A stretch of DNA of 64,000 nt from Ornithinibacillus bavariensis. GTDB taxonomy: Bacteria > Bacillota > Bacilli > Bacillales > Amphibacillaceae. Position 1 is the first letter of the stretch, and each line of letters begins with the position of its first letter. The stretch lies in assembly GCF_018333235.1 (NCBI RefSeq), contig NZ_BORP01000002.1:248001-312000 (forward strand), written 5' to 3'. Below the pieces are notes generated by a model. The model was not told where the DNA came from, ran no database searches, and saw only the letters and a program-made list of their open reading frames with translations. The position numbers and the translations under genes are program-made. This document shows, piece by piece, positions 1 to 64,000 of this stretch.

Positions 1-1007
1 CAATTTTTATTATGTTAACAGCGTCACTGCAATTAGATACTATTTTACACATTTTTAGTCCGAATATTATCGGTTATGTTCTCTTGATGATGTTCCTTGT
101 AAGACCACTTTCCATTTTTCTGTCTACGATTGGAACAGGTTTGACGTTTAATGAACGATTATTGGTAGGGTGGATTGCACCAAGGGGAATAGTTGCTCTA
201 ACCGTTTCTAGTTATTTTGCAAGTATTCTACTCGGGGCTGGCTATGATGATGCGAATATACTCACAACCCTGACATTTGGGTTAGTCTTCTTTACAGTTA
301 TTTCGCATGGGTTTTCAATTGGATGGCTTGCAAAGAGACTAAATCTATCGATGGAAGGGAAACCTGGTACATTAATCGTTGGTAGTAATCTATTTACGGT
401 AGAGTTAGCAAAATCACTTGCAAAGGCAGATGTACCAATCATTATCGTCGATAGCTCTTGGGAGAGGCTTAAGGCTGCAAGGGAAGCGGGTGTACCTTTC
501 TATCATGAGGAAGTATTATCAGAGCAAACAGAATATCATTTGGATACTATTCCTTATGAATATTTAATTGCTGCAACGGACAGTAAGTCCTACAATTCAC
601 TCGTATGTACAACATTTATGCCGGAATACGGAAGAACGAATGTCTTTAAGATAAGCCCATATGATAAGGAATATCGCTCATCATCTGAAATTGTCTCAAA
701 AGTAGGCGGTAGAATCCTTTTCCGAAAAGAAGTGAATTTAGAAGATTTAGTCGAAAAAATAAACAAAGGGTTTGTATTCCGTCAAACGAATATTACCGAA
801 CAATATACGTACAAGCAATATCGTGAAGACCAAGACGAGGAGACAGTATTTCTGTATATTATTAAACCGTCTGGACAAATAAAGTTTTACTCCGAGGAAA
901 TGCGTACTGTTCCAAGTACTGGTGACATCATTGTTAGCTTAATGCCAAGAAATAAGGAAAAAGCAAAAATACAAGCAAGACTAGGAAATGGAAATAATAA
1001 TGAATAA
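1..1007 (+). CDS. CPA1 family Na+/H+ antiporter with C-terminal TrkA-N-like domain (5' end outside window)
   Basis: The reading frame is open from base 3, so this is the C-terminal part of a longer protein whose start lies outside the window. About the first 115 visible residues are hydrophobic membrane segments typical of the sodium/proton exchanger fold, including a WIAPRGIVALTVSS stretch like the conserved late helix of NhaP-type antiporters. From about residue 118 a soluble Rossmann-like region begins (TLIVGSNLFTVELAKSL, then IIIVD), resembling TrkA-N/RCK domains that gate cation transporters by nucleotide binding. Its glycine motif is degenerate, so ligand binding is uncertain. The protein probably exports Na+ (or K+) in exchange for protons at the cell membrane. 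A strong hairpin terminator follows directly. The family call is firm; ion specificity is not visible. Confidence 0.85.
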   Translation, partial: IFIMLTASLQLDTILHIFSPNIIGYVLLMMFLVRPLSIFLSTIGTGLTFNERLLVGWIAPRGIVALTVSSYFASILLGAGYDDANILTTLTFGLVFFTVISHGFSIGWLAKRLNLSMEGKPGTLIVGSNLFTVELAKSLAKADVPIIIVDSSWERLKAAREAGVPFYHEEVLSEQTEYHLDTIPYEYLIAATDSKSYNSLVCTTFMPEYGRTNVFKISPYDKEYRSSSEIVSKVGGRILFRKEVNLEDLVEKINKGFVFRQTNITEQYTYKQYREDQDEETVFLYIIKPSGQIKFYSEEMRTVPSTGDIIVSLMPRNKEKAKIQARLGNGNNNE

Positions 1008-1012
1008 TCAAT

Positions 1013-1056
1013 AAAGGAGCATGTTAGCCGATTGGGGTTAACGCTCCTTTTCATTT
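1013..1056 (+). terminator. Rho-independent terminator after the antiporter gene
   Basis: An 8-bp stem (AAAGGAGC at 1013-1020 with GCTCCTTT at 1043-1050) encloses a loop that can pair further (GTTA/TAAC) and is followed by a T-rich tract. It begins only a few bases after the antiporter stop codon. Confidence 0.85.
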
Positions 1057-1099
1057 TGAAAGTATTATTGAAAGGTAGATAGGGGATTCTATCCCTTCA

Positions 1100-1282
1100 T
1101 TAATCCTCATATTCTTCTAGCTTTTTATAAACTTCTGCAAGCTCTTTCTCTAAACGAACGAGCTGCTCCTCTGCAGAAGAAGCTCTACCTCTTACATAAA
1201 CCAATTTATCTAAATCACTTTGAATTCGGACATAATCAGACTTTAGCTCGTCAAGCTTATCCTCAAGTTCTTTCTTTGTCAT
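1100..1282 (-). CDS. small coiled-coil protein, SE1832 family
   Basis: This 60-residue, highly charged protein is almost entirely Glu, Lys, Leu, Asp and Arg in heptad-like spacing, which predicts one or two long helices and a coiled coil. Length and composition fit the SE1832 family of short conserved Firmicute proteins, which has no known function; the family name is from memory. A good ribosome site (AAAGGAGTG) lies 6 bases before the ATG on the minus strand. It stands alone, convergent with the antiporter gene and divergent from the GNAT gene. It has no signal peptide or membrane segment, so it should be cytosolic. It is real by ribosome site and composition, but no role can be assigned. 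Confidence 0.7.
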   Translation of the reverse strand: MTKKELEDKLDELKSDYVRIQSDLDKLVYVRGRASSAEEQLVRLEKELAEVYKKLEEYED

Positions 1283-1381
1283 TTCATCACTCCTTTAGCA
1301 TTAGTTTATCGTGAACGACTTTACAAAACAATGGATTCGTGTAAAATAGAACCAATTATTTAGAAGAAGGAGGTAAACAGT

Positions 1382-2233
1382 TTGAAGGTTTATTTAGAAA
1401 CATCCATTAATAACTACTTAAGTAAGGTTGAGGAGCTTTTACTTAAGGACGAAGCGAACAACAACTTAATGCTTGGCTTATTGGAAAGAGGAAGAAATAA
1501 TATTGGCATCTATACGAATGGAATCCGTTTAGGTGTCGTAGAGGAGGATGGAGAAGTCATTTATGCCTTCATGCAAACACCTCCGAACAAGTGGATACTG
1601 GCTAAGATTGATTCTGTTCAGAAAAACATCATACCAGCAATTGTTCAATTTCTATTTACGAATAAGTATCCTGTTCCTGGTGTACTTGGTCCTTTGAAGC
1701 AGGTAGAAGAATTTGTTGATTCATGGAAAGCAGTGTCTGGAAAACGTGCTGACCTAAGTATGAAGCAATTAATCTATCAGTTGGATAGTGTGAGGGTAAC
1801 GCCAGACCCAAGAGGAGAATTAATGATTGCTGAAGATACACACACACCGCTAGCTAAAAGGTGGCTATATCAGTTTGCAAAAGAAGCAAGAATGCCAATG
1901 ACAAAGCAAGAAGCAGATAGTATGGCTGTATCGTTTATTCAAAAGCAATCCCTTTTTCTTTGGAAAATGGGTGATGAAATAGTGTCTATGGCAAATAATT
2001 CTAGAAGAACAAGGAATGGATCGACTATAAATGCAGTATTTACCCCAGATGAGCATAAGCGAAAGGGCTATGCTACTAGCATCGTGGCAGCATTATCTCA
2101 GAAACTACTAGATGATGGGTTTACGTTTTGTAGCTTATATACAGATGCAGATAATCCAACCTCTAATAGCATCTATCAGAAAATCGGCTATTATATTGTT
2201 GGGGAGTCAGTGGAGTATTATTTTGTCTCATAA
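1382..2233 (+). CDS. GNAT family N-acetyltransferase
   Basis: This 283-residue protein has a C-terminal GNAT acetyltransferase domain (about residues 150-283). The acetyl-CoA pyrophosphate-binding loop is visible as KRKGYATSIVAAL near residue 225, followed by the usual CSLYTDADNPTSNSIYQKIGY segment that forms the end of the fold. The N-terminal half is less conserved and may be a degenerate second GNAT-like domain, as in many Bacillus two-domain acetyltransferases. The start is a TTG preceded by AAGAAGGAGG at good spacing, and no better ATG lies upstream. The acceptor substrate cannot be read from sequence. It is a monocistronic gene between divergent and downstream terminators. Confidence 0.8.
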   Translation: MKVYLETSINNYLSKVEELLLKDEANNNLMLGLLERGRNNIGIYTNGIRLGVVEEDGEVIYAFMQTPPNKWILAKIDSVQKNIIPAIVQFLFTNKYPVPGVLGPLKQVEEFVDSWKAVSGKRADLSMKQLIYQLDSVRVTPDPRGELMIAEDTHTPLAKRWLYQFAKEARMPMTKQEADSMAVSFIQKQSLFLWKMGDEIVSMANNSRRTRNGSTINAVFTPDEHKRKGYATSIVAALSQKLLDDGFTFCSLYTDADNPTSNSIYQKIGYYIVGESVEYYFVS

Positions 2234-2249
2234 TTAATTGTTCCAGTGG

Positions 2250-2290
2250 GAAAAGCAGTATCCTAGCTTGATAGGTACTGCTTTTCGTAC
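2250..2290 (+). terminator. Rho-independent terminator after the GNAT gene
   Basis: AAAAGCAGTA at 2251-2260 pairs with TACTGCTTTT at 2276-2285, extended by CCT/AGG inside the stem. A moderately T-rich tail follows. Confidence 0.8.
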
Positions 2291-2410
2291 TTTTGTTCCA
2301 GTTTCCTATCGTACGAAATAGTGTCTAAATTTAATTCTTTATCCTTTCTATATCAGACGATAAAAACATAAAATAAATTTTAGCAACAATTTCTTAGAAA
2401 GGAGAGGGGT

Positions 2411-3196
2411 ATGCTAGATATAAATCCCGATGATTTCATTCTAATGCCTGTGTTTGCTACTATTAATTGTGAGCCTAATTGGCAATGGAAACGTCAGGCT
2501 CCCATTCCTAATTATGATTTGCTGTATGTTTGGAAAGGGGAGGGGAAGTTACTATTAAACGGGAAGGAATATTTGATAAATAGAGGAAGCTGTTTTCTCT
2601 TTCAACCAGGGGACTGGGTAACTGCGACTCATAATCCTCAAAATCCGCTTGTATTAACCTACATCCACTTTAACCTAGGAAATAGACCAAAATTAATCCC
2701 AACTCCTTATCGTATATTACAGAATGCAATCATTTTCGAGTCCCTGTTAACAAGATATATTCGTTTACTTCTCATGGAAAGATTTGCAGCAGAAGTAGAA
2801 GCAAGGCTAATTTTAAAACAATTGATAATTCAGCTTTTACGGGAGGATCAACAGAAGGAAAGAAGAGAAGACACCGAGTCAAACACCCTTTTAACTGCCA
2901 TTAGAGAAGCGGCAAATTACGTGCGAGAACATCCTAGTGAAGCTCATACCATAGATAGCCTAGCTAGTCGTGCAAGCTTTTCTCCTCGCTATTTTTCTCG
3001 AAAATTCAAGGAGATTATCGGTCAGTCAGTCCGCTCCTATATAATAGTGGCTCGAATCAAGAGAGCGGAGCATTTACTCTATTACACAGGAATGACTGTA
3101 ACAGAAGTTTCAGAAGCATTGGGTTATCGTAATCTTCATTTTTTTAGTCGCCAGTTTAAGCAGTATACCGGAAAAAGTCCTTCATCCATTCGCTAA
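2411..3196 (+). CDS. AraC family transcriptional regulator
   Basis: This 261-residue protein has an N-terminal cupin-like sensing region (about residues 20-100; LLYVWKGEGKLLLNGKEY, then FLFQPGDW) and a C-terminal double helix-turn-helix DNA-binding domain (about residues 165-261). The second helix-turn-helix carries the family signature VTEVSEALGYRNLHFFSRQFK, followed by GKSPSSIR. Such proteins usually bind a small carbohydrate or similar ligand and activate nearby genes. The ribosome site AAAGGAGAGGGG precedes the ATG. The adjacent gene downstream in the same direction is asparagine synthetase, about 190 bases away, but nothing ties the two together beyond position. The family is certain; target and ligand are unknown. 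Confidence 0.9.
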   Translation: MLDINPDDFILMPVFATINCEPNWQWKRQAPIPNYDLLYVWKGEGKLLLNGKEYLINRGSCFLFQPGDWVTATHNPQNPLVLTYIHFNLGNRPKLIPTPYRILQNAIIFESLLTRYIRLLLMERFAAEVEARLILKQLIIQLLREDQQKERREDTESNTLLTAIREAANYVREHPSEAHTIDSLASRASFSPRYFSRKFKEIIGQSVRSYIIVARIKRAEHLLYYTGMTVTEVSEALGYRNLHFFSRQFKQYTGKSPSSIR

Positions 3197-3388
3197 ATAC
3201 AATTATTTCCATACGAAAACACTAAGCATAATGATTCAGTTTTTTTAGTAAAAATATATGCCAAAAAGTACAAATGTTGTATCGAATGGTCTAAATATTC
3301 TATAGGTCTATAGTGATACCATAAAAGATACCACGATGAAGAGTAAATGAATTTAGTGGGGAATTTTCTTATGAAAGAGTGATGCTAA

Positions 3389-5239
3389 ATGTGTGGAATT
3401 ACAGGATGGGTTGATTGGAAGCAAGACTTAAGACAGCAAGTACAAACAATCAAAGGAATGACACAAACTCTAAGTAAGCGTGGACCTGATGCTTGCGAAG
3501 TTTTTAGTAATCCTCATGCTGTATTTGGTCATACAAGGCTTTCCGTAGTTGATCCATTGGGAGGCGGACAGCCGATGACAAGGACTTCCAGTAATGGTGA
3601 CTCTTTTACTATAGTGTATAATGGTGAGCTTTATAATACGGTGGAGCTTAGAAGAGAGCTATCCAATATTGGGTATATGTTTCAATCTTACTCCGACACG
3701 GAGGTACTTTTATTTTCATACATGGAATGGAGAGAGAACTGTGTAGAACGCCTAAATGGTATTTTTTCATTTGCAGTATGGGAGCACGGTAGAGAAAAAC
3801 TCTTTATGGCAAGGGATAGACTAGGAGTCAAACCGTTATTTTATAAACAAAACAATAGCACTTTTTTATTTGCATCAGAAATTAAGGCGATATTAGCTCA
3901 CCCAGATGTAAGAGCTGAAGTCGATAGGGAGGGGTTACAGGAAATATTTGGACTAGGTCCCTCTCGCACACCTGGACACGGTATCTATAGGGGAATAAAA
4001 GAGCTAAGGCCCGCTCACATGTTAATGTATGATCGTAATGGAATCTGTGTAAAACGGTATTGGAATGTGGCAAGCCAGGTGCATTCTCATTCACTAGTAG
4101 AAACAGTTGAGCAATTGAAGTATCTAGTTGAGGATGCCGTTCAAAGGCAACTCAATGCAGATGTTCCAGTGTGTACATTTTTATCTGGAGGACTTGATTC
4201 TAGTGCGATAAGTGCGATTGCATCAAACTATTTTAAACAGCAAGAAATAGGAACGCTCCATACGTATTCCATTGATTATGAGCATAATAGCAACTTTTTT
4301 CAGGCGAGCTTATTTCAGATAGATGAAGATCGGCCATGGATAGAAAGAATGAGTACTTATATAGGTTCCAATCATCATGCTAAAATCATCTCAAATGAAA
4401 TTCTTGCCAATCGATTGGAGGATGCAGTTAAAGCAAGAGACTTGCCGGGGATGGCAGACATTGATTCGTCTCTCTTATGGTTTTCTGAAGAAATAAAACA
4501 AGACTTTACGGTAGCATTATCGGGTGAGTGTGCTGATGAAATATTCGGTGGTTATCCGTGGTTTTATCGAAAAGAGTTATTACAAGCTAATCATTTTCCA
4601 TGGCTGTATTCTGAAGTAGAAAGACAAAAGCTATTGTTACCACACTTACAAAAAAAGCTAAATCTAAAAGAATATGTGCAGGAGCGATATAAAGAAACGA
4701 TATCAGAGGTACCACGTTTAGAAGGAGAAAACATATTAGATGCACGACGCAGGGAACTATTTTATTTAAATATGAACTGGTTCATGGCTACCTTGCTAGA
4801 GAGAAAGGACCGCATGAGTATGGGAGCAAGTTTAGAGGTTAGAGTTCCATTTGCTGACCATCGAATTGTAGAATATGTGTGGAATATTCCGTGGGAGATG
4901 AAAATGTTAGAGGGAAGAGAGAAAGGGATTTTGAGAAAGGCGTTAGAGGGAGTTTTGCCTCAGTCTATTCTATATCGAAAGAAAAATCCTTATCCGAAAA
5001 CATATCATCCAGAGTATACGGCACGTGTAAAACGTATGCTTTCTAAGATAATGGAGAAAAAGAGCTCACCAATTTTGGAATTAGTGTCAAAGGAAAAGAT
5101 AGCGAAAATTATTGATACAGATGGTGCTTCCTTTAAGAAGCCATGGTTTGGTCAGCTCATGACAGGGCCCCAGGTGATAGCCCATATCGTGCAAATAAAT
5201 AGATGGTTAGAGTTGTATAACGTTGATATTATCGATTGA
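3389..5239 (+). CDS. asnB: asparagine synthase (glutamine-hydrolysing), AsnO/AsnB type
   Basis: This 616-residue enzyme makes asparagine from aspartate, glutamine and ATP in the cytosol. The mature N-terminus is Cys2 (MCGITGW), the nucleophile of the class II glutamine amidotransferase domain (about residues 1-210). RGPDACEVF and the NGELYN glutamine-binding motif are intact. The synthetase domain carries the pyrophosphate loop SGGLDSS at about residues 266-272 and ALSGECADEIFGGYPWF further on. Length matches the roughly 614-residue AsnO of B. subtilis, a sporulation-associated paralogue, more than the housekeeping enzymes, but which of the three B. subtilis types it represents is inferred. 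The start must be this ATG because Cys2 is catalytic. No convincing sporulation promoter was identified upstream. Confidence 0.93.
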   Translation: MCGITGWVDWKQDLRQQVQTIKGMTQTLSKRGPDACEVFSNPHAVFGHTRLSVVDPLGGGQPMTRTSSNGDSFTIVYNGELYNTVELRRELSNIGYMFQSYSDTEVLLFSYMEWRENCVERLNGIFSFAVWEHGREKLFMARDRLGVKPLFYKQNNSTFLFASEIKAILAHPDVRAEVDREGLQEIFGLGPSRTPGHGIYRGIKELRPAHMLMYDRNGICVKRYWNVASQVHSHSLVETVEQLKYLVEDAVQRQLNADVPVCTFLSGGLDSSAISAIASNYFKQQEIGTLHTYSIDYEHNSNFFQASLFQIDEDRPWIERMSTYIGSNHHAKIISNEILANRLEDAVKARDLPGMADIDSSLLWFSEEIKQDFTVALSGECADEIFGGYPWFYRKELLQANHFPWLYSEVERQKLLLPHLQKKLNLKEYVQERYKETISEVPRLEGENILDARRRELFYLNMNWFMATLLERKDRMSMGASLEVRVPFADHRIVEYVWNIPWEMKMLEGREKGILRKALEGVLPQSILYRKKNPYPKTYHPEYTARVKRMLSKIMEKKSSPILELVSKEKIAKIIDTDGASFKKPWFGQLMTGPQVIAHIVQINRWLELYNVDIID

Positions 5240-5262
5240 TAAACACATGGGTGGAAACATTT

Positions 5263-5362
5263 GAAGCAAAAGACAGATGCGTAGCAATAATAATTAAAAC
5301 GGCTAAAGGCTCATAAAAAATGCAATTGACTAATCATTTTCATTTGCCTATGTTTTTGCTTC
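5263..5362. other. inverted repeat in the asnB 3' region
   Basis: GAAGCAAAA at 5263-5271 is complementary to TTTTGCTTC at 5354-5362, and neighbouring bases (ATG/CAT) extend the pairing. The arms enclose an AT-rich 80-base interval. It may act as a loose terminator for asnB or be a decayed repeat. There is no ORF inside. Confidence 0.4.
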
Positions 5363-5398
5363 TATTCAATTTATTAGTTATCTTTCATAAAAGTTACT

Positions 5399-5523
5399 AA
5401 AGACTGGGACAATAACTATCCATAGGATACGAAGCAACTAGTAATTAACATTGGGACGTATTTGGCAACATCCTAGTATATATACCATCAAAAGTAGTTC
5501 GTTTAGTTATGTCTCAGTCTTTT
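5399..5523. repeat. GACTGGGACA-bounded inverted-repeat element, divergent copy
   Basis: AAAGACTGGGACAATAACT at the left end is complementary, with two differences, to AGTTATGTCTCAGTCTTT at the right end. The same type of end (AAAGAGGCTGGGACA) bounds the 202-bp element at 26144-26345. The interior contains further short inverted repeats (CGAAGCAACT against AGTAGTTCG). It lies between the convergent asnB and permease genes, so it may also serve as a bidirectional terminator. Confidence 0.5.
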
Positions 5524-5537
5524 TCTCTTCTAAATTA

Positions 5538-6626
5538 TTAAATCAGTGCATCTTCCTTATTTTTCCTTGTATCCCGATATGTTTCATAAAAATGAATTAT
5601 TATCGCCTTGACCACTGCATAGAATGGAACTGCAAATAGGATACCAATGAATCCCGCGATACTTCCGGCCGCTAAAATTATTGTAATGATGGTTAAAGGA
5701 TGTATACGTAAAACACGTCCCATGATGTTAGGAGAGATGAAGTTTCCTTCAATCTGCTGAGCAATAATCATAATAATAGCAATCCAGACAACATTCATGG
5801 GGTCCTGGAACACTCCCACAACCATGGCAGGGACAACTGCAATAAAAGGACCAACAAATGGAACGACACACATAATCATTCCGAATAACGCAAGGGTGAG
5901 CGCGTAATTTAATTCGATGATGGAATAACCAATAAACAACATAATACCAATACTTAAGCTAACAAGGAGCTGTCCTTGGATATAAGCAGAAAGCGTATGG
6001 TCAATTTTTTGTAAAAGGCTTCGCAGGTTACTAGCTTTTTTATTCTCAAAAATTTGTGTGACAAATGGAACAAATTTTTCATCATCCTTCAGCATGAAGA
6101 ACAGGAAGAATGGAACCAAAACGAGAGAAAAGACAAAACCTACGACTTGACTGATAAAACTAAATAAAAAGGTCATGAATCCTTCAATATAGGTTTGGAG
6201 GTTGGCCATCATTTTATCAATCGTACCGTATACTTCCTTAGGTATAATACTTTGATTTTTTTCGATATAGTCGATTACATCCTGTGCACCAGATATCATG
6301 GCAGGCATATTTTTGACAAAACGTGTTGATTGGTCCTGTGCAATTGGTACAATAAATATGGTGAAGACATAGACAACGCCAATAAGTACTAGAAACACAA
6401 CAAGAATGGCGACTAGTTTCGGTGTTTTATATTTTACTAGGAGCTTCATAATAGGTCTGGTCAAATAATAAAGTAGCCCTGCTGCAATAAACGGAAAAGC
6501 GATTGCACCTATGTATTTCAGTACTGGATCAAAAATAAAACGAGTTTTATAAATTAAGTAGATTAATAGAAAGACTAGAATCAATCCAACTAAAACTTGA
6601 AACCAACGTTTTTTAGTCAAGCTCAT
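5538..6626 (-). CDS. AI-2E family transporter (UPF0118 membrane protein)
   Basis: This 362-residue integral membrane protein has about eight hydrophobic segments and a soluble stretch near residues 70-200, the pattern of the AI-2E/PerM family. Characteristic pieces are LVPFFLFFMLKDDEKF in the middle and the C-terminal GNFISPNIMGRVLRIHPL followed by a long hydrophobic run. Members export or exchange small molecules or ions; AI-2 export is shown only for E. coli TqsA, and Bacillus paralogues such as YtvI and YdbI lack a settled substrate. The ATG at 6626 sits two bases after GAAAGTG and is preferred over the in-frame GTG just before it. The gene is convergent with asnB and shares the repeat element that separates them. 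Confidence 0.85.
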   Translation of the reverse strand: MSLTKKRWFQVLVGLILVFLLIYLIYKTRFIFDPVLKYIGAIAFPFIAAGLLYYLTRPIMKLLVKYKTPKLVAILVVFLVLIGVVYVFTIFIVPIAQDQSTRFVKNMPAMISGAQDVIDYIEKNQSIIPKEVYGTIDKMMANLQTYIEGFMTFLFSFISQVVGFVFSLVLVPFFLFFMLKDDEKFVPFVTQIFENKKASNLRSLLQKIDHTLSAYIQGQLLVSLSIGIMLFIGYSIIELNYALTLALFGMIMCVVPFVGPFIAVVPAMVVGVFQDPMNVVWIAIIMIIAQQIEGNFISPNIMGRVLRIHPLTIITIILAAGSIAGFIGILFAVPFYAVVKAIIIHFYETYRDTRKNKEDALI

Positions 6627-6848
6627 CACACTTTCATTAGTATTATGGTTTATGATATATCATTTTCTGCCATTTCGCATCTAATTTATTTACCTATTTT
6701 AATAAAATTATAGCCGTAAGTTTCGTTATTCATACGATTACGTAGATAAATAGAAAAAACATAATGAATGTGATACTATTTGTGTCATTATTTGTTGGAG
6801 ATTATGCTTTTTTATAAAATGATTGGCTAACTAGGAGGAATAGCGAAA

Positions 6849-7214
6849 ATGGTTAAGATACAGTACAAACGGATTTATCAGGATGTCTTGGAGGAAGATG
6901 GTATACGAATATTGGTAGATCGTTTATGGCCACGTGGAATTTCAAAGGAAAAAGCTAAACTCGATCATTGGATCAAAGAAGTTGCTCCATCCAATGAACT
7001 CCGTAAATGGTACCACCATGATGTAAGTAAATTTTCTGAGTTTCAGATGAAATATAAGCAGGAACTATCTCAAGGTACACAGTTTGAGGCATTGGAAAAG
7101 CTGAAGAGCATTATTTACAGCAGTAGGGAAACCGTGACACTTTTGTATGGCGCAAAGGATGAGAAGTACAATCAAGCAGTTATTTTAAAGCAAATTCTAG
7201 AGGATAGTAAATAA
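6849..7214 (+). CDS. DUF488 family protein (YeaO-like)
   Basis: This 121-residue cytosolic protein matches the DUF488/YeaO family along its whole length. The N-terminal half has the hallmark ILVDRLWPRGISKEKAKLDHW, the centre NELRKWYHHD, and the end the VTLLYGAKDEKYNQAVIL segment. No enzymatic activity is established for the family. The ribosome site AGGAGG lies 11 bases before the ATG. It is a single gene between two oppositely oriented genes. No paired regulator is present here. Confidence 0.88.
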   Translation: MVKIQYKRIYQDVLEEDGIRILVDRLWPRGISKEKAKLDHWIKEVAPSNELRKWYHHDVSKFSEFQMKYKQELSQGTQFEALEKLKSIIYSSRETVTLLYGAKDEKYNQAVILKQILEDSK

Positions 7215-7260
7215 AGAAGCAAGCCCTCAGAGGAACAGAGAGCTTCATTTCTGTAATGAC

Positions 7261-8229
7261 TTAATTACTGTTACTGCTCGTATTAGCGGCGGTAACAGCA
7301 GCCATAGTTGTTATCATCACAACCTGCTGGGCTTCTAAAATAGCCTCTAAAATTGTATTTAGACTAGTTTCAGCCACGTGTTCTTGTTCTAGTTTGCCAC
7401 TAACAAAGATGCTAGATGCTAACATAACATTCATATCCTTTTGCCATTTAAAATCCTTATGCTCATTCAATTCATCATATAGTGCAACAACAGCATCCAT
7501 AGAAAACTCCTTTTGTGGCAAAAGTGCTAGCATTCCCATCACAGGATAATATATCGGCTTTGCTCTAAGCTTACTCCTAGCAAAGGCATCAAAAACTTGG
7601 ACAGCACGACTGATAAGATTGGTGCTTTTTTCTTTATCCCCTAGTGCTAGAATATGACTTAAGAACTGTAAATCATTACCTTTTCTAAAGCCATTATTAT
7701 TTAGCTCCCGATAAAAACCTTCAATATGATTAATAATATCTGGTTTATTATCTAGTGCAAGTAGCGTCGCCAACGGATAGTCACTACTTGATGTAAGAAA
7801 GGTATGCTCTTGTTTCATTCCATTGTATATTTCCTTTGCCTTACGAATGATAGCTTCAATATCCTCATGTCCACTTGTTAACAGAATTGTTGCCGCGTGA
7901 TATGTATAGATTCCACTTCCGAATCGTAGAGATCTAAATCTCTCATATAAGTCCAGTAGTGACTGAATTTCTTCCGCAGGGTGTTCTAATTTTACATCAA
8001 ACACCGCAGCGGTTGTATATCGTGCATGCGAGCGAAGCGGAGAGAAAAGGGGAGATTGACTTTTAATCTTTTCAGCTAGTGAGAGAAATCGATCTATCTG
8101 TATTTCTTCATCATTTAATATATAAATGGCAGCAACCATCATAATAATACGCTTGTCAGAGACTTTCCATTTGATGTGTGGTTTCAGTGCTTCATACGTG
8201 TTTAGATAGCTTTGAACGGTGTTATTCAT
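7261..8229 (-). CDS. DUF4003 family protein
   Basis: This 322-residue, largely helical cytosolic protein resembles the DUF4003 family of Bacillaceae proteins. It has no signal peptide. Recognisable pieces are LFSPLRSHARYTTAAVFD near residue 75, SSDYPLATLLAL near residue 155 and the Ala/Thr-rich tail. The start was placed at the ATG at 8229 rather than further upstream, because AAGGAGG sits 6 bases before it on the minus strand while the upstream in-frame ATG at 8301 has no ribosome site. The family has no known function. The C-terminal 20 residues are low-complexity. The family name is from memory. Confidence 0.72.
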   Translation of the reverse strand: MNNTVQSYLNTYEALKPHIKWKVSDKRIIMMVAAIYILNDEEIQIDRFLSLAEKIKSQSPLFSPLRSHARYTTAAVFDVKLEHPAEEIQSLLDLYERFRSLRFGSGIYTYHAATILLTSGHEDIEAIIRKAKEIYNGMKQEHTFLTSSSDYPLATLLALDNKPDIINHIEGFYRELNNNGFRKGNDLQFLSHILALGDKEKSTNLISRAVQVFDAFARSKLRAKPIYYPVMGMLALLPQKEFSMDAVVALYDELNEHKDFKWQKDMNVMLASSIFVSGKLEQEHVAETSLNTILEAILEAQQVVMITTMAAVTAANTSSNSN

Positions 8230-8366
8230 ACTTAACCTCCTTCTATGTCTTTGGTAATACTCGTACGGATTAACTGGTGAAAAGGTTTCAAGGTGGAACA
8301 TTGTTAATTTTTTGTAAATTATTGCATAGGGATCTTCATCCTATGTTATTCTAGGGGGAGTAATAG

Positions 8367-9563
8367 TTGTTGGAGGTCATGATGAAACAGAAGCATTCTT
8401 TACTTGAAATCTTAGGGACATCCTTAAAATTAGGTTTGACATCCTTTGGTGGACCAGTTGCTCACCTGGGCTATTTTAAAAATGAATATATTGATAAGCG
8501 AAAATGGTTGGATGATAAGACATATGCAGATATTATTGCATTATGTCAGTTCCTTCCGGGACCTGCAAGTAGCCAGGCTGGTATAGCCATCGGTATACTT
8601 CGTGGTGGACTTTTAGGTGGGATCATTTCTTGGTTCGGTTTTACGATCCCATCAGTGTTGATATTAATGTTATTTGCACAAGCTTTTCAGGCATTTTCAA
8701 TTGGTGATGCCAACTGGATTGCTAGCCTGAAAATCGTAGCCGCAGCAGTTGTACTACACGCCATACTTGGCATGGGTAAAAGTTTGACTCCAGATAAGCC
8801 TAGAATTGCAATTGCTATAATAGCGATGTTCATCATGTTATGGTTTCCGTCAGCTATAGTCCAAATTGCAGTCATATTCGGTGCGGGAATCCTAGGTTAT
8901 TTTCTATTTTCTAGGAATACAGCATCTAAGGTTGAAGCCTTTACAGTTTCCATTAACAAGGTACAGGGCATAATTGCTTTATCTATATTTTTTTTACTGT
9001 TAATCGTGCTACCGATCATGGCAATTTTGTTTAACAACCAGTATATTAGTATTTTTGATACCTTTTTTCGTGTCGGCTCTATTGTTTTTGGTGGTGGACA
9101 TGTCGTTCTTCCATTACTAGAACAAGAAGTTGTACCGAATGGATTCCTTACAAGTAATGAGTTTCTTGCTGGATATGGAATGGCACAGGCAGTACCTGGT
9201 CCCTTATTCACATTTGCTAGTTATATCGGAACAATGATGAGTGGAATAGCAGGTGGATTAATTGCAACAGTTGCAATGTTTTTCCCCTCCTTCTTATTGA
9301 TTATTGGCGCACTTCCATTTTTAAGCGAGTTGCGGCAAAAGAGAAGCTTTCAAGGGATTTTAGCTGGCGTTAATGCCAGTGTAGTCGGAATTTTATTAGC
9401 AGCCTTTTATAATCCTGTATTTTCCAGTGCCATTACAGATGCAAAAGACTTTTCACTTGCAGTGATTTTATTTGCGCTACTGTACATTTGGAAAACACCA
9501 GCTTGGCTGATTGTTGTTATTGGGGTAGTTTTAGGGGAAGTCATGCATTATTTTTCTATCTAG
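8367..9563 (+). CDS. chrA: chromate transporter, CHR family (two-domain)
   Basis: This 398-residue membrane protein is the long, two-domain form of the CHR family. Each half has the family motif: FGGPVAHLGYFKNEY with QFLPGPASSQ in the N-terminal half, and FGGGHVVLPLLEQEVV with AQAVPGPLF in the C-terminal half, showing the internal duplication. Characterised members export chromate using the membrane potential, and sulfate-like anions may also be handled. The start is uncertain between TTG at 8367 (after GGGGGAG) and ATG at 8382 (5 bases after TGGAGG); the protein differs by only five residues. The gene is divergent from the DUF4003 gene and 38 bases ahead of the OsmC-type gene, which may be cotranscribed. 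Confidence 0.9.
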   Translation: MLEVMMKQKHSLLEILGTSLKLGLTSFGGPVAHLGYFKNEYIDKRKWLDDKTYADIIALCQFLPGPASSQAGIAIGILRGGLLGGIISWFGFTIPSVLILMLFAQAFQAFSIGDANWIASLKIVAAAVVLHAILGMGKSLTPDKPRIAIAIIAMFIMLWFPSAIVQIAVIFGAGILGYFLFSRNTASKVEAFTVSINKVQGIIALSIFFLLLIVLPIMAILFNNQYISIFDTFFRVGSIVFGGGHVVLPLLEQEVVPNGFLTSNEFLAGYGMAQAVPGPLFTFASYIGTMMSGIAGGLIATVAMFFPSFLLIIGALPFLSELRQKRSFQGILAGVNASVVGILLAAFYNPVFSSAITDAKDFSLAVILFALLYIWKTPAWLIVVIGVVLGEVMHYFSI

Positions 9564-9601
9564 CTTAAAAGTAGACTAAAATGTATGTGGAGGTGCTAGA
9601 A

Positions 9602-10042
9602 ATGGCTGAACATCATTTTCATTTAAAGGCAGAATGGCCAGGCGGTAGAAATAGTGAAGGGTTTATTGATGCAGGAAATTTAAAAACGAAAATTTCCATA
9701 CCAAAAGAAATGGATGGACCTGGAATTGGGACAAATCCTGATGAGATGTTACTAGGAGCAGCTGCAACTTGTTATATTATTACTTTAGCAGCAATGATTG
9801 AGCGAGCAAATTTACCTCTTAAGGAAATGGCTCTAGAATCAGAAGGTATTGTTGACGTTACGAATGGTGTTTTTACGTATAAGAAAATTATTCATCGCCC
9901 AACGGTTTCTTTAACAGAGGAAGCGACGGAAAAGGATTATGAGTTAATCGGTAAGCTCATCCAAAAAGCAGAAAAAAGCTGTATGATATCACGAGCGATT
10001 CAAGGAAATGTAGAAATTGAATTACAAGAAAGTATTTTATAA
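9602..10042 (+). CDS. OsmC/Ohr family peroxiredoxin-like protein (SACOL1771 type)
   Basis: This 146-residue protein is an OsmC-fold thiol peroxidase relative. The sequence GTNPDEMLLGAAATCYIITLAAM contains the first conserved cysteine in the family helix, and CMISRAIQGNVEI near the end contains the second. Together they form the redox pair that reduces organic hydroperoxides in characterised members. The N-terminus AEHHFHLKAEWPGGRN is typical of the SACOL1771 subgroup. The ATG at 9602 is chosen because GGAGGTG lies 6 bases upstream, whereas an earlier in-frame ATG at 9581 has no ribosome site. It follows chrA closely in the same direction, suggesting a joint oxidant or metal stress transcript; this is inference. 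Confidence 0.85.
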   Translation: MAEHHFHLKAEWPGGRNSEGFIDAGNLKTKISIPKEMDGPGIGTNPDEMLLGAAATCYIITLAAMIERANLPLKEMALESEGIVDVTNGVFTYKKIIHRPTVSLTEEATEKDYELIGKLIQKAEKSCMISRAIQGNVEIELQESIL

Positions 10043-10060
10043 ATAATTGCAGGGTACTAT

Positions 10061-10128
10061 AAAGGTAGTGCACCAAAAAGTTAGCTTTTAATCTAACCAT
10101 GGATGCAACACTTAATAGTGCCTTTTTC
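10061..10128 (+). terminator. imperfect nested stem-loop after the OsmC-type gene, with an IS-tip-like segment
   Basis: Three nested pairings are possible: AAAGG/CCTTT, TGCA/TGCA and GTTAG/CTAAC (10080-10097). A T-rich tail follows the last arm. The left part, TAGTGCACCAAAAAGTTAG, resembles terminal repeats of IS3/IS150-type insertion sequences. It is a weak but plausible terminator. Confidence 0.4.
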
Positions 10129-10271
10129 TTTTCTAATTTCATTCTCTTGACAGACTGATAGAGGCGTAGTATTTTATTAAAGCATACTATTTTTATCGGA
10201 ATAATACATTTAAAGGACGATATCGATATACTGTGCATATTTTAATAATAAAACAATAGGGGGAATTTACG

Positions 10272-11669
10272 ATGAACTGGCTGGTTATATTAAATATCGC
10301 CGTACTAGTAGCGATTATTGGCTTACTGATTTACATGCAACATAAACATGTATCCTTTACCAAACGTGTATTTACTGGTCTTGGCCTTGGGATTGTATTA
10401 GGTGCTGCCTTACAATGGATTTATGGTAGTGGAACAGATACGTTACAGCAAACTACCGAATGGTACAATGTTGTAGGTCGAGGATATATTAGCTTTTTAA
10501 TGATGATTGTAATCCCATTAGTTATGGTATCCATCATTCAATCAATTACTAATTTAGAAAAAACAGCACAGCTTGGTAAAATGGCTGGATGGATTATCGG
10601 AATTTTAATCGGAACAACGATGATTGCAGCAATCATTGGTATTGGTGCTGCAACGATATTTGATTTAAATGCTGATCAAATCTCTGCAGGTCAAGCAGAA
10701 CAGGACCGTGTTGCTTCATTAGAGGAACGTTTTTCTAGTGATATTGAGGGAGTTTCAACACCTCAACGTATTCTGAATTTTATTCCTTCTAATATCTTTC
10801 TTGATATGACAGGGCAGCGTTCAACATCTGTAATTGCAGTAGTTATTTTCTCTATTTTTGTAGGGGTTGCAGTATTAGGATTACGTAGAAAAAATCCGGA
10901 GCAAGCGGAAACTTTTACGAAGATGGTCAACGCAGTGTATGGTGTTGTTATGCGAATTGTAACATTGGTTTTACGGCTAACACCGTATGGTATTTTAGCA
11001 CTAATGGCAAACACAGTAGCATCTACTGATTTTGCAGGAATTCTTGAGCTCGGTAAGTTCGTATTAGCATCATATCTTGCGTTAGTGGTTATGTTTATTA
11101 TTCACTTAATCTTGGTAGGGGTATTTGGCTTAAATCCATTAAATTATGTACGCAAGGTACTACCGGTATTAAGCTTTGCTTTTACATCACGCTCAAGTGC
11201 GGGAACAATTCCATTAAATATCGCTGCACAAAAGAATGCGCTTGGTGTTGAGGAAGGCATTGCAAATATGTCTGCATCCTTTGGAGCGACTATGGGGCAA
11301 AATGGTTGTGCAGGTATCTATCCAGCAATGTTAGCTGTAATGGCAGCTCCATCGGTAGGAATTGATCCATTATCCATGGACTTTTTAATTCCACTTATAT
11401 TAGTTATTGGATTTAGTTCATTTGGTATCGCTGGAGTCGGTGGTGGTGCAACATTTGCAGCATTAATCGTTCTTTCTACCATGGGATTACCGGTAGGATT
11501 AGCGGGATTATTAATTTCTATAGAAGCCTTTATAGATATGGGTCGTACACTATTGAACGTAAATGGTGCTATGGTAACTGGAACGTTAACCTCACGAATT
11601 CTTGGTAACTTCAATATGAAGATATTTAATGATAAGACGGCAATTGAAGAAGCTAAGACTACAATCTAA
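10272..11669 (+). CDS. tcyP: L-cystine uptake symporter TcyP
   Basis: This 465-residue membrane protein belongs to the dicarboxylate/amino acid:cation symporter (SLC1/GltP-like) family and matches the TcyP branch in length and in its N-terminus NWLVILNIAVLVAIIGLLIY. The helical-hairpin serine-rich motif is visible as FTSRSSAGTIPLN near residue 305, and the transport-core stretch MGQNGCAGIYPAMLA follows. It imports L-cystine, driven by a cation gradient, at the cell membrane. A ribosome site AGGGGGAATT precedes the ATG. A clear terminator follows. The roughly 200-base upstream region should hold sulfur-dependent control, but no convincing CymR site or riboswitch was found. Confidence 0.9.
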   Translation: MNWLVILNIAVLVAIIGLLIYMQHKHVSFTKRVFTGLGLGIVLGAALQWIYGSGTDTLQQTTEWYNVVGRGYISFLMMIVIPLVMVSIIQSITNLEKTAQLGKMAGWIIGILIGTTMIAAIIGIGAATIFDLNADQISAGQAEQDRVASLEERFSSDIEGVSTPQRILNFIPSNIFLDMTGQRSTSVIAVVIFSIFVGVAVLGLRRKNPEQAETFTKMVNAVYGVVMRIVTLVLRLTPYGILALMANTVASTDFAGILELGKFVLASYLALVVMFIIHLILVGVFGLNPLNYVRKVLPVLSFAFTSRSSAGTIPLNIAAQKNALGVEEGIANMSASFGATMGQNGCAGIYPAMLAVMAAPSVGIDPLSMDFLIPLILVIGFSSFGIAGVGGGATFAALIVLSTMGLPVGLAGLLISIEAFIDMGRTLLNVNGAMVTGTLTSRILGNFNMKIFNDKTAIEEAKTTI

Positions 11670-11693
11670 GATGGCGTATAATATTTAGATATG

Positions 11694-11729
11694 AAAAGGT
11701 GGCTACCTAAAAAAGGTGCCACCTTTTGT
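11694..11729. terminator. bidirectional terminator between tcyP and the secreted-protein gene
   Basis: AAAAGGTGGC at 11694-11703 is a perfect 10-bp complement of GCCACCTTTT at 11718-11727. Its position between two convergent genes and A/T tracts on both sides suit termination from either side. Confidence 0.88.
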
Positions 11730-11730
11730 G

Positions 11731-12237
11731 TTAATCGATTAATTGTGAAAGATTTATTTTATATTCTTTTTCCACTCCACCCTCATCCCAGGTAATAAGA
11801 ATAGGGTGGTGCTGATACATAGTCTGGACATCCTCTTCGGTTAAACCGCTATATTCAAATAGAATGTATCCTTGTGTACTTGCATTGTATTGACCACCAT
11901 CTTGTTCTCCGGCTCGAATAGAACGTATTTTTCCGTCATAATGGTCTACTGGAAACACTAAGTCAGGAATATCAATCACGATATTTGACATCCCCCAATT
12001 CGGATTTACAGAAACGGAGACCTCTAGTTTACGTATATTATCTAAGGATTGGCTACGTGTATTCCTTATACTTTCTGGAATCGACTCATTCCACTCCGTC
12101 TGATTAATTGAAGAAATTGTAAGCTCTGCATGTATAGTAGGGTCAGCGTGAACTTGGATCATAAAAAAGGTACTAAATATTAATACAGAAGAAAATAACA
12201 GCAAGAAGATAATTTTTCTCCTAGTGAATGTAGCCAT
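11731..12237 (-). CDS. secreted or membrane-anchored protein of unknown function
   Basis: I do not recognise this 168-residue protein. It opens with a short positive stretch (TRRKI) and a hydrophobic run of about 20 residues, followed by VHADPT, which looks like a signal peptide cleaved after Ala, so it is probably exported. The mature part is rich in Asp, Glu, Ser and Asn, has no cysteine, and may form a beta-rich domain (SVSVNPNWGMSNIVIDIPDL). The ATG at 12237 follows GGGGG and is preferred to a TTG 12 bases earlier, which lacks a ribosome site. It is convergent with tcyP and codirectional with ligD, but separated from ligD by about 70 bases. Confidence 0.6.
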   Translation of the reverse strand: MATFTRRKIIFLLLFSSVLIFSTFFMIQVHADPTIHAELTISSINQTEWNESIPESIRNTRSQSLDNIRKLEVSVSVNPNWGMSNIVIDIPDLVFPVDHYDGKIRSIRAGEQDGGQYNASTQGYILFEYSGLTEEDVQTMYQHHPILITWDEGGVEKEYKINLSQLID

Positions 12238-12307
12238 AGGAACCCCCAAGAAACATAGTTAGTTTAGTATTATAATACAATAATAGTTATAATTTTCAAA
12301 CTATACT

Positions 12308-14119
12308 TTACTGCATTAATGATAAGACTTGATTTAGCTGCTGATTTTTTCCAACTGCAAAATAGTCCCGAAATGGACATCCTTGTCGTTGAACACGGTC
12401 TACGACATTTTTAATCGTAAACATTTCTGGTCGTAATTCCATAGTTACTTCCTCCCAAAAAAGTGGAGTTGCCACTGTTCCCTCTGGAGTCCGCCTAGTT
12501 GAATAGGGGGCAATCAGTGTTTTATCTCTTCCGTGCTGAACATAATCAATATAAAGACGCCCATTCCGCTTATCCTTCATTCTTTCTGTTGTAAAAATAT
12601 CCCGTTGCTGACTCTCCAATGTATAAGCAATAGCTTGGGTAAAAACGCCAGTCTCTTCGTAGCTCATACTCCCCTCTGGGATGGGAATATGGACCTGTAA
12701 TCCCTTATTTCCAGACGTTTTTACAAAGGAGATTAATTGTAAATCGTCTAAGATCTTTTTTATTAATAGTCCAGCTTGAACAGCCCAAGAGAATTTTCCT
12801 CGATCAGGTGGATCAAGGTCGAATACTATCTCTTTAGGGTAATTGCTAGAAATATCCTGAAAAGGGACATGGAATTCCAGTGCTCCATGATTAGCAAACC
12901 ATAATAATGACTCTAGAGAATCACATAGTATCAGTTTTTCTTCATCAGTCCCGTAACCCTCAATGAAGTCAGGAGCATATGGTGGTAGATGCTTCTGAAA
13001 AAAGGACTCTTCATCAACACCGTCTGGACAACGGATGGTTGTCAGAGGTCGATTTTTTAGAAAGGGTAGCATATATGGCGAGATTTCTCGTATATAGGCT
13101 AAGAAATTTCCTTTTGTTAAGCCAGCGTCTGGCCAATATAGTTTATCAGTATTTGCAAAGTCGATTTTTTTAGGAAGCATAGCCAAGTCTTGCTGAAGCA
13201 TTTCTAAGGTACAGTCCTCTGGTTTTAATTCCGGTGCGATTCTTTTAAATTCTGGCTCTCGAAGCTCCCCCTCATAAATATCCAACGTATGGATCTCGGC
13301 ACATACAGCAGGTGGTAAATGATACTTTGTAGCATGCTTCTCGCCATTATTAATAAATAGGTTCTTTACGGTGTTCATATCCTCTGTATTTAGCCCGTGC
13401 TTACATTTGCCAACCGCATAGCGTTTATTATCATCTAATACTTGAACATCAAAATAACCATTCTCATTATCATAGGAGGTTAAAATTCCATGTATAAGGC
13501 GCCAGTTTTTAATTTTAAACCAATCTTGATGGCCTTTTCCTTTAATGTAGGAACTTTTTTTTCGCTTGGCAACCATTCCTTCTCCTTTATGTTCAAAGAT
13601 GATTCGCCATAGCTCATTAGGATTTTGAAATGCTTCTACCATCCCTAGAGGATTCCATAAACCTCGGCTTATGTAGCTAGTATCAAAGAAATTCGAAAGC
13701 GATTTTTTTCGATAGGTAAAGTCTTTTCTCGTGAGATCAGTGCCTTTTATTTCTAAAATATCGAATACTAACAAGGTAGCAGGTCGTTCTTTGGACGCAT
13801 TTTGTATCGAATGCTTACTTTTTAAGCGTCCTCGTCTTTGAATTTGTGAAAAGTTGGCTTGGTATGAATTGTTTAAAATGACAAGCTCGCCATCTAATTT
13901 AATGGGGAGGACATTCTTTACATTCTTTACATATTCCATGCAATAGGAGACAATTTCCGGAAATTGCTTTGTTAAGTCTTTGTTATTTTTGCTAATTAAA
14001 TTTATTTCACCATTCTTATTCCAATGGAGAACACAGCGAAAGCCATCATATTTCACTTCATAAAGCCAGTCCTCTCCTAATGGAACATCATCTCTCGGAA
14101 TGGGCTTCATAATATCCAT
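12308..14119 (-). CDS. ligD: ATP-dependent DNA ligase D (ligase-polymerase)
   Basis: This 603-residue enzyme joins DNA double-strand breaks together with Ku in bacterial non-homologous end joining. The N-terminal ATP-dependent ligase domain (about residues 1-300) has the nucleotidyl-lysine motif EVKYDGFR with Lys23. The C-terminal primase-polymerase domain (about residues 310-600) has EFHVPFQ and the catalytic FDLDPP metal motif. The 3'-phosphoesterase domain of mycobacterial LigD is absent, as in B. subtilis LigD. The ATG at 14119 is preferred to one 36 bases upstream, because GGGAG lies 10 bases before it and the resulting N-terminus aligns with the B. subtilis protein. It is divergent from ku. 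B. subtilis uses the pair in spores; that is inferred here. Confidence 0.93.
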   Translation of the reverse strand: MDIMKPIPRDDVPLGEDWLYEVKYDGFRCVLHWNKNGEINLISKNNKDLTKQFPEIVSYCMEYVKNVKNVLPIKLDGELVILNNSYQANFSQIQRRGRLKSKHSIQNASKERPATLLVFDILEIKGTDLTRKDFTYRKKSLSNFFDTSYISRGLWNPLGMVEAFQNPNELWRIIFEHKGEGMVAKRKKSSYIKGKGHQDWFKIKNWRLIHGILTSYDNENGYFDVQVLDDNKRYAVGKCKHGLNTEDMNTVKNLFINNGEKHATKYHLPPAVCAEIHTLDIYEGELREPEFKRIAPELKPEDCTLEMLQQDLAMLPKKIDFANTDKLYWPDAGLTKGNFLAYIREISPYMLPFLKNRPLTTIRCPDGVDEESFFQKHLPPYAPDFIEGYGTDEEKLILCDSLESLLWFANHGALEFHVPFQDISSNYPKEIVFDLDPPDRGKFSWAVQAGLLIKKILDDLQLISFVKTSGNKGLQVHIPIPEGSMSYEETGVFTQAIAYTLESQQRDIFTTERMKDKRNGRLYIDYVQHGRDKTLIAPYSTRRTPEGTVATPLFWEEVTMELRPEMFTIKNVVDRVQRQGCPFRDYFAVGKNQQLNQVLSLMQ

Positions 14120-14192
14120 CTGACAAAAACTCCCTTCTACTTTAAGATGGTTCATTTAGCAACAAAATAATCAAGGATGGATTAAAAATAAA

Positions 14193-14209
14193 ATAGTTCG
14201 ACAAACTAT
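14193..14209. promoter_or_regulatory. palindrome in the ligD-ku intergenic region
   Basis: ATAGTT-CGACA-AACTAT is a perfect 6-bp inverted repeat around a 5-base centre, placed in the 110-base gap between the divergent ligD and ku starts. It could be a shared operator. No match to a named regulator is claimed. Confidence 0.35.
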
Positions 14210-14229
14210 GGAAAAGGGAGGTTTTTCAT

Positions 14230-15072
14230 GTGCATACCATGTGGAAGGGAACCATTAGTTTCGGGCTTGTGAATATACCGGTAAAAATGCATGCAGCAAC
14301 AGAAAATAAGGATGTTCCACTTCGGCAGCTGCATAAAGAATGTAAATCACCAATTAAATATGAAAAAGTCTGTCCGGTTTGTGAAAAAGAAGTCGGAAAT
14401 GATGATATTGTGAAGGCTTATGAATATGCTAAAAATAAATTTGTCGTTTTAGATGAAGATGACCTTGCAGCGTTAAAGAAGGAACAGGAGGACAAAGCGG
14501 TAGAAATCATCGATTTTGTCAAATTAGAGGATATTGATCCAATCTATTTTGAAAAAAGCTATTATTTGTCACCAAATGAGGGAGGCAGCAAAGCTTACGG
14601 GTTGTTGCGGAAAGCATTAGAGGAAACAGGCAAAATAGGCGTTGCAAAAATGATGATTCGCTCTAAGGAGCAATTAGCAGTCATTCGTGTTTATAAAAAT
14701 ACCATTGTAGTGGAAACAATTCATTATCCAGATGAAGTTCGGGACGTGAAGGAAGTACCCAATGTGCCAGAAAATGTTGAAACTGCAAAGAAAGAGCTTG
14801 ATACAGCTAAAATGCTCATAGAACAATTAACAACAGAGTTTAATCCAGAGAAATACCAAGATGAATATCGTACTGCGTTGTTAGAGTTAATTGAGGAAAG
14901 GAAAAACGCTGATAAAACGACCACAGCGAAGGATAAACCAAAACCAGATAATGTTACAGATTTAATGGAAGCATTACAGGCTTCATTAGATAGAGCAAAA
15001 AAAGATAAACCAAAACCAAGCCAGCCAAAGAAGCGGAAAACTACCGCGAAAAAGAAAGTTGCTAGTAAATGA
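14230..15072 (+). CDS. ku: non-homologous end-joining protein Ku
   Basis: This 280-residue protein is the bacterial Ku homodimer subunit that threads onto DNA ends and recruits LigD. The N-terminus MHTMWKGTISFGLVNIPVKM is the family signature, and the Ku core runs to about residue 230 (including FEKSYYLSP and GKIGVAKMMIRSKEQLAVIR). A Lys/Pro-rich basic tail (KDKPKPSQPKKRKTTAKKK) resembles the extended C-termini that bind DNA in other Ku proteins. The start is a GTG at 14230, 8 bases after GGGAGG; the overlapping ATG at 14228 is out of frame. It is divergent from ligD. It ends in an unusual palindromic terminator. Confidence 0.95.
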   Translation: MHTMWKGTISFGLVNIPVKMHAATENKDVPLRQLHKECKSPIKYEKVCPVCEKEVGNDDIVKAYEYAKNKFVVLDEDDLAALKKEQEDKAVEIIDFVKLEDIDPIYFEKSYYLSPNEGGSKAYGLLRKALEETGKIGVAKMMIRSKEQLAVIRVYKNTIVVETIHYPDEVRDVKEVPNVPENVETAKKELDTAKMLIEQLTTEFNPEKYQDEYRTALLELIEERKNADKTTTAKDKPKPDNVTDLMEALQASLDRAKKDKPKPSQPKKRKTTAKKKVASK

Positions 15073-15073
15073 A

Positions 15074-15156
15074 CCCTTCATAAAGGTGGTGAACCCCAAA
15101 AGTTAGATATATATGCTAACTTTTGGGGGCAGTACATATTATGAGGGCTTTTTTTC
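15074..15156 (+). terminator. large palindromic terminator of ku built from IS-tip-like sequences
   Basis: CCCCAAAAGTTAG at 15094-15106 is a perfect 13-bp complement of CTAACTTTTGGGG at 15116-15128. An outer stem pairs CCCTTCATAA (15074-15083) with TTATGAGGG (15139-15147), followed by a run of seven T. Both inner arms read like IS3-family terminal inverted repeats. Confidence 0.75.
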
Positions 15157-15403
15157 TGTCTAAGAAAATATTTAGGAGTGGCTTGATTATTGTAAGAATG
15201 CGCCTGTACATAGGAATGATGTATCCAAGAATCGAAATTATGCATCCAACTATTCCCATTACAAAAAAATATCAATCTTGCATTGCTTTTACAAGATGTT
15301 AACAACCACTATAAATCGTGTTGGACAATGCGTAATACTGTTTTGAGATGGGTAGAAAAGTAATACCGCTAATCAAAAAACAGAGTAAAGGATGAATTTC
15401 AAT
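15157..15403. other. intergenic region with a degenerate 21-bp-phased repeat
   Basis: No coding potential was accepted here. TGCGCCTGTAC, TGTATCCAAGA and TGCATCCAACT start at 15199, 15220 and 15241, exactly 21 bases apart; only the last two are clearly alike. The rest is AT-rich and should contain the promoter of the acyltransferase gene. Confidence 0.35.
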
Positions 15404-16396
15404 ATGGAAAGGAACGCTTTTTTTGATAATGCGAAACTACTACTAATCTTCTTAGTCGTGTTTGGGCATATGATTCAGCCATATATCGATGGCTCAGTAG
15501 GTTTGCATACATTATATACATGGATTTATACATTTCATATGCCAGCATTTATTTTCTTATCAGGATTTTTTGCAAAAGGATTTGGAAATAAGGGATATAT
15601 AATAAAGCTATCGAAGAAGTTACTTCTTCCCTATATACTATTTCAACTGGTCTATTCTTCTTATTACTTTGTACTTGGAAAATCAGATTGGTTATCAGAT
15701 ATTTACTATCCGCATTGGTCTCTTTGGTTTTTAATCAGTTTATTTAGCTGGCATATACTATTATATTGGTTTAAAAAGTTACCGTTTTATGCAAGCTTGT
15801 TAATTGCAGTGGCATTAGGGATTGTTGTCGGTTATCTAGCTGGTGTCGGTCAATTTTTTAGTTTGTCGAGGACATTTGTATTCTTCCCATTTTTCTTATT
15901 GGGTTATTGGTTAAAAGAAGAGCATGTTATGGCACTGAAACGAAAAGGGTTTCGTTATGTATCAATCGGAATTATGGTTTTCTTTGCGATTGCAATATAT
16001 TATGCTCCTGAGATTAATACGGGGTGGTTATTAGCATCAAAGTCTTATTTTGACCTAGGCATGGAAGAACTAGGTGGGGTTGCGAGGTTAATGGTCTATG
16101 TAACCTCTTCCCTAATGGCAGCTAGTATTCTAGCATGGATTCCTTCCAAGCGTTTTTTATTTACGAAATATGGTGAACGAACGCTTTATGTGTATCTTTT
16201 ACATGGGTTCTTTATCCAATACTTCCGAGAATATGATGTATTCCAAGTGAATGGTCTAATGGACTTATTGTTATTAACTGGAGTAACGATGCTCATTGTC
16301 TTCGTTTTATCTAGTAAACCAGTTTTAACGGTTAGTCAGCCTTTAATTGAAGGGAAAATTAGCTATATGAAGCATACCATAAAAACTTCTCAATAA
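15404..16396 (+). CDS. acyltransferase-3 family membrane protein (NolL/fucose-4-O-acetylase-like)
   Basis: This 330-residue protein has about ten hydrophobic segments and the acyltransferase-3 family layout. FFDNAKLLLIFLVVFGHMIQ carries the conserved N-terminal histidine. FHMPAFIFLSGFF and later YVYLLHGFF are further family motifs. Members move acyl (often acetyl) groups across the membrane onto surface sugars or lipids. The subgroup resembles COG3594 (NolL-like) proteins; the acceptor is unknown. The ATG at 15404 gives the usual MxRxxFFDNAK start and is preferred to an ATG at 15392 that abuts its AAAGG. The gene stands alone, convergent with the YjiH gene across a terminator. No glycan biosynthesis gene is adjacent. 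Confidence 0.82.
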   Translation: MERNAFFDNAKLLLIFLVVFGHMIQPYIDGSVGLHTLYTWIYTFHMPAFIFLSGFFAKGFGNKGYIIKLSKKLLLPYILFQLVYSSYYFVLGKSDWLSDIYYPHWSLWFLISLFSWHILLYWFKKLPFYASLLIAVALGIVVGYLAGVGQFFSLSRTFVFFPFFLLGYWLKEEHVMALKRKGFRYVSIGIMVFFAIAIYYAPEINTGWLLASKSYFDLGMEELGGVARLMVYVTSSLMAASILAWIPSKRFLFTKYGERTLYVYLLHGFFIQYFREYDVFQVNGLMDLLLLTGVTMLIVFVLSSKPVLTVSQPLIEGKISYMKHTIKTSQ

Positions 16397-16463
16397 AATG
16401 AAACTTTTTTCCTTAGAATAACGTATATATAAGTAGCCCCCCTTTTTCTAGATTCATATAGAA

Positions 16464-16501
16464 GAAAAAAACCAAACCTCTACCCAAGGTTTGGTTTTTT
16501 T
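16464..16501. terminator. bidirectional terminator
   Basis: AAAAACCAAACC pairs perfectly with GGTTTGGTTTTT across a 9-base loop, with A and T tracts on both sides. It separates the convergent acyltransferase and YjiH genes. Confidence 0.9.
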
Positions 16502-16531
16502 GTGTTCGTATCGCTTTATTTTCATGTCTGC

Positions 16532-17878
16532 TTAAAATAGTATATGAGCGATTAGGACGATGACTGGCAAGGTGATGATGGTTCGTAAAAGGAAAATGAT
16601 AACTAAATCCTTGAAGGATACGGGTACCTTAGATCCTAATAATAATCCACCAACTTCGGACATGTAGATTAACTGTGTAACAGATAGAGCAGCAACAATA
16701 AAACGTGTCATCTCTGCTGGTATAGACGCACCGACTACAGAAGGTAAGAACATGTCTGCAAATCCAATTAAAATAGTCTCTGACGCCTCAGCAGCATAGG
16801 GAACCTGCATTAATTCTAATAATGGAATAAATGGTTTGCCTAGCCACTGAAAAAGTGGTGTATATTCTGCAATCATTAAGGCAACTAACCCAAGTGCCAT
16901 AACTACTGGGGCAACACCCATCCACATATCAAGAACATTTTGTGCTCCTTCCTTAAAAAAGCGAGATACACTTGTTTCCTTTTTTGCACGGTCAATTGCT
17001 TTCTCATATCCGTATGTTAGCGCATTATGACCTTCTGGAACACTCTCATCAATCTTGGACTCTTTTCCATTAACATACGTATCTGCCTTTCGGGAAAGCG
17101 GAGGAATTCTAGGCATGATTAATGCTGCCACTAATCCAGCAATTAAAACTGTTAAATAGAAAGGGATAAACATCGATTTAAGGTTAACCTGGGCAATAAC
17201 CACTAAAGTAAAGGTGATAGAAACAACAGAGAAGGTCGTTCCAATTATCGCAGCCTCACGTTTTGTATAATAACCTTCCTCATACTGTTTACTTGTTAAT
17301 AAAACCCCAATCGTTCCATCCCCAATCCAGGAAGCAACGGCGTCTATAGAAGACCTACCTGGTAATTTGAATAATGGTCTCATCAATTTAGTAGTTAACG
17401 TACCGAATAATTCCATTAACCCAAAGTTTGTTAGGAGCGGAAGGAAAATACCTGCAAATAAAAATACAGCAAATAATACATGTAATAAACTACCGAGTAA
17501 AAGCTGACCTGTATCTTCTCCGTGGATGGCTTCTGGACCAATCCGAAAATACACCATAATAGCAAATACAGCGGCTAACACTCTTGCAATGGTCCAAAAC
17601 CAATTAACATATAATAATTTAAGAAAGAAAGGAGTCTTTGCTAATCGTTCCTCTCCAGCTAATCTGGCAAACACGGTTAGAACTGCGGTAACTAGGATAA
17701 TTAGCATCATTATCAAAGAAAGCTGGTTCGCCAGCTTGTCCTGTACCCAATTTGCCATTATTGCAATGGGGATAGTGAATCCTTCGGCTGTTTTTAATGG
17801 AACAATAAACAATAAGATTCCGATTAATGAGGGAATGATAAATTTCAGATGTTCTCCTTTTGTATAAGACTTTCTCAT
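16532..17878 (-). CDS. YjiH family membrane protein (nucleoside-gate domain)
   Basis: This 448-residue protein has about ten transmembrane segments and two gate-like repeats of the nucleoside recognition family: FGTLTTKLMRPLFKLPGRSSIDAVASWIGDGT near residue 165 and ETILIGFADMFLPSVVGAS near residue 375. It matches the YjiH family, whose members are thought to be transporters of uncharacterised substrate. It has no cytosolic enzymatic domain; a charged loop occupies about residues 265-305. The start is an ATG preceded on the minus strand by a weak site. It is convergent with the acyltransferase gene and has no operon partner. The family call is firm, the function open. Confidence 0.82.
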   Translation of the reverse strand: MRKSYTKGEHLKFIIPSLIGILLFIVPLKTAEGFTIPIAIMANWVQDKLANQLSLIMMLIILVTAVLTVFARLAGEERLAKTPFFLKLLYVNWFWTIARVLAAVFAIMVYFRIGPEAIHGEDTGQLLLGSLLHVLFAVFLFAGIFLPLLTNFGLMELFGTLTTKLMRPLFKLPGRSSIDAVASWIGDGTIGVLLTSKQYEEGYYTKREAAIIGTTFSVVSITFTLVVIAQVNLKSMFIPFYLTVLIAGLVAALIMPRIPPLSRKADTYVNGKESKIDESVPEGHNALTYGYEKAIDRAKKETSVSRFFKEGAQNVLDMWMGVAPVVMALGLVALMIAEYTPLFQWLGKPFIPLLELMQVPYAAEASETILIGFADMFLPSVVGASIPAEMTRFIVAALSVTQLIYMSEVGGLLLGSKVPVSFKDLVIIFLLRTIITLPVIVLIAHILF

Positions 17879-18184
17879 CCAATCCCGCCTTTTTCATTTT
17901 CATCATAAATAACCTTTACTAGTATAAGGGATGCATAAATATTTGTCAAAATGAATTATTATAGGTTAATAGACTCGGAATTTGACTAGTATAAAAGTTA
18001 TAGAATTGAGAGGTACAATTTGATAAATGCTATATAGTTAGTTTGTGCGGTCTTATTTAGTTTCAAGATGTTTACTATTATGCATTCTAGTCCATTTTTA
18101 CCATTTTTATAAACTTTATTGCGTATATATTCAAAAAAATATATGATGTAGATACTAGTATAGTTGAAAGGGGATTTGCGGTGT
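17879..18184. other. intergenic region upstream of the YjiH gene and a small ORF
   Basis: This AT-rich 306-base region lies between two divergent genes. It must contain both promoters, and ATATATT/ATATAT repeats lie near 18125-18145. No further ORF, RNA gene or clear operator was identified. Confidence 0.4.
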
Positions 18185-18316
18185 ATGAAAAGCTATTTGC
18201 AAATTTACTATGACATAAAGAATAAGTTAGATAGAGAGCTAACGCTAGATGAAGTGAAATTTTTGCAATGGGTTTTCAATCGCTATGTAGAAGAAGAGAA
18301 GGAACAAAGCGCGTAA
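18185..18316 (+). CDS. small acidic helical protein, unrecognised (43 residues)
   Basis: The frame ATG AAA AGC TAT ... GCG TAA encodes 43 residues beginning MKSYLQIYYDIKNKLDRE, with TLDEVKFLQWVFNRY and EEEKEQSA after it. A ribosome site GAAAGGGG lies about 10 bases upstream, and a Rho-independent terminator starts 30 bases after the stop. This is the arrangement of a real monocistronic small gene. The peptide is predicted to be two helices, with no membrane segment. It is smaller than the usual annotation cut-off. I do not recognise a family; size and location in a spore-former suggest, but do not show, a small regulatory protein. Confidence 0.65.
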   Translation: MKSYLQIYYDIKNKLDRELTLDEVKFLQWVFNRYVEEEKEQSA

Positions 18317-18345
18317 GATTTATAGTCCCCATCGAGATAATTTGG

Positions 18346-18374
18346 AAAGTCTTGATCTTATCAAGGCTTTTTAT
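18346..18374 (+). terminator. terminator after the small ORF
   Basis: AAAGTCTTGA at 18346-18355 pairs (with one G-T pair) with TCAAGGCTTT at 18361-18370 across a 5-base loop, followed by a T run. Confidence 0.8.
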
Positions 18375-18414
18375 TATGCAGTTTTTCACTATTTGTCTGT
18401 GAATAGAAGATCAC

Positions 18415-18448
18415 ACCGAATTGCTTCCAGTTGACCGTGGAATTCGGT
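18415..18448 (+). promoter_or_regulatory. inverted repeat around a TTGACC -35-like box before ywdI
   Basis: ACCGAATT at 18415-18422 is a perfect complement of AATTCGGT at 18441-18448. TTGACC (18431-18436), a good -35 box, lies between the arms, and TAGTAC follows at 16 bases. This is the geometry of a repressor operator on a promoter. The regulator is unknown. Confidence 0.4.
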
Positions 18449-18490
18449 ATGATAGTACCATATGAGATAAAGTGAAAGAGGAGTGTCAAC

Positions 18491-18802
18491 ATGGCAGTTG
18501 CAAATGAAACCATTCTCATAAAAATGATGCAAGAAATACAGCAGGCAAAGGACAGTCAACACCAGCAAGAAAAAATGCTTAAACATATTGAAAAAATTCG
18601 TTTGCTTTGTGATTTGTTTTTAGAAGAAGAAAGGAACGAGGGTTTAATGGAATCACCAAAGGTGAATGACATCACTGCTGCTGAACTTAAGGCTATGCTT
18701 GGTGTAGATAAATCAACTGGAACTGGATCAGCACAAACGTTTAAGAAATCCATTAACCTTGATGAAGAGGATGGGAATGGAGAATCAATTTTTGATTTTT
18801 AA
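18491..18802 (+). CDS. ywdI: YwdI family protein (DUF5327)
   Basis: This 103-residue soluble protein resembles B. subtilis YwdI. It has an N-terminal helical, coiled-coil-like half (ETILIKMMQEIQQAKDSQ) and a polar C-terminal half with ITAAELKAMLG and the acidic end LDEEDGNGESIFDF. The gene is 13 bases upstream of the DUF423 gene ywdK, the same pairing as in B. subtilis, which supports the call. The ribosome site is AGAGGAG, 7 bases before the ATG. No function is known; it has no catalytic motif and no signal peptide. The DUF number is from memory. Confidence 0.75.
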   Translation: MAVANETILIKMMQEIQQAKDSQHQQEKMLKHIEKIRLLCDLFLEEERNEGLMESPKVNDITAAELKAMLGVDKSTGTGSAQTFKKSINLDEEDGNGESIFDF

Positions 18803-18815
18803 GGAGTGGAAGTAA

Positions 18816-19184
18816 TTGAAGTTATTTTTAATTCTTGGGGCAATAAATGGATTCTTAGCAGTTGCTCTTGGTGCTTTTGGTGCACATGGCTTAGAAGGGA
18901 AACTAACAGAAAAAGCGTTAGGTACGTGGGAGAAGGCCGTAACCTACCAAATGTTTCATACGGTAGCACTTTTTGTTACGGGGTTAATCGGAATGAAAAT
19001 ACAATCCGGTAGTCTGAACTGGGCTGGGTGGTTGTTCTTCATTGGTATTATCCTTTTCTCTGGAAGCTTATATGTATATTCTACTTCTGGAATCAAACTA
19101 TTTGCTATGATTACACCTCTAGGTGGCGTTTTATTTCTAATTGGTTGGGTGGTTCTTGGTTATACAATTATAAAGTTCTTATAA
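18816..19184 (+). CDS. ywdK: DUF423 family membrane protein (YwdK)
   Basis: This 122-residue protein has four predicted membrane helices and the DUF423 signature near the N-terminus (GAINGFLAVALGAFGAHGLE), then YQMFHTVALF and GSLYVYSTSG. The family is widespread and small, with no known biochemical role. The start is a TTG preceded by AAGGAGTGG at proper spacing, and it follows ywdI by 13 bases, so the two form an operon. Its last bases overlap by 6 the end of the convergent small membrane protein gene on the other strand, so the two transcripts are antisense at their 3' ends. Confidence 0.88.
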   Translation: MKLFLILGAINGFLAVALGAFGAHGLEGKLTEKALGTWEKAVTYQMFHTVALFVTGLIGMKIQSGSLNWAGWLFFIGIILFSGSLYVYSTSGIKLFAMITPLGGVLFLIGWVVLGYTIIKFL

Positions 19185-19430
19185 GAGGATTAATAAAATT
19201 GTTACAAATAGAATTAATAAGATGGAACGCAATAGTTGTTTCACACCGTGTATTTGATTTTGCATATACAGAGCAATAAGTCCATCACAAATGAGACTAG
19301 CAGCAACTAGAAATAAGCCAAGGATGATAAGTAAAAAGACACCTTGTATTAGAGCAATAAGACCAAAAAACACTGCCAATCCAATGGCAACTAGTTCGCC
19401 ACGAATAAATTTTTCGTATGGATGTCGCAT
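19179..19430 (-). CDS. small two-to-three-helix membrane protein, unrecognised
   Basis: This 83-residue protein starts MRHPYEKFIRGE and then is almost wholly hydrophobic, with two long helices (residues 13-50) and a third hydrophobic end (LLRSILLILFVTILLILL), separated by a short polar loop containing YMQNQIHGVKQ. A ribosome site GAGGCG lies 6 bases before the ATG on the minus strand. It overlaps ywdK by 6 bases at the 3' end. The terminator of gerQ lies between gerQ and this gene, so it should have its own promoter. I cannot name a family. It is likely real by ribosome site and composition. Confidence 0.55.
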   Translation of the reverse strand: MRHPYEKFIRGELVAIGLAVFFGLIALIQGVFLLIILGLFLVAASLICDGLIALYMQNQIHGVKQLLRSILLILFVTILLILL

Positions 19431-19466
19431 GAAATCGCCTCACACGTTATAGGTAGAATTTTTATG

Positions 19467-19501
19467 TAAAAAGGATGGTACAACAAGCCGGTACCATCCT
19501 T
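19467..19501 (-). terminator. gerQ: terminator of the cwlJ-gerQ operon
   Basis: On the minus strand AAGGATGGTAC pairs perfectly with GTACCATCCTT (11 bp, 9-base loop), followed by TTTTT. It starts 19 bases after the gerQ stop codon. Confidence 0.9.
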
Positions 19502-19519
19502 ATTGCTTCTAGAAAATAA

Positions 19520-19978
19520 TTACCTTGGAGAATAGCTTGCTAATTGACTGCCTCCACTTCCGCTAAATGGATAGGTATAATTGATTTCCTCATCGAACGT
19601 TACATAATCAAGATAAACCATTAATAATAAGTATCGTCTTCCAGTTTGAGGATCACTAATGATGAGATGGTCTCGACCAGCTGCTTCAATAACGCCTCTG
19701 AATACCTTTGCATTCCATTCTGGGTTATTTTCAAACGTCATGTAAACTGTTGCCATTTTCCCACGGTTTAAGCGTAATATATTTTCAATATATGATTGTT
19801 CTGCTGGTAACATTCCTGGGACATTGATGGTAGTTGAAGTAGGTGCTTGTGTTGGCTGCCCAGCAAATTGGCGATATGGATATGCAGGATAGTAGGCTGG
19901 GGAAGATTGTGGGAAATAGTAATAAGGATTTTGCCCGAAATTTGGGTTGTGCTGTGCATTTCCTTGGTTGTCTGACAT
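19520..19978 (-). CDS. gerQ: spore coat/germination protein GerQ
   Basis: This 152-residue spore protein is needed in B. subtilis to place the cortex hydrolase CwlJ in the spore and is cross-linked by transglutaminase Tgl. The N-terminal 50 residues are rich in Tyr, Pro, Asn and Gln (QNPYYYFPQSSPAYYPAYPY), as in GerQ. The conserved C-terminal domain starts at about residue 60 (PGMLPAEQSYIENILRLNRG) and includes GVIEAAGRDHLIISDPQTG. The ATG at 19978 is fixed by AGGAGG 7 bases upstream; the frame stays open further upstream into cwlJ but has no ribosome site. It follows cwlJ by 28 bases in one operon and ends in a strong terminator. Confidence 0.93.
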   Translation of the reverse strand: MSDNQGNAQHNPNFGQNPYYYFPQSSPAYYPAYPYRQFAGQPTQAPTSTTINVPGMLPAEQSYIENILRLNRGKMATVYMTFENNPEWNAKVFRGVIEAAGRDHLIISDPQTGRRYLLLMVYLDYVTFDEEINYTYPFSGSGGSQLASYSPR

Positions 19979-20006
19979 AATAAAACCTCCTAAATAAATA
20001 TTTTCC

Positions 20007-20429
20007 CTAAAATACTGAAGGACAATCTGATTGGGTAGGGGAATAAAAACAGTGAGACTTAAACCTTCCACTATTCCACTGATTAAACCACTGGGCAGGA
20101 CAATTCCCCTGCGGTTTAAAAAACCATAGTGAATTAGTTGCAGGGTGGAATCTTTCCCCATTTATTGTTCTGCGAGCTAATCGTTTTTCTGACTCTCTCG
20201 CTCGCTGATAAAAATAGCCCTTTTGTGTTGCTTCAAATCCCCCTGGGTTTTGAAAAACCATTTGATTCATTGTGCGAATATCTTTAAAATCTAAGCAATT
20301 AGCAAGAATCCGGTTAACTCCTACATTTCCGACCATTAGCATTCCGAGTTGGCCTTCCCCTTCTGCCTCTGCTCGCATTAATCGTGCTAGTAAGTCCACA
20401 TCCTTTTCTGTAAATGCAATGACAGCCAT
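20007..20429 (-). CDS. cwlJ: spore cortex-lytic cell wall hydrolase CwlJ
   Basis: This 140-residue enzyme digests spore cortex peptidoglycan during germination. It has no signal peptide, in agreement with CwlJ being made in the mother cell and deposited under the coat. The SleB/CwlJ hydrolase signature is present: LARLMRAEAEGEGQLGM with the probable catalytic Glu21, then VGNVGVNRI, MNQMVFQNPGGFEATQKG and the C-terminal HCFYSPT. It is first in an operon with gerQ, its partner for localisation. A good sigma-E-type promoter lies about 40 bases upstream. Length matches the known CwlJ (about 142 residues). Confidence 0.94.
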   Translation of the reverse strand: MAVIAFTEKDVDLLARLMRAEAEGEGQLGMLMVGNVGVNRILANCLDFKDIRTMNQMVFQNPGGFEATQKGYFYQRARESEKRLARRTINGERFHPATNSLWFFKPQGNCPAQWFNQWNSGRFKSHCFYSPTQSDCPSVF

Positions 20430-20467
20430 GGGTACACCTCATTTCATTCCAAGGTCTACTAAGATTA

Positions 20468-20496
20468 TATGTATGAGTAGGCGGAAGGTGATATGC
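20468..20496 (-). promoter_or_regulatory. probable sigma-E promoter of cwlJ-gerQ
   Basis: On the minus strand GCATAT (20491-20496) and CATACATA (20468-20475) are separated by 15 bases. This fits the mother-cell sigma-E consensus (ATA-type -35, CATACA-T -10) and the known sigma-E control of cwlJ. Confidence 0.6.
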
Positions 20497-20655
20497 CTAG
20501 AGAATTAAATTAGGAAAAAATTAATGTTAATGTGAAGAGTATGGGGAGTACATTTTTATAGTGAATTGTTAGAAAAGACAAGGAGTATTAAAAGTTGAGT
20601 TGGCAATCTTTATCTAAGCTCGACAAATTGTTAGCTTCTACTACAATACGAAAAT

Positions 20656-20690
20656 AAAAGAGACTTCCTGTCTAAATAAGAAGTCTCTTG
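20656..20690 (-). terminator. hemQ: terminator of hemQ
   Basis: AAGAGACTTC pairs perfectly with GAAGTCTCTT across a 12-base loop, with a TTTT-containing tail on the minus strand. It begins about 10 bases after the hemQ stop. Confidence 0.88.
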
Positions 20691-20698
20691 TCCTACAC

Positions 20699-21448
20699 TT
20701 AAATTTCCAAGAAATTTGCGATTTCCTCTTTCTTAAGAATGTTACCGACAAAAAATTCACCGAATTCGCCATAACGTGAGCTAACTTCATCAAAGCGCAT
20801 TTCATAGACAATTTTCTTGAATTGTAGTGCTTCATGAGCGAATAAGGTTACACCCCATTCCCAGTCATCAAGGCCAATAGATCCAGTGATAAATTGCTTC
20901 ACCTTACCAGCATATTTGCGACCAGTTTTACTGTGCTCATAAAGTAATTTTCCTCGAACATCTTTTTCTAATGTATACCAGTTTTCATCGCCGACACGAC
21001 GTCTGTCCATAGGATAGAAGCAAACATGCTCCCATTTAGGAAGTATAGGCTTTAGGCGTGCTTGAGTTTCTGGCAATGTCTCTGGGTCAATGCCATCCTT
21101 CATTGGGCGATATTTGGATAGCTCAATAACGGATACATACGAATGAGCTGGAATTAAGAATTCACCAATCTTAGATTTGTTTAGCTCTGTTTCAAGCTCA
21201 TTTAACTCTTCCATTGTTGGGCGTAAAAACATGAACATGATGTCTGCTTTTTGTCCAACTATTTTATATAAGGCATGGGACCCATTCTTTGCTTCTTCTA
21301 CAGCATCCCACTTGTCCACTAATGCTTCAAAGCTAGCAATTGCTTCCTTTTGCTCTTCTAGCGTTGCTTTTTTCCAGTAGCTCCAATCTATTGTGCGAAA
21401 GTCGTGTAAACTGTACCAACCATCCATTGTTTCAACAGCTTCAACCAT
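20699..21448 (-). CDS. hemQ: coproheme decarboxylase HemQ
   Basis: This 249-residue cytosolic protein belongs to the chlorite dismutase-like family. In Firmicutes it carries out the last step of haem b synthesis, oxidative decarboxylation of coproheme. Family features are [14 protein letters not shown] at the N-terminus, [11 protein letters not shown], the [13 protein letters not shown] segment, the [23 protein letters not shown] stretch with the likely proximal haem histidine nearby, and [19 protein letters not shown]. The ribosome site AAGGAGAG is 6 bases before the ATG. It is divergent from pta across 287 bases, exactly as in B. subtilis (ywfI-pta). A dedicated terminator follows. Confidence 0.94.
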
Positions 21449-21627
21449 AAGTATCTCTCCTTCATGTTTGTTATTATATGTAAACTATATCACAATTAAA
21501 TCCCATAATCATGGGATAGGTCTTATGACCAAAATCATTCAAAATACTTATGTATCAAGGATTTTGTCGTTTTAATGGTCGTTTGTCACGATATTGTCAT
21601 TTCTATATAAGTCCCTTTTACTTTCAT

Positions 21628-21655
21628 TCGACAGGTAAATACACTATCATAAAAT
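21628..21655 (+). promoter_or_regulatory. probable vegetative promoter of pta
   Basis: TCGACA (21628-21633) and TAAAAT (21650-21655) are 16 bases apart, about 80 bases before the pta ATG. The match is moderate. No convincing catabolite-responsive element was seen nearby, though AAACGATAT at 21664 is a partial one. Confidence 0.4.
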
Positions 21656-21735
21656 ATGTTTTCTAAACGATATTATGTGCAACTTTTGTAGATTTTTGCT
21701 ACATATTAAGAACATAGCATACATGGAGGTTAAAA

Positions 21736-22707
21736 ATGAGTAGCTTATTTGATCAAGTTAAAGCCAATGTAATTGGAAAAAATAAAACGATTGTATTTCC
21801 TGAAGGATTAGATGAAAGAATTCTTCATGCTGCAAGTAAACTAAATAAGGAAAATGTCGTAACGCCTATTTTAATTGGAAATAAAGAGGCGGTTGAAGCG
21901 AAGGCGGAAGAATATCAGGCTGATATTAGTGGAATCACTATTTTAGATCCGAACAGTTATGAGAAATTTGCTGAGATGGTTGCCCAGTTTGTTGAACGAC
22001 GTAAAGGAAAGGCAACGGAAAAAGATGCACGTAAAATCTTACAGGATGAGAACTACTTCGGAACTATGCTTGTCTATATGAATGAAGCGGATGGGCTTGT
22101 AAGTGGTGCAGCACATTCTACAGCTGATACCGTAAGACCTGCACTACAAATTATAAAAACAAAACAGGGCGTTAAGAAAACTTCTGGTGTATTCATCATG
22201 GAACGGGATGATGAAAAATATGTATTTGCTGATTGTGCGATTAATATTGCTCCAGATAGTAATGATCTAGCTGAGATTGCTGTTGAATCTGCTGCAACTG
22301 CGAAGTTATTTGGAATAGATCCTAGGGTTGCGATGCTAAGCTTTTCTACGAAAGGTTCTGCAAAGTCTCCGGAAACGGAAAAGGTTGTCGAAGCATTGAA
22401 GCTTGCTAAGGAAAAAGATTCCTCATTAATTATTGATGGTGAGTTTCAATTTGATGCAGCATTTGTTCCAAGTGTAGCAGCAAAGAAAGCGCCTGATGCA
22501 GTTATAAAAGGGGATGCCAATGTTTTTATTTTCCCAAGTCTTGAGGCAGGCAATATTGGGTATAAAATTGCTCAACGCTTAGGTGGATTTGAGGCAGTTG
22601 GTCCAATCCTACAGGGACTGAATAAACCAGTTAATGACTTATCTCGTGGTTGTAACGCAGAAGATGTTTATAATTTAGCATTGATTACTGCCGCACAATC
22701 ACTTTAA
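21736..22707 (+). CDS. pta: phosphate acetyltransferase
   Basis: This 323-residue enzyme interconverts acetyl-CoA plus phosphate and acetyl phosphate plus CoA, the first half of the acetate overflow route completed by acetate kinase elsewhere. It is the short form without an N-terminal regulatory domain, as in Bacillus (323 residues). Conserved stretches are TIVFPEGLDERILHAA at the start, AHSTADTVRPALQIIKTK near residue 135, ADCAINIAPDS and SFSTKGSAKSPET, then ANVFIFPSLEAGNIGYKI near the end. A ribosome site (GGAGG) precedes the ATG. It is monocistronic with its own terminator, divergent from hemQ and convergent with lipL. Confidence 0.96.
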   Translation: MSSLFDQVKANVIGKNKTIVFPEGLDERILHAASKLNKENVVTPILIGNKEAVEAKAEEYQADISGITILDPNSYEKFAEMVAQFVERRKGKATEKDARKILQDENYFGTMLVYMNEADGLVSGAAHSTADTVRPALQIIKTKQGVKKTSGVFIMERDDEKYVFADCAINIAPDSNDLAEIAVESAATAKLFGIDPRVAMLSFSTKGSAKSPETEKVVEALKLAKEKDSSLIIDGEFQFDAAFVPSVAAKKAPDAVIKGDANVFIFPSLEAGNIGYKIAQRLGGFEAVGPILQGLNKPVNDLSRGCNAEDVYNLALITAAQSL

Positions 22708-22715
22708 ACGGAAAT

Positions 22716-22751
22716 GCTTGTAACAGGAATTCGTTACAAGCCTCCTTTTTT
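22716..22751 (+). terminator. pta: terminator of pta
   Basis: GCTTGTAAC pairs perfectly with GTTACAAGC, followed by CTCC and seven T. It begins 9 bases after the pta stop codon. Confidence 0.92.
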
Positions 22752-22758
22752 AGATAAA

Positions 22759-22796
22759 GCAAAAAGAAGCTTAATGCAATTCCTAAGCTTCTTTTT
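22759..22796 (-). terminator. lipL: terminator of lipL overlapping its stop codon
   Basis: On the minus strand AAAGAAGCTTA pairs with TAAGCTTCTTTTT across a loop. The 5' arm includes the last two lipL codons and the TAG stop (22783-22785), so the stem forms only after the ribosome leaves. Confidence 0.8.
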
Positions 22797-23640
22797 GTTT
22801 TTCCGATATTTTTTCATTTCGTTTAACCATCTGTTCATACCGCTTTTCAAATACGTCCAATTCCTCTTCTGAAAACGGGGTTTCGACAATATCACCTAAC
22901 TCCTGCAAAGCTGCTACAACTCTGCTTTTTATGTCACTTATTGTCAATTTCCGCCCGGTAAGCTTCGACAATGATCCCATCACTTCAGGATTTACATGAG
23001 GATATGTGAATTTTGTCTCTTCACCCTTGAGGCTAATTTGATAAAAATCCCGAATTAACGAGGCACGCTCAAAACTGTCACCTTCCACATCTAGATAAAT
23101 TTGTATGGCAGCCCCATCACGTACTCTTCGCTGGGATATTCCAGCAAACTTCTTTCCGTTAATGCTAAGATCATAATCTCCAGGGCAATAGGATTCGACA
23201 ATTTCATATGCCTTTATTTCTGTTGTTATATCCTGTAGCATATGCTTAACAAAATGCACCATCGCTTCATAGCAATCATGAATCGACAAATGCTTTACAC
23301 CTGGTAGAATAAGGGATAGATTGAGGACACCACTGTCTAGTGCTACTGCAAGTCCACCAGAATTTCGTACAACTACATGGTAGCCATGACGAGCTAATAA
23401 TTTTACACCTTCCTCTATATAAGGAAGTTTAGCATCTGGTATGCCTAGAACAATTGTTTTAGGATGCAACCATAAGCGTACAACAGGTGGGGATTTTTCT
23501 AGACTTACAGAAGTCGCTAGTGCATCATCAATAGCAAAAGAGATTACAGCAGTATTTTTCACATGATGAAAATATTCCAGATTGGTGTGATCGATAAAAC
23601 GAAATGTCGATTGTGTCACAATTTCCTGCCAGCTTTTCAT
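22783..23640 (-). CDS. lipL: octanoyl-[GcvH]:protein N-octanoyltransferase LipL
   Basis: This 285-residue enzyme moves octanoyl groups from the glycine cleavage protein GcvH to the E2 subunits of 2-oxoacid dehydrogenases, the amidotransfer step of lipoate assembly in Bacillus. It has the biotin/lipoate ligase fold: RNSGGLAVALDSGVLNLSL near residues 92-110, the conserved cysteine at about 152 in SYCPGDYDLSI (the acyl-thioester residue of LipL), and the lysine in NGKKFAGISQRR. The charged C-terminal 40 residues form a helical tail. Gene order hemQ-pta-lipL-ywfO matches B. subtilis, where lipL is ywfL. The start ATG is preceded by AAGGAGAC. Confidence 0.93.
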   Translation of the reverse strand: MKSWQEIVTQSTFRFIDHTNLEYFHHVKNTAVISFAIDDALATSVSLEKSPPVVRLWLHPKTIVLGIPDAKLPYIEEGVKLLARHGYHVVVRNSGGLAVALDSGVLNLSLILPGVKHLSIHDCYEAMVHFVKHMLQDITTEIKAYEIVESYCPGDYDLSINGKKFAGISQRRVRDGAAIQIYLDVEGDSFERASLIRDFYQISLKGEETKFTYPHVNPEVMGSLSKLTGRKLTISDIKSRVVAALQELGDIVETPFSEEELDVFEKRYEQMVKRNEKISEKQKEA

Positions 23641-23737
23641 TGTAGTCTCCTTTTAAGTTCGAAACATGTCTTTTTTCACTTGACTATCTATTATATAATA
23701 ATAACAAAATCGTCGAATAGAAACGAGTTGAACCATC

Positions 23738-25042
23738 GTGACTTATAAAAATGAGCAACTACATGAAGAGAAGGTGTTTAAGGATCCAGTACATGCCTAT
23801 GTCCATGTACGTGATCGAGTTATTTGGGACTTGATTGCAACTCCAGAGTTTCAACGCCTTCGTAGAATAAAACAGCTTGGAACGACCAATATTACCTTCC
23901 ATGGAGCCGAACATAGTCGTTTTAATCACTCTCTTGGCGTTTATGAAATTGTCCGTCGAATTATATATAATTTTCAAGGTAGACCCCATTGGAATAATGA
24001 TCAGCGCTTACTCTGCATGTGTGCGGCGCTATTACATGACTTAGGACATGGTCCTTTTTCCCATTCCTTTGAAAAAGTTTTTAAGCTAGATCATGAGTAT
24101 TTCACGCAACAAATCATTTTAGGGGATACATATGTTAATAAAGTGTTAGAGCGTGTAAGTCCAGGGTTTGCCCAAGAGGTAGCAGATGTTATTGCTAAAA
24201 CCCATTCAGATAAACTTGTCGTTAGCTTAATATCAAGTCAAATAGATGCAGATCGTATGGATTATCTGCTTCGTGATGCATATTACACAGGGGTAAGCTA
24301 TGGTCATTTTGATATGGAACGGATTTTACGAGTCATGCGCCCTATCGAAGATCAAGTAGTGATCAAATCGTCTGGTATGCATGCCGTAGAAGATTATATT
24401 ATGAGTCGTTATCAAATGTATTGGCAAGTATATTTTCATCCTGTCACAAGAAGTGCAGAGGTCATTTTAACGAAAATATTACATCGAGCAAAGCAACTCT
24501 ATGAATCTAACTATCAATTTAAATTGCAGCCAACTCACTTTCTTACTTTCTTTTCAGGTGATGTTTCCTTAGAAGAGTATTTGAAGTTAGATGAATCCGT
24601 TGTCCACTACTATTTCCAGCTTTGGCAAGAGGAGGAAGATGAGATTCTTAGAGACCTTTGTGAGCGATTCATGAATAGACGCCTCTTTAAATATGTTGAA
24701 TTTAATCCGAATAAACAAATAGGTGATTTAATGCGGCTTATTCAGCTGTTCAAGGATGCAGGAATCGATTCCGATTATTACTTAGTAGTTGATTCATCTT
24801 CCGATTTGCCGTATGACTTTTACCGTCCGGGTGAAGAAGAAGAGAGGCTCCCAATTCATTTAGTAATGCCAAATGGTACATTAAAGGAGTTATCTAGGCA
24901 TTCAGATATCGTTGAAGCCATTTCAGGTAAAAAAAGAACAGACCATAAATTATATTTTCCTAAAGATATGATATATGCCATTCAAGATGAGGAAATTAAA
25001 CAAGATATTATAGGGATTCTATTTAGTAAGGAGAGAATATAA
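23738..25042 (+). CDS. ywfO: HD-domain phosphohydrolase YwfO (dNTPase-like)
   Basis: This 434-residue cytosolic metal-dependent phosphohydrolase resembles YwfO and the related Enterococcus EF1143 dNTP triphosphohydrolase. The HD active site is visible: HSRFNHSLGVYEI (about residues 62-74), LLHDLGHGPFSHSFEK (about residues 102-117), then SSQIDADRMDYLLRDAYYTGVSYG with the later Asp. The start is a GTG with only a weak ribosome site, but the protein aligns with the known N-terminus (EEKVFKDPVHxYVHVRD). It overlaps ywgA by one base (TAATG), giving translational coupling. The substrate is inferred from relatives to be dNTPs. Confidence 0.9.
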   Translation: MTYKNEQLHEEKVFKDPVHAYVHVRDRVIWDLIATPEFQRLRRIKQLGTTNITFHGAEHSRFNHSLGVYEIVRRIIYNFQGRPHWNNDQRLLCMCAALLHDLGHGPFSHSFEKVFKLDHEYFTQQIILGDTYVNKVLERVSPGFAQEVADVIAKTHSDKLVVSLISSQIDADRMDYLLRDAYYTGVSYGHFDMERILRVMRPIEDQVVIKSSGMHAVEDYIMSRYQMYWQVYFHPVTRSAEVILTKILHRAKQLYESNYQFKLQPTHFLTFFSGDVSLEEYLKLDESVVHYYFQLWQEEEDEILRDLCERFMNRRLFKYVEFNPNKQIGDLMRLIQLFKDAGIDSDYYLVVDSSSDLPYDFYRPGEEEERLPIHLVMPNGTLKELSRHSDIVEAISGKKRTDHKLYFPKDMIYAIQDEEIKQDIIGILFSKERI

Positions 25043-25545
25043 TGCTGGATAACCATGCTAAATTAATGCAGTTTTTTTCCGAAGCCGAGGAGGTCACAGG
25101 CAGAAAAAAACTACAAAAGATGATATATATCTTACAATCATTAGGTGTTCCATTTGAGGAGAAGTTTCAGTTTCATTTCTATGGACCATATTCTGAGGAG
25201 CTTTCCTTACGTATAGAAGAATTATGTAATTTAGGATTTATTCATGAAAAGAAGGAAGTGAAGAGCAACTATTTCCAATATCATTATTCCTTAACAAAGG
25301 ATGGAACAGCATTTTTACAACAATTTTCAACGAATTTACCAGATTGTACAAAGATGATTACTAGATTACAGGAGAAGAGCTCTCGTTTTCTGGAACTAGT
25401 GTCTACCATGCTTTATTTTCGAGAACTACCTAAGCGTGAGGTAGAAGAAAAGGTTCATACCGTTAAGCCAAAGCAAAATTATAGTGAAGATGAAATGGCA
25501 GAGGCATGGCAGTTCATTTCTGAGCTTTCGAAACAGGCTCACTAG
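25042..25545 (+). CDS. ywgA: YwgA family protein
   Basis: This 167-residue protein matches the conserved Bacillaceae family YwgA, always found after ywfO. The start (HAKLMQFFSEAEEVTGRKKLQKMIYILQ) and FHFYGPYSEELSLRIEELCNLGFI resemble the SocA/antitoxin-like Panacea fold, in which a helical domain is followed by a winged-helix-like part (YHYSLTKDGTAFLQQF). That resemblance is inference. No catalytic residues are apparent. The ATG overlaps the ywfO stop codon and is preceded by AAGGAGAG, so the pair is translationally coupled. The partnership with an HD phosphohydrolase suggests a regulator or inhibitor role, which has not been shown. Confidence 0.8.
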   Translation: MLDNHAKLMQFFSEAEEVTGRKKLQKMIYILQSLGVPFEEKFQFHFYGPYSEELSLRIEELCNLGFIHEKKEVKSNYFQYHYSLTKDGTAFLQQFSTNLPDCTKMITRLQEKSSRFLELVSTMLYFRELPKREVEEKVHTVKPKQNYSEDEMAEAWQFISELSKQAH

Positions 25546-25557
25546 GGTTGCCTAACG

Positions 25558-25586
25558 TGAAATTGGTTAGCTAGCTATGCTACAAT
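25558..25586 (+). promoter_or_regulatory. probable extended -10 promoter of ywhD
   Basis: TGAAAT (25558-25563) is 17 bases from TACAAT (25581-25586), which is preceded by TGC to give an extended -10. The ywhD ATG is 34 bases downstream. Confidence 0.45.
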
Positions 25587-25620
25587 AGAAGATAAAGAGT
25601 ATTGAATAGGAGGCTAGTTA

Positions 25621-26133
25621 ATGAGCGGAGATCAATCTTCAGAAAATAAGAATCGGTTTACGATAATCAAAGATGATTCGAATGATGGACATGGGGGCTA
25701 TGGAGTTGGTGCTATTAGTCTAGAGAATATGTCGTCTATTATTGTGGACCCAAATGAAAATAAAGCATATGTGGATATGGGGGCCATGCACGCACGAAGC
25801 GATGTAGAAAGACGTGTCAAATTTCAACCAGATAAGTCGTTAGTTCCTGATGGAAAGCTTTACTGGATTGTATGGGTAACCGTCGAACGTAATGAAAACG
25901 GACCTTATTATGCAGGTGTTGCAGGAAGTGAAATTCGAGTTGACCGTCCAAATAAAATTGCCTATAAATCAATGCCAGAGCATGTTAAACATATGGAAAA
26001 ATCATTGAAGGGCCATGTGATTGTTGAACATATGGATGAGCAATCAAGACACCTTCTCCGCAACTTCTTACAGGAGTTCAATCCCGAGCTGTGGAACAAC
26101 TCAAGTGAACAGTTGAAGGAAGCTTTGGGCTAA
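25621..26133 (+). CDS. ywhD: YwhD family protein
   Basis: This 170-residue soluble protein is a close match to the YwhD family of Bacillaceae, which has no known function. Conserved parts are RFTIIKDDSNDGHGGYGVGAISLENMSSI near the N-terminus, the DMGAMHARSDVERRVKF segment, LYWIVWVTVERNENGPYYAGVAGSE and the C-terminal HLLRNFLQEFNPELW. The ribosome site AGGAGG lies 7 bases before the ATG. In B. subtilis ywhD is next to ywhE (pbpG); here the repeat element and the dlt operon lie between them. It is a single gene. Confidence 0.88.
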   Translation: MSGDQSSENKNRFTIIKDDSNDGHGGYGVGAISLENMSSIIVDPNENKAYVDMGAMHARSDVERRVKFQPDKSLVPDGKLYWIVWVTVERNENGPYYAGVAGSEIRVDRPNKIAYKSMPEHVKHMEKSLKGHVIVEHMDEQSRHLLRNFLQEFNPELWNNSSEQLKEALG

Positions 26134-26143
26134 GCTGAACGTT

Positions 26144-26345
26144 AAAGAGGCTGGGACATAACAAAGAGATTTATTCTAAAAACGAACAATGGCCAAATTA
26201 GCTTCGGAAATATACGCAGACTCCTGCGGGAGGCTCACCAGCCGCCCGCGGAACGCGAAGTATATTTCCGAAGCGAGTTTACGCTGTAACTATATGAATT
26301 GTTCGACTTTTATTTTCAAATAAATTCTTTTGTCCCAGCCTCTTT
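26144..26345. repeat. 202-bp nested palindromic intergenic repeat (MITE-like)
   Basis: The ends are a perfect 15-bp inverted repeat (AAAGAGGCTGGGACA at 26144-26158, complement at 26331-26345). Inside are further matched arms: a CGAACAAT/ATTGTTCG pair, a perfect 15-bp pair GCTTCGGAAATATAC (26201-26215 and 26260-26274), and a GC-rich core TCCTGCGGG/CCCGCGGA. The whole element can fold into one long hairpin, and its GC-rich core contrasts with the AT-rich surroundings. It has no ORF. The core is a type of intergenic repeat common in Bacillaceae. It lies just after ywhD and may also terminate its transcript. Confidence 0.8.
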
Positions 26346-26610
26346 TTAATGGATAGGAAATTATTAAATTATGTGATTGTAGATAGTTTTGTGTGGAAAA
26401 TGGCAATTAACAGTTTGTTATAGGGTGATAAATTAAATCTTAATAAACATTTCAACGGATGTATGATACATTCTAATCATAGTATTAAAAGCTTTAAAGA
26501 ATCCGCGTGGAGAATCAATTCGATGTGGGTTTTTTGATTTCGGTTATGCAATTCATGTTTTCGTTAGTAGTTACAAATGACAAGGTGATCACACAGGATA
26601 TTGTAATAAC
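26346..26610. other. intergenic region with a weak terminator-like hairpin
   Basis: This is AT-rich sequence with no acceptable ORF. At 26500-26536 AATCCGCGT can pair with ATGTGGGTT using several G-T pairs, followed by a run of T, in the plus direction. With no gene before it, this could end a short untranslated RNA, or mean nothing. Confidence 0.3.
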
Positions 26611-26641
26611 AAAAAAATCCCGCAAACGATTGCGGGATTTT
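26611..26641 (-). terminator. terminator of the dlt operon
   Basis: AAAATCCCGCA pairs with TGCGGGATTTT (11 bp, 6-base loop) with seven T on the minus strand, about 95 bases beyond the dltD stop. Confidence 0.9.
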
Positions 26642-26735
26642 GCTCATGTCTTAACATTCCAATGATTAGCCAAACTAGCCAAAAAGGATTTCTATGGTAG
26701 GTTTCGCAATAATAATTTATTGGATAAATCATGTC

Positions 26736-27911
26736 CTACCGTTTCCAATGTTCTATCAAGGCTTGATCCACGTAAACCCAGCCCTTCCAGGCAATATGCA
26801 TCGGATCTTTTAAAAAGTAAGGGTCATATTCATGTCCTGAAAAGTCAGCAACAGGAAATCCGGCTGTTTCTACCTGATCAACGATGGATTGATAGAATTC
26901 ATTACGCACTTCTATTGGAAGTCCAGCATAATCGTACCATAGACCATTAATCGGTAAGGAGATAAAAATAGGGTCTGCTCCTTTATCCTTGAAAAGATCT
27001 AGTACCATTTGAAAGTCTTGATACTCTAAAGATCCCGCAAAAGTTGCGTTTTTCTTATAACCTTTTAGCTTAGCCTCTATTGGAGCGTAGTTATGATTGT
27101 AGTAATCATTATCCATAAAATATGGGTTGTTATTTGCACGTTCTTTTCCGTAGTTGCTTGCTTCCTCTAAAAGTTCTTCCCATGATTTATTTCTTACTAA
27201 ATCGTTATCTTGATGGTGGTCTCTATTGGGAAAACCGAAGGCAGCATAATATAAATCCTTCTTTTCTAATAGTTTCTTTTTCATATAGGCTAGTGGTCTT
27301 ACAAGTTTTGCTTTCCAATGATGTTCCTTTGAAGGTGATATTTCGTATTCATATAACGTAGTCAAAATAGTATCTCTTTTGACAACATCAAATTGCAGGA
27401 TACGGCGAATCGCTTCCCTCTTCAATTCAGGATCAATCGTATCATTGAAGGCTAAATTGTACGCTTTTAGCATCGAATAGTTTGGTTCAAAATGGGCATT
27501 ATCAATTCCTTCTGTTATAAACCATTGTGGAGAGACGATGAAAGCAATTTTCTTCCCTTTTAATTGCTCAGCCTGGGAAGCAAGATCCATAAAAAGTATT
27601 AGTGATTGTGTTCCACCACGCCCAATTAGAAAAGGTGTATAATCCAAATTATTGGCTTCCGCAAAATTAGACGGGTGAAATGGATCGAAACGAGAAAGCT
27701 CTGAAGATCCATAAATCGGAAAATACTTATCATCTGCGAGCATTCTGCCTTGTAAATAGTCTCCTTGAAACATTAATGGACTCAAACTGGTTGCTGCTTG
27801 CTGAACTTTTTTATCTGAAATAAAATACTCAAGCCAACGATTGGGAAAGAATAAAAAAACCAAAAATAAGGAAACCGCAATGAAGAGCGGTACAAAAGAG
27901 TACTTCTTCAT
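26736..27911 (-). CDS. dltD: D-alanyl-lipoteichoic acid biosynthesis protein DltD
   Basis: This 391-residue protein is the extracytoplasmic, membrane-anchored component of teichoic acid D-alanylation. A single N-terminal membrane segment (residues 4-24, PLFIAVSLFLVFLFF) is followed by a large outer domain of SGNH-hydrolase type. The likely catalytic Ser is in YGSSELSRFDPFHPS near residue 70, and the Asp/His pair is in FLKDPMHIAWKGW near the C-terminus. The ATG overlaps the dltC stop by 4 bases (ATGA), showing translational coupling. It is the last gene of dltXABCD, with a terminator downstream. D-alanylation lowers surface negative charge and resistance to cationic peptides depends on it. Confidence 0.95.
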   Translation of the reverse strand: MKKYSFVPLFIAVSLFLVFLFFPNRWLEYFISDKKVQQAATSLSPLMFQGDYLQGRMLADDKYFPIYGSSELSRFDPFHPSNFAEANNLDYTPFLIGRGGTQSLILFMDLASQAEQLKGKKIAFIVSPQWFITEGIDNAHFEPNYSMLKAYNLAFNDTIDPELKREAIRRILQFDVVKRDTILTTLYEYEISPSKEHHWKAKLVRPLAYMKKKLLEKKDLYYAAFGFPNRDHHQDNDLVRNKSWEELLEEASNYGKERANNNPYFMDNDYYNHNYAPIEAKLKGYKKNATFAGSLEYQDFQMVLDLFKDKGADPIFISLPINGLWYDYAGLPIEVRNEFYQSIVDQVETAGFPVADFSGHEYDPYFLKDPMHIAWKGWVYVDQALIEHWKR

Positions 27912-28141
27912 GCGCGATCAGCTAATTCCTTTGCAATTTTATTAGGAGTATTCCACTCCTCACGGTTAAACTCTGTAATTGGAACACTTATCCCAAACCG
28001 TTCCTCTATCTCTACAAGCAATGTAATTGTTCCAAATGAATCGAGTAATCCAGCTTCAAAAATATCCATGTCCAATTCTTCTTTTACTACATCATCCTGA
28101 CAAACCTCTGCTAATAAATCATATACATCTTGTTTTTCCAT
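27908..28141 (-). CDS. dltC: D-alanyl carrier protein DltC
   Basis: This 77-residue acyl-carrier-like protein is charged with D-alanine by DltA on a phosphopantetheine arm and delivers it to DltB. The attachment serine is Ser35 in GLLDSFGTITLLVEIEERFG, and the rest is the usual four-helix carrier (VPITEFNREEWNTPNKIAKELADRA). A ribosome site AAAGGAGAA lies 8 bases before the ATG on the minus strand. It overlaps dltD by 4 bases. It is separated from dltB by an unusual 213-base structured spacer, where dltB and dltC are normally almost adjacent. Confidence 0.96.
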   Translation of the reverse strand: MEKQDVYDLLAEVCQDDVVKEELDMDIFEAGLLDSFGTITLLVEIEERFGISVPITEFNREEWNTPNKIAKELADRA

Positions 28142-28354
28142 AGTTGTTCATTCTCCTTTATCGTTGTTTTTTCTAAGTTAAAGTTTGATATGGAATACCT
28201 CTAAAAAGTGTTTTAAATACGCCCACGGGAGGAGAGACATAGATGAGATTTCGCATCTTGGAAAGAGCGAAGAGTCTCAATAGCCTCTCTTAAAAGGCGG
28301 AGTATAAATTTGCTGCTCCCTTTAAATAACGGGAGCGTATAGAGTAACAGTAAA
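28142..28354 (-). ncRNA. structured spacer between dltB and dltC (candidate RNA element)
   Basis: On the minus strand the spacer first forms a hairpin GCTCCC-N10-GGGAGC (28314-28335). It then holds a roughly 90-base region closed by CGCC/GGCG. That region contains GCCT-N8-AGGC and a longer hairpin, TTCGCTCTT-TCC-AAGATGCGAA, flanked by GAGA/TCTC. There is no ORF and no T run, so it is not a plain terminator. The conserved neighbours and unusual length suggest an RNA control or processing element; the class is not recognised. Confidence 0.4.
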
Positions 28355-29521
28355 TCAATAAAATAAATTCCCTGAAAAAATATAAAATCCAAAACATACG
28401 AAATGGAATGTGATGATAACTGCTACAACATGTGTAAATTTATTTTTCGGCCATACTTTATGCTTTTTATTCCAACGGTCAAAAAAGTCAAAACCAATGA
28501 TTAAACATGCATGGTACAAGCCGTATACGATGTAATGTGGTGCGAGGCCATGCCAAACACCCATGAGTAAAAACAACATCAAATAGCCTAAATTTGAAAT
28601 GGTAACACGATTCTTAATCCATTTCTTTTTGGTCATCCAAAAGGCAAATCGCATATAAACATAATCCCTAAACCAAAATGATAACGTCATATGCCAGCGA
28701 TTCCAGAAGTCTTTAATATTTCTACTGATAAATGGTAGATGAAAGTTCTCCGGTGTTTTAATTCCCATGATATAGCTAATACCAATTGCAAAAGCACTGT
28801 ATCCAGCAAAGTCAAAGAATAAGTACAAACTGTAGGAATACATATTCAATAAGTGATACTGTACTGGATGCAATTCAAAATAATGGGTTTCTAGTAATTG
28901 CACGATAATATAAAAATGAATCAAAAAAGCAATTATAAATTTATAGAGAAAACCACGGAAAATCTTATTGATTCCCAAGTATAAGTATTCACGGTAGGCC
29001 TCTTTTGTCGGTACGGTATGCACATCCTTCTGAAATCTACGCCACCTGTCAATTGGGCCTGATGAAAGGCTTGGGAAAAACAATAAAAAGTATAAGAAAT
29101 CCGCTAATGGAATTTCACTCTTTATGAGACCATCTCTAATCTCCATTATCATTTGTACTGCTTTAAAGGTAAGATAGGATACCCCTAAAAAACCAAATAG
29201 ATGATTAAGCCCTAAAATTGGTAGTATTTTTACTAGAATTAGAGGCATTATCGAGGCAATAATTCCTATACAAAATATTGCAGTACTATTCGCTTTTTTT
29301 CGGTATGCTATATATCCTTTTACTAATACCACTTGCCATATAGTGAATATTAGTAATGAAATTGTTCCTAGTAAGCTATTCGCAAAGATGATTGCCAGCA
29401 TAATAATCGTAACAACCATGTTATATTTCCGAGAGGCTTTCCCTTGAAGCCCCATAATAATAGATGGGATTAATAGAATCCCAACAATAAAGAAAAAGTA
29501 AAAGGATTCAAAAGGTATCAT
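28355..29521 (-). CDS. dltB: D-alanyl transfer protein DltB (MBOAT)
   Basis: This 388-residue multi-pass protein of the membrane-bound O-acyltransferase family forms the channel through which D-alanine leaves DltC and reaches teichoic acid. MBOAT features are FFPSLSSGPIDRWRRF near residue 150, FNRWHMTLSFWFRDYVYMRF near residue 285 (written here as DFWNRWHMTLSFWFRDY), and the catalytic histidine in MGVWHGLAPHYIVYG near residue 335. It has about eleven hydrophobic segments and a full-length C-terminus (VCFGFYIFSGNLFY). The ATG overlaps the dltA stop by 4 bases. Order and overlap match other Firmicute dlt operons, except for the long gap to dltC. Confidence 0.95.
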   Translation of the reverse strand: MIPFESFYFFFIVGILLIPSIIMGLQGKASRKYNMVVTIIMLAIIFANSLLGTISLLIFTIWQVVLVKGYIAYRKKANSTAIFCIGIIASIMPLILVKILPILGLNHLFGFLGVSYLTFKAVQMIMEIRDGLIKSEIPLADFLYFLLFFPSLSSGPIDRWRRFQKDVHTVPTKEAYREYLYLGINKIFRGFLYKFIIAFLIHFYIIVQLLETHYFELHPVQYHLLNMYSYSLYLFFDFAGYSAFAIGISYIMGIKTPENFHLPFISRNIKDFWNRWHMTLSFWFRDYVYMRFAFWMTKKKWIKNRVTISNLGYLMLFLLMGVWHGLAPHYIVYGLYHACLIIGFDFFDRWNKKHKVWPKNKFTHVVAVIITFHFVCFGFYIFSGNLFY

Positions 29522-31038
29522 GCTAATACTCCTGTAGCTAATAGTTTACGGTCAACCTTTCCGTTTGCAGTCATTGGTAGTTGATCCAAATAAGTGAACT
29601 TTCTTGGAATCATATATGCCGGGAGTAGGTTAGACAGCTCTTTGCGAAGTGCGGCGGTTAATTGGTATTCCTTTTCGAAGGAGTGCTCATTTGTTACGAT
29701 ATAAGCCGTCAAATAATCTACCTTTTCTTCACGATAAACGGGCTCCACAATACATGATTTCACATAATTAGACTGAGCAATGCTGTACTCGATTTCTTCC
29801 AGTTCCATACGATACCCGTGAACTTTTACCTGAAAGTCTAATCTTCCTAAATAATAATACAGGCCGCCTTTTTTGTATCCAGCATCACCGGTTGTATAGG
29901 CTTGTTTATTGTTCATGATTCCAAAGGATTTTTCTGTTAATTCGGGACTTCCAAGATAGCCTTTGCTAACACTTGGGCCAAGAATTATCAATTCACCCTT
30001 TTCTCCTTCTGCAACAGGAGCCCCATTCTCATCCACAACAAGTAGCTCCGTATCCTGTTTACAATGTCCGATAGGGAGGACTGTATGTGAGTCTGCTATT
30101 TCCTTCGTTATTTCAAGCTTAGTAATAGCCACAGTCGCTTCTGTAGGGCCGTATAAATTAAAAATACGGGCATTAGGAAAGCGCTTCTGTAGCTGTTTGG
30201 CCAAATTTACCGGAAGAATCTCACCGCAAAAGAGAAATGTCCTCAGATTCGGGAGAAGCTCTTGCCTAAAGCTTGGCTCCATTAAGCATAGCTGGGCAAA
30301 TGATGGCGTAGAAGTCCAAACCTCGATATCAGATTGACTCAAGCCTTCAAAAAGCACTTTTGGATTGGCAATCATCTCTTTCGTTACTGCAAATAATGTT
30401 CCGCCTGAACATAATGAAGGATAGAGATCCATTACGGATAAATCAAATGAAAATGGTGCTTGATTAAGGAAAGTCTGCTCACGTTCGATTGGGAAATCCA
30501 CTAACATCCAATCTACGAAACTACTAAGGTTATTCGCCGAAATTTGAACTCCCTTTGGATTACCGGTACTTCCTGATGTGTAAATGATATAGAAATTATC
30601 ATTACCCTGTACCCAATGCTTCGAGCTTGATTTTTCCGCGTCATCTACCAGAAGCTTCTTAAGCTCCATTTCTTTTATGATCTTAATGGGATGTTTAGAA
30701 AACATTTCACAGCTCATATCCTCTGTTGCGATTAAAAACTCCGCCTGGGAACTTTCAATTATTTTATTAATTCGTTCGAAAGGAATGGAAACATCTACTG
30801 GAATATAAGGATGACCAGATTTCACACTTCCAAGAAACGATATAAGTACTTCAGGTTTCATGTGTCCATAGACGATAATTGGGGACTTAGCTTGGCTGGA
30901 TTGTTTTAATAAATATGCAGCCAATTGGTCAGATTGTTCCCACAGCTCTCCATATGTTATCGATCTATCTTCACTCTTAAAAGCAATTTTTTCGGAATAG
31001 CCTATCGAATTTTGTTGGATTGCTTTTAGTATGTTCAT
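29518..31038 (-). CDS. dltA: D-alanine--[D-alanyl-carrier protein] ligase DltA
   Basis: This 506-residue adenylate-forming enzyme activates D-alanine with ATP and loads it on DltC in the cytosol. The adenylation core motifs are intact: the P-loop IIYTSGSTGNPKGVQ near residue 150, NLYGPTEATVAITK near residue 295, YTTGDAGYKKGGLYYYLGRLDFQVKVHGYR near residue 385 (cited as YTTGDAG and GRLDFQVKVHGYR), and the C-terminal catalytic lysine in TANGKVDRK. Length fits DltA (about 503). The ribosome site is AGAGG, 9 bases before the ATG. It follows dltX after a 112-base gap that holds a long hairpin. Confidence 0.96.
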   Translation of the reverse strand: MNILKAIQQNSIGYSEKIAFKSEDRSITYGELWEQSDQLAAYLLKQSSQAKSPIIVYGHMKPEVLISFLGSVKSGHPYIPVDVSIPFERINKIIESSQAEFLIATEDMSCEMFSKHPIKIIKEMELKKLLVDDAEKSSSKHWVQGNDNFYIIYTSGSTGNPKGVQISANNLSSFVDWMLVDFPIEREQTFLNQAPFSFDLSVMDLYPSLCSGGTLFAVTKEMIANPKVLFEGLSQSDIEVWTSTPSFAQLCLMEPSFRQELLPNLRTFLFCGEILPVNLAKQLQKRFPNARIFNLYGPTEATVAITKLEITKEIADSHTVLPIGHCKQDTELLVVDENGAPVAEGEKGELIILGPSVSKGYLGSPELTEKSFGIMNNKQAYTTGDAGYKKGGLYYYLGRLDFQVKVHGYRMELEEIEYSIAQSNYVKSCIVEPVYREEKVDYLTAYIVTNEHSFEKEYQLTAALRKELSNLLPAYMIPRKFTYLDQLPMTANGKVDRKLLATGVLA

Positions 31039-31074
31039 ATTCTCTTTACCTCTCTTTTTCTCTAATGCATGTTC

Positions 31075-31141
31075 AAAAAGGACTTAGTTGGTCATTGTGA
31101 TAGGATAACAATCCATGTATCAACTTTCAAGGCCCTTTTTT
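31075..31141 (-). promoter_or_regulatory. long imperfect hairpin between dltX and dltA
   Basis: On the minus strand AAAAAGG, CTT, AGTTG and ATTGT on the 5' side pair in order with ACAAT, CAACT, AAG and CCTTTTT on the 3' side. The stem ends in five T, so it could be a leaky terminator that sets the dltX to dltABCD ratio, or a processing site. Confidence 0.5.
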
Positions 31142-31150
31142 GCACTCACT

Positions 31151-31297
31151 TTAAAATTCATTGTAAATAAATGGTCCAGCATTCATATCGTGGAATCCAT
31201 AAATGAGTACAAGTAAAATTAAAATGACTAAATAATATAAGGTCTGACCTGTCATTTTTGCAAACGTGTTGTCAATTAATGTTCTTACGACTTTCAA
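31151..31297 (-). CDS. dltX: teichoic acid D-Ala incorporation-associated protein DltX
   Basis: This 48-residue gene is the first of the dlt operon. It has one membrane segment (LYYLVILILLVLIYGF) and ends in the diagnostic GPFIYNEF, the conserved DltX tail that extends outside the membrane and supports D-alanine transfer by DltB and DltD. The start is a TTG at 31297, 9 bases after GAGGGG on the minus strand; there is no in-frame ATG near. The gene is too short for usual ORF cut-offs. An ECF-type promoter lies about 100 bases upstream and a hairpin lies between it and dltA. Confidence 0.9.
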   Translation of the reverse strand: MKVVRTLIDNTFAKMTGQTLYYLVILILLVLIYGFHDMNAGPFIYNEF

Positions 31298-31402
31298 CCA
31301 ATTGTTCCCCTCTCTTTTCACAATCTCCTAAAACATAATAGCACTATTTGTTTTCTTTGAATCATCTTTTTTGAAAAAAATGTCGTATTTACATGAATAT
31401 AA

Positions 31403-31429
31403 GACGTTTCAACTGTTAAAAAGGTTTCA
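31403..31429 (-). promoter_or_regulatory. probable ECF sigma promoter of the dlt operon
   Basis: On the minus strand TGAAAC (31424-31429), followed by the usual CTTTTT, lies 17 bases from CGTC (31403-31406). This is the form recognised by Bacillus envelope-stress sigma factors (SigX, SigM, SigW, SigV). B. subtilis dlt is known to be under SigX and SigM. The leader to dltX is about 100 bases. Confidence 0.6.
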
Positions 31430-31509
31430 CATCTTTGTAAAATATGTCATTAAATTGTAATTTGTCTATGATTAGTAAGAAAAATTGATTCTCATATTGA
31501 AGGGGTGCT

Positions 31510-31692
31510 TAAATCTTCCTAAATAGGGAAGTGGAAATTTATTTCCAATTCTTGTTAGGGGATATTCACTGACAGTTACTGCTAAAAAAGTGAACAAATT
31601 GTGTCTGAAAAGTGAATCTTTAGCTAAAATCTTGTACTTTACTTAAGAAATTTGTAAACTTAGTAATACATGGGCTTACTCATGTATTACTA
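31510..31692 (+). other. intergenic region with stacked hairpins (possible small RNA)
   Basis: Successive short hairpins are CTTCC-TAAATA-GGGAAG near 31517, TGGAAA-TTTA-TTTCCA near 31533 and a perfect 12-bp stem TAGTAATACATG (31661-31672) with its complement at 31681-31692. The next hairpin, at 31697-31757, is a terminator. There is no ORF. This could be a plus-strand untranslated RNA ending at that terminator. Confidence 0.35.
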
Positions 31693-31696
31693 GGAC

Positions 31697-31757
31697 AAAA
31701 GAGAAGCCGACGACATGCAAGCTGGACACTTGCTGTACGTCGGCTTCTTTTGTTTTC
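31697..31757. terminator. strong bidirectional terminator downstream of the PBP gene
   Basis: GAAGCCGACG (31703-31712) pairs perfectly with CGTCGGCTTC (31738-31747). GCAAG/CTTGC continues the stem inside, and AAAAG and CTTTT flank it. It lies 63 bases beyond the PBP stop on the minus strand and can also stop plus-strand transcription. Confidence 0.85.
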
Positions 31758-31819
31758 TAAATAGAACCACAACCAAAAGTTCAAAAACCTAACTAAAATT
31801 CAATAATGATGCATCTACT

Positions 31820-33874
31820 TTAGTCAAAAAACACCTCAAACCATCGTTGGAACAGCCCTTTTTCTTTCTTTTCCTTCTTCTCTTCGTGCTTTATTTCTTC
31901 TCCATTATAATGTTCGGAACAATGGAATTCCGGCTCGGTTCCCTTTTCAAAGAACATGACGGTACTTGTTGGACAATGTGGCGTAGCCCGTAGTCCTGTT
32001 TTTGGATCAATAGGAATAGCAACAAGACCTTCTGGTGCTTCAAAATGTTGCTTTGGTAAATCTTTATGTGCTTTTTCCATAAGATCAGCCCATATATCTT
32101 TGGCATAACCACGTTCTTTCGTGGATGTAATCGTCCGGTTGTCATCAAAGCCAGTCCATACTCCTGCTACAAGAGATGGACTAAAGCCTATCATCCAGTT
32201 GTCTGAATCGGTTGAGCCAGTTTTTCCAGCGTAGGTCCTAGATAGTTTGTCCGTAATAGAAATACCAGTAACAGACGTATAGCCATTTAAATCCGCATCA
32301 AACATCCCTGTCATCAGCTGGGTGAGAATATAGGCTTTTGGAGGATCTAGGACTAATGATTTCTTGTTGTTTTTTCTCTCATAGACCGTTTTGCCAGTTC
32401 GATCAACAATTTTTTCAATCGTGTGTCCGTTTATACGATATCCTCCGTTGGCAAGTATTCCATATGCGGAAACCATCTCTTCAACGGTAACCGCTGCTGT
32501 ACCTAAGGCAAGGGATGGTACAGCAGGGAGCTTACTTGATATGCCGAATTTTTTTGCTGTTTCCACTAATGTTTCTTCACCAAGATACGTATTCGTCTTC
32601 ACAGCGTAAATATTATCAGACAGTGCAATAGCCTGTGCTAATGTAATTGGTTCATTTGCATAATAACCATTAAAGTTGCTTGGTTGATATACATTACCAC
32701 CTTCAATTTCAAAGGAAGTTGGCTTACTCATGAGTTTGGTAGTAGCTGTGTAACCGTTATTTAATGCAGCGTAATATAAAAAGGGTTTAAAGGATGAACC
32801 AGGCATCCGTTTTGCTTGTATAGCTCGGTTATACGGACTATCCTGATAGCTACGTCCACCGGCGAGGGCACGAATCGCACCAGTTGCTGGATCCATGACA
32901 ACAGCTCCAGTTTCGATCTCGCTAGTTTCCGGAATGGTAGCTGCAATACTTTCCTCTAAGTATCCTTGCATGGCGGAATCCAAGGTTGTGTATATCTGAT
33001 AGCCACCAGAACGTACAGATTCAAGGTCAAGCTCCAGTCTCTTTGCTGCCTCATTTAAGACAGTATCTTGAAAATAAGGCCCAACAGTTAACGATTTTCT
33101 TTCTTTTTTTGTTACATATTGGAGATTTTCTTGACTAGCTTTCGTGTATTCTTTGTCAGATATAACATTTTCGTCATGCATAATGGTTAGAATATGCTGC
33201 TGACGGCTGTTTGCCTTTTCCTGATTATTAAATGGTGAATAGTAGGTTGGTCCTTTGGGGATTCCTGCAAGCATTGCTGCCTCAGCAAGGGTTAATTCAT
33301 CTGCTGCTTTATTAAAGAAATGGTTACTTGCAGCCTCTATCCCATAAGCACCGTGGCCATAGTAAACGGTATTTAAATACCCTTCTAGAATTTCGTTTTT
33401 GGAGTAAAACATCTCAAGACGAATGGTGTAAAATGCTTCCTTAATTTTTCGAGTCCAGGTTTTCTCAAAGGAAAGATAAAGATTTCGTGCATATTGCTGG
33501 GTTAGCGTGCTAGCACCTTCTTTTAACGACATGGTTTGAATATCCTTTATGATTGCACCAATAATGCGCTTTACATCAAAACCATGGTGCTGATAAAAGC
33601 GTTGATCCTCAATCATGAGAGTAGCATCAATGATGTGAGGAGACATTTCATCTATATCTACCCAAGATCTGTTTTCAAAACCATCCTCTTCACCGATTAC
33701 TTCGCCATCCTTATTATAATAAATAGTGTTTTGGTCTGCTGAAAGATTTGGTGGACCAAGTAGGAAAGCAACCAAATAGACTAAAAGTACAGCAGATAAT
33801 AAAAAAAGGATTGAGCCAACAATCATCTTTAGAATTATCCCTTTGATTCTATTTCCAATAAATATCTTTTTCAT
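31820..33874 (-). CDS. pbpG: class A penicillin-binding protein, PbpG (PBP2d) type
   Basis: This 684-residue bifunctional enzyme polymerises and cross-links peptidoglycan outside the membrane. It has an N-terminal anchor (about residues 14-38). The glycosyltransferase domain has the catalytic glutamate in IEDQRFYQHHGFD and GASTLTQQYARNLYL. The transpeptidase domain has the active serine in MPGSSFKPFLY (SxxK), SDN and the KTG box (YAGKTGSTDSDNW). The C-terminus is charged and Lys/Glu-rich. Length and the region around YNKDGEVIGE resemble B. subtilis PbpG, a forespore PBP, and its place between ywhD and ywiB agrees with ywhE=pbpG. No clear sigma-F promoter was seen. GGAG lies 9 bases before the ATG. 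Confidence 0.9.
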   Translation of the reverse strand: MKKIFIGNRIKGIILKMIVGSILFLLSAVLLVYLVAFLLGPPNLSADQNTIYYNKDGEVIGEEDGFENRSWVDIDEMSPHIIDATLMIEDQRFYQHHGFDVKRIIGAIIKDIQTMSLKEGASTLTQQYARNLYLSFEKTWTRKIKEAFYTIRLEMFYSKNEILEGYLNTVYYGHGAYGIEAASNHFFNKAADELTLAEAAMLAGIPKGPTYYSPFNNQEKANSRQQHILTIMHDENVISDKEYTKASQENLQYVTKKERKSLTVGPYFQDTVLNEAAKRLELDLESVRSGGYQIYTTLDSAMQGYLEESIAATIPETSEIETGAVVMDPATGAIRALAGGRSYQDSPYNRAIQAKRMPGSSFKPFLYYAALNNGYTATTKLMSKPTSFEIEGGNVYQPSNFNGYYANEPITLAQAIALSDNIYAVKTNTYLGEETLVETAKKFGISSKLPAVPSLALGTAAVTVEEMVSAYGILANGGYRINGHTIEKIVDRTGKTVYERKNNKKSLVLDPPKAYILTQLMTGMFDADLNGYTSVTGISITDKLSRTYAGKTGSTDSDNWMIGFSPSLVAGVWTGFDDNRTITSTKERGYAKDIWADLMEKAHKDLPKQHFEAPEGLVAIPIDPKTGLRATPHCPTSTVMFFEKGTEPEFHCSEHYNGEEIKHEEKKEKKEKGLFQRWFEVFFD

Positions 33875-34003
33875 ATTTGCCTACTCCGTTTGATTATGTC
33901 GTTTTTTGTCAAGTAATACCATTATGGGAAAAGTACGAACGAATTAAACTGGAAAATGTATATTTTTTGCCCGTTCATCGACTAAACGAAAAAACTATTT
34001 TTA

Positions 34004-34033
34004 TTGAAATACCTCTCTACAACTCGCTATAAT
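34004..34033 (+). promoter_or_regulatory. vegetative promoter of ywiB-argS
   Basis: TTGAAA (34004-34009) and TATAAT (34028-34033) are 18 bases apart, 35 bases before the ywiB start. Confidence 0.65.
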
Positions 34034-34068
34034 AGAAAAATATGATATGAATTGGAAAGGCGACCAAG

Positions 34069-34497
34069 ATGGAACAAGTTTTAATAACATTACATACCCG
34101 AATTATGGATGATGGGGAAGAAGAAACTTCTCAGAATACCTATAGGGGCCATTATTATGAGAAGAATAATCTTGAGGTACTGTCATTTGAGGAGAAAACG
34201 GAAGATCAGTACCTCATCAAAAGTTTAATAACAATTCAGCCTGAAAAGGTTACTATCAAGCGTTCAGGACTAATTTCGATGAATCAACAATTCCGTAAAG
34301 ACCAAATTACGGAAAGCATTTATACACATCCACATGGTCATATGCGGATGGAGACCTTTACGAATGCCATTACCTATCAAGTGGATGACCAACAAACTAG
34401 GGGTCAGCTTAAAATAGATTATACGGTGAAATTGAACGGACAAGAGGAGCGTCATCATATGTTAACGCTCACCTATCAAAAGGAGGACATACAATGA
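34069..34497 (+). CDS. ywiB: YwiB family protein (DUF1934, calycin-like beta barrel)
   Basis: This 142-residue protein matches the DUF1934/YwiB family, a small lipocalin-like beta barrel of unknown ligand. The strand-rich pattern is apparent: [16 protein letters not shown] at the start, [19 protein letters not shown] in the middle, then the [12 protein letters not shown] and [23 protein letters not shown] strands. It has no signal peptide. The stop overlaps the argS ATG by 4 bases (ATGA), so the two are translationally coupled, as in other Bacillaceae. The ribosome site is GAAAGGCG. Confidence 0.85.
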
Positions 34498-36164
34498 ACG
34501 TGTTGGCACAAACTGAAATGAAGGTAAAAGAACAGATTAAAGCATCTGTACTGAAAGCGGGATTAGCTACCGAACAGGAGCTTCCAGATATTATCTTAGA
34601 AAAACCAAAGGATAAAGCGCACGGAGATTTTGCTACGAATATTGCTATGCAATTAGCGAGAATTGCTAAAAAAGCCCCTAGACAAATCGCTGAGGATATT
34701 GTGAATAATTTAAATCAAGATGCAGCCTCTATTGAAAAGATTGAAATAGCTGGACCAGGATTTATCAATTTCTTTATGAAAAATGACTTTTTAACTGATC
34801 TTATACCGACAATATTAGAAGCTGGAACGGAGTATGGTAAGACGGATTATGGGCATGGACAACGTATTCAGGTGGAATTTGTTTCGGTAAATCCCACAGG
34901 AAATCTACATCTAGGACATGCACGTGGTGCAGCATTTGGGGATGTTTTATGTAATGTTCTTCATGCAGCAGGCTATGCTGTAGAGCGTGAATACTACATC
35001 AATGATGCTGGAAATCAAATTGATAATCTAGCTCTTTCGGTGAATGCACGTTATTTGCAGGCGCTTGGGCAGGAAGCAAGCATGCCTGAAGATGGTTACC
35101 ATGGTCAGGATATTGTAGAAATTGGGAAAAGGTTAGCTGAAGAACATGGCGATAAATGGGCAAATAAGACGGAAGAAGAACGATTAGCTTACTTCAAAGA
35201 GTATGGACTTGAATATACATTAGGTAGAATTAAGAAAGACCTTGATGATTTTGGGGTACATTTTGATAATTGGTTCTCCGAGCGTAGTCTATACCAAAAT
35301 GACGAAATTGCTGACGTGTTAAATAAGTTAAAGGCTGGCAGATACATCTATGAAAAGGATGGAGCAACCTGGTTCCGTTCCACAGATTTTAATGATGATA
35401 AAGACCGTGTACTTGTAAAAAATGATGGTGCATTTACTTATTTAACACCAGATATTGCTTACCATCAAAACAAACTAAACCGTGGGTTTGACAAGCTGAT
35501 TAATGTATGGGGTGCAGATCATCATGGCTATATTCCACGAATGAAGGCAGCAATCCAGGCGCTTGGTTATGAAGCGGATAAATTAGATGTTAAGATCATT
35601 CAAATGGTAAATCTATTTGATGGTGGCGAAAAGCTTCGCATGAGTAAACGGACAGGTAATGCAGTATCTTTAAGGGAGTTAATGGATGAGGTAGGGATTG
35701 ATGCTGTTCGCTATTTCTTTGTAGCCCGTTCAAATGACACGCAGCTTGACTTTGATGTTGAGCTTGCACGCTCCGAGTCCAACGATAACCCTGTTTACTA
35801 TGTACAATATGCCCATGCTCGTATTTGTACGATGTTAAAGCAGGCAGAAAATAAGGGCATAGAAATTAAGCAATCCTTTGATCCATCCTTATTAACATCG
35901 GAAAAAGAACTTGATTTATTGAAGAAAATGGGGGATTTTCCGCGAGTAATTGTCGATGCAGCTGAGAAGCATGCACCACAAAAAATAACCCAGTATGTAT
36001 TTGATTTAGCATCATTATTGCATAGCTTTTACAACGCTGAAAAGGTTCTAGATTCGGAAAATGTTGCACTTACCAATGCAAGAATAGCTTTAATGAAGGC
36101 TGTGCGGATTACCCTTGAAAATGGATTGAAGTTAATTGGAGTAAATGCTCCAGAAAAGATGTAA
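34494..36164 (+). CDS. argS: arginine--tRNA ligase
   Basis: This 556-residue class I aminoacyl-tRNA synthetase charges tRNA-Arg. The N-terminal tRNA-binding domain (about residues 1-120) is followed by the HIGH-type motif [13 protein letters not shown] at residues 133-145, and later RMSKRTGN replaces KMSKS, as usual for ArgRS of this group. Other family segments are [13 protein letters not shown] and the C-terminal DALR anticodon domain with the signature tail [27 protein letters not shown] precedes the ATG and the gene is coupled to ywiB by 4 bases. A strong terminator follows. Confidence 0.97.
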
Positions 36165-36179
36165 TTATTTAATGAATAG

Positions 36180-36216
36180 AAAGGGACCTGTAATAAAACT
36201 AGGTCCCTTTTTATTC
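36180..36216 (+). terminator. argS: terminator of ywiB-argS
   Basis: AAAGGGACCT pairs perfectly with AGGTCCCTTT across an 11-base loop, followed by a T-rich tail, 15 bases after the argS stop. Confidence 0.92.
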
Positions 36217-36315
36217 ACTTGTAAGTATTTTATATTGAAAACGCGTCATATGTATTATTCCCAAAAAGCATTATACTGACAAATGATAAATTATAGTCAT
36301 AGCATTAAAAACTGG

Positions 36316-36345
36316 TTGACTGAATAGTCATTCATAATTTATAGT
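36316..36345 (+). promoter_or_regulatory. fadF promoter with overlapping FadR-type operator
   Basis: TTGACT (36316-36321) and TATAGT (36340-36345) are 18 bases apart. The 18-mer at 36317-36334 (TGACTGAATAGTCATTCA) differs at one position from the B. subtilis FadR consensus TGAATGAMTANTCATTCA, recalled from memory, and overlaps the -35 box. This predicts repression relieved by long-chain acyl-CoA. The leader to fadF is about 120 bases and holds nothing else recognised. Confidence 0.65.
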
Positions 36346-36475
36346 AGTAGTTGAAATACTGTTTTTTATTTTCGGAAAAATGGAATCGCTATCATTTTTT
36401 TGGTGGAAAGTAATTCAGAGGTAGTAATAGAATAAATTAGGACAATGAACTTCAGACAGTCAGGAGGATCAGCTG

Positions 36476-38584
36476 ATGGAAAATCTATTCTTATTGGTGA
36501 ACACATTAGTATTTATTGCCATAGTTCTCTATGCACTATACTTGTTTGGTAGAGTAATAGCAACACGGGTAGCCTACATACGGTTAGGTAGAAAATCAGA
36601 GTTTGATGGTGATATTAAGGAACGAGTAAATCGAATAGTTAAGATTGTTTTTGGTCAATCCAAGCTACTAAAGGATAAAAAATCTGGGATTATTCATGTC
36701 ATGATGTTCTACGGTTTTATTCTTGTACAGTTTGGAGCAATTGACTTCATCGTAAAAGGGATATCACCTGGTAATCACCTGCCATTTGGGTTCTTATATC
36801 CTGGCTTTACTTTTTTCCAAGAAATTGTTACCTTGACCATTTTAGTAGCCGTCATCTGGGCATTTTACCGCCGTTATATTGAAAAGCTGGTCCGTTTAAA
36901 GCGCGGGTTAAAAGCTGGATTAGTATTGATCTTTATCGGGACATTAATGCTTTCTGTATTACTAGGAAACGGAATGGCGCAAATTTGGCATGGGGAAGCT
37001 GCTACATGGACAGAACCAGTTGCTAGTTTGATAGCTACTATTTTTGGATTCTTATCTCCAACCTCTGCGATGGTTGTTTTCTTTATTGCATGGTGGATAC
37101 ATAACCTTACATTATTAACGTTTTTAGTCTATGTTCCACAATCCAAGCACGCACACCTAATTGCAGCACCAATTAATGTATTTTTAAGTAAACGTGTGCC
37201 TGGCAAATTAAAAAAGCTGGATTTCGATATCGATGAAGAAAGCGAAGAAGAGGTTTCTTTTGGTGTTGGTAAGGTAGAGGACTTCGAACAAGTTCAAATG
37301 ATCGACTTTTATGCTTGTGTGGAATGTGGTCGTTGTACAGATGTTTGTCCAGCAGCGGGTACTGGGAAGATGCTGTCCCCGATGGATTTAATGATAAAAA
37401 TACGTGACCACTTAACAGAGAAGGGTGCGGCTATTACGGGTAAAACACCTTGGGTACCTGCTTATGCATTTGCGAGTACTCAAGGTAATCAACTAGCCAA
37501 AACTACTAGAAACGAAGCTGCAGCAACGATGGAAAACATTAGCCTAATCGGTGATGTTATTACAGAAGAGGAAATTAATGCCTGTACAACTTGTCGTAAC
37601 TGTGAAGATGCATGTCCTGTCATGAACGAGCATGTCGATAAAATTATCGATTTACGCCGTTATCTTGTGATGACAGAAGGGAAGATGGATTCTGAGATTC
37701 AACGTGCGGTTATGAATATTGAGCGGCAAGGAAATCCTTGGGGATTATCTAAAAAAGACCGTATTAAGTGGCGTGAAATTGATGAGTCTGCCTACATTCC
37801 TACAGTGAAGGAACTGAAAAAAGAGGATAAAGATTTTGAATACTTGTTTTGGGTTAGCTCTATGGGGTCATTTGATGCACGAAGTCAAAAGATTGCTATT
37901 GCTTTTGCAAAACTAATGAACCAGGCCGGTGTGAGCTTTGCTATTTTAGGTAATAAAGAGGAAAATTCTGGAGATACGGCTAGACGTATTGGTAATGAAT
38001 TTTTATTCCAAGAAATTGCCGAGCGAAACATTAGTGAATTTGAGAAAAATGGCGTGAAAAAGATTGTGACAATCGACCCACACGCATATAATATTTTTAA
38101 AAACGAGTATCCTGACTTTGGCTTTGAAGCCGAGGTTTACCATCATACACAATTATTGTATGATTTAGTTATGGAGGGTAGGTTAAAGCCTACAAAGGCG
38201 ATTAATGAACGCTTAACATATCATGATTCCTGCTATTTAGGAAGATATAATGGGGTTTATGATCCGCCACGAGAAATTTTACGCGCAATTCCAGGATTAG
38301 AGCTTGTCGAGATGGATCGCAGCCGTGAAAATGGCATGTGCTGTGGTGCTGGTGGAGGTCTAATGTGGACAGAGGAAACCACTGGTAACCGAATCAATGT
38401 TGCGCGTACAGAGCAAGCGCTTGCGGTGGAGCCAACGGTTATCTCTAGTGCTTGTCCGTATTGTTTAACGATGTTAAGTGATGGAACAAAGGCAAAAGAA
38501 GTAGAAGAGGATATTAGTACAATGGATGTAGCAGAGATTCTTGCTCTATCCGTTTTAGTTGAAGAAGAAGTAAAGACAGCTTAA
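36476..38584 (+). CDS. fadF: FadF-type iron-sulfur oxidoreductase (electron transfer from acyl-CoA dehydrogenases)
   Basis: This 702-residue membrane protein begins with about six membrane helices (residues 1-235, NarI/HdrE-like). A ferredoxin region with two 4Fe-4S motifs follows (CVECGRCTDVCP near residue 280 and CTTCRNCEDACP near residue 375), then two CCG domains of heterodisulfide-reductase type (CYLGRYNGVYDPP and ENGMCCGAGGG near the end). It is thought to take electrons from ETF/acyl-CoA dehydrogenases and pass them to menaquinone. It opens the beta-oxidation cluster and carries a FadR-type operator on its promoter. AGGAGG lies 8 bases before the ATG. Confidence 0.92.
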   Translation: MENLFLLVNTLVFIAIVLYALYLFGRVIATRVAYIRLGRKSEFDGDIKERVNRIVKIVFGQSKLLKDKKSGIIHVMMFYGFILVQFGAIDFIVKGISPGNHLPFGFLYPGFTFFQEIVTLTILVAVIWAFYRRYIEKLVRLKRGLKAGLVLIFIGTLMLSVLLGNGMAQIWHGEAATWTEPVASLIATIFGFLSPTSAMVVFFIAWWIHNLTLLTFLVYVPQSKHAHLIAAPINVFLSKRVPGKLKKLDFDIDEESEEEVSFGVGKVEDFEQVQMIDFYACVECGRCTDVCPAAGTGKMLSPMDLMIKIRDHLTEKGAAITGKTPWVPAYAFASTQGNQLAKTTRNEAAATMENISLIGDVITEEEINACTTCRNCEDACPVMNEHVDKIIDLRRYLVMTEGKMDSEIQRAVMNIERQGNPWGLSKKDRIKWREIDESAYIPTVKELKKEDKDFEYLFWVSSMGSFDARSQKIAIAFAKLMNQAGVSFAILGNKEENSGDTARRIGNEFLFQEIAERNISEFEKNGVKKIVTIDPHAYNIFKNEYPDFGFEAEVYHHTQLLYDLVMEGRLKPTKAINERLTYHDSCYLGRYNGVYDPPREILRAIPGLELVEMDRSRENGMCCGAGGGLMWTEETTGNRINVARTEQALAVEPTVISSACPYCLTMLSDGTKAKEVEEDISTMDVAEILALSVLVEEEVKTA

Positions 38585-38588
38585 ATTG

Positions 38589-38627
38589 ATAAGGGGGGGT
38601 TCTAATGAAATGACCCCTCTTATTTTC
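38589..38627 (+). terminator. stem-loop between fadF and the thiolase gene
   Basis: ATAAGGGGGGGT pairs with ACCCCTCTTAT across a 12-base loop with a small mismatch, then TTTT. It starts 5 bases after the fadF stop. It probably attenuates rather than fully stops transcription into the cluster. Confidence 0.6.
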
Positions 38628-38638
38628 CGAATAGGCAT

Positions 38639-38652
38639 CGAGCGAGCGTTCA
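38639..38652 (+). promoter_or_regulatory. candidate TetR-type operator before the thiolase gene
   Basis: CGAGCGAGCGTTCA fits the half-symmetric GA-N-CG-NN-CG-N-TC form seen in operators of several fatty-acid TetR regulators. The TetR gene at 44268 in the same cluster is the obvious candidate partner. The match is short and imperfect. Confidence 0.35.
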
Positions 38653-38704
38653 ATCGTAGAGAAATAGAATTTTAATAACACTAACATTAGAGGAGGAAAA
38701 TGGA

Positions 38705-39892
38705 ATGAAAAAATCTGTTATAGTTTCAGGAGCTAGAACTCCCTTTGGCAAGTTCGGTGGCGCATTAAAGCCATTGACAGCAGCACAACTTGGCGGTAAG
38801 GCAATTAAAGCGGCAATCGAGCGAGCAGGTGTCGATGGTTCAGAAGTTGGAGAGGTTATTATGGGGAATGTCCTACAAGGTGGTCAAGGTCAGCTCCCTT
38901 CGCGTCAAGCAGCAAGAGAAGCCGGGTTGCCATGGGACGTAAAAACAGAAACAATTAATAAGGTATGCGCTTCTGGGTTACGTAGTGTAACACTTGCAGA
39001 TATGCTAATTCGTTTAGGAGAAGAAGATATTATTGTGGCAGGTGGCATGGAGAGCATGAGCAATGCTCCATACATTTTGCCAGATGCACGTTGGGGAAAT
39101 CGCATGGGTGACAAACGTGTTGTTGATATGATGGTACATGATGGCCTAACCTGCTCCTTTACTGGTGTACACATGGGAACGTACGGCAATGCAACAGCAG
39201 AGGAATTTAACTTAACACGTGAAGCCCAGGACGAATGGGCGTATCGCAGCCATATGCGAGCTATTCAAGCGATAGACGAAGGAAAGTTTAGTGAAGAAAT
39301 TGTTCCAGTCGAAATACCACAACGGAAAGGCGAACCGATTGTAGTGAATCAAGACGAGGCGCCAAGAAAAGATACAACGGTAGAGGTGCTAGCAAAATTA
39401 AAGCCGGCATTTGATAAAGACGGTACCATCACGGCAGGAAATGCGCCAGGTATTAACGATGGTGCAGCAGCATTTGTCATAATGTCCGATGAAAAAGCGG
39501 CAAGTCTCGGCAAGAAGCCTATGGCAACTATCCTAGGTCATGCTGAGGTCGCTGTCGAAGCAAAAGACTTCCCGAAAACACCAGGAATTGTTATTAATGC
39601 GTTATTTGAAAAAACAGGCTATAGCAAAGATGATATCGACCTATACGAAATAAATGAGGCTTTTGCAGCAGTATCATTGGCAAGTAGTGTAATTGCGGAT
39701 TTGGATCCTGAAAAAGTAAATGTAAACGGTGGTGCAGTTGCACTTGGTCACCCAATTGGAGCAAGTGGAACCCGCATTATCCTAACACTAATTCACGAAT
39801 TAAAGCGACGTGGAGGCGGACTAGGAATTGCAGCAATTTGTAGTGGCGGTGGTCAAGGTGATGCCATATTGATTGAGGTACCAGGGGAATAA
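38705..39892 (+). CDS. acetyl-CoA C-acetyltransferase (thiolase)
   Basis: This 395-residue thiolase cleaves acetoacetyl-CoA (and probably other short 3-ketoacyl-CoAs) with CoA, or condenses two acetyl-CoA. The acylated cysteine lies in [14 protein letters not shown] near residue 88. [16 protein letters not shown] holds the catalytic histidine, and [13 protein letters not shown] the second cysteine. Length is typical of type II biosynthetic/degradative acetyl-CoA acetyltransferases (about 393). The ribosome site GAGGAGG precedes the ATG. It is second in the cluster after fadF; the direction within beta-oxidation is inferred from the neighbours. Confidence 0.94.
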
Positions 39893-40033
39893 TCCTTTGT
39901 TGATCTGGAACATACTCATGGTTTAATATTCACCTATTCTAGTAGGGCTCCAGTGCAAGCTTAGACACATAGTTCGTGAGTATAAACAAAGTCTAATAAT
40001 GCTAACTTAATACATTTTAGCAACATTTTATGA

Positions 40034-40084
40034 AGCCAGAAAAGACACCTAGATACAAATTCTATTCATCTATCTTTTCTGGCT
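40034..40084 (+). other. 12-bp stem-loop between the thiolase and dehydrogenase genes
   Basis: AGCCAGAAAAGA (40034-40045) is a perfect complement of TCTTTTCTGGCT (40073-40084), and AGAT/ATCT pair inside the loop. Only a CTCTCTT tract follows, so it may be a weak terminator or an mRNA stabiliser in this 219-base gap. Confidence 0.5.
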
Positions 40085-40111
40085 CTCTCTTCATACATAG
40101 GAGGTGCAAGG

Positions 40112-40963
40112 ATGACTATTAAAACAGTAATGGTAATTGGTGCAGGACAAATGGGGGCAGGAATTGCTCAGGTTTTTGCACAAGCTGGTTTACAGGTATT
40201 TTTAAATGATATGAATGAAGTAGCACTTGATAAGGGAATGAAAAATATTGAAAAGCTATTAGCCCGTGCGGTGGAAAAGGGCCGCATGGAGGAGGAAGAA
40301 AAAAATAGCACATTGAGTAGATTAACCTCTACCAACACGATAAATGACGCACAACACTGTGATCTAATTGTCGAAGCTGTTGTAGAAAATATGAATGTGA
40401 AAACCAAGGTGTTTAAACAGCTTGATGAGATAGCACCGAAGCATGCCATACTTGCTTCTAACACATCATCACTTCCAATTACTGAAATTGCAAGCGCTAC
40501 CAATAGAGCTAGTCAAGTAATTGGAATGCATTTTATGAATCCAGTACCGGTAATGAAATTAGTTGAAATTATTCGTGGGCTACAAACTAGTGATGAAACA
40601 TATCAGGCAATTGAAAACCTGACACATCGGTTAGGCAAAACTCCAGTTGAAGTGAGTGATTTTCCAGGCTTTGTTTCAAATCGCATTTTAATGCCAATGA
40701 TTAATGAAGCAATTTATACCTTATATGAAGGAGTGGCATCGGTCGAGGATATTGATACTGTTATGAAGTTAGGTATGAACCATCCAATGGGGCCTTTGCA
40801 ATTAGCTGATTTTATTGGACTAGATACATGTCTATATATTATGGAAGTATTGCATGAAGGATTTGGTGATAGTAAATATCGACCATGTCCATTATTAAGA
40901 AAGTATGTAAAAGCGGGATGGCTAGGGAAAAAGTCTGGAAGAGGTTTTTATCAATATGATTGA
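40112..40963 (+). CDS. 3-hydroxyacyl-CoA (3-hydroxybutyryl-CoA) dehydrogenase
   Basis: This 283-residue NAD(P)-dependent enzyme interconverts 3-hydroxybutyryl-CoA and acetoacetyl-CoA, the step before the thiolase. The Rossmann motif [17 protein letters not shown] opens the protein. The catalytic histidine is in [17 protein letters not shown] near residue 140, and [12 protein letters not shown] and [18 protein letters not shown] form the C-terminal helical dimer domain. Length and domain makeup match the short bacterial Hbd/MmgB type (about 282), without a fused enoyl-CoA hydratase. AGGAGGTG lies 7 bases before the ATG. No separate crotonase gene occurs in the cluster. Confidence 0.94.
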
Positions 40964-41031
40964 ATTAATCGTTACGGATTCCTAGACAATCACCTGAAGA
41001 TGTTTGAAACAACGAGAGGGGGTAGCCGGTT

Positions 41032-42162
41032 ATGCATTTTCGATTCACCGAGGAACAGCAGATGATGCGTAAAATGGTTCATGATTTTGCACAAAAAGAG
41101 GTACTACCAGAAATAGAACGAATGGAAAAGGAAGAACGCTTCCCAATTGAGGTCATTCGAAAGATGGGGGAGCTAGGTATTATGGGCATCCCCATTCCCG
41201 AAGAGTATCGTGGCTCTGGAATGGATTATACATCCTATATTATAGCAATTCATGAGTTATCAAAGGTTAGTGCAACATTAGGAGTTATATTATCTGTTCA
41301 TACATCTGTAGGTACCAATCCTATCCTATTTTTCGGAACAGAGGAGCAAAAGCAAAACTATGTTCCAAAGCTAGCAACCGGTGAATACTTAGGAGCATTC
41401 GCATTAACAGAGCCCCAGGCTGGATCAGATGCCAAAAATGTAAAGACAACTGCCAAACGCGATGGAGATCATTATATTATAAATGGCTCAAAGGTGTTTA
41501 TAACCAATGGTGGAGCTGCTGATACGTATATTACGTTTGCACGAACAGGTCCAGAGGAGATCAGTGCCTTTATTGTAGAAAAGGGGACAGAGGGATTTGT
41601 TATTGGAAAACAGGAAAAGAAGATGGGACTACACGGTTCCAGCACAGTCCAGTTAACATTTGAAAACTGCCGTATAAAAAAGGAACAGCTACTTGGTAAA
41701 GAAGGTGAAGGCTTTAAAATTGCTATGTCTAATCTAAACAAAGGTCGGGTCGGCATTGCAGCACAGGCGCTTGGTATCGCTGAAGCGGCGCTAGAACATG
41801 CAACAAACTATGCCAAAGAACGGGAGCAGTTCGGAAAACCAATTGCTCATAATCAGGGTGTATCGTTTAAACTCGCAGATATGGCAACACAGGTAGAGTG
41901 TGCAAAGCTATTAGTCTATCAAGCAGCATCACTTATTGAAGAAAATAGACCATGTGCAAAGGAAGCTTCGATGGCAAAGCTATTTGCAACAAACACTGCA
42001 ATGAAAACAGCAATTGAAGCAATACAGATTTTTGGTGGATATGGCTATACAGAAGAATATCCAGTGGAAAGACTCTTCCGTGATGCAAAAATCACGCAAA
42101 TTTATGAGGGTACAAATGAAATCCAGCATATGGTTATTGCAAACCAAATATTGAATGCTTAG
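41032..42162 (+). CDS. acyl-CoA dehydrogenase (first paralogue)
   Basis: This 376-residue flavoprotein oxidises short-chain acyl-CoA to 2-enoyl-CoA and passes electrons to ETF. It has the three-part acyl-CoA dehydrogenase fold. FAD and substrate motifs are [16 protein letters not shown] near residue 122 and [13 protein letters not shown]. The putative catalytic glutamate is in [15 protein letters not shown] near the C-terminus, the position used by butyryl-CoA-type enzymes. AGAGGGGGTAG precedes the ATG. It is 13 bases upstream of the second paralogue, with which it shares long identical stretches such as [16 protein letters not shown]. Chain length preference is not visible. Confidence 0.93.
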
Positions 42163-42175
42163 GAGGCTACGAAAC

Positions 42176-43315
42176 ATGAATTTTCAATTGACTGAAGAAC
42201 AAGAAATGCTACGAAAAATGGTACAGGATTTTGCTAAGAAAGAGGTAGAACCAACAGCAGCAGAGCGTGATGAGGAAGAGCGTTTTGATCGTGAAATATT
42301 TAATAAAATGGCTGAACTTGGTCTAACCGGAATTCCTTGGCCAGAAGAATATGGTGGTATCGGTGCTGATTATGTAAGTTATGTCATTGCTGTAGAAGAG
42401 CTATCTCGAGTCTGCGCATCAACAGGTGTAACACTTTCCGCCCATTTATCACTAGCTAGCTGGCCAATTTATAAATACGGCTCAGAGGAACAAAAGAAAA
42501 ACTTTTTAAATCGTTTAGCAACTGGTGAGGCTCTTGGAGCGTATGCTTTATCTGAGCCTGGTGCAGGAAGTGATGTCGCATCTATGAGAACGACTGCTAA
42601 GCTAGATGGTGATTACTATATACTAAATGGTAGCAAGGTTTGGATTACGAATGGTGGAGTCGCTGATATTTACGTTGTGTTCGCTAAGACCGATATTGAT
42701 GCACGACATAAAGGAATAAGTGCGTTTATTGTGGAAAAGGGAACAGAAGGATTCACGTTTGGTAAGAAAGAGAAGAAGCTAGGAATTCGTTCATCACCGA
42801 CAACCGAATTGATTTTTGAAAATTGTCGTGTACCAAAGGAGAACTTGCTTGGAAGTGAAGGAGAAGGCTTTAAGATTGCCATGACAACACTTGATGGTGG
42901 TCGTAATGGTATTGCTGCACAAGCTGTTGGAATCGCCCAAGGTGCCCTTGATGCTGCAATCAATTATGCAAAAGAGCGGGAACAATTTGGCAAACCAATT
43001 GCCCATAATCAAGGAATATCTTTCAAACTAGCAGATATGGCAACGGAAATAGAAGCTGCTCGTCTATTAACCTATCAAGCTGCATGGCTAGAATCTCAAG
43101 GGCTTCCATATGGGAAAGCATCTGCCATGTCGAAGCTATTTGCTGGAGACACTGCAATGCGTGTGACGGTTGAAGCGGTACAAGTTTTTGGAGGCTACGG
43201 TTATACAAAGGATTACCCAGTAGAACGCTATATGCGTGATGCAAAGATAACGCAAATCTATGAAGGTACACAAGAAGTACAACGTCTTGTGATTGGAAGA
43301 ATGCTAACGAAATAG
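42176..43315 (+). CDS. acyl-CoA dehydrogenase (second paralogue)
   Basis: This 379-residue acyl-CoA dehydrogenase is a tandem relative of the preceding gene. FAD/substrate motifs are [16 protein letters not shown] and [13 protein letters not shown], and the catalytic glutamate sits in [33 protein letters not shown] is typical of the short/branched-chain group. The ATG at 42176 is chosen because AGGAGG lies 7 bases upstream; the frame is open earlier but overlaps the previous gene. Two paralogues beside icmF suggest separate straight-chain and branched-chain (isobutyryl or 2-methyl) substrates; this is inference. Confidence 0.93.
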
Positions 43316-43329
43316 AAAGGATGTCCAGG

Positions 43330-44262
43330 ATGCACCAGCTAGTGGAAAGGATTGCCAAACAAGATATACGAGCATTAGCGAAAGCAATCACGCTTGTAGA
43401 AAATGATTCTGAAGATAAGTTACAGATTATGCAGGATGCCTTTTTGCTCAAGAAGAATGGAATGTACGTTGGACTAACTGGTTCTCCTGGTGCAGGAAAA
43501 AGTTCATTAGTCAATCGATTGATTAGTCATATAAGAACGATGGGGAAGACAATTGCTGTCATTGCTGTTGACCCGTCCAGTCCATTTAGTGGTGGTGCAC
43601 TACTTGGTGATCGGGTACGAATGAATGAACATTTCACTGATGATGGCGTTTATATCCGAAGTATGGCCACAAGAGGAAGTCTTGGAGGCCTAGCTCGTGC
43701 CACGAAGGATGCCATTCGATTATGTGATGCATATGGCTTTGATGTCATTCTAGTGGAAACGGTAGGTGTTGGACAGTCTGAACTAGATATCATGAAAATC
43801 GTTGATACCACAGCGGTAGTACTTACCCCGAATAGCGGAGATGTTATGCAGATTTTTAAAGCCGGAATCATGGAGATTGCTGATTTATTCGTTATTAATA
43901 AGGCAGATTTGCCTGGTGTGAATAAGCTTAAAGCCATGCTTAGAGAGCTAGTTCATATTACCAAGACAGAAGAACATCCAATAGCTATCGTTAAAACGAT
44001 TACGACAGAGAATGAAGGCATTGATTTACTTTGGGAGAAAATTGAAGAGCATCATACCTACCTGTATCATACCAACGAAGGAGAAAAACGCCGTAGTATG
44101 CAATATCATTTGGAATTAGTTGAATTGATACGGGAGGAAATCTGGCGAGATGTGGATAAATTCATTACGACTCATGTTGATTTTCCCAAGGATCTACAAA
44201 GCGTAGATCCTTATCGACTTGCAAGCGTTTGGTATGAGAAATGGAAGAAAGAAGGGAGATAG
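43330..44262 (+). CDS. meaB: methylmalonyl-CoA mutase-associated GTPase MeaB
   Basis: This 310-residue G3E-family GTPase is a chaperone that loads and protects the B12 cofactor of acyl-CoA mutases. The P-loop GSPGAGKSSLVN is at residues 51-62, followed by [46 protein letters not shown] and the guanine motif NKAD. The ATG at 43330 is preferred over one at 43321, which abuts its ribosome site (GAAAGG). It follows the second acyl-CoA dehydrogenase by 14 bases. It is odd beside icmF, because IcmF already contains its own G domain of this family. Confidence 0.94.
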   Translation: MHQLVERIAKQDIRALAKAITLVENDSEDKLQIMQDAFLLKKNGMYVGLTGSPGAGKSSLVNRLISHIRTMGKTIAVIAVDPSSPFSGGALLGDRVRMNEHFTDDGVYIRSMATRGSLGGLARATKDAIRLCDAYGFDVILVETVGVGQSELDIMKIVDTTAVVLTPNSGDVMQIFKAGIMEIADLFVINKADLPGVNKLKAMLRELVHITKTEEHPIAIVKTITTENEGIDLLWEKIEEHHTYLYHTNEGEKRRSMQYHLELVELIREEIWRDVDKFITTHVDFPKDLQSVDPYRLASVWYEKWKKEGR

Positions 44263-44267
44263 ACGAA

Positions 44268-44885
44268 TTGAGTAAAAACAAGGTCCTATCTTCTGTTAAA
44301 GATGAGGAATTAATTAAAAAACGCCGAGATCAAATGATAAAAGGTGCGTTAACCCTTTTTAAGGAAAAAGGATTTCACCGAACTACAACACGTGAAATAG
44401 CTAAGGAATCGGGCTTCAGTATTGGAACCCTGTATGAATATATTCGTACGAAGGAAGATGTCTTATATCTTGTTTGTGATTCGATTCATGGTGAAGTAAA
44501 GAAACGCTTGGAAGCTGTCGTAGACTTAAAACAGCCTTCAACAGAGAATCTATGTAATGTCATTACCTCATTTTTTCATTTAATGGATGAAATGCAAGAG
44601 GAAATTTTAATTTTATATCAAGAGGTAAAGTCCTTAAGCAAGGAAACAAGAGTATACATCTTGCAAAAAGAACGAGAAATGGCTGACATGCTGGAAAAAG
44701 CGATTATTACTTGTTTACCTCATAAACTAGCAAAACAGGATACGGCACTCCTAGCAAACAACATATTAATTCAAGGACATATGTGGGGGTTTCGCAGATG
44801 GATGGTCCAAAAGGAATTTACGTTAGAGGAATATATCGAAAGACAGTTGAATTTTGCATTACGTTCCATGGGAATAAAATCATAA
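44268..44885 (+). CDS. TetR/AcrR family transcriptional regulator
   Basis: This 205-residue regulator has an N-terminal TetR helix-turn-helix (about residues 20-65): GALTLFKEKGFHRTTTREIAKESGFSIGTLYEYI, here broken as GFHRTTTREIAKESG and FSIGTLYEYIRTKEDVL. The helical ligand domain that follows is unlike B. subtilis FadR. The start is a TTG at 44268, 9 bases after AAGGGAG, with a 5-base gap from meaB; an ATG inside meaB is too early. It sits between meaB and icmF in one transcript, so it is likely to control this acyl-CoA cluster in response to an acyl-CoA. The operator may be the GANCGNNCGNTC-like site at 38639. Confidence 0.88.
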   Translation: MSKNKVLSSVKDEELIKKRRDQMIKGALTLFKEKGFHRTTTREIAKESGFSIGTLYEYIRTKEDVLYLVCDSIHGEVKKRLEAVVDLKQPSTENLCNVITSFFHLMDEMQEEILILYQEVKSLSKETRVYILQKEREMADMLEKAIITCLPHKLAKQDTALLANNILIQGHMWGFRRWMVQKEFTLEEYIERQLNFALRSMGIKS

Positions 44886-44909
44886 AAATTTGAATTGGAA
44901 GGGTTGATG

Positions 44910-47900
44910 ATGGTGCAAGCAACAATACCTTATAAAACAAAGCATCCAGTTCGTTTTGTGACTGCATCCAGTTTATTTGATGGTCATGATGCATCCATTA
45001 ACATTATGCGTCGAATCTTACAATCAAGTGGCGCTGAGGTTATTCATTTAGGCCATAACCGCTCGGTTGAAGAGGTTGTTCATGCTGCTATCCAGGAGGA
45101 TGTGCAAGGAATCGCAATTTCCTCTTATCAAGGTGGGCATGTCGAATACTTTAAATACATGGTTGATTTATTAAAAGAACTTGGTGCGGAGCATATTAAA
45201 GTATTTGGTGGCGGTGGTGGAGTTATCATCCCACGTGAAATAAAGGAATTACATCAATATGGTGTGACACGAATCTTCTCCCCAGATGATGGTAGGGAGC
45301 TTGGACTTCAGGGGATGATTAATGTCATGTTAGAGGAGTGTGACTTCCTACCACCTTTTGATTTAAACTTGCAGCTAGAAAAATTACGCAGTGGAGATCG
45401 TCAGGCAATTGCTAGAATGATAACCTTTGTGGAAAATGAAGAGACAAATCTTAAAGAAAAACAATCGATACTTGAGGAACTAAGCAAATATGTTGATGAC
45501 TCCATCCCAGTGCTAGGAATTACAGGTACTGGTGGTGCTGGGAAAAGCTCCTTGACAGACGAGCTAATTAGACGCTTCATTAATGAAATACCAAACCGTA
45601 AAATTGCAATTATCTCCATTGATCCAACAAAACGTAAAACAGGTGGCGCACTTCTTGGTGACCGAATTCGCATGAATGCAATTTTTACGGAACGCGTGTA
45701 TATGCGCTCTCTTGCAACAAGAGATTCAAGAAGTGAGCTCTCAAAGGCAATTGAGGATGTTATTCAGATTATTCGTGCCTCAGGCTTTGATTTTATTGTT
45801 GTCGAGACAAGTGGAATCGGGCAGGGGGATGCGGCAATAACCGAGATTACAGACCTATCCATGTATGTGATGACCTCCGAATATGGCGCACCTACTCAGC
45901 TTGAAAAGATTGATATGATAGATTTTGCGGATTTTATTGTAATTAATAAATTTGAACAGAAGGGTTCAGAGGATGCATTAAATCAAGTTCGCAAGCAATA
46001 TGAAAGAAGCCATATGCTTTTCCATCAAGACAAAAAAACGTTTCCTGTATTTGGAACGATTGCTAGCCAGTTTAATGATTCAGGTACAAATGCATTATTT
46101 GCGGCTATAATCGACAAATTAAATGACAAGTACAATTGGGATGAAAAAGTAAGTTTTGATCGTCATACCGTCTCGGAAAAGCAAAATCTAATCATACCGA
46201 ACGATCGACGTCATTACTTACGTGAAATTGCTAGTCATGTCCGTAATTATCATAAACAAGCGAAGGAGCAGAGTGAGGTTGCTCGTAGATTGTATCAGCT
46301 ACAAGGTGCTATTGAAATAGCAGAGGATGAAACGGTTAAGAACAAATTAAATAAAACCTATACAACCTATGAAGCTAAGCTACATCCTAATGCAAAAAAA
46401 TTATTGGAATCCTGGGATTCGTTAAAGGAACAGTATTCAGGGGATACATTTACTTTTAAGGTTCGTAATAAGGAAATTCAGATGGATCTCACTACAGAAT
46501 CCCTAGCTGGCCTGAAAATTCCAAAGGTTGCTTTTCCGAAATATATGGACTGGGGGGAAAGACTTCTATGGCAGCTGAGGGAAAACGTTCCAGGGGCTTT
46601 TCCATTTACGGCGGGAGTATTCCCCTTCAAGCGTCAAGGGGAGGATCCAACACGTCAGTTTGCTGGTGAAGGAACCCCAGAACGCACGAACCGACGCTTC
46701 CATTATTTATCCAAAAACGATGACGCAAAACGACTTTCAACGGCCTTTGACTCGGTAACATTATATGGAGAGGACCCAGCCTATCGTCCAGACATTTATG
46801 GAAAGGTCGGAGAAAGTGGTGTGAATGTTTGTACATTAGAGGATATGAAAAAGCTGTATAAAGGATTTGATTTAACGAATCCATTAACATCAGTTTCAAT
46901 GACAATAAATGGGCCAGCACCGATTATATTAGCCATGTTCTTTAACACGGCAATTGATCAACAGATAAATAAATTTGAACAGGAAAACGGGCGTAAACCT
47001 AATAATGAAGAATATGAAACCATAAAACGGGAGACATTAGCAGTTGTTCGTGGTACTGTCCAAGCAGATATTCTAAAAGAGGATCAAGGACAAAACACCT
47101 GTATTTTCTCTACGGAATTCGCATTACGAATGATGGGAGATATTCAACAATACTTTATCGATCATAATGTTCGTAATTATTATTCCGTATCTATTTCTGG
47201 TTATCACATTGCTGAGGCTGGAGCGAATCCTATTACCCAGCTTGCGTTTACTTTAGCTAATGGTTTTACGTATGTAGAATATTATTTGAGCCGTGGGATG
47301 GATATTAATCAATTTGCACCGAATTTATCCTTCTTTTTCTCGAACGGGTTAGACCCTGAGTACACGGTAATTGGTCGAGTTGCACGTCGGATTTGGGCTA
47401 TAACGATGCGAGACAAATACGGTGCTAATGAACGTAGTCAAAAGCTGAAATATCATATTCAAACTTCTGGACGTTCCTTACATGCACAGGAAATTGATTT
47501 TAATGATATTCGTACGACCCTACAAGCATTAATTGCTATTCAAGATAATACAAACTCACTTCATACGAATGCTTATGATGAGGCAATAACCACCCCAACA
47601 GAGGAATCCGTTCGTCGGGCAATGGCAATTCAGATGATTATTAACCGTGAGTTTGGTTTGACTAAGAATGAAAATTCATTACAGGGGTCCTTTATCGTGG
47701 AGGAGCTAACCGATTTAGTCGAAGAAGCGGTTCTTCAAGAATTTGAACGAATCAATGATCGAGGTGGGGTATTAGGAGCCATGGAACGCCAATACCAACG
47801 AGGCAAAATCCAGGAGGAGTCCTTATATTATGAAGGAAAGAAGCATTCCGGTGAACTTCCAATCATTGGAGTGAACACTTACTTGAATCCTAATCCACCG

Positions 47901-48155
47901 TCTGAGGAAGCAATTGATTCGATGGAATTGGCTCGAGCAACAACAGAAGAAAAAGAACATCAAATTCAGCAATTAAAGGAGTTCCAAGAAAAGAATATAG
48001 ATCAAGCTGGTCCAGCTTTGGAACGGTTAAAATCCGTTGCCGAATCAGGTGGGAATATCTTTGAAGAACTAATGGAAACAGTAAAATTTGCGAGTCTAGG
48101 TCAAATCACAAACGCCCTTTACCAAGTCGGTGGCAAATATCGAAGGAATATGTAA
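44910..48155 (+). CDS. icmF: fused isobutyryl-CoA mutase IcmF
   Basis: This 1081-residue adenosylcobalamin enzyme interconverts isobutyryl-CoA and n-butyryl-CoA; some relatives also act on isovaleryl/pivalyl-CoA. The order of domains is as follows. The B12-binding domain (about 10-140) has the cobalt-ligand histidine in [16 protein letters not shown] and later VFGGGGGVI. The MeaB-like G domain (about 180-420) has [14 protein letters not shown] and [12 protein letters not shown] linker is followed by the mutase barrel (about 540-1081), with [34 protein letters not shown] and [17 protein letters not shown]. The ATG at 44910 is 7 bases after GGAAGG; other in-frame starts lie just upstream. The domain fusion separates it from methylmalonyl-CoA mutase. 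Confidence 0.95.
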
Positions 48156-48293
48156 CAACTAGAATTGAAGACGCTCAGTTTGGAAAAACAGAGAATAAAT
48201 TTCCGATAGTTCCAGGGTGCTATTAAACAAAAGTGGAAGCACGTTGATTTATCGTATACCTTCAGCCACAAATAAGTAAGAATGTAAATAAAT

Positions 48294-48323
48294 TTGATAA
48301 ATTCCCTAAGATTTGTTTATAAT
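48294..48323 (+). promoter_or_regulatory. vegetative promoter of rpoE
   Basis: TTGATA (48294-48299) and TATAAT (48318-48323) are 18 bases apart, about 125 bases before the rpoE start. The region 48156-48293 between icmF and this promoter shows no clear terminator or gene. Confidence 0.6.
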
Positions 48324-48449
48324 GAATGATAGCTTTATGACTATACACCGTTATAAACAGTTTCCATCAAGAATAATTCCTTCTTGTGAATTAACTTTTC
48401 AATAGAAAATATGTGGAATTTTATATTAAAGAAAAGGGAGTGCGGTATT

Positions 48450-49016
48450 GTGAGCTTGGAAAATCTTAGCCGCGAGGATATCAAAAGCATGTCAATGCTT
48501 GAATTAGCAAAGGAAATTTTACTTGTAGAAAAGAAAGCAATGGATTTCAGAGATATTTTCAACAAAATAGCTGAAATGAAAGAGCTAACTGCAGATCAAA
48601 GAGACGATCTATTATCACAATTTTACACAGATATAAATGTGGATGGTAGATTTATTACATTGGGCTCTAACATGTGGGGACTGAAACGCTGGTATCCTGT
48701 TGAGCAAATGGATGAAGATATTCAAAATGAACCGAAGAAGAAGAAAAAGGCGAAGAAGAAGCTATTAGACGAGGACGATGATTTAGATTTAGAATTAGAT
48801 GATGATGAAATAGATCTTGATCTAGAAGATGAAGTGGAAGACGACATTGATGAAGAGGAAGACTTCATTGATCTTGATGATGAAGACGATGAAGACTTTG
48901 ATGACATTGATGAAGAAGAATACGATTTCGATGAAGACGAAGATCTTGAAGATGAGGAATTAGACGAATTAGATGAGATTGATGAGGAAGACGAAGAATT
49001 TGAAGATGAAAAGTAA
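48450..49016 (+). CDS. rpoE: RNA polymerase delta subunit RpoE
   Basis: This 188-residue protein is the Firmicute-specific delta subunit, which helps RNA polymerase release and recycle and affects promoter selectivity. The N-terminal HARE-HTH domain (about residues 1-90) contains SMLELAKEILLVEKKAMDF and FYTDINVDGRFITLG with WGLKRWYP. A short Lys-rich stretch is followed by an 85-residue tail made almost only of Asp and Glu, as in known delta subunits. The GTG at 48450 is preceded by AAGGGAGTG; the frame is open upstream but has no better start. It is directly followed by the pyrG promoter. Confidence 0.95.
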   Translation: MSLENLSREDIKSMSMLELAKEILLVEKKAMDFRDIFNKIAEMKELTADQRDDLLSQFYTDINVDGRFITLGSNMWGLKRWYPVEQMDEDIQNEPKKKKKAKKKLLDEDDDLDLELDDDEIDLDLEDEVEDDIDEEEDFIDLDDEDDEDFDDIDEEEYDFDEDEDLEDEELDELDEIDEEDEEFEDEK

Positions 49017-49028
49017 TGTTTTGACTGC

Positions 49029-49065
49029 TTGACTTTTTTTGGACAGGTGAGTACAATTTATATTG
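49029..49065 (+). promoter_or_regulatory. pyrG: pyrG promoter with GGGC initial transcript
   Basis: TTGACT (49029-49034) and TACAAT (49052-49057) are exactly 17 bases apart. Seven bases later comes GGGCTC (49065-49070). This arrangement, a start at GGG followed by C, is that of Bacillus pyrG promoters, where low CTP makes polymerase stutter and add extra G residues. Confidence 0.8.
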
Positions 49066-49088
49066 GGCTCTTAAAAACAATTAATTAC

Positions 49089-49129
49089 AAGCGTTTCCCC
49101 TAACTATGGGGAGACGCTTTTTGTGTTTT
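49089..49129 (+). terminator. pyrG: pyrG leader attenuator (also ends rpoE transcripts)
   Basis: AAGCGTTTCCCC pairs with GGGGAGACGCTT (one mismatch) across a 7-base loop, then TTTTGTGTTTT. The TTTCCCC in the 5' arm is the pyrimidine tract that a poly-G 5' end could pair with, preventing terminator formation when CTP is low. It starts 24 bases after the transcription start. Confidence 0.8.
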
Positions 49130-49154
49130 ATACAAGCTTTAATCGGGAATCTAT

Positions 49155-49250
49155 TCCCTAGTGGTAGAAAAGAGTTTTTTCTTTTCTATATAAGTAGAAT
49201 TGCTAAGAAGCAGATTCTTTCTATAAAAAACCACTGGGGAGTTTTGTATT
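49155..49250 (+). promoter_or_regulatory. second branched structure in the pyrG leader
   Basis: TCCCTAGTGGT (49155-49165) pairs with ACCACTGGGGA (49230-49240). Enclosed are two hairpins, TAGAAAAG/CTTTTCTA (49165-49188) and AGAATTGCT/AGCAGATTCT (49196-49218, one bulged G), and GTTTTGTATTT follows. It looks like a multibranch terminator or anti-terminator about 90 bases before pyrG. Confidence 0.45.
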
Positions 49251-49289
49251 TCTAGGATTCATCATCAAGAATGTGTACACACTAAATGA

Positions 49290-50951
<1,662 letters not shown>

Positions 50952-50976
50952 AAAACGCAATAAGAAAATAATAGTA

Positions 50977-51025
50977 GAAAAGTCGCAAAATATGCCAATA
51001 TTAGGCACATTTCGCGACTTTTTTG
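50977..51025 (+). terminator. pyrG: terminator of pyrG
   Basis: AAAAGTCGC pairs with GCGACTTTT, continuing inside with ATGCC/GGCA-type pairs, followed by six T. It lies 26 bases after the pyrG stop. Confidence 0.9.
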
Positions 51026-51142
51026 ATATATTCAACTTATAGTTTAGTGATCGAATGAAGTGGGTAAACAATAAGGATGTTCTTTACAAAAGGATTAACA
51101 ATAAATAAAGGTATAAAATACCAAAAAAATGTTCGTTAAAAA

Positions 51143-51172
51143 GAAGGAAATTTTGTTCTTTATATCGAATAT
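51143..51172 (+). promoter_or_regulatory. spo0F: probable sigma-H promoter of spo0F
   Basis: GAAGGAAAT (51143-51151) and ATCGAATAT (51164-51172) are 12 bases apart, matching the sigma-H consensus RNAGGAWWW / RNNGAATWW at every defined position. B. subtilis spo0F is sigma-H-driven. No clear TGTCGAA Spo0A box was seen next to it. Confidence 0.7.
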
Positions 51173-51201
51173 GTTTAGCAAAAGGGGGATGTTGTCATAA
51201 A

Positions 51202-51564
51202 ATGAAAAAGAAAATTTTGATTGTAGATGACGAAGCGGGGATACGGTTATTGCTAGAGGATCTACTAGAAAGTGATAGACACGAAATCTTTACCGCAAAA
51301 AGCGGAAAAGAAGCACTTGAGCTATTATCTATCCATACGTTCGACCTATTAATAATAGATTACAAGCTTCCGATTACGGATGGAGTTGAAGTAATCAAGC
51401 AATTAGAGAAAGAGCATAAAGAACTATCTATTATAGTAATGAGTGGTTTAGTTGAAAACATTAAGGATGAAGTAATTACCTTACGAAATGTAAAAAAAGT
51501 ATTATCAAAACCATTTAATGTGCTTGAAGTAAAGGAATTTGTTAATCAGTTACTAGTGCAATAG
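51202..51564 (+). CDS. spo0F: sporulation phosphorelay response regulator Spo0F
   Basis: This 120-residue single-domain receiver takes phosphate from sporulation kinases and passes it to Spo0B. The acidic pocket is Asp9-Asp10 (ILIVDDEAGIRLLLEDLL), the phospho-acceptor is Asp53 (LLIIDYKLPITDG), Ser81 is the conserved hydroxyl residue (VMSGLVE) and Lys103 the switch lysine (LSKPF). The order pyrG-spo0F-fba matches B. subtilis. The sequence is more diverged than its neighbours: the usual DMKIPGMDG and MTAYGE of Spo0F read DYKLPITDG and MSGLVE here. It is identified by position, size and the sigma-H promoter; a paralogous receiver is the alternative. Confidence 0.85.
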   Translation: MKKKILIVDDEAGIRLLLEDLLESDRHEIFTAKSGKEALELLSIHTFDLLIIDYKLPITDGVEVIKQLEKEHKELSIIVMSGLVENIKDEVITLRNVKKVLSKPFNVLEVKEFVNQLLVQ

Positions 51565-51698
51565 GAATTTTCTGAAAAGTTCGCGAGTAATTACATAAGC
51601 CCTATAACCTTGCATCTAGCTAATGGACTTTGGTATTCTAAAATGGAAAGTGAACTATAGTGAATGGACTTTTCATTCTTTTAAAAGGAGGAAATCAA

Positions 51699-52553
51699 AT
51701 GCCATTAGTATCGATGAAAGAGATGCTAGAAAAAGGTAAAGAAAACGGCTATGCAGTTGGTCAATTCAATATTAATAATTTGGAGTATATACAAGCAATC
51801 CTACAAGCTGCCGAGGAAGAAAAATCCCCTGTTATTTTAGGTGTATCAGAAGGCGCAGGTAAATACATGGGTGGTTTTAAGGTTGTTGTAGCGATGGTAA
51901 AATCGTTAATGGAGGAATATGGTACAACCGTTCCAGTTGCAATCCATCTTGACCACGGTTCAAGCTATGAAAAATGTGAACAAGCAATCGAAGCTGGATT
52001 TACATCTGTAATGATTGATGCTTCACATTCTCCAATTGATGAGAATATTGCCATTACAAAGAAAGTTGTGGAACTGGCACATTCACGTGGGGTATCTGTT
52101 GAAGCAGAGGTTGGAACAGTTGGAGGAGAAGAAGACGGTGTCATTGGCGGAATTAATTATGCCGATCCTAAGGAATGCGTGCGTCTTGTAAAAGAGGCAG
52201 GTATAGACTGTTTAGCTCCTGCTCTTGGTTCTGTTCATGGACCATATCAAGGTGAACCAAACCTTGGCTTTAAAGAAATGGAAGAAATATTAAACCTAAC
52301 TCAGGTTCCATTAGTGCTACATGGCGGAACAGGAATTCCTACAAAGGATATTCAAAAGGCTATATCATTTGGAACAGCGAAGATTAACGTAAATACAGAG
52401 AACCAAATGGCACAAGCTAAAGCAGTTCGTAAGGTTTTAGATGAAAAACCTAATCTATACGATCCACGCAAATACCTTGGACCAGGAACTGAAGCAATTA
52501 AGCAAACTGTCATCGGCAAAATGCGTGAATTTGGTTCTTCAAACAGAGCTTAA
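51699..52553 (+). CDS. fba: class II fructose-bisphosphate aldolase
   Basis: This 284-residue zinc enzyme splits fructose 1,6-bisphosphate into dihydroxyacetone phosphate and glyceraldehyde 3-phosphate in glycolysis and gluconeogenesis. Metal and substrate motifs include [21 protein letters not shown] (zinc histidine), [21 protein letters not shown] and [10 protein letters not shown]. The C-terminus [17 protein letters not shown] is typical. The ATG at 51699 is selected by AAGGAGG 7 bases upstream; an earlier in-frame TTG/ATG region has none. B. subtilis FbaA is 285 residues. It forms a cluster with tal and glpX. Confidence 0.95.
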
Positions 52554-52580
52554 ATTTAAAATAGTATAGTAAAATAGAAA

Positions 52581-52626
52581 TGCCCTTTCAGATAAGTACT
52601 TTTTCATAAACTCATCTGTTTGGGCA
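52581..52626 (+). other. stem-loop between fba and tal without a T run
   Basis: TGCCC and CAGAT (52581-52593) pair with ATCTG and GGGCA (52614-52626), with matching TTT internal loops on each side. GTTCCTG follows, not a T run. It may stabilise the fba mRNA or act as a processing site. Confidence 0.45.
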
Positions 52627-52663
52627 GTTCCTGTAATTATAGACAGAAACGGGGAGGGTAAAA

Positions 52664-53308
52664 ATGAAATTTTTCATTGATACAGCTAACATTGATGAGA
52701 TACGTTCTGCAAATCAATTAGGGGTCTTAGCAGGTGTAACAACTAATCCAAGCCTTGTAGCGAAAGAAGGTGTGTCCTTTCATGATCGCTTAAAGGAAAT
52801 AACTGCAGAGGTTACAGAGGGCTCGGTCAGTGCAGAGGTAATCGCGGAGGATGCAGAGGGAATGATTGAGGAAGGAATGGAATTAGCAGCAATCGCTCCT
52901 AACATCACGATTAAAGTGCCAATGACCTTAGAGGGTTTGAAGGCTGTCAAAGCATTTAGTGATAAGAAGATTAAAACCAATGTCACACTTATTTTTAATG
53001 CGAATCAAGCATTATTAGCTGCACGCGCAGGAGCAACCTATGTATCTCCTTTTCTTGGCAGGTTAGATGACATTGGTCATGATGGAATGCAATTAATCGC
53101 AACGATTGCCGAGATTTTTGATAGACACCATATTGCAACGGAAATCATTGCAGCAAGTATTAGACATCCGCTACACGTGACGGATGCGGCTTTACATGGT
53201 GCACATATTGCTACTGTACCTTATTCAGTTCTTAGTCAGTTAGTCAAGCATCCATTAACTGACCAGGGAATTGAGAAGTTTCTAGCGGATTGGAACAAAC
53301 AAAATTAA
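52664..53308 (+). CDS. tal: transaldolase (TalC/fructose-6-phosphate aldolase-like)
   Basis: This 214-residue member of the short transaldolase group moves a dihydroxyacetone unit between sugar phosphates of the pentose phosphate pathway. The start [14 protein letters not shown] is the family signature. The Schiff-base lysine is in [15 protein letters not shown] near residue 86, and [31 protein letters not shown] follows (cited as NVTLIFN and [11 protein letters not shown]). Length (about 212) fits the subfamily that in Bacillus is YwjH. GGGGAGGG precedes the ATG. Members can also be fructose-6-phosphate aldolases; the neighbourhood with fba, murA2 and glpX matches B. subtilis transaldolase. 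Confidence 0.92.
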
Positions 53309-53512
53309 TAATCATGGAATAAATAGAGAATGACCAAACTATGAATAGATAACAACTAGTATTCCATCTAGACGTTTAAAACATGAAGAAAATATATTCA
53401 TGAGCTATACTAGTGATAGTTAAGTTAGATAACATAATAAATATGTGTGAGTCTGCTTTATAATGGTTATCCCTTTATAAAATAGTCTCAACCTCAAAAG
53501 CGGGGTTTTAAA

Positions 53513-54802
53513 ATGCAAAAGATGATAGTAGAGGGCGGTCATGTCTTAAACGGAAAAGTACGCATCAGTGGAGCAAAAAACAGCGCAGTAGCACTTCTCC
53601 CAGCTGCAATACTTGCGGACTCGGAGGTTACGATAGAAGGACTGCCACAAATTTCAGATGTATATACACTAAGTGATTTATTAGAGGAAATAGGCGGGAA
53701 TGTGTCTTGGGATGGACAGACCATACATATTAACCCGGAAAATATGATTTCAATGCCACTTCCAAATGGAAAGGTCAAAAAGCTTCGTGCTTCCTATTAT
53801 TTTATGGGAGCAATGCTTGGTAAATTTAAAAAGGCAGTTATTGGTCTTCCTGGTGGCTGTTTTCTAGGACCACGTCCAATTGACCAGCATATTAAAGGCT
53901 TTGAAGCACTTGGTGCGGAGGTAACCAATGAACAGGGTGCCATCTACCTGCGGGCAAATGAATTACGTGGTGCACGAATTTATCTTGACGTTGTAAGTGT
54001 TGGAGCCACCATCAATATTATGCTTGCTGCTGTAAAAGCAAAGGGTAAAACCATTATTGAAAACGCAGCTAAAGAGCCAGAAATTATTGATGTTGCTACC
54101 TTACTAACCAATATGGGTGCAAAGATAAAAGGTGTGGGGACAGATGTGATACGAATTGAAGGAGTCCCTTCTTTACACGGCTGCAGACATACGATCATTC
54201 CAGACCGTATCGAAGCAGGCACATATGCGATTGCTGCGGCTGCGGCTGGTAATGAAGTAATTATCGATAATGTGATTCCACAGCATTTAGAATCACTTCT
54301 TGCAAAACTGCGTGAGATGGGTATCACCGTAGAAGACTCAGACGATCAACTATATATTGCTCGTGCAAAAAACCCACTAAAGAGTGTTGATATTAAAACG
54401 TTAGTATATCCTGGATTCCCAACAGATTTACAGCAGCCATTTACAAGCCTACTAACAAAAGCACATCATACCGGGGTTGTAACAGATACCATTTATTCTG
54501 CTCGGCTTAAGCATATTGATGAATTGCGAAGAATGAATGCTTTGATTAAGGTCGAGGGTGGTTCAGCTATTGTATCTGGACCGGTTAATCTTGAGGGGGC
54601 ACGTGTCAAAGCAAGTGACCTTCGAGCAGGAGCAGCGTTAGTAATTGCGGGCTTAATGGCTAATGGAATAACTGAAATTACTGGGCTAGAACATATTGAT
54701 CGAGGATATGAAAATATGACAGAGAAATTAAATAGCCTTGGTGCTAACATTTGGCGTGAGGATATGTCTGAAGAGGAAGAATTACAATTCCAAAATTCTT
54801 AG
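53513..54802 (+). CDS. murA2: UDP-N-acetylglucosamine 1-carboxyvinyltransferase 2 (MurA2/MurAB)
   Basis: This 429-residue enzyme adds enolpyruvate to UDP-GlcNAc, the first committed step of peptidoglycan synthesis and the fosfomycin target. The catalytic cysteine is Cys116 in [16 protein letters not shown]. Other motifs are [29 protein letters not shown] and the C-terminal [11 protein letters not shown]. Position between tal and glpX marks it as the second copy (MurAB/MurZ) rather than the main MurA of low-GC Gram-positives, which is expected elsewhere. The ribosome site is weak (GCGGGG). An AT-rich 204-base gap precedes it with a small CATGAA/TTCATG hairpin. Confidence 0.95.
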
Positions 54803-54883
54803 AAAAAGGTACTTTTCAAAGTTATCCGTTTCATTGATTAGACCTTTGGGATGAGGCTATTTTCAAGTAGGGAGATGGATAAG

Positions 54884-55855
54884 ATGGAAAGAAGTTTAAC
54901 AATGGAAATCGTGCGCGTTACAGAGGCAGCAGCTCTTGCATCTGCCCGTTGGATGGGTAGAGGAAAAAAGGAAGAGGCTGATGATGCTGCAACTACGGCA
55001 ATGCGCGATGTTTTTAATACTATTCCAATGCAAGGCACGGTTGTTATTGGAGAAGGCGAAATGGATGAAGCACCAATGCTTTATATTGGTGAAAAACTGG
55101 GTACTGGCGTGGGACCAAAGGTAGATATAGCGGTTGATCCATTAGAAGGAACCAATATTGTAGCACGAGGAACCACTAATGCACTTGCAGTAATTGCTAT
55201 TGGTGACCATGGGCAAGTTCTTCATGCGCCAGATATGTACATGAAAAAAATAGCTGTCGGGCCAGAAGCAGTTGGTAAGATAGATATCAATGCATCAACC
55301 ATTGACAATTTAAAAGCTGTAGCAGAAGCAAAAAACAAAGATATTGAAGATCTAGTTGTCATGATTATGGATCGTCCACGTCATGAAAAGGTGATTGATG
55401 AGATTCGTGCAGCTGGTGCAAGAATTAAGCTATTTCAAGATGGTGATGTAGCCGCAGCCATTAATACTGCTTTTGATAACACTGGTGTCGATTTGTTTAT
55501 GGGCATTGGTGGAGCACCAGAGGGGGTAATTGCTGCTATTGCTTTAAAATGTCTAGGTGGTGAGATGCAAGGACAGCTTGTGCCTCAAAATGATGCAGAG
55601 ATAGAACGATGCAAGAAAATGGGTATTCCTGATATTAACAAAATCTTCTATATGGATGATTTATGTGGTGGAGAAGATGCTATCTTTGCTGCAACAGGCG
55701 TTACTGATGGAGAGCTCTTAAAGGGAGTTCAGTATAAAGGTTCGAAAGCAAGAACGCAAACTGTAGTAATGCGCGCCAAGAGTGGAACAGTACGTTTTAT
55801 TGATGGCGAGCATAGTCTTAAGAAGAAGCCAAATCTAGTCATGAAACCAGAATAA
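54884..55855 (+). CDS. glpX: class II fructose-1,6-bisphosphatase GlpX
   Basis: This 323-residue metal-dependent phosphatase hydrolyses fructose 1,6-bisphosphate for gluconeogenesis. Signature pieces are [22 protein letters not shown] at the N-terminus, [29 protein letters not shown] and the later [15 protein letters not shown] and [13 protein letters not shown]. The ATG at 54884 is 9 bases after GGGAG and gives the conserved [14 protein letters not shown] start; the frame extends 33 bases upstream with poorer starts. B. subtilis places glpX (ywjI) in the same slot, ahead of rho. A strong terminator follows. Confidence 0.94.
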
Positions 55856-55860
55856 GTAGT

Positions 55861-55900
55861 AAATCTCCTTCTGTATTTATGCAGAAGGAGATTTGTTAAC
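55861..55900 (+). terminator. glpX: terminator of glpX
   Basis: AAATCTCCTTCTG pairs perfectly with CAGAAGGAGATTT (13 bp, 7-base loop). It begins 5 bases after the glpX stop. The T tail is short. Confidence 0.88.
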
Positions 55901-56300
55901 TAATCTGCAAATTAACTGGAAGGTGCCTTTATATCAGTACTTTCCAATCCCTCACGATAACTATTTCTTCAAAAAAAGTATTGAATATTCCAATTAAAAC
56001 GTTTAACATTGTAAATGTTTAAGATAAGAGTTGTTTGGATACGATACAAAATAATAAGTCAAAAAACTGGAAATAATAATGCGAGGATGTATAAAATTTA
56101 AAAACTTCTATTCTAGCTTCTTAATATTCTTCCCTTCTACGCAAAGTATTCACATCAGGAAGTAATATCTCATATATTCGAATCAGATAAGCCTTATCAA
56201 GGATTAAAAGAATCAGACCCCTTACTGCGTATTTGTACCATACATACTCAGGAATGTATCTATCAAAATAGTAAAAATGTTAAAGGAATAGGCGTGATGA
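55901..56300 (+). other. rho upstream/leader region
   Basis: This 400-base AT-rich region has no acceptable ORF. It contains an imperfect palindrome TTTAACATT-GT-AAATGTTTAA (56002-56022), a possible TTGTTT...TAATAA promoter near 56030 and a small hairpin ATACAT/ATGTAT shortly before rho (about 56240-56262). A long leader fits the known autoregulation of rho in other bacteria, but no mechanism is visible. Confidence 0.4.
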
Positions 56301-57584
56301 ATGATGGCTGAACTAACATTAAGTAAACTTCAGGAATTAACATTAAAAGAAATTTATGCCTTAGCAAGAGAATATAAGGTATCCTATTATGCAAAATTAA
56401 CTAAAAAAGAATTAATATTTTCCATTTTAAAAGCACAGGCAGAAAAAGATGGATTTCTATTTATGGATGGAGTATTAGAAATTATTCCGTCAGAGGGCTT
56501 CGGTTTCTTGCGACCAATTAACTACTCTGCTAGTGCGGAGGATATTTATATTTCTGCATCGCAAATCCGTAGATTTGATTTGAGAAACGGGGATAAAGTA
56601 TCAGGGAAGGTACGCCCGCCGAAGGAAAATGAACGATATTATGGATTACTCCATGTTGATGCTGTAAACGGAGAGGACCCTGACTCGTCGAAGGAGCGTG
56701 TACACTTTCCAGCCCTAACAGCATTATATCCAGATCGTCTCATCAAGCTAGAGACAGCATCAAACAAACTTTCAACAAGAATTATGGATTTAATGGCACC
56801 TGTTGGATTTGGACAGCGGGGACTTATTGTCGCACCACCTAAGGCTGGTAAAACGATGCTGTTAAAGGAAATAGCAAACAGTATTACCTTAAACCATCCA
56901 GAAGCAAAATTAATTATTTTATTAGTAGACGAGCGTCCAGAAGAGGTAACAGATATCGAACGTTCCGTTAGCCCAGAGGTTGATGTAGTAAGTTCGACAT
57001 TTGATGAAGTACCAGAAAACCATATTAAAGTATCAGAGCTTGTTTTGGAACGAGCAATGCGACTAGTAGAGCACAAACGGGACGTCATTGTATTAATGGA
57101 TAGTATTACCCGTTTGGCGCGGGCATACAATTTAGTTATTCCACCTAGTGGTCGTACACTTTCTGGTGGTATTGACCCCGCAGCATTCCACCGTCCAAAG
57201 CGTTTCTTTGGAGCAGCCCGAAATATTGAAGAGGGTGGTAGCTTCACGATACTGGCAACGGCACTTGTTGATACAGGATCACGTATGGATGATGTCATTT
57301 ATGAAGAATTCAAAGGAACCGGTAATATGGAGCTACATTTAGACCGTAACCTGGCAAACCGGAGAATTTTCCCTGCAATCGATATTTTACGTTCAGGCAC
57401 TCGTAAAGAAGAGCTTTTAGTTGAAAAAAGTCAGTTAGACACGATGTGGGCGATTCGCAAAACAATGCAGGACTCACCAGACTTTCTCGAACGTTTCCTA
57501 AGAAGATTAAAAGCATCCGAAACAAATGAGGAATTTTTACAAAAAGTGGAAGAAGAAATGCAGCGTAAACGTGGATCGAAGTAA
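56301..57584 (+). CDS. rho: transcription termination factor Rho
   Basis: This 427-residue hexameric RNA helicase ends transcription of untranslated RNA. The N-terminal Rho-N SAP-like region ([27 protein letters not shown]) and the cold-shock-like RNA-binding domain ([20 protein letters not shown]) are followed by the ATPase core. Walker A is at residues 179-187 (PPKAGKTML), followed by [15 protein letters not shown] and the Q/R-loop region ([13 protein letters not shown]). The start is one of two adjacent ATG codons; AAAGGA lies 13 bases before the first. It lies in the conserved order glpX-rho-rpmE-tdk. Confidence 0.96.
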
Positions 57585-57633
57585 TTAAACGAAGCAAGAA
57601 ACTAATTTTCTCTATTATTTCATATAATTGTAC

Positions 57634-57662
57634 TTGAAATCAGTGTTCCGCACTGTTATAAT
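57634..57662 (+). promoter_or_regulatory. vegetative promoter of rpmE2
   Basis: TTGAAA (57634-57639) and TATAAT (57657-57662) are exactly 17 bases apart. The 80-base leader has short stems (TTTAGA/TCTAAA, CCTGA/TCAGG) that may be a ribosomal-protein leader. No Zur-type palindrome was seen. Confidence 0.65.
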
Positions 57663-57753
57663 TTTTTAGTGAGTTTAGAAAAGGTTTATACCTACCTGAG
57701 GCTCTAAAATAACTCTGTTTCCAAAGGATTCAGGGCAGAAGGAGTGGAAAGAC

Positions 57754-57999
57754 ATGAAAGAAGGAATTCATCCTGAGTACAGAAAAGTAGTATTTTTGGA
57801 TACTAGCTCAGACTTCAAATTCTTAAGCGGCTCTACGAAATACTCAGACGAAACAATTGAGTGGGAAGATGGTAACACATACCCATTAATTCGTGTTGAG
57901 ATCAGTTCAGAATCACATCCATTCTATACTGGTAAGCAAAAAACTGACACAGTTGGTGGACGTGTTGATCGCTTCAAGAAGAAATATAATATGAAATAA
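57754..57999 (+). CDS. rpmE2: 50S ribosomal protein L31, type B (zinc-independent)
   Basis: This 81-residue protein is ribosomal protein L31 of the longer type B. The sequence starts [19 protein letters not shown] and has [24 protein letters not shown] and [13 protein letters not shown]. It contains no cysteine at all, so it lacks the CxxC zinc site of type A L31. In B. subtilis the gene after rho is the zinc-binding RpmE, while the cysteine-free paralogue is elsewhere and induced on zinc starvation. Here the cysteine-free form occupies the rho locus with a consensus housekeeping promoter. AGAAGGAGTGG precedes the ATG. Confidence 0.96.
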
Positions 58000-58067
58000 G
58001 ATGATTATTACTGCATGGCAGTGTGGTCAATGATACAATCTTGGGTGAGTTTACTCATGCCGGTAAG

Positions 58068-58104
58068 AAACAGGCAAATCTTTAGTGCTTTGCCTGTTTT
58101 TTAT
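58068..58104 (+). terminator. rpmE2: terminator of rpmE2
   Basis: AAACAGGCAAA pairs perfectly with TTTGCCTGTTT across a 10-base loop, followed by further T. Confidence 0.9.
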
Positions 58105-58203
58105 TTAGCTGATGGGGAAGGATAAACCTGTATCGGCTAGCTATAACTAATTATTGGACTAATACTTTTTAAACATAGAAGATACGAAGGGAGATCCCGA
58201 TAC

Positions 58204-58824
58204 ATGTATGTTATGAATCAAAGCGGCTGGCTAGAAGTAATCTGTGGCAGCATGTTTTCTGGTAAATCCGAAGAACTGATCCGTAGAGTAAGAAGAGCAA
58301 CTTATGCCAACCAAAAAATTCAAGTGTTTAAACCTGCAATTGATAATCGCTATGATGATGTTGCCGTAGTTTCTCACAATGGGAACTCAGTAAGAGCGAT
58401 TCCAGTCAATAGCTCAGCAGAAATCTTTGAAAAAATAGAATCGAATGTAGAAATCGTAGGAATTGATGAAGCACAATTCTTCGATGAAGATATAGTCTAT
58501 GTAGCAGAACAACTGGCAGACCGGGGTATCCGTGTTATAGCTGCTGGTCTCGACCTAGATTTCCGTGGTGAGCCATTCGGCCCAATGCCAGAGCTTATGA
58601 CTCTTGCTGAATCTGTTACGAAACTTAATGCGATTTGCCCAATCTGTGGATCTCCCGCAAGTCGCACACAGCGCTTAATAAATGGACAACCAGCATCCTA
58701 TAACGACCCCATTATCCTAGTTGGGGCATCTGAATCGTATGAACCAAGATGCCGCCATCACCACGAAGTCCCAAACCGCCCAACTAGTGCGGGAATGCGG
58801 AAGTTGCTAAATGTTGGAAAGTAA
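58204..58824 (+). CDS. tdk: thymidine kinase
   Basis: This 206-residue type II thymidine kinase phosphorylates thymidine in the salvage route. The P-loop is [14 protein letters not shown] (residues 15-28), the Walker B-like segment is [12 protein letters not shown], and [13 protein letters not shown] is the lasso-proximal motif. A structural zinc site is visible as CPICG near residue 148, with further ligands in [18 protein letters not shown] precedes the ATG. In B. subtilis tdk is close to prfA; here the NERD gene with its repeat arrays lies between. A terminator follows directly. Confidence 0.96.
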
Positions 58825-58841
58825 GTTATTTGATATTCGAG

Positions 58842-58869
58842 AAGAGCATCTTATGGGGTGCTCTTTTTT
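58842..58869 (+). terminator. tdk: terminator of tdk
   Basis: AAGAGCA (58842-58848) pairs with TGCTCTT (58859-58865) across a 10-base loop, followed by TTTT. Confidence 0.85.
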
Positions 58870-58897
58870 GGTTGAGTGGTGTTGTAAAGTGGATATT

Positions 58898-59006
58898 CGC
58901 TGATATATTTGCAAAAACGCTGATAAAATTTAATGTGCGCTGATATTTTTAATAAATCGCTGATATAACAAATTATTCGCTGATAACCAGCTCGAGTGCG
59001 CTGATA
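58898..59006 (+). repeat. CGCTGATA array A, six copies phased at 20 bp
   Basis: CGCTGATA begins at 58898, 58918, 58938, 58958, 58978 and 58999: spacings 20, 20, 20, 20 and 21. The 12-13 bases between copies are AT-rich and differ from one another. All copies are in the same orientation. The array lies between the tdk terminator and the NERD-domain gene. Twenty bases is about two turns of DNA, so all copies face the same side of the helix. Confidence 0.95.
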
Positions 59007-59111
59007 AATGCTATTAATCTAATCAGAAGAATAAATAACATTTTTTTGTTTAAAAGAGGGATTATTTGTTGTTTGTAGAATTTGTAATAGGGAAGGAGGA
59101 GATAAGAAGAA

Positions 59112-60089
59112 ATGATAGTGAAACACCGTACTAAGCCAAAGGAACTGTATAAATTAGAAGCAGCTGTAAGAAGAGTTACACAAACACATCCCTACTATGA
59201 AAGGTTACAAATGGATTTAAAGAGGAAGAGACGGCAAATTACAGGTGAGAAAGAAGTAGATTATCCACTTCGTTTCTTAGAGGAGAAAGAAAACTTAATA
59301 CTCCATGACTTACGCCTTAAGGATGAACAAGGTTATTTCCAAATTGATTCGCTAATTATATGTAAGAAGTATTGTTTAATCTTAGAAATGAAGAATTGGT
59401 ACGGAACCATTCTATTTGATGAGAATAATCAAGTTATTAGAATAGGTGACGGTGGTAAAGAAGAAGGATTCCCCAATCCAATTCCTCAAGCACAGCTCCA
59501 GCAATATCGGCTAAAAAAATGGTTGTACAAAATTGGTATTACAGCTCATCCAGTTGAATACCTAGTGGTTATTAGCTTTCCCAGTACAATTATTAAAGCC
59601 ACCCCCAAAAGTAAAATCCCTGAGAGAGTCGTCCACAGCAAACAGTTAATATTTCATATTCATAAATTAGATAATCTGTATAATCCAACCACAATCACAA
59701 TTAGAAAACCGAAAAATATAGCAAAACGATTAGTTGAGTCCCATCAAGAAAGTGACAGGAACTTTTTCGATTCATACCGAATAACAATTAATGACCTTAT
59801 TAGAGGAGTGTTTTGTCCAGAATGCTCTTTTGTGCCAATGATAAGGGAACATCAAAAATGGGTATGTTCAAAATGTGGTTTTCAATCAACGGATGCTCAC
59901 ATACAGGCATTATCAGACTATAGCTATTTAATTAGTTCAACGATTACTAATAAAGCAGCAAGAGAATTTTTACAGGTTAGTTCACCACACGTAGTGAAAA
60001 GATTGCTTCAGCAAGGGGGCTATGAGCAGATTGGGATCAATAAAGGGCGAAAGTATAGGTTAGATTCTTTAAGAATACAAAATCGCTGA
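59112..60089 (+). CDS. NERD-domain nuclease-like protein with zinc ribbon
   Basis: This 325-residue protein has a nuclease-related (NERD) domain at about residues 45-160, of the PD-(D/E)xK fold. The likely active residues are Asp79 in YFQIDSLIICKKY and Glu92-x-Lys94 in LILEMKNWYGTI, and QAQLQQYRLKKWL provides the Q-helix. A zinc ribbon follows, with Cys235, Cys238, Cys252 and Cys255 (FCPECSF, VCSKCGF). The final 60 residues (NKAAREFLQVSSPHVVKRLLQQGG) look like a helix-turn-helix with a small wing. It has no signal peptide. GGAAGGAGG precedes the ATG. It is inserted between tdk and prfA. Repeat arrays lie on both sides, and its last codons and stop (AAT CGC TGA) are inside the first repeat of array B. 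The cellular target is unknown. Confidence 0.85.
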   Translation: MIVKHRTKPKELYKLEAAVRRVTQTHPYYERLQMDLKRKRRQITGEKEVDYPLRFLEEKENLILHDLRLKDEQGYFQIDSLIICKKYCLILEMKNWYGTILFDENNQVIRIGDGGKEEGFPNPIPQAQLQQYRLKKWLYKIGITAHPVEYLVVISFPSTIIKATPKSKIPERVVHSKQLIFHIHKLDNLYNPTTITIRKPKNIAKRLVESHQESDRNFFDSYRITINDLIRGVFCPECSFVPMIREHQKWVCSKCGFQSTDAHIQALSDYSYLISSTITNKAAREFLQVSSPHVVKRLLQQGGYEQIGINKGRKYRLDSLRIQNR

Positions 60090-60172
60090 TAAGTAGAAAA
60101 ATACGCTGATAAAATAATGTAAACGCTGATAAATGGCAAGATTCGCTGATAAAATGAATAAAGTCGCTGATA
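60084..60172 (+). repeat. CGCTGATA array B, five copies phased at 20 bp
   Basis: CGCTGATA begins at 60084, 60104, 60124, 60144 and 60165: spacings 20, 20, 20 and 21. The first copy contains the stop codon of the NERD gene. The last copy is followed by TAACACATTATTC, nearly the same as TAACAAATTATTC after copy 4 of array A, so the two arrays share some spacer sequence as well. Orientation is the same as in array A. Confidence 0.95.
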
Positions 60173-60268
60173 TAACACATTATTCACAGAAACAGTCAAA
60201 GAGACGATGACATTTTCTTTCGAAGTTCTGATTAGGTTCCTTGTACCATCTCGTTTTTTAAAGATATT

Positions 60269-60297
60269 TTGACCTCTACCCCTTTGTATACTATAAT
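60269..60297 (+). promoter_or_regulatory. vegetative promoter of prfA-prmC
   Basis: TTGACC (60269-60274) and TATAAT (60292-60297) are exactly 17 bases apart, 30 bases before the prfA ATG. It gives prfA transcription independent of the inserted NERD gene. Confidence 0.8.
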
Positions 60298-60327
60298 TAT
60301 ACTGTTAATCTGAGTGAGGTGACCGTG

Positions 60328-61398
60328 ATGTTAGATCGATTACAAGCTTTAGAAGATCGTTATAATAAATTAAATGAGTTATTAAGTGATCCGGAAGTAA
60401 TTAGTGATACAAATAAATTACGAGAGTATTCCAAGGAGCAGTCTGGACTGGAGGATGTGGTTCAGGCGTATCGTGAATATAAAGAAGTAACAGAGCAGCT
60501 GAAGGACGCTAAGGAAATGCTGGAGGACGACTTAGACAAAGAGATGTATGATATGGTTAAATCAGAAATCTCTGAGCTTAGTAAGTTAAAAGAAGAGTTG
60601 GAAGAGAAAATGAAGATTCTTCTATTACCAAAGGACCCGAATGATGACAAGGATGTATTCGTGGAAATTCGTGGTGCTGCTGGTGGGGATGAGGCTGCAT
60701 TATTTGCTGGGGACTTGTACCGCATGTATACACGTTATGTAGAGAGTCAAGGATGGAAAGCAGAAGTAATGGATGCACATACTACCGGTGTTGGTGGATA
60801 TAAAGAAATCATTTTCATGGTTAAAGGTCAGGGTGCTTACTCTAAGCTGAAGTTTGAAAATGGAGCTCATCGTGTTCAACGTGTCCCAGAAACCGAATCT
60901 GGTGGCCGAATTCATACATCTACTGCAACGGTTGCTGTTTTACCTGAGGCTGAAGAGGTAGAAGTGGAGCTTCATGATAAGGATATCCGTGTGGATCTAT
61001 TTGCATCCAGTGGACCAGGGGGACAAAGTGTTAACACGACCATGTCTGCTGTGCGTTTAACACACATACCAACAGGAATTGTTGTTTCGATGCAGGATGA
61101 AAAGTCACAGATTAAAAACAAAGAAAAAGCAATGAAGATACTTCGTGCTCGTGTATATGATAAATTCCAACAGGAAGCACAGGCCGAGTACGATGAACAC
61201 CGTAAAATGGCCGTTGGAACTGGGGACCGTTCGGAGCGAATTCGCACGTATAATTTCCCACAAAATCGTGTAACAGATCACCGAATTGGACTTACCATTC
61301 AAAAGCTTGATCAAATTCTAGAGGGTAAGCTAGATGAAGTGATTGATGCATTGATTATGGAAGAGCAAGCCAAAAAACTAGAGCAAATTGGTGAATAA
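60328..61398 (+). CDS. prfA: peptide chain release factor 1
   Basis: This 356-residue factor recognises UAA and UAG and triggers release of finished peptides. The codon-recognition tripeptide is Pro-Glu-Thr (residues 187-189, [15 protein letters not shown]). The catalytic GGQ is at residues 231-233 ([11 protein letters not shown]), whose glutamine is methylated by PrmC, encoded next. The ATG at 60328 is 6 bases after GAGGTG and gives 356 residues, the length of the B. subtilis protein; a GTG nine bases earlier is less likely. It is followed with one base between genes by prmC. Confidence 0.97.
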
Positions 61399-61399
61399 C

Positions 61400-62248
61400 A
61401 TGTCTCAAAAACAATATGAAGTCCTACAGTGGGCTTCTCTTTTTTTAGAAAAAAATAATCGTGAAACACGTGTAGCTGATTTATTACTTCAGCATCATTT
61501 AGGTGTATCGAGAACACAGTTCTATGCCCGAATGAGAGATGAGATTCCGAATGAAATTGTGGAAAAATTTCACGCTGACATCGAGGACCATGTGAAGACT
61601 GGTGTGCCAATTCAGCATTTAACTGGCTATGAACACTTTTATGGCAGAAAATTTTCCGTTAACTCACATGTTTTAATTCCTCGTCCTGAAACCGAGGAGC
61701 TTGTGCAACATGTAATAAACCACTTACCAGAAAATGAATCAATTACGATTGTGGATGTAGGTACAGGCAGTGGTGTTATTGCTATTACTCTTGCACTGGA
61801 AGTTCCTAATGCAAAGATTATTGCTACGGATATTTCCGAAGAAGCGCTCCGAACAGCTAGAGCGAATGCGAGAAATTTACAAGCAAATATTACCTTTTTA
61901 CAAGGAAATTTTCTCGAACCTGTCATCGATAAAAATATTAAAGCAGACATAGTAGTTTCTAATCCACCATATATTTCCGAGGCAGAGAGGGAGGAACTTT
62001 CTGATACGGTTGTAAATCATGATCCAGAATTAGCATTGTTTGCAGCGGAAAATGGACTGGCAGCCTATCAGAAAATCTGCAGCCAGCTCCCACAAGTGAT
62101 ACTACCGAATGGTAGTGTAGCCTTTGAAATTGGCTATTTACAAGGTGAAGCAGTTCAAGCACTTATTAAGGAAAAGTTTCCTAAAAGCACGACAAATATA
62201 ATCAAGGATATCAATGGAAAAGATAGAATCGTTTTTGCTCAACTTTAA
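61400..62248 (+). CDS. prmC: peptide chain release factor N5-glutamine methyltransferase PrmC
   Basis: This 282-residue SAM-dependent enzyme methylates the GGQ glutamine of release factors. An N-terminal helical substrate-binding part (about residues 1-85) is followed by the Rossmann domain, with VDVGTGSGVIAITLAL (residues 118-133) and the catalytic NPPY at residues 188-191 (VVSNPPYISEAE). The ATG lies one base after the prfA stop, with GGTGA as ribosome site inside the end of prfA, so translation is coupled. The following 341-base gap contains no clear terminator. Confidence 0.95.
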   Translation: MSQKQYEVLQWASLFLEKNNRETRVADLLLQHHLGVSRTQFYARMRDEIPNEIVEKFHADIEDHVKTGVPIQHLTGYEHFYGRKFSVNSHVLIPRPETEELVQHVINHLPENESITIVDVGTGSGVIAITLALEVPNAKIIATDISEEALRTARANARNLQANITFLQGNFLEPVIDKNIKADIVVSNPPYISEAEREELSDTVVNHDPELALFAAENGLAAYQKICSQLPQVILPNGSVAFEIGYLQGEAVQALIKEKFPKSTTNIIKDINGKDRIVFAQL

Positions 62249-62495
62249 ACAGCTATACTTACTGAAAAAACATGAAACTGCCCGGATATGGAACGAAAAG
62301 AAATCGCCATGGAAGGTGTAGTTTTATTTTTTGTAAATAAAGCTATAGTAGTCATTCATATTATTTCTCGATGGTTATTATCGAATATATTGGCCAGAAG
62401 ATGCTGCTTCATTTCTCTTTCCTCTCTTAGATAATAAATAAAGTCTATGATTGTCTTATTATTCTCATAAAACTTTAAAAATTACTAGATTAGTA
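62249..62495 (+). other. intergenic region between prmC and spoIIR
   Basis: This is AT-rich sequence with only short frames and no ribosome sites worth accepting. No terminator, RNA gene or repeat was recognised. The spoIIR promoter candidate follows at 62496. Confidence 0.4.
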
Positions 62496-62525
62496 GTTTA
62501 AAAACTCTTCTCTAAGACCATACTG
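62496..62525 (+). promoter_or_regulatory. spoIIR: probable sigma-F promoter of spoIIR
   Basis: GTTTA (62496-62500) fits the sigma-F -35 GYWTA, and exactly 15 bases later GACCATACTG (62516-62525) fits the -10 GGNNANAMTR apart from its second base. spoIIR is a classic forespore sigma-F gene. Confidence 0.55.
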
Positions 62526-62589
62526 TGACTACATGGAAATATTAGGACAGGGGGAACTATTCTCATGTTCTGTTATGGGGGAAGAGGAA

Positions 62590-63189
62590 ATGAAAAAACT
62601 AACGATTATCCTAATTATTCTCATTATCATTGCAGTCTCATTACCTGTAAAGGGTAAAGGGCAAGAAAATTATTCGGATTATCAGGTTATTCCTGATGAT
62701 GCAATTCGTTTACGGATTCTAGCAAATAGTGATAACGAAGCAGACCAACAAATTAAGCGCATAGTTAGAGATCAGGTAAATGCTGCTATTACCGATTGGG
62801 TAGCCGATATTTCAGATATTGAAGAAGCTCGAGCCTTATTAGAAAATAGGATTCCTGAAATTAAAGATATTGTAAAGAGAACGTTAGAAGAAGAAGGGGA
62901 AAATAGGAGCTTTGATGTAGAATATAATGATAGTGTAAGCTTTCCTACAAAAATTTATGGATCCTACCTATATCCTGCAGGTGAATACGAAGCTATATTA
63001 ATTACGATTGGTGAGGGAGAAGGCTCTAATTGGTGGTGTGTTTTATTTCCGCCTCTTTGTTTCTTAGATTTTTCTAATGGTATTAGTGTGGCAGAAGCAA
63101 TTCCTGGTGGATTAGAAGAGGAACAGGTAGATGAAGAAAAAGGATTAAAAATTAAATTTTTCCTATTAGAATGGCTAGGATGGTCATAG
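62590..63189 (+). CDS. spoIIR: stage II sporulation protein R
   Basis: This 199-residue protein is the forespore signal that leads SpoIIGA in the mother cell to process pro-sigma-E. It starts with a signal peptide (KKLTIILIILIIIAVSLPVKG) and has the conserved DAIRLRILANSDNEADQQIKR block at about residues 35-55 (cited as IRLRILANSDNEADQ), then KIYGSYLYPAGEYEAILITIG and the family core NWWCVLFPPLCFLD. The ATG at 62590 is chosen since GGGG/AGAGG precede it and it starts the signal peptide cleanly. In-frame ATGs at 62533 and 62575 are less likely. A sigma-F promoter lies about 65 bases upstream. Confidence 0.94.
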   Translation: MKKLTIILIILIIIAVSLPVKGKGQENYSDYQVIPDDAIRLRILANSDNEADQQIKRIVRDQVNAAITDWVADISDIEEARALLENRIPEIKDIVKRTLEEEGENRSFDVEYNDSVSFPTKIYGSYLYPAGEYEAILITIGEGEGSNWWCVLFPPLCFLDFSNGISVAEAIPGGLEEEQVDEEKGLKIKFFLLEWLGWS

Positions 63190-63221
63190 AATAATAAGTC
63201 TCTGCATAAAATGATAGAGAA

Positions 63222-63257
63222 GCAAGACTCTGATAAAGATTGATAGAGCTTGTTTTC
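63222..63257 (+). terminator. spoIIR: terminator of spoIIR
   Basis: CAAGACTCT pairs with AGAGCTTG (one bulged A) across a 13-base loop, followed by TTTTC. It begins about 33 bases after the stop codon. Confidence 0.6.
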
Positions 63258-63291
63258 TATAAAAATTCTTTCGCAGATAGAGGTGGGAAAA

Positions 63292-63693
63292 ATGAAAGTA
63301 TTAATCGCAAGTGAGGTACCGATAGAAAAGGTCGAAGCATTTATTAACACCACAGATCAAGTGGATAAGGAAAGCTTAATTCAGGATGGTTATCTGGTCG
63401 AAATAAATGGTGAAATCAAGGCTTGCTTTGTGCTCTCTTCTGTAAAAGGTGGAGTTTACTGGCTAAAACAGCTCTACATTGCTAAAGAAGCAGCTATGAA
63501 TCTACCTATACTATTTGAAACAATTATTGTATTAGTAAAAGAAAAACGAGCAAAAAAACTTTATGTACATAGTCACCAACCAATTGTGGATATCTTATTA
63601 GATGCACTACAATTCCATCCACAAAATGAAGCAATAGATATTCAGAGCTACCAGCAGAATGAGGGGAATTGGTGGGCATATGAAGTTTCCTAA
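63292..63693 (+). CDS. GNAT-fold-like protein (probable YwlB)
   Basis: This 133-residue cytosolic protein starts MKVLIASEVPIEKVEAFI, and a GNAT-like strand-helix pattern is visible in ACFVLSSVKGGVYWLKQLYI followed by the helix AAMNLPILFETIIVLVKEKRAKKLYVH (cited as LPILFETIIVLVKEKRAK). A clear acetyl-CoA loop (Q/RxxGxG/A) is missing, so it may be a degenerate member. Its place between spoIIR and ywlC corresponds to B. subtilis ywlB, annotated as an acetyltransferase. The ATG at 63292 follows GAGGTGGG; an in-frame ATG 42 bases earlier has no ribosome site. The function is not known. Confidence 0.6.
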   Translation: MKVLIASEVPIEKVEAFINTTDQVDKESLIQDGYLVEINGEIKACFVLSSVKGGVYWLKQLYIAKEAAMNLPILFETIIVLVKEKRAKKLYVHSHQPIVDILLDALQFHPQNEAIDIQSYQQNEGNWWAYEVS

Positions 63694-63704
63694 TCGTTAT
63701 GGGA

Positions 63705-63851
63705 TTATACACAAATAAATGTGCACAACCTGTGGAGAACCCTGTTAATAAAGATAAATTTTGTGGATAATGGGTTAATATGTGGATATTAATGACGTAT
63801 GTTTCAAAAAATCTGTGGATAAACTGCAGATTATTTCTTTTTTGTGGATAA
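63705..63851. promoter_or_regulatory. DnaA-box cluster upstream of ywlC
   Basis: Perfect 9-mers (TTATNCACA or complement) lie at 63705-63713 (plus) and at 63762-63770, 63814-63822 and 63843-63851 (minus, TGTGGATAA). One-mismatch boxes lie at 63720-63728, 63731-63739 and 63781-63789. Seven boxes in 147 bases is far above chance. B. subtilis has DnaA-box clusters outside oriC, one of them by ywlC as recalled from memory. Confidence 0.85.
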
Positions 63852-63914
63852 ACTTCTCTCTTTGCGAAACAGTTTTTAATCCGCTAAAATAAGGAAAGAA
63901 GAGAGGTAGTATTT

Positions 63915-64000
63915 ATGATTGATACGAGACGATGGAACATAGTCAAAAATATAAATAAAAGTAATGAAATGATCCAAGAGGCAGCAAACTATCTAATAAT
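63915..64000 (+). CDS. ywlC: L-threonylcarbamoyladenylate synthase, Sua5/YwlC type (3' end outside window)
   Basis: Only the first 28 codons are present, starting MIDTRRWNIVKNINKSN and continuing EMIQEAANYLI, with the frame open to the window edge. The (K/R)RW start and the helix before the expected FPTETVYGLG motif agree with Sua5/YwlC, which makes threonylcarbamoyl-AMP for the t6A modification of tRNA. AGAGG lies 9 bases before the ATG. Position after spoIIR and ywlB supports it strongly. The DnaA-box cluster lies directly upstream and may control it. The call rests on little sequence plus gene order. Confidence 0.7.
   Translation, partial: MIDTRRWNIVKNINKSNEMIQEAANYLI

Follow-up and report, generated by a model that had tools for sequence, protein, structure and literature searches.

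The 64,000-nucleotide stretch of Ornithinibacillus bavariensis DNA analysed here, referred to as the window, carries two phased repeat arrays between the syntenic neighbours tdk (58204..58824, + strand) and prfA (60319..61398, + strand), both named from a reading of the sequence. The gene enclosed by the arrays (59112..60089, + strand) encodes a protein of 325 amino acids, which combines a NERD domain of the PD-(D/E)XK type, a zinc ribbon, and a winged helix, according to the open reading frame, Pfam and an AF2 model. The upstream array (58898..59006, + strand), placed between tdk and the gene start at 59112, consists of six copies of CGCTGATA with steps of 20, 20, 20, 20 and 21 bp. The downstream array (60084..60172, + strand) consists of five copies with steps of 20, 20, 20 and 21 bp, and its first octamer (CGC TGA TA, 60084-60091) contains the TGA stop codon of the gene. 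All 11 octamers have a single orientation; the original prediction had described the six and five phased copies at exactly these coordinates, and each was confirmed. A promoter-like sequence (TTGACC-17-TATAAT) is found at 60269-60297, before prfA. A known structured RNA element was ruled out as the identity of the arrays, since the region 58700-60400 gave 0 Rfam matches at E ≤ 1.

The octamer CGCTGATA occurs 14 times in the whole window, compared with a mean of 1.10 and a maximum of 4 in 100 dinucleotide shuffles. The longest chain observed in 58825-60318 has six members, and 2000 order-1 shuffles yielded one chain of three at 19-22 bp and none longer. The three remaining copies in the window (14907, 20203 and 42661) are isolated, on the + strand and out of phase; about one is expected by chance. 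As the original prediction had noted, the spacers mostly differ, with mean pairwise identities of 0.28 and 0.44 in the two arrays (A+T 79% and 82%). Neutral tandem repetition by slippage would be in keeping with some very long, near-identical arrays found in other genomes, which reach 27 copies (L061) and 41 or more (L074). Nevertheless, words that stay constant while the spacers differ, in the window and at sites shared between genomes, argue strongly against it, as do the restricted spacing in a sample of genome G057 (19-22 bp and 40-43 bp) and the association of arrays with the gene family described below. As a general explanation, slippage is hardly credible. For the window arrays, chance and slippage were ruled out by the shuffles, the differing spacers and the G057 spacing census.

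The NERD domain (aa 44-155; 59241..59576, + strand) matches Pfam PF08378 with E 3e-20 and 73.1 bits, against a gathering cut-off of 22.1. The domain was also matched at E ≤ 0.01 in all 32 members of alignment A1, a paralogue set hand-picked from matches to the window protein. D79 and K94 are invariant among the 32 relatives and E92 is nearly so (E or D); in a larger set of 100 family proteins, 89 have E in column 92 and 11 have D. The D...(D/E)xK residues of PD-(D/E)XK nucleases are thus present in the domain, and the putative catalytic residues are kept. The zinc ribbon (CxxC...CxxC, aa 235-255; 59814..59876, + strand) has four cysteines invariant in the 32 relatives and resembles the TFS4 zinc ribbon in structure (prob 0.98, E 0.24). 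It is followed by the winged helix (aa 262-318; 59895..60065, + strand), with a putative recognition helix at 292-301 and a wing at 308-316. The AF2 model of the 325-aa protein has a pLDDT of 89.4 and a pTM of 0.80. At E ≤ 1, Pfam returned NERD and three weak zinc-ribbon-like matches; the transposase Y1 domain (HUH, IS200/IS605-type) was absent from these matches. Among PDB sequences, no relative of the window protein was found at E ≤ 0.1.

Phased arrays accompany the genes of this protein family. An array was scored where at least three exact heptamers, spaced 19-23 bp apart, lay no more than 900 bp from the gene. In a first set, 85 of 108 full-length family genes had one, against one of 21 other NERD genes; with 20 shuffles of each flank, the array rate was 0.000. 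In an enlarged set, with two short cases set aside, arrays occur at 98 of 129 distinct family genes; the corresponding figure for other NERD-related ORFs is 3 of 32 (Fisher 3e-12). The 98 of 129 are not a random sample, the genes being mostly the best matches to the window protein or A1, with a few, e.g., L242, obtained via array searches. No exact-heptamer array was detected within 900 bp of the other 31 genes by a test that misses degenerate and AT-rich arrays, such as TGAATTA x4 at L046. Outside the window's taxonomic family, 18 of 33 genes have arrays by our own count in the first listing. As for the three array-bearing ORFs of the comparison group, L250 represents the C-terminal part of a disrupted family gene, L181 is a full-length distant relative outside the order, and L271 a 438-aa ORF. 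The three further NERD genes of the window genome have no arrays. The association of arrays with NERD genes, as originally proposed, therefore holds for one NERD family and fails for NERD genes generally: the other NERD (PF08378) proteins share the domain, but 29 of the 32 tested ORFs lack arrays, and arrays as a property of all NERD genes were ruled out.

The phase is independent of any chosen motif. Autocorrelation of 258 family flanks gave peaks at lags 21 (2.12), 42 (1.82) and 20 (0.84), against at most 0.51 for 67 flanks of other NERD-related ORFs, which bears out the helical phasing suggested from the window. The word varies from one family gene to another, and several paralogues per genome each have a different word. 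Where a gene has arrays on both sides, the two flanks mostly share their word: word and orientation are identical in 32 of 36 pairs.

The change of words can be followed at fixed loci. A family gene adjoins prfA in 16 genomes of several genera (Ornithinibacillus, Lentibacillus, Virgibacillus, Oceanobacillus), and tdk was seen on the other side in 12. At this site, 14 of the 16 genomes have arrays that satisfy the filter, with words as different as CGCTGATA (window, G057), TCCCGAAC, TCCCGAAT, CGCTGAAC, ACTGAAT, CGCCGATA, CGCGGAA, and others. Compared with the window, the family protein of these orthologues has 38-50% identity, PrfA 81-93% and Tdk 68-90%; the family gene is fast-evolving. A second syntenic site in Ornithinibacillus, spoIIID-[gene]-mbl (names from our reading of the sequences), has GGTTGAT arrays flanking the gene in G094, GAGCGATGT arrays in G096 and ATGTGTCCG arrays in G095, in all three cases on either side; no array was flagged there in G098. 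Since the words differ at both syntenic sites, word and protein change jointly on both flanks without moving.

This synteny bears on the proposal, also made in the original prediction, that gene and arrays form a mobile or homing cassette that moves as a unit, with solo arrays as empty targets or scars. Solo arrays or relics do occur at tdk-prfA in congeners without an intact gene, namely a GGTCACA array in G098 and a decayed series in G099 (own reading), and G101 combines a broken copy with an array. In the latter (L250, 2740-3858), the tdk-prfA family gene is split into two ORF pieces, and the adjoining GCTCATA array has five copies. The suggested alignment of the tdk-prfA junction gave no clean insertion edge among the gene-less congeners. 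Mobility is contradicted by the presence of the gene at the same site in 16 genomes and by its absence from the mobile collections searched. Only 4 of 72,556 plasmid records and 1 of 50,697 phage records match the window protein, all partially and below 60% identity; no plasmid or phage match covers 80% of it, and a scan of IMG/VR with two peptide patterns only found no relative. The cassette was ruled out at this locus on both grounds and is improbable as a general account.

The family is chromosomal as far as searched and most likely inherited vertically for the most part. At E ≤ 0.001, a threshold that also admits distant NERD proteins, the window protein has matches in 121 of 146 genomes from its taxonomic family. 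With A1 at E ≤ 1e-30 and at most 7 candidates scored per genome, the order gave matches in 222 of 299 genomes, many of which have multiple copies. A phylum sample searched with A1 at E ≤ 1e-20, with at most 5 candidates scored per genome, gave matches in 20 of 398 genomes. The full-length matches in this sample all come from the order, except for a weaker one in another genome of the same class (G613); the matches from elsewhere in the phylum stop by model position 246 of 323.

Distribution also weighs on another explanation, according to which the protein is a defence or addiction nuclease: the arrays would titrate it or mark self, and array-less DNA would be attacked, or the enzyme released upon loss of the locus. 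The predicted fold aligns best, with modest scores, to PD-(D/E)XK enzymes, several of them defence-associated (Can2, McrC); weak HMM matches to segments of MAD6 and PglW and the several paralogues with different words per genome would also suit this role. Yet in scans of three family members, the best NCBIfam defence match reached 27 bits against a cut-off of 460 and the best PADLOC match only E 0.0007, and both the absence from the mobile elements searched and the vertical inheritance speak against it. A defence function is therefore unlikely. Spore, replication or defence roles were all considered for the family, and no evidence for them was found.

The protein itself indicates which part may recognise the word. 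Across 86 genes, identity in the winged helix is the best predictor of motif similarity among four protein regions (Spearman 0.256; NERD 0.212). The partial correlation with motif similarity is 0.156 for the winged helix given NERD and 0.057 for NERD given the winged helix. Motifs are alike in the same orientation only: of 55 pairs at 60-80% identity, 38% are alike forward and 2% in reverse. A scan of 289 alignment columns was made over the 100 of 131 full-length family genes with definable motifs, the others being left out. With overall identity controlled, the best four columns (310, 284, 297 and 312) all belong to the winged helix, and 9 of the top 15 fall within 262-325, a region holding 18% of the columns. 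Column 310 (0.172) exceeds the highest of 200 shuffle maxima (0.140; mean of maxima 0.078). Columns 284, 297 and 312 (0.133-0.114) are below that maximum, and the fifth-ranked column is E92, in the nuclease domain outside the winged helix. The scan leaves some phylogenetic signal, relatedness being incompletely removed.

Since the columns that best track the word are in the winged helix, this domain very likely reads the octamer, and the co-variation of residues and motifs gives us high confidence that the protein binds its own arrays. The original prediction that the arrays are binding sites for the encoded protein is in this respect likely to be right. Position 293 ranks sixth (0.088), below the shuffle maximum of 0.140. 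Of the 24 genes with His293, 17 go with GCT, compared with 13 of the 76 others; Tyr293 is paired with CCGA in 6 of 11, and Asp293 with CGGA in 7 of 13. As sole determinant, this position was rejected: its Fisher association is real, yet relatedness is uncontrolled.

Arrays are also dispersed away from the family genes. Among 159 genomes of the taxonomic family, 10 have CGCTGATA arrays with at least three copies, and the reversed control pattern was found in 0. Among these ten, a family gene is flanked by the exact word in five (G000, G057, G087, G106 and G117, the last with four exact CGCTGATA upstream) and by a close variant in two (G066, G107). G056, G153 and G046 have CGCTGATA arrays, yet none of the family genes seen there has that word. 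In G057, two of 15 CGCTGATA arrays are beside the cognate gene and 13 elsewhere. Arrays of GCTAAAG were found in 9 of 159 genomes and the reversed control in 6 of 159, a control that, at least in G057, probably catches units reading GAAATCGCTGATA. G100 has nine GCTAAAG arrays (seven solo, two flanking the gene), each of exactly 5 copies at 21 bp. G094 also has GCTAAAG arrays, several of them shortened, but no close homologue of the G100 GCTAAAG gene. The original prediction had counted on arrays occurring with NERD genes and not at unrelated sites. Solo arrays far from family genes do exist, and to that extent go against it; many share their word with a family gene of the same genome, dispersed arrays and cognate gene co-occurring in G057, G100, G045, G052 and G117, and the exceptions are G094, G056, G153 and G046, where no gene with the same word was seen. 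Arrays without a cognate gene fit arrays that have outlived their gene, and also another reader of the word.

The spacing of the dispersed arrays is narrow. An evenly stepped 400-kb sample of G057 contains six arrays with spacings of 19-22 bp, and the ranges 13-18 and 23-31 bp are empty. Only three of the six match exactly a word found at one of the four family genes of this genome (GTTGATC once, GGTTGAT twice). The 40-43 bp class comprises four arrays, three of them outside ORFs, and is read as harmonics of 21 bp. In the window, the same scan found one array at 26-28 bp and another at 29-31 bp, both inside ORFs. Two 200-kb samples from genomes without a family match (G134, taken from positions 0.1-1.56 Mb of 3.3 Mb, and G091) had no arrays. 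One solo array of G057 is duplicated at a second locus (L189:2919-3279, L199:2845-3273) together with about 90 bp before and 160 bp after it; the copied segment takes in the final bases of the adjacent gene, and the two arrays have 6 versus 9 copies.

Three solo sites are orthologous in G100 and G094, with 5 and 4, 5 and 5, and 5 and 3 exact words; they were picked because both genomes carry arrays there. Spacer identity at these sites is 50-53% in the best register and 29-50% in other registers, the words being kept better than the spacers. At the hemQ-cwlJ junction (names from our own reading), 11 congeners were compared. GCTAAAG is present in G100 and G094, TCGGCGGAT in G097, and TCCCGATG with TCCCGAA units in G096, whose prfA-side gene has TCCCGAAC. 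Only a relic of the 3' end was read in G102, G103 and G098, and nothing in G000, G099 and G101.

The main rival to the explanation given below is a host regulatory or architectural system, in which the protein coats the arrays and has a nuclease fold that is inactive at these sites or incidental. Looping between the flanking arrays would give autorepression, and solo arrays would have local roles such as insulating neighbouring transcription units; both the system and these roles are possible, but the chances are appreciably against them. Such a system would account for words mostly kept at orthologous intergenic sites while spacers drift, for hemQ-cwlJ arrays differing in word between species as if place mattered and not the word, and for the 5 copies in 9 of 9 G100 arrays. 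On the other hand, D79, E92 and K94 are kept, and 6 of the 11 congeners have no recognisable hemQ-cwlJ array. Rapid turnover of words is, besides, unusual for a housekeeping regulator. Array placement is inconsistent as well: by the ORF maps, solo arrays stand after genes in G057 and between divergent genes at 4 of 7 sites in G100. A rule that solo arrays follow the direction of the upstream gene holds for every co-directional case in G057 (7) and in G117 (2); it fails in G100 and was rejected.

The explanation we favour, with somewhat more than even confidence, is a two-part nuclease-array system of the Bacillales, in which an array-bound nuclease would maintain and spread arrays of its preferred word. 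The winged helix very probably binds the octamer, at about one protomer per 21 bp, and some 5-6 copies two helical turns apart would line up as many protomers along a single face of the DNA. The gene is bracketed by two arrays, the same element stands alone in other intergenic regions, and protein specificity and word would shift jointly and fast on both gene flanks. The bound protein would most likely cut or nick the arrays, and repair or recombination at the cut arrays would then maintain, re-copy and spread whichever word the protein prefers. Binding and the dispersal of cognate arrays are well supported. We infer that the nuclease acts at the arrays and thereby maintains or spreads them. 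Dispersal by the nuclease would rest on the one clear ectopic copy in G057, which ordinary recombination would explain equally. A stronger form, in which a sequence-specific PD-(D/E)XK nuclease writes, maintains and disperses arrays of the word it reads, making the repeat system self-referential, is more tentative and rather doubtful. If true, word and winged helix would chase each other in a PRDM9-like turnover, giving species-specific vocabularies across the Bacillales.

The closest parallel is RAYT/REP. According to two papers (PMC2817692, PMC8049555), the RAYT gene is bracketed by its own repeat, cognate extragenic repeats are dispersed, repeat and protein coevolve, and the gene outpaces its neighbours in evolution and is inherited vertically. 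These traits have counterparts in the nuclease-array family, the dispersed cognate repeats in part, since G094, G056, G153 and G046 are exceptions. The components differ: the enzyme is a PD-(D/E)XK/NERD protein with a winged helix instead of an HUH Y1 transposase, and the repeat consists of phased head-to-tail non-palindromic octamers instead of a palindrome. Flanking copies are direct, as the 32 of 36 pairs in the same orientation indicate, whereas those of RAYT/REP are inverted. In numbers, there are 15 and 9 arrays per word in the two best-studied genomes (G057 and G100), compared with the 37-427 perfect REP copies that those sources give for a genome. By analogy, the nuclease-array system appears to resemble RAYT/REP in its working but is not RAYT/REP; the two would have evolved independently to serve the same role.

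Iteron and other cooperative arrays (Rep-iterons, ParB-type) are likewise direct repeats about two helical turns apart, presumably bound cooperatively. In contrast to these, the family is chromosomal and has no replication or partition gene, its arrays flank the gene on either side and also occur elsewhere, and the word is gene-specific. In the open-access literature, judged by title and abstract, no prior description of a nuclease-array system was found. The flanking arrays, the gene-specific words and the winged-helix residues that change with the word suggest a so far undescribed system of protein and repeat that is widespread among relatives of Bacillus. According to a 2022 paper (PMC9040797), the role of bacterial NERD had, to its authors' knowledge, never been studied before. 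The arrays give the domain a concrete candidate DNA target, readable from the genome for each protein, and about 100 natural protein-word pairs would provide a ready specificity code for the winged helix. The system would also account for a class of Bacillales intergenic repeats.

Some features of individual arrays may be added. The G100 arrays share the 3' end GCTAAAGATTATGTnAAyy. The extra ATTATGTnAAyy follows the last word in 9 of 9 GCTAAAG arrays of G100 (L067, L297-L303) and 7 of 8 of G094 (L304-L309), and by our reading it survives in G102, G103 and G098, where the array itself is gone; it forms a second conserved site. At the hemQ-cwlJ junction of G095 (L332), a 63-bp tandem repeat (3 x 21) is found where congeners have 21-bp arrays. 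In G057, CGCTGAT and GTTGATC arrays lie at successive junctions of an apparent purN-purH-purD operon, as named by us (L191, 3061-3152 and 4763-4834).
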